From IMG/VR virus record IMGVR_UViG_3300032282_000251, positions 1-24,999 of that record: 24,999 nucleotides of DNA. One strand, given 5' to 3'. This document shows positions 1 through 24,999 of the stretch, one piece after another. The stretch is from a virus. Each line of letters starts with the position of its first letter. The first letter of the stretch is position 1. The notes below the pieces were generated by a model. The model made no database searches. It had not been told where the DNA came from and was given only the letters and a program-made list of their open reading frames with translations. The translations under genes were made by a program, and so were the position numbers.

Positions 1-282
1 CGGATCAACCGTATGCAATTCCAAACCTTTCACAAGGCGGATGCGTTCAGCCATTAAATCTTCAGAACGATGCCCGTCAGCAAATCGCTTCAACGTTGCT
101 GAGTTAAATTCTTCCGGTAGCGGGTCATGCACTTCATACCAAAGCTTACGAGAACAAGAATTGCCAATCGCAGACATACCAAGATAGGTGCGCTGGGGGT
201 TGGCGTTTTCACGCACTTCTAGAGCGCGGTCTGCCGCAAGGAGCGTAGGGTCATCTAAAATAAAATTAGGAAGCTTTGTCAT
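1..282 (-). CDS. PD-(D/E)XK-type phage nuclease, N-terminal part (cut by window edge)
   Basis: Ninety-four codons are visible, starting at ATG 282 behind the Shine-Dalgarno (SD) sequence AGGTG, and the frame runs open off the left edge. The N-terminal part has a pattern I recognise from Cas4/YqaJ-like and other PD-(D/E)XK exonucleases: 'LGMSAIGNSCSRKLWYEV' (about residues 38-55), then 'FADGHRSEDLMAERIR' (about 69-84), where the Cys-x-Arg-x-x-x-Tyr and Gly-His-x-x-Glu residues are typical of the first helix and first active-site Glu. The rest of the active site (D, E-x-K) lies outside the window. It follows a Sak4-like ATPase and a DUF669 protein, so a DNA-end-processing nuclease for phage recombination or replication fits. 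Family membership is inferred from motifs only. Confidence 0.72.
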   Translation of the reverse strand, partial: MTKLPNFILDDPTLLAADRALEVRENANPQRTYLGMSAIGNSCSRKLWYEVHDPLPEEFNSATLKRFADGHRSEDLMAERIRLVKGLELHTVDP

Positions 283-291
283 TTCCGCACC

Positions 292-335
292 TAAAAAAAA
301 AGAGGGGCCGATAGCAGGGATAAACTACCGGCCCC
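292..335 (-). terminator. Rho-independent terminator after the DUF669 gene
   Basis: Read on the minus strand, an 11-bp stem (304-314 with 325-335, one G-T pair) with a 10-base loop is followed by one C and nine T residues (301-293 on the plus strand are A). It sits in the gap between the DUF669 stop (344) and the nuclease start (282), so it should limit read-through into the nuclease gene. No obvious promoter for the nuclease fits in the remaining space, so partial read-through is likely. Confidence 0.85.
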
Positions 336-343
336 AACTTACA

Positions 344-841
344 TCAACGCTTCCAGGGCGCTGATGCTGCGGCTTTGACGGGTGCCGCAGTATTGGCGGA
401 CGGACGGGCGGTATTGCCGCCAGCCTCTGGCACCGCCTTATATGCCTTTACTTCGTTCTTGGCTTCACGATGTGTGCCAGTCTTATCGGGACCAGCAGGC
501 TTCACTTTCACAACCGCTATCATGCTGCGGTTATAGAGATCGGACGCATCATCGGTATTTAAAACACCAACAGCGCGGCAGATGGCAGATAAGGATTCGT
601 AAGCAATGCGAACCGCAACTTCGTTAGGGTTCACTAGGTTCAGAAGGTCAAACAAATGCTGACCCTGATATTGTCCATCGACAATCATCATATCTAACCA
701 CAAGTATTTACCAGCACCGCTGGCGGTATCGCGCATTTCGCTGTTTGTAATCATCACGCGATAATCACCCGGCGGGAGGACTTCAAAGCCCTTGCTGGGT
801 TCGATGGACATTGCGTCAAATGAAAATCCAAGTTTGGTCAT
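344..841 (-). CDS. DUF669 family protein (phage single-strand-binding-like)
   Basis: This 165-aa protein matches the DUF669 pattern: 'FSFDAMSIEP' near the N-terminus, then 'LPPGDYRVMITNSEM' (about residues 22-36), 'GKYLWLDMMIVDGQYQGQHL' and 'NLVNPNEVAVRIAYESLSAI', with an Ala/Pro-rich tail ending in 'APWKR'. Acidic or flexible tails are common in phage SSB-like proteins. DUF669 proteins are regularly encoded beside Sak4/RecA-like ATPases and are thought to act as single-strand-binding or annealing partners. ATG 841 is chosen because GAAGG lies 8-9 bases before it. An ATG at 895 is in frame, but it would run 50 bases into the upstream gene and lacks the DUF669 consensus. Only four bases separate it from the ATPase stop, so the genes are co-transcribed. 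Confidence 0.8.
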   Translation of the reverse strand: MTKLGFSFDAMSIEPSKGFEVLPPGDYRVMITNSEMRDTASGAGKYLWLDMMIVDGQYQGQHLFDLLNLVNPNEVAVRIAYESLSAICRAVGVLNTDDASDLYNRSMIAVVKVKPAGPDKTGTHREAKNEVKAYKAVPEAGGNTARPSANTAAPVKAAASAPWKR

Positions 842-845
842 TGTA

Positions 846-1616
846 TTAAACCTTCTTTCCGGTCTGTTTGTTGAAATACGGTACGCCAGCAGCAAAGTCG
901 TTCCATGTCATTGGGATCGACGTTGGCAGGTTGTACCGCTGTTTAGCGAGGTATGCAGGACGCTCTTCGGTGTAAAGAACACGATCACCACCACCCACTG
1001 CACGGGTTGTTTTCTTTCCAAATCCAGCGTCAGATTTAACAGTGCTGACCCGGTAGTTGGCAAAGAGAACAGCATCCATTGCTTCTTGTAGAAGCGCAGA
1101 TGCCCCTTTGTGCATTTTTGGAGAATAGCGGTCATATGCCTCTGTTTCGGGGCTTTCAAAACGCTCAATTTTTGCATGCGCGATGACCAGTACGCACATT
1201 GAACGTTCATCACGCAAAGCACGAAGCCCGTCGATCAGTGTGCGCCAAAGATCAAGAGCAGAAACATATCCACGTCCATATCCCGGCGTTTCAATGTTAG
1301 CCCAATTGTTGTCCTTGCAAGCTTGTGCCCAGATGATCGGCTCAAGATGATCGGCTGAGTCCAATACTACAGTCTTGTACTCGTTATCTTCCGTGTACAA
1401 ACAACCGATAGCCTGCATAACCTCGTCATACGTTTTCAGAGTTCCAAACGTTGGAGCATCAATCATGCCCAAGCCGTCTTCCGTTTGCAGGAAGATCGGA
1501 TTAGGTGCTGATGCTGCAAAAGATGTCTTTCCCACCCCATGAGGTCCGTAAATCATGCATAAAGGAGGTGCCACAGACACCCCAGATCGGATGTTAGCTA
1601 AAGTAATAGTTTTCAT
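846..1616 (-). CDS. Sak4/RecA-like phage ATPase (AAA_24 type)
   Basis: This 256-aa P-loop ATPase has a clear Walker A motif 'GPHGVGKTS' at residues 24-32 and a Walker B-like strand 'KTVVLDSADHLE' at about 80-91, followed by 'VLVIAHAKIERFE' (about 142-154), a sensor-like strand ending in His. This organisation is that of the single-domain RecA-like ATPases of phages (Sak4 group, Pfam AAA_24) that work with an SSB in single-strand annealing. The size is normal for the family. The start ATG overlaps the preceding stop as ATGA (1613-1616), which indicates translational coupling. The DUF669 gene follows directly and a nuclease after that, the usual recombination set. Function is inferred from the family and the context. 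Confidence 0.85.
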   Translation of the reverse strand: MKTITLANIRSGVSVAPPLCMIYGPHGVGKTSFAASAPNPIFLQTEDGLGMIDAPTFGTLKTYDEVMQAIGCLYTEDNEYKTVVLDSADHLEPIIWAQACKDNNWANIETPGYGRGYVSALDLWRTLIDGLRALRDERSMCVLVIAHAKIERFESPETEAYDRYSPKMHKGASALLQEAMDAVLFANYRVSTVKSDAGFGKKTTRAVGGGDRVLYTEERPAYLAKQRYNLPTSIPMTWNDFAAGVPYFNKQTGKKV

Positions 1617-2086
1617 TTATCTGCCCTTTCAATTTTGAACGTAGGCTTGCCCGTTCCAACTGTGCGCGAAGCGGCGAACAGGTTGCGGATGGTTTCGGGC
1701 CAAGCGTTGTATTTGGTCTCAGACACCGAGTACTTAATGCTTACATAATCCTCAACAGGCTCGTTCCAGCTTCGGATTGTTTCAATCGCACTGGTGATTT
1801 TTGTCTGATCCCACTCAACATCTTTGGGCAGGTCGGCAATGACAATATGCTCGTCTATGTCCAATCGAACGCGGCCTGTATCCTTGCCATCTTTGGCACG
1901 GGCTTCAGCAGCGAGTTTAGCGAACCGATCAACGAGGGCTGAGTGCAGTAAATTGTCGTAAAGCCTGCACTTAGCTTTTAGCTCTGTCATCTCCTCAAGC
2001 AGCATCGCAAGTTGGTCAATTGGAAGGTTAGAAACCTTCGTCGATCCCAACTCTTGAAGCTGCGCCAGACTGACGCTGTTCTTCAA
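1613..2086 (-). CDS. Unknown phage protein in the recombination operon
   Basis: This 157-aa protein has no domain I recognise. It is mixed alpha/beta: a helical, Leu/Glu/Lys-rich N-terminal half (about residues 22-65, 'LAMLLEEMTELKAKCRLY') that may form a coiled coil, and a C-terminal half with short strands. It starts with TTG at 2086. The start is supported by a full SD AGGAG six bases upstream, and there is no competing ATG nearby. Its stop overlaps the ATPase start, so it is translated together with the Sak4-like protein and probably serves the same recombination or replication process, perhaps as an accessory subunit. That role is a guess from position. Confidence 0.75.
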   Translation of the reverse strand: MKNSVSLAQLQELGSTKVSNLPIDQLAMLLEEMTELKAKCRLYDNLLHSALVDRFAKLAAEARAKDGKDTGRVRLDIDEHIVIADLPKDVEWDQTKITSAIETIRSWNEPVEDYVSIKYSVSETKYNAWPETIRNLFAASRTVGTGKPTFKIERADK

Positions 2087-2156
2087 AGCAAACTCCTATT
2101 TGCTTGAGATTACCCGGCTAAATAAGACACCGCCCCGCCGGGGGAAGGACGGAGAA

Positions 2157-2318
2157 TTACGCTTTCCCGGCTCGCACCGAGGCTCTGTTTTGGATTTTGG
2201 ATCTAAGATTTCGCAGGATTAGCGTTTTAATTGCTAAGTCGGACAGGATTTTATCAAGCCTTGCCAACTCATTGCGTTCATTGACATTAAGCTGCTTTTT
2301 CCAATTACGCTTTTTCAT
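2157..2318 (-). CDS. Small basic helical protein (53 aa), unknown
   Basis: A 54-codon frame runs from ATG 2318 (protein starts MKKRNWKKQL) to TAA 2157. The protein is strongly basic and predicted helical: 'NERNELARLDKILSDLA' in the middle and 'RNLRSKIQNRASVRAGKA' at the end. Its composition looks like a genuine small phage protein rather than random translation. The SD is weak (GAG about ten bases before the ATG). It precedes the recombination genes on the same strand, 70 bases from the next start, so it would be the first gene of that operon. A plus-strand frame of 71 codons crosses the same region but runs into the promoter of the next gene and looks less protein-like. No function can be given. 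Confidence 0.52.
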   Translation of the reverse strand: MKKRNWKKQLNVNERNELARLDKILSDLAIKTLILRNLRSKIQNRASVRAGKA

Positions 2319-2386
2319 TGCAATCTCATGCTATTCATATGAAGAACACAAACCATGCCACATGCGTTGGGAGGCTGTAAAGCCTG

Positions 2387-2415
2387 TTGTCAGGTTTTTT
2401 TTAAACGTGTAAATT
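2387..2415 (+). promoter_or_regulatory. Sigma70-like promoter for the 86-aa gene
   Basis: TTGTCA (2387-2392) and TAAATT (2410-2415) are separated by 17 bases, a standard -35/-10 arrangement. The predicted start point (about 2422) lies inside a perfect inverted repeat and 40 bases before the next gene. This is a sequence-pattern prediction only. Confidence 0.5.
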
Positions 2416-2439
2416 GTCTAATCAAAACAATGATTAGAC
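2416..2439. promoter_or_regulatory. Perfect inverted repeat, probable operator
   Basis: GTCTAATC (2416-2423) and GATTAGAC (2432-2439) form a perfect 8-bp inverted repeat with an 8-base AT-rich spacer. It directly abuts the predicted -10 box and covers the expected transcription start of the 86-aa gene. It also lies in the divergent gap before the minus-strand recombination operon. The symmetry and spacing suit a dimeric repressor site. As RNA it could also form a hairpin, but no T-run follows, so a terminator is unlikely. Confidence 0.5.
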
Positions 2440-2461
2440 TTGTATAGGTCAGGAGATAGCA

Positions 2462-2722
2462 TTGAGGTACGTCTTCACTTTGAACATGCCAAGCTTCAAA
2501 AACAATCTGGTTCAACAGATCATTGGGGACTACCCAGTCGATACGTTTGAAGCAATGTGTGACGCGCTAAATGAAGATAGCTTTATCGTTGTGCGCCAGT
2601 TTTACCATATCATCCATCGCAACGGCGAACATGATTGGAAATACAAAGGCCCAATGATCATCAATACCCAGCACATAGGCAAGGTGCAGGAATTTATTGA
2701 TAAGGAAGACGAAGTCTATTGA
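2462..2722 (+). CDS. Unknown 86-aa phage protein
   Basis: This small mixed protein has no motif I recognise; it is rich in aromatic and acidic residues ('RQFYHIIHRNGEHDWKYKG' in the middle, acidic C-terminus ending KEDEVY). The start is TTG at 2462, chosen because AGGAGA lies six bases before it; the first ATG is eight codons further in and has no SD. Together with the next gene it is one of only two plus-strand genes here, and both have their own promoter-like sequence, which suggests early or regulatory roles. A probable operator sits directly upstream. No function is proposed. No convincing terminator follows. Confidence 0.68.
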   Translation: MRYVFTLNMPSFKNNLVQQIIGDYPVDTFEAMCDALNEDSFIVVRQFYHIIHRNGEHDWKYKGPMIINTQHIGKVQEFIDKEDEVY

Positions 2723-2785
2723 GTTTTTCTGCTTTTGCTATTTTCCGTAAAACTACCTTTTAAAAAAAAGTTAAACCCAATTTCA

Positions 2786-2815
2786 TTGACTCAACATTTT
2801 TAAAAGCTGTATTTT
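2786..2815 (+). promoter_or_regulatory. Sigma70-like promoter for the 112-aa gene
   Basis: TTGACT (2786-2791) and TATTTT (2810-2815) have an 18-base spacer inside a very AT-rich stretch. The expected start point is near 2822, which gives a leader of about 200 bases before the next gene. The region 2723-3024 contains no other gene that I can support. Confidence 0.5.
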
Positions 2816-2821
2816 ACTTAT

Positions 2822-3024
2822 CACTTAGGCCCGAAACGCCTCAAGTCAAATCGCAAAAACTGAAAAGTTGTTCAAGCGGGGGTGCGTTGTTTGACGCACT
2901 TTCCGAAAAACGCCAAAAAGCGCAGACCCCACTTGCTATACTTCTTTTGTCGCGCCCATCCGGGAGTGACTCCCGGCGTTGACGCGCCGGGGTCTTTGAC
3001 ATTGTGAAGAAGGAATACAACATC
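2822..3024 (+). promoter_or_regulatory. Structured leader RNA with mutually exclusive hairpins
   Basis: The stretch between the predicted promoter and the 112-aa gene holds several perfect stems. Stem A pairs 2882-2887 with 2894-2899. Stem B pairs CCGGGAG (2960-2966) with CTCCCGG (2970-2976), with a 3-base loop. Stem C pairs CCCGGCG (2972-2978) with CGCCGGG (2985-2991). Stem D pairs AGACCCC (2924-2930) with GGGGTCT (2989-2995) and encloses stem B. C shares bases with both B and D, so the RNA can form either B plus D, or C. That is the layout of an attenuator, riboswitch or protein-binding leader. It could also be a small RNA ending near 3000. I do not recognise a known class. Confidence 0.45.
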
Positions 3025-3363
3025 ATGGCACAAGCCAAGGTGAAGACCAAGACTGAAGCCCGCGCTTACCTTGCCATATCTTTAATCGGAGGTGGGTCGT
3101 CCTGGGTCGAAGGCGAAGATCAAGATAAGATGATTGCGGCGCTTCATAAACAAGTGCGGAAAGATTGGAAACACCTGTTTGATATTAAGGAGAACCCAGG
3201 TGTCAGAATATACGCTCTCGACGGGGTGGAACATTGGTGGGCTGACCACGAAGGCGTGTTCGACCACGATACCAATAGAAAGCTGAAGCTAATCCGGTAT
3301 GTCGGTTTAGTGCATGACGGCATTGGTAAACCACCCAAGCACGTTGATAAAATTTACGCATAA
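3025..3363 (+). CDS. Unknown 112-aa phage protein behind a structured leader
   Basis: The protein starts MAQAKVKTKTEAR and has a central 'GGGSSWVEGEDQDKMIAALH' and several Trp/His pairs ('EHWWADHEGVFDHD'). I recognise no domain. ATG 3025 is chosen because AGAAGGA lies about ten bases before it. A GTG at 3004 would add seven residues, but it lies upstream of this SD and has none of its own. It ends three bases upstream of a strong terminator stem region, so it is a single-gene transcript with its own promoter and long leader. The complex 5' region suggests that its expression is controlled after transcription starts. Function unknown. Confidence 0.72.
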   Translation: MAQAKVKTKTEARAYLAISLIGGGSSWVEGEDQDKMIAALHKQVRKDWKHLFDIKENPGVRIYALDGVEHWWADHEGVFDHDTNRKLKLIRYVGLVHDGIGKPPKHVDKIYA

Positions 3364-3369
3364 CCTCTC

Positions 3370-3406
3370 GGGGGTGGGCTTAGGCTCACCCCCTTTTATT
3401 TATTTT
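3370..3406 (+). terminator. Rho-independent terminator ending the plus-strand unit
   Basis: GGGGGTG (3370-3376) pairs with CACCCCC (3387-3393), followed by a T-rich tail (TTTTATTTATTTT). It lies six bases after the stop of the 112-aa gene and overlaps the end of the convergent minus-strand gene. The reverse strand has no T-run, so it acts in one direction only. Confidence 0.85.
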
Positions 3407-3662
3407 GCTTCTGCCGCTCTTCCATCAACCGCAGACGGACGTTTAAGTCGTTCATCTGCGTAAATATTTCTTCCTTCATCTTATGCCGCGCATCAGCCGA
3501 GATTGGGCTGTCTGTCGGGATGCCTTGCGGCGTAATCAACATTGGCATCTGACCCTCTATTTTGGTCATACGTATGCCCATGCCGTTTACTTCTCCCAGC
3601 AGCCAAGCAATTGCCGCGACGACGACAGGTATGACGGCCTTTAAGATGTCGCCCCAGTTCAC
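3396..3662 (-). CDS. Small membrane protein of the lysis region (holin- or spanin-like)
   Basis: This 88-aa protein has one hydrophobic segment at residues 7-22 ('LKAVIPVVVAAIAWLLGE') and a soluble, charged, helical C-terminal part ('KMKEEIFTQMNDLNVRLRLM', ending RQKQNK). An N-terminal anchor plus periplasmic or cytoplasmic coiled coil is typical of small phage lysis proteins such as single-TM holins or inner-membrane spanins. It starts at GTG 3662, which overlaps the preceding stop as GTGA, so it is coupled to the secreted protein upstream. It is the last gene of the minus-strand lysis cassette and ends inside the convergent terminator. Which of the two lysis roles it has cannot be decided from sequence. 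Confidence 0.62.
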   Translation of the reverse strand: MNWGDILKAVIPVVVAAIAWLLGEVNGMGIRMTKIEGQMPMLITPQGIPTDSPISADARHKMKEEIFTQMNDLNVRLRLMEERQKQNK

Positions 3663-4201
3663 GGCGTAGGCCCACCCACCGGATCAGCCGCACCAGCCGG
3701 TGCTTGGGTCATTATCTCAGTTCCAACCGCCACTGTATCACCATCCCACGGGCTTTCGTTGAGCGGTCCATAGCAATCAGACAGCTTGGCTCCGTTGACC
3801 TTCTTGGGTCGCACAGTGCAGGGAAACGAGAACATGTTGCTCATGCCACCACCAGCCGCAGTCGTTGTCGTGAACTTACGAAACGCTGCTGGGGTGTTGG
3901 CCCAAGTCGGCGCTTGCGGGAAACTTTCACGGGGCTGAAACAAGCTCCAGACCTTACCGGGACCGGGGTTGGCGCATGAGCCACCCGTCAGGTCCATGTC
4001 GGCAAACGCTGGACCGCGCAGCACCGGACATACAGCAACGCCCAGCGGGAATACCTTACCGTTGACCGTGATGGTCTTGCCGGGGACGGGGGTTGTCGGG
4101 CTGGCCGCGCACAGAGCGAACTCGCCCTTGCAGACCTGGATGGTCATGGCGTGTGCGGGGGCCGTAAGTGTCAGCGCCGCAGCAATCAGTAACTTCTTCA
4201 T
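3659..4201 (-). CDS. Secreted phage protein with signal peptide, unknown
   Basis: This 180-aa protein begins with a textbook Sec signal peptide: MKK, a hydrophobic run to about residue 15, and an 'APAHA' signal peptidase I site (cleavage near residue 18). The mature part is rich in Gly, Pro and Thr and holds several Cys residues (for example in 'VCKGEFALC', 'CPVLRGP' and 'SFPCTVRP'), consistent with disulphides in the periplasm. There is no lipobox, so it is not a typical outer-membrane spanin. SD AGGGAA precedes ATG 4201. Its place between a holin-like gene and a small membrane-protein gene suggests a role in lysis or envelope modification. I do not recognise the family. Confidence 0.68.
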   Translation of the reverse strand: MKKLLIAAALTLTAPAHAMTIQVCKGEFALCAASPTTPVPGKTITVNGKVFPLGVAVCPVLRGPAFADMDLTGGSCANPGPGKVWSLFQPRESFPQAPTWANTPAAFRKFTTTTAAGGGMSNMFSFPCTVRPKKVNGAKLSDCYGPLNESPWDGDTVAVGTEIMTQAPAGAADPVGGPTP

Positions 4202-4210
4202 GTTCGTTCC

Positions 4211-4765
4211 CTATTTTCCAGGCGGTTTCTGGCTGTTGCGAGTACCAAACCACCACAACACGCAAGTCGTCGTGAGGTACATGATGGTGTTTACGATCAG
4301 GTCATGGACGCGCATTGCGTCAGCGGTGGCAAACGATACCCCGGCCATAATGGTACGGGCCTCGACGTAGATTAGTGTCGTAATCGCGCACAGATAGATC
4401 GTGAGGCCAGGGCGAACAATGCCGCGCACGAAGTCCAGCAGTACCAGCAGGAAGCCCGACACAGGCCCGATCTTGGCCCTGGCGCTATACTGTTTAGGCT
4501 CCATGCCAAAGGATGCCGCAAACGATGTCTCTGCCGCGACAGTTTCCTTGGCGGTGGCTTCGATGGTTGCCACCTGAGTCCGCGCAGCCCACTCTTGGGC
4601 CATAAGCTCGCCGTCGATACGGCGCATACTGGCCTCATGCTCATGGTCCAACTTTCGCATTTCGAGTTCCTGCTTCACTTTCAGGAAGTCAAAGAAACGT
4701 TGGAACGCTACGCCCAGCAGGCCGGTTATGCCGCCGCTAAATATTGATCCCAGTATCCCTAACAT
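4211..4765 (-). CDS. Holin of the three-TM GTA type
   Basis: This 184-aa protein resembles the 'holin of 3TMs, for gene-transfer release' family. It has an N-terminal hydrophobic segment (about residues 2-20), a charged helical stretch ('EMRKLDHEHEASMRRIDGEL' and following), and two C-terminal hydrophobic segments around 'PVSGFLLVLLDFVRGIVRPG' plus the following strand and 'VNTIMYLTTTCVLWWFG'. A central 'RPGL' is also typical. ATG 4765 is preferred: GGAG lies seven bases upstream, while the TTG at 4783 has no SD. It overlaps the end of the DUF5675 gene by 29 bases, so both are translated from one message. It probably forms the inner-membrane hole releasing lysis proteins. Confidence 0.75.
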   Translation of the reverse strand: MLGILGSIFSGGITGLLGVAFQRFFDFLKVKQELEMRKLDHEHEASMRRIDGELMAQEWAARTQVATIEATAKETVAAETSFAASFGMEPKQYSARAKIGPVSGFLLVLLDFVRGIVRPGLTIYLCAITTLIYVEARTIMAGVSFATADAMRVHDLIVNTIMYLTTTCVLWWFGTRNSQKPPGK

Positions 4766-5177
4766 CGACGATCTCCAATTCAAACGGCTGTCGGTTCATA
4801 AACGTCTCTAGCTTTCTAATGGCGGGCACAGACAGAAGGACAGCCTTCTGCCCATCCATCACGCCCAGCTTCTCACCCAGCGCGATACACCCGTGTAGCT
4901 GGCACTTCAGGCCGCATGACTTGTCGCCCATGAAGTTTGCCGAGTGTATGCGTATACCGGCACGGCTGGGTACGCTGTCCACTAAGTACATCTGGCGTTT
5001 GAAGGCGTTAGAATACGTCCATACGCATTTATACTTACCCGCCGGGATACAAGAAGCGTTTGAGGCGTTGCCCTTCTCGGGTAGCTCGCCGGTAAACAGC
5101 GTAGTGCTGCCAAAGGTTATGCGCCCAAAGGTGCCTTGGTCAGAACTCTCCAAGCGTTCAAGGACAGCTTTAGCCAT
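4737..5177 (-). CDS. DUF5675 family protein (probable lysis or cell-wall enzyme)
   Basis: This 146-aa protein shows the DUF5675 signature: 'FGRITFGSTTLFTGELPEKG' at the N-terminus, 'CIPAGKYKCV' at residues 43-52, 'GIRIHSAN' at 74-81 and 'HGCIALG' at 95-101. The order Ile-His-x-x-Asn followed by Gly-Cys is reminiscent of the His and Cys of L,D-transpeptidase (YkuD) active sites, so a peptidoglycan-related activity is plausible but unproven. Length is close to family members. It is the first gene of the lysis cassette and directly precedes a holin. No classical endolysin is visible in the window, so this protein is a candidate for that role. The SD before ATG 5177 is weak. Confidence 0.78.
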   Translation of the reverse strand: MAKAVLERLESSDQGTFGRITFGSTTLFTGELPEKGNASNASCIPAGKYKCVWTYSNAFKRQMYLVDSVPSRAGIRIHSANFMGDKSCGLKCQLHGCIALGEKLGVMDGQKAVLLSVPAIRKLETFMNRQPFELEIVDVRDTGINI

Positions 5178-5185
5178 AATTTCAA

Positions 5186-6181
5186 TTAAGCAAATTTAGT
5201 TTGTGATGCAAAAACCGTAAATGCCACGTTGCCTGTTTTGACAATGGCATAAGTGTAAATATCAACGCTGTTTATATCTCCAGTAGCTGGGGCTGTCCCG
5301 CCTTGCCAAAGTGGAGTGACGGTGCTGCTGTCAATTTGAACGACAGAATTTATATAAGCCGTTGCTCCTTGAGTTACTAAAAATACAACAGTCAGTGTTT
5401 GACCAACAGACATAACTGTATTCAGAGATGTTCCGCTCGAGCCTCTAAAATTAACGGTCCAATTTCCAGATGCCGCAGTGGTGTAATACAAGACGCTTTG
5501 CGTTGTAACGTCGTAGTTAATAGTTCCAGTCGCCGCAGTTGCAGAAACAGTTGTTGTTTCACCGGCATTTGCCAACGCAGCGGCAAGAGAACTTGACGAA
5601 CCCGCCAGAGTTAATTTAGTGCCGTCAGTGGTAATGCCTGATGTGGTTTCTTGAACAATTGCGGAACTATCGTAAAGAATACGAGTGCTGTTACCGCTAG
5701 AAATGGTTGTAGAGCCAATTGTCAAAGAGGCTGACGTAACAGTTTCAGGATAGGCTGGTGCAGATTGATACCAAGTTGCCGTGTCGCCATTACCTGTCAG
5801 AATTTGTATCCCAGGGTTTCCTGGGGAACCTTGTTTAATGGTGACCGTATTTCCTGAACTAGTCCAACCAGCCTTAAGTACTGACGTTCCATCTGTCTGA
5901 GTGGTTGTGTTGATAAACGTAAATTGACCACTAATGCCGTTGGTTAACTTTACAATTACATTTCCAGCATTAAGCACACCAGAAACAATAATCGTTGTGG
6001 CCCTGCACTCTGTGTTGTTGAGAGTATAGGTGTTGCTGCCAGTAATACTGATTGTGGTTACGGTGCCCAAGCAAGCATCAAGATAGTTGGTTGTATCGTT
6101 GATGTATCCGCCCCAGACATCTACTTCTGTACCGGGCGTAATGACGTATAGGCCCTTATTAGTAGTTAGAGTTGTTCCCAT
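5186..6181 (-). CDS. Fibre or virion surface protein with shared C-terminal module
   Basis: This 331-aa protein is Thr/Ser/Gly-rich and predicted beta throughout. Residues 1-115 form a beta-rich N-terminal part, and a very short collagen-like trace 'QGSPGNPG' occurs at 117-124. Residues about 152-331 are closely similar to the C-terminus of the collagen-like fibre (20110..22407): both contain '[10 protein letters not shown]', '[13 protein letters not shown]', 'TTQSV' and end in '[11 protein letters not shown]'. This module is widespread at the ends of structural proteins of aquatic phages. SD AGGAC precedes ATG 6181. It lies just after the ejection-protein genes and before the lysis cassette, a usual place for fibre genes. 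Exact virion location unknown. Confidence 0.75.
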   Translation of the reverse strand: MGTTLTTNKGLYVITPGTEVDVWGGYINDTTNYLDACLGTVTTISITGSNTYTLNNTECRATTIIVSGVLNAGNVIVKLTNGISGQFTFINTTTQTDGTSVLKAGWTSSGNTVTIKQGSPGNPGIQILTGNGDTATWYQSAPAYPETVTSASLTIGSTTISSGNSTRILYDSSAIVQETTSGITTDGTKLTLAGSSSSLAAALANAGETTTVSATAATGTINYDVTTQSVLYYTTAASGNWTVNFRGSSGTSLNTVMSVGQTLTVVFLVTQGATAYINSVVQIDSSTVTPLWQGGTAPATGDINSVDIYTYAIVKTGNVAFTVFASQTKFA

Positions 6182-6190
6182 GACAGCGTC

Positions 6191-8479
6191 CTAAATATGT
6201 CTGTTTGCAATTTCTAGAGCAGAAACGATAGCGTCGTCCTGGTGATCTAGCAAAGCTTCCGTGCCTTCGCCCTGGACCTTCTTTACCCGCTCCGCCTGCC
6301 GCACCAGCTTCTCAGCCATGTCGGCATGGTTCACAGCGCGACCACCGGAGGCGCGTCCAATGCGACCGCCTGCGGCTGCGATCTCTTTGCCTTCAAAGCC
6401 AGAAATGGCGCGCATGAGGTTTCTTACTGTGTCTAGACCGATTTCTTGATTTGGATCGACACCAAGTTTTTTTGCAACGGTTCTTATGTAATTTGAAGAA
6501 GATTCAGCAGAATTTTCAGCCCCAACAGGAGCGTATCTTTCTATTATTTTAGAAACGGTATTGTAGCCTCGGTTTATATAGCTCCCCAAAAGCTTTTCGA
6601 GAGCATTTGACCCGGCTTCAGGCGTTTCAAAAATAGCAAAAGTCCCGTCTGATCCTTTGTAGCCCGGTAAATCTTTGGCGAAAGAACCATCTTTGATGTT
6701 GCCGGGGTTATTGTTTCTAGCGTTTCGCGGTTCTGAGCTAAGAGCGGCAGAAGCTGTAGGAGTTGTAGGAGCTTCGCCTCCTTCACCAGGGCGCAATTGT
6801 TCAGCGGTGTATAACGCGCTTTTTGCAAGAGGAGAGTTAAGCTTACGACCCAACGCCCCAGTAGCATAATTGACTGCGCCTGTAATCTTTGGCGCTTGAA
6901 CAGCCATAGACCCAAGAGCGCCACCAATTGCGCCAAGAGGATGCCCTGCCAAAGCGTAACCGCCTACCCCTCCAAGTCCAGATGCAAGAGCTTCAAGCAT
7001 CCCTCTATGGCCTGACTGTGTCCACGGAGCTAAAGTTGCTCCAGCGATTTTATAAGCAAACTCAGGATTTTGTTTGCTCATCAAATCAATAAGTTTTTTC
7101 CCTTGAGGGCTTTTTTGTTTACGCAAAATTTTATTAACAGTAGCAAGAGCATCGGCTTTTCCAATTTGTCCAGAAATCAAACCTTTTTGAATACTGCTGA
7201 TTTCATTTAATGAGCTTTGGTACTTTTCCATATCATCAAGATACTCAGGGCTAATATCTCCGATAGCTTTTCGAGTGGCGTTGTAAACGCCGCCCATAGC
7301 CTGTCTGGCCTGATTGTTTGACTTGTAATCGTCAGACACATCCCAAAGAGCCTGTTTTAAATTATCAAACCCTTCAATTGTATGAGCGGCTTGATTTGAT
7401 TTCCACGAAGAGACAAGGCTCTCAGCTTTGTTCAAAGCTTCATTGGCAGAAGGAAACAAATTTGGATTGTTAATGTTCAAATACTGGACTTTTTTCCTAG
7501 CATCTATAAGTGCTTGATCAATACCATTAAAGCTTGGCGTTGCTTGACTAGCTGACCAACCAGCTTTTGAATTTAAGTAATCTTTGCTTGCCTGCGACTT
7601 AACGGAAGATAGCGTAGTTTGCGCTGTATCAAGAAGATCAGTAGGCGGAGCAGAGCCATTAAAATGGTATAAGAACGCTTTTCTTAAAGCGGGGTCTGAT
7701 GTCGATCCAGCTTTTTGGGCAATATCTAAAACATGAGATGGAACTTGCGCTGCTAATGCGCTTGAGTGTTTAGCTACAGCCGTTATGGGCTTTACAGCTA
7801 ACTTAGCCGTACCCAAAGCGGCTTGCACAGGATCAAGGTACTGAGCACTTTTAGCCGTAAGGGCTAAAGCTTTTTGAGCAAAGCTTCCAGTTTTAGCTGC
7901 TTTAGATAAAAGTCCTACTCCACCTGAAAATGGCAAAGATAAAATTGACAACAAACTAGCCGGGTCTTCCATCATTAGTTTTTTAATACCAGCGGAAGTA
8001 GTGAGTTTGGAAAACTCATGCCCCATAGCATCAGCTAATTCCTCGGTCTTTTGTTTTTCTTCTGGGTCTTGCTCAAAACCAAGAGCGCCCACGCCCTTTG
8101 AATAAAGACCCTTACCTATTTGCCCAAAAGCTTCAACTGTTTCTGGCAAATTTACAGTAAGAGCTTTAGCAGTATCTATAATTGCACGGCCAGAACTAGG
8201 CAGCAGTTGCTTGCCCATGACCTGTGTTGCCTTACCCCAAGTAGGCTCAGGCTCTTCTGCGCTGCCAGTAGACCTATTCAAACGAGCAATGATGGATGAT
8301 GTGGGAGCTTCTGCGGAAGCATCAGGCTCAACTAAAGTTTTTGTTTTACCTTTTTGATAAGCAGCCCAAATTGGGTCTGATTCTGCACTTTCTGATTCTG
8401 ATGATCCAAAAGAACCAAGTTTTCCGCCGCCTAATTGATATGCTTTATAAATAGGGTCTTCTGATAAATCGTTATTCAT
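6191..8479 (-). CDS. Large virion/ejection protein with peptidoglycan-hydrolase-like domain
   Basis: This 762-aa protein is mostly helical and Ala/Ser/Lys-rich, as internal virion ejection proteins are. The N-terminus carries two short repeats, 'DPIYKAYQ' (8-15) and 'DPIWAAYQ' (35-42). A Gly/Ala-rich hydrophobic stretch at about 495-530 could insert in a membrane. Residues about 587-695 match the phage muralytic domain that starts 'RNNNPGNI' and continues with 'FAIFETPEAGSNALEKLL', 'NTVSKIIERYAPVGAEN' and 'IRTVAKKLGV'. The C-terminal tail 'GRASGGRA' plus a helical 'LLDHQDDAIVSALEIA' is a conserved end seen in related phages. SD GAGAGG lies within the end of the upstream gene. Likely role: DNA ejection and local cell-wall opening. 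Confidence 0.75.
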   Translation of the reverse strand: MNNDLSEDPIYKAYQLGGGKLGSFGSSESESAESDPIWAAYQKGKTKTLVEPDASAEAPTSSIIARLNRSTGSAEEPEPTWGKATQVMGKQLLPSSGRAIIDTAKALTVNLPETVEAFGQIGKGLYSKGVGALGFEQDPEEKQKTEELADAMGHEFSKLTTSAGIKKLMMEDPASLLSILSLPFSGGVGLLSKAAKTGSFAQKALALTAKSAQYLDPVQAALGTAKLAVKPITAVAKHSSALAAQVPSHVLDIAQKAGSTSDPALRKAFLYHFNGSAPPTDLLDTAQTTLSSVKSQASKDYLNSKAGWSASQATPSFNGIDQALIDARKKVQYLNINNPNLFPSANEALNKAESLVSSWKSNQAAHTIEGFDNLKQALWDVSDDYKSNNQARQAMGGVYNATRKAIGDISPEYLDDMEKYQSSLNEISSIQKGLISGQIGKADALATVNKILRKQKSPQGKKLIDLMSKQNPEFAYKIAGATLAPWTQSGHRGMLEALASGLGGVGGYALAGHPLGAIGGALGSMAVQAPKITGAVNYATGALGRKLNSPLAKSALYTAEQLRPGEGGEAPTTPTASAALSSEPRNARNNNPGNIKDGSFAKDLPGYKGSDGTFAIFETPEAGSNALEKLLGSYINRGYNTVSKIIERYAPVGAENSAESSSNYIRTVAKKLGVDPNQEIGLDTVRNLMRAISGFEGKEIAAAGGRIGRASGGRAVNHADMAEKLVRQAERVKKVQGEGTEALLDHQDDAIVSALEIANRHI

Positions 8480-8481
8480 AG

Positions 8482-11400
8482 CTACTGCCTCTCAAAATAA
8501 CGAGACATGCCAGGGATGTACTTTATCCCGTTCTCTTCAGCTATTCTTTGAAAATTCATTTCAATTCGATCAGCTGTTCCTACTCCAGAAGTCAACGCCA
8601 CCATAAGATCAGGGTTTGTCATTATTCTTTTCAAAAATTCTTGTTCAGCCAAATATCTTGGGCGGTTGTCATCTTCAAATGCTTGTTGAGCATTGTAATA
8701 AGAATTAAGACCACCAGTCTTCTCGTTGTATTGATTTAGATGAGCTTGTCTGTCTTTTGCTTGTTGGTTTGTGACCATTAGCTGAGAAGCCAATTGTACC
8801 TGAGCCGCTGGAGTCATTTCGCCTTGAGGCAACGCGCCCATCATCGCTTGAAGAGCGCCTAAGCTGTTTTGGTCAACGTTGCTGGCAAGACCACTTCCCA
8901 TGAAAGCAGTATATTTATTAAACAAATCTTTTTGAGTATCGGATTCACCAACCGTTTCCTTAGAACCAAAGGCACGGAGAGTAGTATTTATTGCTCTTAC
9001 CAATTCTGCTCTTGCAGCAAACGCGGTGCCTGGGGCGTCTAATTTTTTACCAGCAATAGTTTTTGAAACTACTTTTGCCATTTCGTTTGTGTTTAAAGTA
9101 TTTTCAGCAGCCGCCAATCCGCTGCTTCTTACTTTTGTCATATAATCTTGAGAAGCTTTTTGCGCGACCTCTGGATTGACACCAAACACGGCCTGACCTT
9201 CTGCTTGAGCAGCTTTATTTGAAGCATTGCCCAGAAGATCAACTTTACCTGGAATTTGAACCGCTGTGGCTTCGGCACCTTGAGGAGCTTGAGTTCCAGG
9301 AGGAACAATAATGCCATATTGTTTTGCAAACTCGCTCCACTCTGGTGGTTTTTCTCCTGTCAAACTTGCTGTGTATTTGTATTTTATGAACGCGGCGCGA
9401 GCGGCTTCCATAGTTGAAACTTGTTTCGAAGCAACTTCTGCCGCTTGTTGTTGCAACCCTGGGACGGAAAGCGCGCCAGCAGCAGCACCACTTAGCAACG
9501 CCGCTGGCAGAAATTTTCCACCGCGACCATGTAGTGTAGTTTCAAGTCCTTTTGCTAAAGGAAGCATCCATGATTTATTTCTGCTAAACCAATCCCCATT
9601 TTTTCCAGCAACAACATTGGACAGATTACGAGCATCCGCAGGAGGCTGACTTTCAGCAGCTTGAGCAGGTGAGATAAGCCCTCCTATAACGGGGTCTTGT
9701 TTGACAGGGTCAGTGGCTGCTACTGGTTTAGGTTGGTTAGGAACATTTTCCATTGGGACAGGAGCAAGGCCATTACCTTGTGAAATTTTAATTTTAGGAA
9801 CTGCATCTACTGGCATAAACTCGCCGCTTACATCTCCGCGACCTAAATCTCTTGCGAAAGTACTACTGTCTTCTATAGAACCAGGATGTGTTCCATAGAC
9901 ACTTTTAACTGTATTTCCAAGAGATTTCCAAAATCTATTTACAAGATCGGGGTCTTTGCTTTCTTCTTCTGCGCGCTTAGTTAAATCAGCTTGATACGCT
10001 GCACGTTCCTCTGGAGTATATTCCTCTGGAACGGCGTTAGGATCGAATAAATTTGGAACGCCGCCGTCCAGGGCATACCCATGACGACCCGCTACGCCGC
10101 CGTTCTTTTTGGAGCTACTGTCATCGCTAAACAATGATAAGAGCGTTTGTAACCTTACAAGATCAGCAGCAGCCCCGCCGCCTCTGGTCGAGCTGCTTGA
10201 ATCAGCGCCTAACAATCCAGAGGAATCTTTCTGTTCTTCTTGCTGTGGAACATAAGAAGTGTCTGTTGCGTAGGGTAAACTACCGCCAGCAGCATAATGA
10301 GAAGAGCCAGCAACACCGCCGCGATATGACGCGGGTGCTTTTGTGGTCGTGGAGTTTTCATTTAAAAGAGCAAGTAATTTGTCATTAAAAGACGGCTCAG
10401 ATTTATCTCGTACATCAAATTTTGCATATTCCAACGGCCTCGGATTGGCAGGCACTAATCCAATTCCAAGCGGACCAGTCCCGCCGCCGACGCGGCTACC
10501 GGATTCTGCGGCAAACGGAAACATTGCCTTCTGCATTTGAATAATTTCAGCCAAAGCCTCTGGGCTATATGACCCGCCGTAAGCAAACCCCAGGCCAGCG
10601 TGTGCGGGCGATACTGCTCCGCCTTCAGACGAAGGCACTAGGCCACCGCTTTTACGTTCTATAGCTCCGCCGTGAGCTTTAGGGTTCCCCAGCAAATCGG
10701 TAGGCACTTCTTTTGTCGTTGTTGTTCCATACAACGGACCAAGTGTAGCCATTTGGTTCGTAAGGAACTGTGCGGTCTGGAACGGGTATCCTTGCTGTTG
10801 CAAGAATTGATTGTACAAAGCCTGTAGACCAGCTTGTTGGGTCTGCTGCTCTGCCGTACCCATACCCATTTGAGCCTGAGCGCCTGACAATTGATTTTGC
10901 AGTGCGCCGGTCCCCAAATTTGCAAGTTGCTGAGAAGTTCCCATGCCTTGCGAATAACCCTGCTGACCAAGAGCCGCCATTTGCCCTGCTGCCTGCTGTT
11001 GAGCAGCGCGGTTAGCTTGAGCGGCACCAAGCCCAACTCCTTGCTGTTGTTGAGCCGTAGATAAAGCTTGGCCGTATCCCTGGTTCATCAAACCAGAAAC
11101 TATTTGAGCCGTAGCCATGTTTTGCTGTTGTGCCAAATTGGCTTGAGCTATACGACCGCGATCACCACCAAAAGCTCCTGCGCCGATTTGATCTCCAACC
11201 AATGCAGATTGCTGTTGTTGCTGCTGCTGCTGAAGCGGTGCCAATGTGGACTGCACAACGCTATTCAGATACGGAGACATATATTGATTGATCTGTTGTG
11301 CGCCCAATTGTGATGGGTCAACACCCTGAGCGCCCGCTAAACCAAATTGAGCAGCTTGAGCTTGCAAAGGATTAGCGGCTTGCTGACCGGCATAAAGGCT

Positions 11401-11634
11401 CTGAACAGATTGATTGTAAAAAGGCTGATAACTGCCCTGGGCTGCATTTGTGTTCTGTATAGCGGCTTGCTGTGTCCCGGTTAGGCCAGCAACAAAAGCA
11501 TTAGGGTCGGTGCTGTATTGTTGGAACGGACGATTAGCTGCGGTTCGAGCGGCATCGGCGGCAGATGTGTACATTGCCTTTACATTTTCAGGCACTGAAA
11601 CATTAGAGGTACTTTGTGAAGTTTTGCCGCCCAT
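8482..11634 (-). CDS. Gln-rich internal virion / DNA-ejection-type protein
   Basis: This 1050-aa protein has an N-terminal third dominated by Gln and Ala, including a run of eight Gln at 135-142 and motifs 'INQYMSPYLNSVV' and 'GAGAFGGDRGRIAQA' that I know from ejection-type proteins of podovirus-like environmental phages. The middle (about 310-560) is low complexity with recurring Gly-Gly pieces such as 'RGGVAGSSHYAAGG' and 'NGGVAGRHGYALDGG'. The C-terminal third is helical. SD AGGAG precedes ATG 11634. With the next gene, two bases downstream, it forms a pair of large internal proteins, as in the ejectosomes of T7-like or P22-like phages. The assignment is by composition and position rather than a defined domain. 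Confidence 0.7.
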   Translation of the reverse strand: MGGKTSQSTSNVSVPENVKAMYTSAADAARTAANRPFQQYSTDPNAFVAGLTGTQQAAIQNTNAAQGSYQPFYNQSVQSLYAGQQAANPLQAQAAQFGLAGAQGVDPSQLGAQQINQYMSPYLNSVVQSTLAPLQQQQQQQQSALVGDQIGAGAFGGDRGRIAQANLAQQQNMATAQIVSGLMNQGYGQALSTAQQQQGVGLGAAQANRAAQQQAAGQMAALGQQGYSQGMGTSQQLANLGTGALQNQLSGAQAQMGMGTAEQQTQQAGLQALYNQFLQQQGYPFQTAQFLTNQMATLGPLYGTTTTKEVPTDLLGNPKAHGGAIERKSGGLVPSSEGGAVSPAHAGLGFAYGGSYSPEALAEIIQMQKAMFPFAAESGSRVGGGTGPLGIGLVPANPRPLEYAKFDVRDKSEPSFNDKLLALLNENSTTTKAPASYRGGVAGSSHYAAGGSLPYATDTSYVPQQEEQKDSSGLLGADSSSSTRGGGAAADLVRLQTLLSLFSDDSSSKKNGGVAGRHGYALDGGVPNLFDPNAVPEEYTPEERAAYQADLTKRAEEESKDPDLVNRFWKSLGNTVKSVYGTHPGSIEDSSTFARDLGRGDVSGEFMPVDAVPKIKISQGNGLAPVPMENVPNQPKPVAATDPVKQDPVIGGLISPAQAAESQPPADARNLSNVVAGKNGDWFSRNKSWMLPLAKGLETTLHGRGGKFLPAALLSGAAAGALSVPGLQQQAAEVASKQVSTMEAARAAFIKYKYTASLTGEKPPEWSEFAKQYGIIVPPGTQAPQGAEATAVQIPGKVDLLGNASNKAAQAEGQAVFGVNPEVAQKASQDYMTKVRSSGLAAAENTLNTNEMAKVVSKTIAGKKLDAPGTAFAARAELVRAINTTLRAFGSKETVGESDTQKDLFNKYTAFMGSGLASNVDQNSLGALQAMMGALPQGEMTPAAQVQLASQLMVTNQQAKDRQAHLNQYNEKTGGLNSYYNAQQAFEDDNRPRYLAEQEFLKRIMTNPDLMVALTSGVGTADRIEMNFQRIAEENGIKYIPGMSRYFERQ

Positions 11635-11644
11635 TTTAGTGCTC

Positions 11645-12127
11645 CTAGTGCGCTGTCTTTAAGGTAGACGCGCCGTATAAGAATAAAGCACCGCTAGGTT
11701 TGCCAAATTGTCTTTCGTACAATCTGACCTTACCTTCGGTCCTATGGTTGCTTAGAACGCCAATAATCAAAGGTACGCCAAGCTTGTCGGCAGCTTGTTT
11801 ACTAAACTCACATAAACGACGAGCGCGACCACCTTTTGCTGCGCGAAATTTAGGTTCAATAAAAACAAACTTTTCTTCAAGAACCGTATCATCCGAATAC
11901 CACATCTGACCGATTCTAAGAAGGACGGCTCCTTCGGCCTTTTCTCCAGGGTTCCCAATGATGCCCATCAAACCTTGGTGGCAATTCAAAGCGGACCATA
12001 TCTCTTGAAGAATTTTATTATTACTGGCGCTAACAAAAGCGTTTTCATCAAAAATCATTTTAGCAATATCCATCATGTCGTGGATATCGTCGGGCGTCCC
12101 AATTCGGATTTGTGTTTCAGTTTCCAT
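11645..12127 (-). CDS. GNAT-type acetyltransferase
   Basis: This 160-aa protein has the size and layout of a GNAT N-acetyltransferase: the opening 'IRIGTPDDIHDMMDIAKMIF', a central beta segment ('AVLLRIGQMWYSDD'), then 'VFIEPKFRAAKGGRARRLCE' (about residues 89-108), the acetyl-CoA-binding motif A (strand, Arg/Lys-x-Gly-Gly-x-Ala, helix), and 'LIIGVLSNHR'. The motif A Gly pair is present. Its ATG overlaps the preceding stop (TGATG, one base), so it is coupled to the basic virion protein. GNAT genes of this kind occur among structural genes of environmental phages; the substrate is unknown. Confidence 0.72.
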   Translation of the reverse strand: METETQIRIGTPDDIHDMMDIAKMIFDENAFVSASNNKILQEIWSALNCHQGLMGIIGNPGEKAEGAVLLRIGQMWYSDDTVLEEKFVFIEPKFRAAKGGRARRLCEFSKQAADKLGVPLIIGVLSNHRTEGKVRLYERQFGKPSGALFLYGASTLKTAH

Positions 12128-12894
12128 CAGTTTTTCTTTGGCCCCGGAAGGTTTTTCAATGTTTTTACGGTTTTTTTCCGCATCTGCAATACAAAGTGAT
12201 CAAGGATTTTATGGCCGTCATCCAGAGAGCCGCTTCCAATCTTAACAACGTCTCTGGGATGGATGACGTATTCGCCGCCTGCCGCCACAATGGGCACAGT
12301 ATTCACTTCTCCGCCTTCGGCTTTGCGAGGGGCCGGTGCCCCGTAGGGCAGGCCGCTTGCGCCGTAAGGTGTGCCGCTGCCGTAAAAGGGCTGCGAGAAG
12401 ATGTTCTTGGCGACCCTAAAGCCCGCCATGGTGTTGCCTTCGCCCATGGCCGAAATGATGTCAGCCGGGATCACATAAGACCCGCTGGCGACATGCATGG
12501 GAAGATGGTCGGTACGACCGGCAACGGGGCTATGGATAGGTCCTACATGGATTTTAGTGGCCTTGGGCGCACGAAAGGCTCGGGGCATGGCTGCTTGCTT
12601 CTTGGGGGAGAAGCTTAGCCCTCCGTGCGCTTTGGCGGTGCGGGCGGCATCTTCAAAGGATTGCGCTGTAGGCGCACCCTCTGTGCCGGGTTTCCGCATA
12701 CGTTCATGTGAGCCTTTTGCAATACGCTGTTGTTTGGCATGGATATTCGCGTAAAGACCGCCACCAGTAGCTCTAACTTGCCTTGCTGTGTTCAGAGCGG
12801 CGGCAATAGCCTGCTTCTGCGGATGCCCAGCCCGGATCATCTCGCTGATATTAGACGAGATCGTGTTTTGAGATTTTCCGTGTTTAAGGGGCAT
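12127..12894 (-). CDS. Conserved basic virion-associated protein with two 'YVI-P-D' repeats
   Basis: The 255-aa protein starts 'MPLKHGKSQNTISSNISEMI' and continues 'GHPQKQAIAAAL', an N-terminal pattern shared by many phage proteins of unknown function. The second half holds 'GPIHSPVAGRTDHLPMHV', 'SGSYVIPADIISAMGEGN' (138-154) and a similar 'AGGEYVIHPRDVVKIGSG' (205-222), which look like two copies of one beta-hairpin motif. The region 40-115 is basic and low complexity. ATG 12894 is chosen because GGAG lies six bases upstream; a GTG at 12924 has no SD. Genes of this type sit between neck and ejection genes in related phages, so a virion role is likely. The biochemical function is unknown. Confidence 0.72.
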   Translation of the reverse strand: MPLKHGKSQNTISSNISEMIRAGHPQKQAIAAALNTARQVRATGGGLYANIHAKQQRIAKGSHERMRKPGTEGAPTAQSFEDAARTAKAHGGLSFSPKKQAAMPRAFRAPKATKIHVGPIHSPVAGRTDHLPMHVASGSYVIPADIISAMGEGNTMAGFRVAKNIFSQPFYGSGTPYGASGLPYGAPAPRKAEGGEVNTVPIVAAGGEYVIHPRDVVKIGSGSLDDGHKILDHFVLQMRKKTVKTLKNLPGPKKN

Positions 12895-12960
12895 GTTTAG
12901 CTCCGAGAACAGCAAATTTATCACGGTATTAGTTAAAATAATAGGTAACGATAAGCTTGT

Positions 12961-13257
12961 TTACGGCCCCGTTGGTCCTGTAGGTCCTGTAGGTCCTGTA
13001 GGGCCATAGCCAGTAGGTCCTGTTGGGCCAATAGGACCACCAGAAGGCCCTGTGGGTCCTGTCGTTCCTGTCGGTCCTGTTGGGCCATAACCGGTAGGAC
13101 CTGTCGGCCCCAGCACTGCTGAAGCAGCGCCTGTCGGTCCTGTTGGGCCAACTATTATAACTGTAGAAGACGCAATGCCTTGGAACGTCGTGTTTATACC
13201 GTTTAGAGCAGTAACGATGTTCTTAGTGGCTGTTAATAGATCATCTAAGGAAGCCAT
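12961..13257 (-). CDS. Short collagen-like phage protein
   Basis: This 98-aa protein has an N-terminal helical part of about 35 residues ('[20 protein letters not shown]'), a type I know as a separate small protein in related phages. A Gly-x-y collagen-like tail from about residue 37 to the end then follows, almost all Gly-Pro-Thr, with breaks at 'GAASAVLG' and two 'GYGP' units. It stops inside the collagen run (final residues GPTGP) without any folded C-terminal cap, unlike the large fibre. Start ATG overlaps the preceding stop (TAATG), with GGGAGA upstream. A trimeric, thread-like attachment on the neck or tail is plausible. The gap 12895-12960 after it shows no gene. Confidence 0.72.
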
Positions 13258-15833
13258 TAAAATCTCCCATCTGGCTGTAGCCGGTACCTGATGTTACCAA
13301 GCCGCCAAAATGTGTTGATGTCGTTACTTTCGATCTTAACTGAAACTAAACGGCCACGGAAACGCGGAGTCAAAAACGTCGTAGCTTGGGTCATGGTAAA
13401 TGGCCCATAGGTTAAAGGTGTTTGACCAGCATAATCACAAACATAGAACGTCATTAAAACTGTTGCTGTTGGAGTCTGATAAGAAGCTCCACCATTGTCT
13501 TGACCATCAAAGAAGCCCCATCTCATATCAGGCCAAATTTGATCAACAAACATTTTTTCTGTGGCTTCAGTTAAGACAAAGAACCCAGTCTGAAAATAAG
13601 AGTTCATTGGCTGCGTATCAGCATTGAAGCAAGCCGTCTGAGTGGATTGCAAAAACTCATGCTGATAAATGTATTCAGAGCCAGATGAAGGGTCTTGCCC
13701 AGCGCCTATTGGCGCTCCAAGCACGGACTGATTGATCCATGCTGTTCTGCCAAGGGTGCCGTAGTCCCATTGCTGTAGATTTGCGTTGTACTTAACGTAA
13801 GCATTGATCTCTCCGCCATTACTAATGGTCGGGTAATACCAAGTAACTTCACCAAACCTAGAATTAGGAGCCACACGAATTTTCTGAAGATTTGTGGTGT
13901 CTAGGTCTTGGAAAATAACGTCCCATACTGGGCAGTAAATTACTGAAATTCCGTTGCCAGAAAGTTGATAAAACTGTGATTGGCTCATCCAAAAAACAGT
14001 TCCGTTCATTGAACAAGCCGCTTTTCTGGAAATTAGGCCGCAACCTGTGCCGATTTCGTTGAAGCTGTAGACATACGGTTGACCAATGTATTGCATGGCC
14101 CAGACAGCCAAATCAGTCCAAACCAGACCTTGTTGAGCGGACTGAAGGCATCCAACAATTTTTGATCCTTTTGGAATACGAAAAGAACCTGCTTGGTTCT
14201 GAACTTGTGCAATCCAAACGTTATAGTTTTCAACGTCGCACCAACGGATCAGAAGCGGGTCTTGAATACCGTTAAAGGTTGACCCCCAAGCAATGATTTG
14301 ACGTTGAGGCATTGCGACAAAAATGCCATCGTTTGAAATCGGAGCTTGAGGAATAATCGTAGCGTTCTGCTGATTAGAAGTGGGGTCCCAAGTATAAATT
14401 GGTCCGCCTGTACCATTTGTATTAACGGGGCTTGCGATTAAAATGCTGCCCCAGTTATCAAGAGACCAATCAGAAGCAGTTATGGGAGTTCCGGTAGGGC
14501 TTGCCGGTACAACACCAAACCCAAAAGAACCCGCTCCAAACGCACCTTCCCCAAAACCAACTCCCGCAAGCGGTTGAGATAAGCCAACATAATATTTGTA
14601 TCGAGCGTCCCCGCTGTTAAGTGGAGTTGGGTCTGTAGATGTCGCGTTGGCAATTGTACTGGCTTGGATAGTAAAGCTGTAACTGTTCAAAACAGATTGA
14701 ACAGTATAGTTCCCGTATAAAGTAATTCCGTTGAGCGTTAACGAAACTAAGAGCGGGAAAGTATCATCAACACCGTAACCATGACTTGGTAAAATTACAG
14801 TTACGGTAGAAACCCCGCTAACGGTTGAGAAAAGCGGTACAGTTCCATAGTCCTTTATGAGACCACCGGAAGTATATCCAGTAGAAAAAGTACTCGCATA
14901 TGAAAGAGAAGTTGTGTTTGAGGCAGTTACAATAAAAGAGCCGTTATAACCGTCAGGAACAACGCCCGTAACTGTAACGTAAGAACCTACTGCTGGAACG
15001 TTGGCAGCAGCAATTGCCGAAAATGTTAAAACTGCTGTGGTCCCATCCCCAGAAGCCCCGGTAACGGTAATGGTAGATGTTGTAAAAGTGGCGTTTTCAG
15101 GATTGCCAAGAGTGTCTCTAGCCACAATGCTGTAAGTCAATGAATTGATGGCCGTGCATTGATAAAGACCAAACAACACCAGTCCACCAACTGCAATTTG
15201 CGTAACGATATCAACAGAATCAGAATTAGAAATGTTGCTGGAATTTGTAATTGTACCAGGGGTTGTTTGAACCCCTGTAACGGTACTGGAAAAAGTAACT
15301 GATGTTGTCGTTGATGACGAAACAACATATGTGCCGTTATATCCTGAAGGGACAACTCCGCTGACTGTTATGCTGGTTCCAACTGCAAATATATGAGGCC
15401 CAGTAAACGTAAGCGTTGCAAATAATCCCGTTCCGCTTGCGGCAGTTGTTGTTTCTGTAAAGGTCCCACCATCTGTAATAATTACAACTGATGAACCTTG
15501 AACAGTTTCAACTTTTACTGAGACATTATCAGTAAAAGTTAATGGCGTAATAACGTTAATGCTTCCATTTGTAATAACGTCTAAAGACGCTTCTGCTCCA
15601 AGCGCAAGATGAGATGTGTCATTTATATCTGTCCAAGCCCAGAGACTGCGAACAATAGAACCTATCGCGTTAGGAAAAAACTTAAGCCACCCACCCAATT
15701 TTTGGGGTAGTCCAATGCCCTGAGCATCGGGGATAAAACGAATCAACTGCGAATATGAAATCGCCGCTTCGTTCAATGCTGGCGTTTTGTTTTGATTAAC
15801 GCCTGGGATAAGTTTTAAGGAAACATGGGGCAT
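13257..15833 (-). CDS. Large tail/neck protein, P22 gp10-like
   Basis: This 858-aa protein starts '[20 protein letters not shown]', with '[20 protein letters not shown]' and '[19 protein letters not shown]' following, an N-terminus I recognise from podovirus-like tail (DNA stabilisation, P22 gp10-like) proteins. The rest is beta-rich. Residues about 131-197 and 257-326 are two related Ig-like modules with the core '[13 protein letters not shown]' and '[13 protein letters not shown]'. The region 450-720 contains the expected beta-propeller-like repeats with Trp-rich strands ('[13 protein letters not shown]', '[14 protein letters not shown]'). SD AAGGGG lies in the end of the adaptor gene, three bases away. 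It probably plugs or extends the portal channel and anchors tail parts. Confidence 0.72.
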
Positions 15834-15836
15834 CGT

Positions 15837-16574
15837 TTAACCCCTTGTGGGCGAAGAAACCGTAGCTGGCGACATAGATGCCCAAGCACTGCTTTGGAAC
15901 TTCTTGCGGGCTTCTTCAACCATCGCGCTTTGGAGAAGCGCCTTGTATTGGCTTTCGTATGTTACGGCCATTTGAGGATCATCATTAGCGCGACCAAAAT
16001 TGCGCTGGTAGCCGCTGGCATAGATCATACTTGCCATGATCAATAGGTCGGGCAGATACAAGCTGATGAACGTCGTTGTATTGGTGGCTGACAACGAATC
16101 TGGCCTGTAAGTGCCAACCAGTTCCAGCGTATAGGTAGCGTTCGGCCAAGGGCCTAAGATGATCGTATTCTGGTTAAGCATCGCAAAGTACACAGGCAAC
16201 GCGGCACTACTGCTGCTTGGATAGACCAAATTCAAAAACTCTTTAGTGGCAGGCAAAAGCGGATTACGAGTGCCATTATTTGGGACATCTTGGCCCACAG
16301 GCGTAATAACATTGACCTGCTGCAATGTTACAAAATCAGAAACAGACACGGCTACGGTCGGCACGGAAGGTGTTGTTATATAATTGGAATTAGTTGTGAC
16401 GGTGCTTAGAAAATCTAAATCACGGTACATCCGATTTTCAGCATAAGTAAGCATCTGAGGCAGAATAATCAGATAATTAGGGTCGGACACATCAACGACC
16501 GCTAACGTAGCTATTTGCTGAATATAGCTATTTGTACCATTTACAGAGCCATCATAGGATAAACCGGTGGTCAT
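15837..16574 (-). CDS. Head-tail adaptor-like protein (SU10-type)
   Basis: This 245-aa protein has the pattern of phage adaptor proteins: a helical start ('SYIQQIATLAVVD'), 'ILPQMLTYAENRMYRDLDFL' (about residues 37-56), beta strands with 'LGPWPNATYTLELVGTYRP', and a C-terminal helical region 'YLPDLLIMASMIYASGYQ' followed by 'YESQYKALLQSAMVEEARKK'. The 'YAENRMYRDLDFL' motif is the best family marker. Its ATG overlaps the stop of the small membrane protein as ATGA. The gp10-like gene follows by three bases, so the two neck genes are co-expressed. A second, different adaptor gene lies at 22916..23836. Confidence 0.76.
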   Translation of the reverse strand: MTTGLSYDGSVNGTNSYIQQIATLAVVDVSDPNYLIILPQMLTYAENRMYRDLDFLSTVTTNSNYITTPSVPTVAVSVSDFVTLQQVNVITPVGQDVPNNGTRNPLLPATKEFLNLVYPSSSSAALPVYFAMLNQNTIILGPWPNATYTLELVGTYRPDSLSATNTTTFISLYLPDLLIMASMIYASGYQRNFGRANDDPQMAVTYESQYKALLQSAMVEEARKKFQSSAWASMSPATVSSPTRG

Positions 16575-16786
16575 TGATGCCCCCAGAACGTCTTAAAGGC
16601 TACGGCGGCGATACCAACCGCAGCAGCCGCCGAAGACCCTACATATACCACAAGTTTCCAGCCGCCTTGAGCCTGATTAAGGATGGACAAAATCTCATGT
16701 TGGCCGGTCTTTAAAGCATCAAGTTCTTTTTCAACACGTTCCATACGCGCCAAAAGTCCGCCAATTGTCGCGCTGGTGTCGTCCAT
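16571..16786 (-). CDS. Small XhlA-like membrane protein (coiled coil plus one TM)
   Basis: This 71-aa protein has an N-terminal heptad region 'LLARMERVEKELDALKTGQ' (about residues 11-29) and one C-terminal hydrophobic segment 'WKLVVYVGSSAAAAVGIAAV' (about 43-62). This layout (coiled coil, then 'GGWK', then TM) is that of hemolysin XhlA-like or DUF7201-like phage proteins, which may help holin function. It lies among neck genes and not in the lysis cassette, as often happens for this type. Its SD GGAG is 11 bases before ATG 16786, within the end of the upstream gene. Its stop overlaps the next start. Confidence 0.62.
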   Translation of the reverse strand: MDDTSATIGGLLARMERVEKELDALKTGQHEILSILNQAQGGWKLVVYVGSSAAAAVGIAAVAFKTFWGHQ

Positions 16787-16792
16787 TGCTAA

Positions 16793-17161
16793 TTAAACTC
16801 CGGAGATAGTTGTCTCTACCCAAGATAGCGTATTTTCATCCCAACGGTACATCTTGCCGTCGGTCGGCATCGGCACCGGGGCTTGCCAGTCGGCGTTAGC
16901 GTCCAGCACCCAGGACGGGTACGGCTGGGGCGTGATAAACGCATCTAGGCCAGCGTCATAAGTGTAGCCAGGGCCAGCGTAACGCTTCCGCATATTGTTG
17001 TTATAACTGGTCTGCTTCCATGTGCCACCGAGAAGGCGTTCGCAGAAAGCTGCGCCAATGTATTCTTTTTCTACGCCGTCCGCGTCAGCGGTGTCTGAGT
17101 TGCCGACAACAATTACCCGTAGGACTACGTTGTTAGCGTCTAATTCAGCGAAATGGGCCAT
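16793..17161 (-). CDS. Conserved phage tail-associated protein (aquatic phages)
   Basis: The 122-aa protein starts 'MAHFAELDANNVVLRVIVV', with 'LLGGTWKQTSYNNNMRKRYA' and 'AGPGYTYDAGLDAFITPQPY' following and 'SWVLDANADWQAPVP' near the end. This is a set I recognise from many proteins of cyanophages and other aquatic phages, usually encoded near tail or fibre genes; their biochemical role is not known to me. The length is typical and no part is missing. The start has AGG eight bases upstream. It follows the oxygenase remnant, whose relatives are often neighbours of this protein in aquatic phages (from memory). Confidence 0.7.
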   Translation of the reverse strand: MAHFAELDANNVVLRVIVVGNSDTADADGVEKEYIGAAFCERLLGGTWKQTSYNNNMRKRYAGPGYTYDAGLDAFITPQPYPSWVLDANADWQAPVPMPTDGKMYRWDENTLSWVETTISGV

Positions 17162-17171
17162 GTGCCTGATC

Positions 17172-17345
17172 CTACAAATGCAAGCCGGTGAGGCTGTCGT
17201 CGTCTCCGACGTAGCCCACTGAAAAGGTGTTGAACGACATACTAACGTGCAGGTCTTCGCCTTTTACAGCCTCAACCATGTGTGTAAACGATGACGGGAA
17301 CAGGTTGTGCGTAATCAAAACGTGATGGTCCCTGATCCAGTCCAT
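17172..17345 (-). pseudogene. C-terminal remnant of a 2OG-Fe(II) oxygenase
   Basis: A 57-codon frame, from ATG 17345 or from a point further in, ends at TAG 17172. Its last 44 residues read like the end of a phage 2OG-Fe(II) oxygenase: 'NLFPSSFTHMVEAVKGEDLH' followed by 'VSMSFNTFSVGYVGDDDSLT' and the tail GLHL. The Phe-Pro-Ser-x-x-x-His and Ser-Phe-Asn motifs fit the distal iron-binding His and the last strand of this fold. The usual Arg that binds 2-oxoglutarate, just before 'SMSFN', is replaced by a His here. The HxD half of the active site is absent, and TAA lies directly before the ATG. The first part overlaps the end of the Gly-rich gene in another frame. It is most likely a non-functional scar. 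Confidence 0.65.
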
Positions 17346-18220
17346 TTATATACTCTGTACCCGCCAGCAACGGTAATCGTAGGCGAACCTGTCGTGGATG
17401 CGGCTGCGGAATATGTGTCAGAGTAACGAATAATCACAATACCAGAGCCGCCATTGCCGCCTGTACCAGTAGAATCCGGGTCGGTAAATCCGCTGCCACC
17501 ACCGCCACCGCCTGTATTTGCAGTACCAGCCGTAGCCGTAACACCGCCTTTACCACCAGCCCCGCCGCCACCTGAACCACCAGCACCAGCCCCACCAGAA
17601 GCTACGTCATAAAGACCACCACCACCGCCGCCAGCATAAGTTACGCTGCTGCCGCTAATACTAGATGCCGTACCATTACCGCCGTTCCCGCCATCAGTAC
17701 CAGAGCCGTTGCTGCCAACTGCTGAAGCGCCACCGCCGCCGCCAGCGCCGTACCAAGCTGTAGATGCGCCTGTGCCACCTGTATTACCTTGGCTCGGGGT
17801 TGTTGACGGCGTATTACCAGCCCCGCCGGTAAACGTGCCAGACCCGCCTGCCGCACCGCCGCCGCCAGAGCCGCCAGCAGAACCAGCTCGCGCTATACCA
17901 TCATCGTCGTTTCTTCCTCCGCCGCCGCCGCCTGTTGAAGTGATTGTGCTGAATACAGAATCAAGGCCTTTGCCGCCATTACTTGTTCGACTGGATTGAC
18001 CCGCACCACCAGCGCCAACAGTAACGGTTATAGCCACGCCAGAAGTTACCGAAAAACCTGTTGCTGTACGAAATCCACCAGCACCACCGCCGCCAGCAAG
18101 CGTACTTGCTCCACCACCACCACCAGCTACAACAAGGTATTCAACGCTTGGCGTTGTTTTCTTGGCAAACATCCCGTAGGCCAGGGCCGACAGTGAACCG
18201 CGTGTGCTGATAAGAGGCAT
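17315..18220 (-). CDS. Glycine-rich receptor-binding/adhesin-like protein
   Basis: This 301-aa protein has a short N-terminus ('MPLISTRGSLSALAYGMF'), then from about residue 27 'VEYLVVAGGGGGAS', followed by a long Gly-rich region to about 258 with many runs of four to six Gly separated by variable loops. The end is 'GIVIIRYSDTYS', 'TVAGGYRVYKW' and 'TGSGTITF'. Such proteins form polyglycine-II-like sheets and often act as tail-tip adhesins whose loops decide host range. SD AAAGG lies upstream, within the end of the GT2 gene. Its last 31 bases overlap the oxygenase remnant. Coordinates and frame are certain; the adhesin role is inferred from the family. Confidence 0.75.
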   Translation of the reverse strand: MPLISTRGSLSALAYGMFAKKTTPSVEYLVVAGGGGGASTLAGGGGAGGFRTATGFSVTSGVAITVTVGAGGAGQSSRTSNGGKGLDSVFSTITSTGGGGGGRNDDDGIARAGSAGGSGGGGAAGGSGTFTGGAGNTPSTTPSQGNTGGTGASTAWYGAGGGGGASAVGSNGSGTDGGNGGNGTASSISGSSVTYAGGGGGGLYDVASGGAGAGGSGGGGAGGKGGVTATAGTANTGGGGGGSGFTDPDSTGTGGNGGSGIVIIRYSDTYSAAASTTGSPTITVAGGYRVYKWTGSGTITF

Positions 18221-18222
18221 CG

Positions 18223-19293
18223 TTAAGCAGCCTTTTGTTCTTCGCCCAAAAATAGCTTCAAGTTAGCTTGCAGACGTAAATCGTTAGGCGATTTTTCCAC
18301 CGCCAACTTAGCTTGTCCAACAGAAATATCTTTCATGCCTAAATGCCAAGCCGAAATACTGGCTAGGTCATGGGGCCAATGCTCCCAAACCGTAGGATCA
18401 CAAGTATACACCATTTCTCGGCTTGTAATCTGCAAGGCTCTCATAGAAAAGGCAAAACACTCCGCCCAACGCTTTTGCCGGTACATCAAAAGGGCCAATT
18501 CGCACCACGGCTCACGGGTATTAGGGGCCTCAACACAAGCCATGTGAAAGGCGTTCTCAGCCGCTTTCCAATCACCCACTTCCTGATGGCATTTCCCCAT
18601 TACCCGCAAGGCATAGCAACGCTCGTTCATCCACGTTGCATTTGGCAGGTTTAGATAGCTTTTGCAGGCTGCAATGGCCTCATGCCATTTGCTATGAAAT
18701 GACAGTTCACGGGCATAATAGAAGGCATTACGCGGGCAGAACGGGTCTTCCTTAACCGACAACTCCAACAGGTCAATGTACTGACCCCGGCTCTTGGTGG
18801 GGTCCGGGTGATGGCTTACCAGCAGCTTCTCGGTATAGGCCCAGACTTCCGTAATTCGGCCATCTGGACGGGGGTACTCATGGCACGGGTGGTGCCAATG
18901 GTAGCCATGTCGGGCATGGATTTTCTCGTACATAAATTTGATGCCGCAGCCCCAATCAAAGTAGTACCGGAGGCGGGTGCTTTTGCCCTTTTCCCAGACC
19001 CGCTCGATCTCCTCACGCCAGCCGGGTTCCATGATCTCGTCCAAGTCCAAGCTGACGCAAACGTCAATGTCTTTGGGGATCAGGGCCAGGGCCGCGTTTC
19101 TGGCATGGTCAAAGCGCCACGGTGTGATGCAGATGTCGTGAACCACGACCCCGTTTTCGCGGGCCAGTTCCACCATGCCGTCTGTCGAGCCGGTGTCGGC
19201 AATGAGTAGCAAGTCGGCATCTTTAGCCGAGTTAGCCCAGCGTTCTACAAATTGTTTCTCGTTTTTGCTGATCGCGTATACGCAAATTTTCAT
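18223..19293 (-). CDS. GT2-type glycosyltransferase with C-terminal TPR-like region
   Basis: The 356-aa protein starts 'MKICVYAISKNEKQFVERW' and carries the GT2 nucleotide-sugar motif 'DTGSTDG' (33-39), 'DHARNAAL' (62-69), and the metal-binding 'DLDEIM' (85-90 region). The N-terminal half is therefore a GT-A glycosyltransferase. From about residue 200 onward there are helical repeats with TPR character ('CYALRVMGKCHQEVGDWKAA', 'EPWCELALLMYRQKRWAECF'). Similar GT2-TPR proteins modify protein or surface polymers. ATG 19293 is preferred (GGGA seven bases before it) over a TTG at 19305. It follows the GT32 gene by 19 bases and precedes the Gly-rich adhesin. The acceptor is unknown; a virion fibre is a candidate. 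Confidence 0.83.
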   Translation of the reverse strand: MKICVYAISKNEKQFVERWANSAKDADLLLIADTGSTDGMVELARENGVVVHDICITPWRFDHARNAALALIPKDIDVCVSLDLDEIMEPGWREEIERVWEKGKSTRLRYYFDWGCGIKFMYEKIHARHGYHWHHPCHEYPRPDGRITEVWAYTEKLLVSHHPDPTKSRGQYIDLLELSVKEDPFCPRNAFYYARELSFHSKWHEAIAACKSYLNLPNATWMNERCYALRVMGKCHQEVGDWKAAENAFHMACVEAPNTREPWCELALLMYRQKRWAECFAFSMRALQITSREMVYTCDPTVWEHWPHDLASISAWHLGMKDISVGQAKLAVEKSPNDLRLQANLKLFLGEEQKAA

Positions 19294-19312
19294 TTCAATT
19301 CCCAATTAATTT

Positions 19313-20109
19313 TCAATTAACCCTAGCTTCTGCATACTTGCCAAACAGATGCGTAAATAGGTTGTTTTTAGTGCTTAAGTAATGGTCGTCGATCTGCCGA
19401 AGCTCGTCTTTCCAGATAGTCTCCCACAAATGTACCGTATAGGAGTCATCCAAACGGTTCAGATCATCGTGATTATTGCCGAAAATGTAAGTGTTTCGAA
19501 AGTCAAAAGGCACAAAAGCCTCAACTTCTTGAAGGTCAAAACGGCTGGTATTAGCCTTATACATCTCAAACGGCAACGTAACAGCATGATAGGCCCACAC
19601 GCCGGTCTTCAGTGCATCAGGCACAGCCGTCAACCAGTCGCGGATGAAGGCCGAAAACTTTTCAACCATGATTACGGCGTTACTGATAGAGCCAATCTTG
19701 CTTACATCAGTTGTATGCAGATCAGGAACATGGTCCACATAGCCTTCCGCACCCATAATGCAGCGCCGGTCCATCAATGGTGTTAGCGGCTTCAGCATCA
19801 AGACATCTGTATCCAAGTAAATGCCGCCATGAATAAACAACTTCTGAAGGCGAACAACGTCGGCTTGATACTGAACATAAGGTAAATCAACGCCCATAAA
19901 TTCCTTGGGCGGGTCAATTTGAACAAGGGTTGCATATTGCTTCATCCGATCCCAGTGCGGATTACCCACTGGTTCGGTGTTGTAATAGAGATATAACGCA
20001 TCTGGCTTCTGAACTTCGTAAGCCGTGCGTATAGCCAGATAGTTTATATAACCAAACTCGCGTGAGTTGGGTCCATTAAAGTAAATGAAATGGACAACAT
20101 TAGGGATCA

Positions 20110-20110
<1 letters not shown>
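19313..20110 (-). CDS. GT32-type glycosyltransferase (DXD-containing)
   Basis: The 265-aa protein begins 'MIPNVVHFIYFNGPNSREFG' and has the signature of sugar-binding DXD-motif transferases: 'QYQADVVRLQKLFIHGGIYL' (81-99) followed by D100-T-D102 and 'VLMLKPLTPL'. The 'AD..R' pair and 'GGIYLDTD' are the best GT32 (OCH1-like) markers. The C-terminus has 'YTVHLWETIW', also typical for the family. It would transfer a hexose from a nucleotide sugar to an unknown acceptor. Its ATG overlaps the stop of the collagen-like fibre gene (TAATG), so it is coupled to that gene and has no SD of its own beyond it. This is strong positional evidence for a link with the fibre. Confidence 0.85.
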
Positions 20111-22907
<2,797 letters not shown>

Positions 22908-22915
22908 ACATCATC

Positions 22916-23836
22916 TCACGGTCTGTAATAGCCAATAACTTGTGGGCTAATATACTGTTGAGCAGATTCGACGTTCTGCCGAGAAGCAATGCTATAGGTT
23001 TCGTCGGCTACCCCTTTAAGCGCAGGAGCAATCTGGGGATTCCAGACTTTTGCCAAACGATAAGCAAGGCCGTCTGCAAACGCTTCAAGCCAGAGGTAAG
23101 GTATGTCAACGGTCTGCCCTCCTGAAAAATTAGAGTCTTCAATCTGGGTGACACGATAATACTTCAAAACTTGTGCGCTAGAACCGTCAGGGGCAGGCCA
23201 CAACGTGACGGTCGGAGAGATTAAGCGATCAAACCAGAACGTTGTTGAAAAGCCAGTCTGCGTTTTGTTTGGATAACTGGCATATTCAGTACGGCTGATC
23301 GGCATAATGATGCGGTCAATCTCAGGCCCACTAGCCGGGACGATGCCCATGTAGGCATCCAGGATAACGACCGTGCTAGGATTTACGCTATACGTCGCCG
23401 CCGGGGTAGTTGAACTGATCACACCACCCGTTCCGGTGGTCGCCGCTGTCGTAGCGTAGCTAACATACCCCGGACCTGACGCGGTAACCGTGAAGTTGCC
23501 GTTGTAGCCAGAGACGTTAACGCCTGTAACCGTAATCGACGAGTTAATGCCATAAACTGGCGTATTCGGTGTTGAATACGTCAACGTAGCCGTGCCAGAA
23601 GATACTGTGGCCGTTACAACGCTTGGAGATTGAACAAGCTCAACCGTTACAAGGTCAACTTTCCAAAGGTTCACACCCTGGTTCGCCCAGTTTGCAAGCA
23701 TCATGTTCGTCGCCATCTTGGCGCTTTGCATGTGTTCTTGCAGCAAAGACGTATTACGCAACCCCGCCAAGTTGTAAGCGTATAGCGTCAACTCACCGAG
23801 AGAGGGATTGAAAGCGTATGTGCCACTAGTGGTCAT
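22916..23836 (-). CDS. P22 gp4-like adaptor protein with an inserted Ig-like module
   Basis: The 306-aa protein opens 'MTTSGTYAFNPSLGELTLYA', then has 'LLQEHMQSAKMATNMMLANW' and 'NQGVNLWKVDLVTVELV', the head-tail adaptor pattern of the P22 gp4 or tail accessory type. It continues at about 146 with 'ATYSVNPSTVVILDAYMG', 'PISRTEYASYPNKTQTGF' and 'VDIPYLWLEAFADGLAYRLA'. In the relatives I remember, these two parts are contiguous; here residues about 71-145 form an extra Ig-like module with 'ITVTGVNVSGYNGNFTVTAS'. The SD before ATG 23836 is weak. It lies five bases from the previous gene and eight from the next, so it is part of the neck/tail operon. Confidence 0.76.
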   Translation of the reverse strand: MTTSGTYAFNPSLGELTLYAYNLAGLRNTSLLQEHMQSAKMATNMMLANWANQGVNLWKVDLVTVELVQSPSVVTATVSSGTATLTYSTPNTPVYGINSSITVTGVNVSGYNGNFTVTASGPGYVSYATTAATTGTGGVISSTTPAATYSVNPSTVVILDAYMGIVPASGPEIDRIIMPISRTEYASYPNKTQTGFSTTFWFDRLISPTVTLWPAPDGSSAQVLKYYRVTQIEDSNFSGGQTVDIPYLWLEAFADGLAYRLAKVWNPQIAPALKGVADETYSIASRQNVESAQQYISPQVIGYYRP

Positions 23837-23841
23837 GTATA

Positions 23842-24189
23842 CTATTGCGGTACGCTGCTGCTCTGAACAAACGTCGTCACAACCGATCCGTTACCGCTGG
23901 ATAGATAAACGCGGGCAAAAACCGGGACGGCAACCAAACTTCCATAACTTGTTGCCGTTTGTGTAACCAAACCAGCGTCTGGCGCGGGTGACCAAGTCAT
24001 AGAAGCAACGGCGACTGGATTTACAGGGTCATTAGGATCGTCGTTTGAGACCTGAACTGAATAACTGACGGTGCCGGTTACAACAGCTTGAACCGAAACT
24101 GGCCCCTGCGCCCAGTTGTCAAAGCGCACTAGGGAGCTTCCTTTAGGGTCGCCTGAAGCATCGGACACAGAAACTGTAATTGGGCGCAT
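23842..24189 (-). CDS. Small beta-rich virion-associated protein, unknown
   Basis: This 115-aa protein has alternating polar and hydrophobic segments typical of beta strands ('VRFDNWAQGPVSVQAVVTGT', 'VPVFARVYLSSGNGSVVTT'), with several Asn/Asp/Pro turns. I do not recognise a named domain. It sits between the DUF6321 and adaptor genes in the structural operon, so a virion role such as decoration or neck completion is possible, though this is inferred from position. The start ATG 24189 has a strong SD (AAGAAAGGA, about eight bases upstream). Length and frame are clear. Confidence 0.65.
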   Translation of the reverse strand: MRPITVSVSDASGDPKGSSLVRFDNWAQGPVSVQAVVTGTVSYSVQVSNDDPNDPVNPVAVASMTWSPAPDAGLVTQTATSYGSLVAVPVFARVYLSSGNGSVVTTFVQSSSVPQ

Positions 24190-24203
24190 TTAAAAATCCT
24201 TTC

Positions 24204-24473
24204 TTAACACTTAACGTCCCATTTCTTTAAAGCCAGATTGATCCTGCTATTGGGATCATGTGCTGTCTTGGCTGAAGTCAGCTTTTGCTTCATGCCGCAC
24301 ATCCTGCTTTTAAAGTTTTCTCTCCGTTGAGCGGAGGCGGGACTTTTATGAGCCTCACCAGATGAAACAGGACGCTTGATATTATGGCCCTCTGCCTTAA
24401 GCGAGGCACGGCCTTTTTCGTTTAAGCCACCAGAAGGGTTTTTGCCTTCTTTGCGGGTCCAAGCACCAGACAT
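24204..24473 (-). CDS. DUF6321 family protein
   Basis: This 89-aa basic protein starts 'MSGAWTRKEGKNPSGGLNEK', then continues 'GRASLKAEGHNIKRPVSS'. The Ala-Trp-Thr-Arg-Lys-Glu-Gly-Lys-Asn-Pro and Gly-Gly-Leu-Asn pattern is what I know from DUF6321 proteins, which are small and common in aquatic phages. The rest is rich in Lys, Arg and Ser with two Cys. ATG 24473 is chosen because GAGGT lies six bases before it; an upstream frame that would start at 24512 overlaps the terminator hairpin and lacks an SD. The function is unknown; the basic charge would suit nucleic-acid contact or head-assembly roles. Confidence 0.75.
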   Translation of the reverse strand: MSGAWTRKEGKNPSGGLNEKGRASLKAEGHNIKRPVSSGEAHKSPASAQRRENFKSRMCGMKQKLTSAKTAHDPNSRINLALKKWDVKC

Positions 24474-24482
24474 AATTACCTC

Positions 24483-24510
24483 AAGAAAGTGGGGGGGCCG
24501 AAGCCCCCAC
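24483..24510 (-). terminator. Hairpin between the 53-aa gene and DUF6321 (probable weak terminator)
   Basis: On the minus strand GTGGGGGC, the stable tetraloop TTCG, and GCCCCCCCAC form a GC-rich hairpin (24489-24510) followed by TTTCTT. The T-run is short, so termination is probably partial. It may separate strong expression of the upstream virion gene from the downstream operon, or protect the upstream mRNA end. Confidence 0.55.
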
Positions 24511-24520
24511 ACCCCACTAA

Positions 24521-24682
24521 TTATTTCTGATCGGCAGGAAGTCTTGCTTTGAGTTCTTCAACTTGATCTTTCAAAGATTTGTTTTCTTTAAAAAGTTTAG
24601 CTGCTTGTCCCATCGCAACGTCTCTCTGACCGGCCAACATATGAACCAGAAATTCAATTTCTGGGTCGTGATGCGTAATCAT
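24521..24682 (-). CDS. Small coiled-coil protein (53 aa), coupled to upstream virion gene
   Basis: A 54-codon frame starts at ATG 24682 (MITHHDPEIEFLVHMLAG) and stops at TAA 24521. The second half is a strongly charged helix, 'AAKLFKENKSLKDQVEELKA', with heptad spacing of Leu/Val/Phe, so a coiled coil is likely. Its ATG overlaps the stop of the upstream virion gene (TGATG, one base), which argues for real translation even though the ORF is very short. It ends 11 bases upstream of a hairpin. The family is not recognised; a small assembly or structural factor is a guess. Confidence 0.68.
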   Translation of the reverse strand: MITHHDPEIEFLVHMLAGQRDVAMGQAAKLFKENKSLKDQVEELKARLPADQK

Positions 24683-24999
24683 CAGCTAGTGACGACTTGC
24701 CAGTTGCCTGAAGCGTCCACAACAAACAGCTTGCCAGCCGTTGAGTCGATGCCAAGCGAACCAATACCAAGGCCAGAAGCCGTGCCGTCAACAACGGAAG
24801 TGACAACTTTGATCACGACATTGCCGTTGGAAGCGTCTTTAGCCAAACGGATTTGAGCGATCTTGTAAGCCTTCAAGCTGGACGGAGCGCCCGTATCCAG
24901 CATGCTCAAGTCCATGCCGTAATTGAATCCGCTGCCGCCAGTGCTGTTGGTCATCGAAATGCCAAAGCCAGCGTTAGCTGTCGTCAGGCCACCGTCGCC
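24682..24999 (-). CDS. Virion-type protein, C-terminal part (cut by right edge)
   Basis: The frame is open from the right edge to TGA 24682 (105 residues visible). An internal Met at 24954 is not the start, because the frame continues upstream ('GDGGLTTANAGFGIS'). The visible part is Gly/Ser/Thr/Val-rich and beta-like ('AYKIAQIRLAKDASNGNVVI', 'LFVVDASGNWQVVTS'), as in phage capsid-decoration or structural proteins. It is the first gene seen at this end and is coupled to the 53-aa gene. Because it lies upstream of the DUF6321 and adaptor genes, the head genes probably continue to the right. Whether it is the major capsid or a decoration protein cannot be told here. Confidence 0.55.
   Translation of the reverse strand, partial: GDGGLTTANAGFGISMTNSTGGSGFNYGMDLSMLDTGAPSSLKAYKIAQIRLAKDASNGNVVIKVVTSVVDGTASGLGIGSLGIDSTAGKLFVVDASGNWQVVTS

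Follow-up and report, generated by a model that had tools for sequence, protein, structure and literature searches.

The locus examined here raises the question of what a 57-codon frame next to a glycine-rich adhesin gene represents, and how it came to be so short. The window, which is the whole of a 24,999-base record from an uncultured phage, carries on its minus strand, in this order, a collagen-like fibre gene, two glycosyltransferase-type genes, the glycine-rich adhesin gene, the 57-codon frame, a phrog_7759 gene, a small gene and a gene for an SU10-type adaptor. Two proteins with collagen-like GPTGPTG repeats are encoded in the window, a short one at 12961–13257 and a long one at 20110–22407. 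The coordinates of the features at the locus itself are compiled in Table 1.

Table 1. Features of the oxygenase remnant and its neighbours in the window.
Feature	Position	Strand	Remarks
57-codon remnant of PF13759-type oxygenase gene	17172..17345	-	ATG at 17345, inside adhesin 3' end
Retained oxygenase 5' end outside the repeat	17305..17345	-	Overlaps adhesin 3' end; same as in L010
Deletion junction, with the one copy left of the 9-bp repeat CCTGTTCCC (GGGAACAGG on the plus strand)	17296..17304	-	453 bp missing here
Retained oxygenase 3' end past the repeat, to residue 208	17175..17295	-	
Distal His codon, His 173 of the intact protein, His 22 of the 57-residue frame	17280..17282	-	Retained; invariant in 52 relatives
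R184H, CGC to CAC	17247..17249	-	Arg invariant in 52/52 distinct full-length relatives
P193S	17220..17222	-	Private to the window; Pro in 15/15 close relatives compared, 44/52 overall
Complete glycine-rich adhesin, PF21722/phrog_2295	17315..18220	-	Stop is the ordinary junction with the oxygenase in the window's group
phrog_7759 gene, function unknown	16793..17161	-	In relatives, the gene usually found downstream of the oxygenase

Taken alone, the product of the 57-codon frame gives only weak family matches, to positions 77–101 of the 101-position profile of PF13759 (2OG-FeII_Oxy_5) with an E-value of 0.0025, which is below the curated cut-off, and to phrog_81 with an E-value of 0.0094. The similarity is nevertheless not a matter of chance, because residues 15–57 are 88–95% identical to the oxygenase C-termini of the closest relatives, which have the same downstream neighbour. 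A scan of IMG/VR with these residues matched 14 loci at 74–95% identity, and the frames at those loci read through into intact oxygenases of about 200–208 residues unless the contig is cut. The proteins of the intact relatives match PF13759 at 2.2e-21 and phrog_81 at 4.2e-43. More distant annotated 2OG-Fe(II) oxygenases are found in Phage DSL-LC04 (OR003939.1) and ctNMl277 (MW202483.1), with 58% and 44% identity, respectively, over residues 15–57; unlike the window copy, both are full length. What the remnant retains is the C-terminal FPSSFTH...SMSFN strands of PF13759/phrog_81 oxygenases. Judged by these alignments, the 57-residue frame is a broken 2OG-Fe(II) oxygenase of the PF13759/phrog_81 type, as the preliminary description had proposed, and it lies at the locus of intact homologues. 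Among the auxiliary genes listed for cyanophages is PF13759 (PMC10436341).

The frame was originally thought to match only the end of an oxygenase. Comparison with relatives that have the intact gene at the same place gives a different picture, in which the frame consists of residues 1–17 fused in frame to residues 169–208 of a 208-residue oxygenase that is intact in close relatives. Residues 1–17 (MDWIRDHHVLITHNLFP) correspond to the beginning of the intact gene and are identical in L010; beyond this point the intact L010 protein goes on with TPVAFF..., whereas the window skips from ...ITHNLFP to SSFTHMVEAVKG... (residue 169 onward). The family profile accordingly aligns with the window frame as two segments, 1–17 and 166–208; these overlap because the lost stretch has LFP encoded at each of its ends. 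When the DNA was aligned with the intact genes, a single clean in-frame gap of 453 bp (151 codons) was seen between residues 17 and 169, with both gene ends kept, and the blastn matches to the two flanks stop at 17304 and 17296.

The intact gene of L011 contains both copies of CCTGTTCCC, 453 bp apart, and has only one other direct repeat of at least 9 bp. In L004, L006 and L010 the 9-mer is not perfect in both places, and a perfect repeat in the direct ancestor of the window copy is inferred from the L011 sequence. Deletion between short direct repeats is the simplest explanation of the junction; either replication slippage or illegitimate recombination, acting on the two copies, presumably removed the segment. 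Deletions of this kind in bacterial and phage DNA leave one copy of the repeat at the junction, as is seen here, and only the instance in the window is new; illegitimate recombination has been attributed to mistakes made by the enzymes of replication and repair (PMC2884548). We put at roughly 0.8 the probability that the frame is a pseudogene derived by deletion from a 208-codon PF13759/phrog_81-type 2OG-Fe(II) oxygenase gene.

In order to place this deletion among related loci, relatives were gathered with two anchors, namely the oxygenase and the phrog_7759 gene that follows it. The resulting 52 distinct full-length oxygenases (67 loci) are all 191–208 residues long and none is internally deleted; five further contigs are cut by their ends and were kept outside the full-length set. 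The deletion is carried by only one contig. The junction was not found in other IMG/VR contigs, either as exact DNA or as degenerate DNA coding for the junction peptide, in collections that may omit records very near the window, and neither R184H in other IMG/VR contigs nor stand-alone 57-residue homologues in other phages were found. A host or prophage copy of the oxygenase, sought in one genome per bacterial species, was not confirmed in any of them, and the window holds no second oxygenase of the PF13759/phrog_81 family. The phrog_7759 gene lies directly 3' of the oxygenase in most contigs examined, and the pairing is kept as far as Phage DSL-LC04, where the oxygenase has a small gene upstream and a relative of the window's phrog_7759 gene on its other side. 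In L044 and L048, a gene whose product has a C-terminus similar to that of the phrog_7759 product sits upstream of the oxygenase instead. The contigs of L009, L013 and L014 begin inside the C-terminal part of the oxygenase, that of L013 at the residue just past the LFP repeat; these starts could reflect forking of the assembly at a polymorphic position.

The occurrence in a single contig would also be expected if the missing 453 bp were an assembly or amplification chimera formed at the microhomology, with the gene intact in the phage itself, and the three contigs that start inside the gene near the junction indicate that assembly can break here. Usual assembly k-mers, however, are far longer than the 9-bp repeat, and the replacement of an otherwise invariant residue by R184H suggests that the allele is real and under relaxed constraint, so that we regard such an artefact as improbable.

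The preliminary description also held that the adhesin gene, possibly together with the two glycosyltransferase genes, had replaced the first two-thirds of the oxygenase, and the adhesin running into the frame was read as a sign of this damage. The overlap is real, and the native start of the remnant is likely to be the TTG at 17316–17318, which overlaps the adhesin stop codon TGA and would give 48 codons; in the relatives, the stop of the upstream gene falls exactly at this start point. The adhesin of L004, L006, L010, L011 and L015 has the same C-terminus, ...GYRVYKWTGSGTITF or a near match to it, and overlaps the start of an intact oxygenase; L006 carries both glycosyltransferase genes as well (97% and 95% amino acid identity) ahead of its intact oxygenase. 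The adhesin and glycosyltransferase genes therefore did not remove the oxygenase, whose start is still there in the window and whose loss is internal. Overwriting by the adhesin is contradicted by the comparison with these five relatives and was rejected, its probability being close to nil.

In most relatives, a gene of about 86 codons (phrog_21526 in L002; ...EDSINTIWLPEQ...) lies between the adhesin and the oxygenase and ends exactly at the oxygenase start; it is present in the range listed as L002–L005, L007, L024–L026 and L037–L102, the majority of the relatives. It is missing in the window and in L004, L006, L010, L011 and L015, where the glycine-rich adhesin ends at this point instead. 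The adhesin stop (near 17315) is thus a gene-content boundary in this group, separate from the oxygenase break and probably older. The recombination boundary that had been suggested near 17310–17345 is retained in this sense only; it did not break the oxygenase, because intact relatives share it.

A link between the adhesin and the deletion could still exist if an incoming adhesin module, made up of an adhesin end and the opening codons of a donor's oxygenase, had joined the recipient oxygenase by unequal exchange at the 9-bp microhomology, in which case the segment would have been lost during the adhesin swap and not in a later intramolecular event. Such an exchange is consistent with the sequence on the left side of the junction, where 54 bp match L010 perfectly but L006 at only 87% identity; rightward, by contrast, the closest relative is L006, with 95.5% identity over 5.9 kb. 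It is also consistent with the adhesin, which has about 56% amino acid identity to that of L006 over its first 190 residues, compared with 93–99% for the genes on either side and 95–99% for those beyond the adhesin core; this divergence is what a receptor-binding gene that is exchanged or evolves fast would be expected to show. The identity to L006 already falls at about 16.8 kb, however (88–91% for 16822–17304), with no sharp switch at 17296–17304, and the adhesin swaps of the relatives leave the oxygenase whole. We consider unequal exchange unlikely, if slightly less so than an artefact, and favour deletion between the direct repeats.

Whether the product of the deleted gene could still act was judged from the residues lost and from structure prediction. 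The model of an intact relative has a pLDDT of 85 and its nearest PDB entries are 2rg4 and 3bvc (TM 0.67–0.74), followed by other Fe(II)/2OG oxygenases. With 151 internal codons gone, the full double-stranded beta-helix domain is absent from the window copy, which is left without all of the helices and most of the double-stranded beta-helix strands of the intact model; modelled alone, the remnant is of low confidence (pLDDT 56). The N-proximal, metal-binding block His 105/His 106/His 108/His 110, invariant in 52/52 relatives, is deleted. The substrate-binding arginine is indeed missing, as had been noted from the sequence, since Arg 184, which we take to be the 2-oxoglutarate-binding residue from its place after the distal His and from the general fold, is His in the window. 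These features, together with a match below the Pfam cut-off, set the window copy apart from PF13759/phrog_81 oxygenases, and R184H suggests a non-functional gene. The private changes in the remnant comprise two replacements and no silent codons, which suggests relaxed selection, although they are too few to prove it. The remnant is predicted to be inactive because the helices, most of the strands, the His block and the 2-oxoglutarate-binding Arg have been lost.

The deletion is in frame, the remnant frame is still open with no stop codon, and the start region is intact, as they would be in a functional small protein of 48–57 residues maintained by selection after the catalytic core was lost, such as a binding partner of the adhesin or of the phrog_7759 product. 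One third of deletions are in frame by chance, however, and the loss of the invariant Arg, the low-confidence model and the failure to find a second example among IMG/VR contigs make a selected small protein very improbable.

The remnant is best described as ordinary gene decay, in which a known phage accessory gene became a pseudogene by internal deletion, and the comparison with relatives corrects a plausible but wrong account of recombination at a site where the start codon of the oxygenase abuts a changeable receptor-binding gene. The significance is modest: a phage-borne oxygenase that retains its full length in the 52 distinct relatives compared can be lost, and the phage may do without it, or the loss may be recent.
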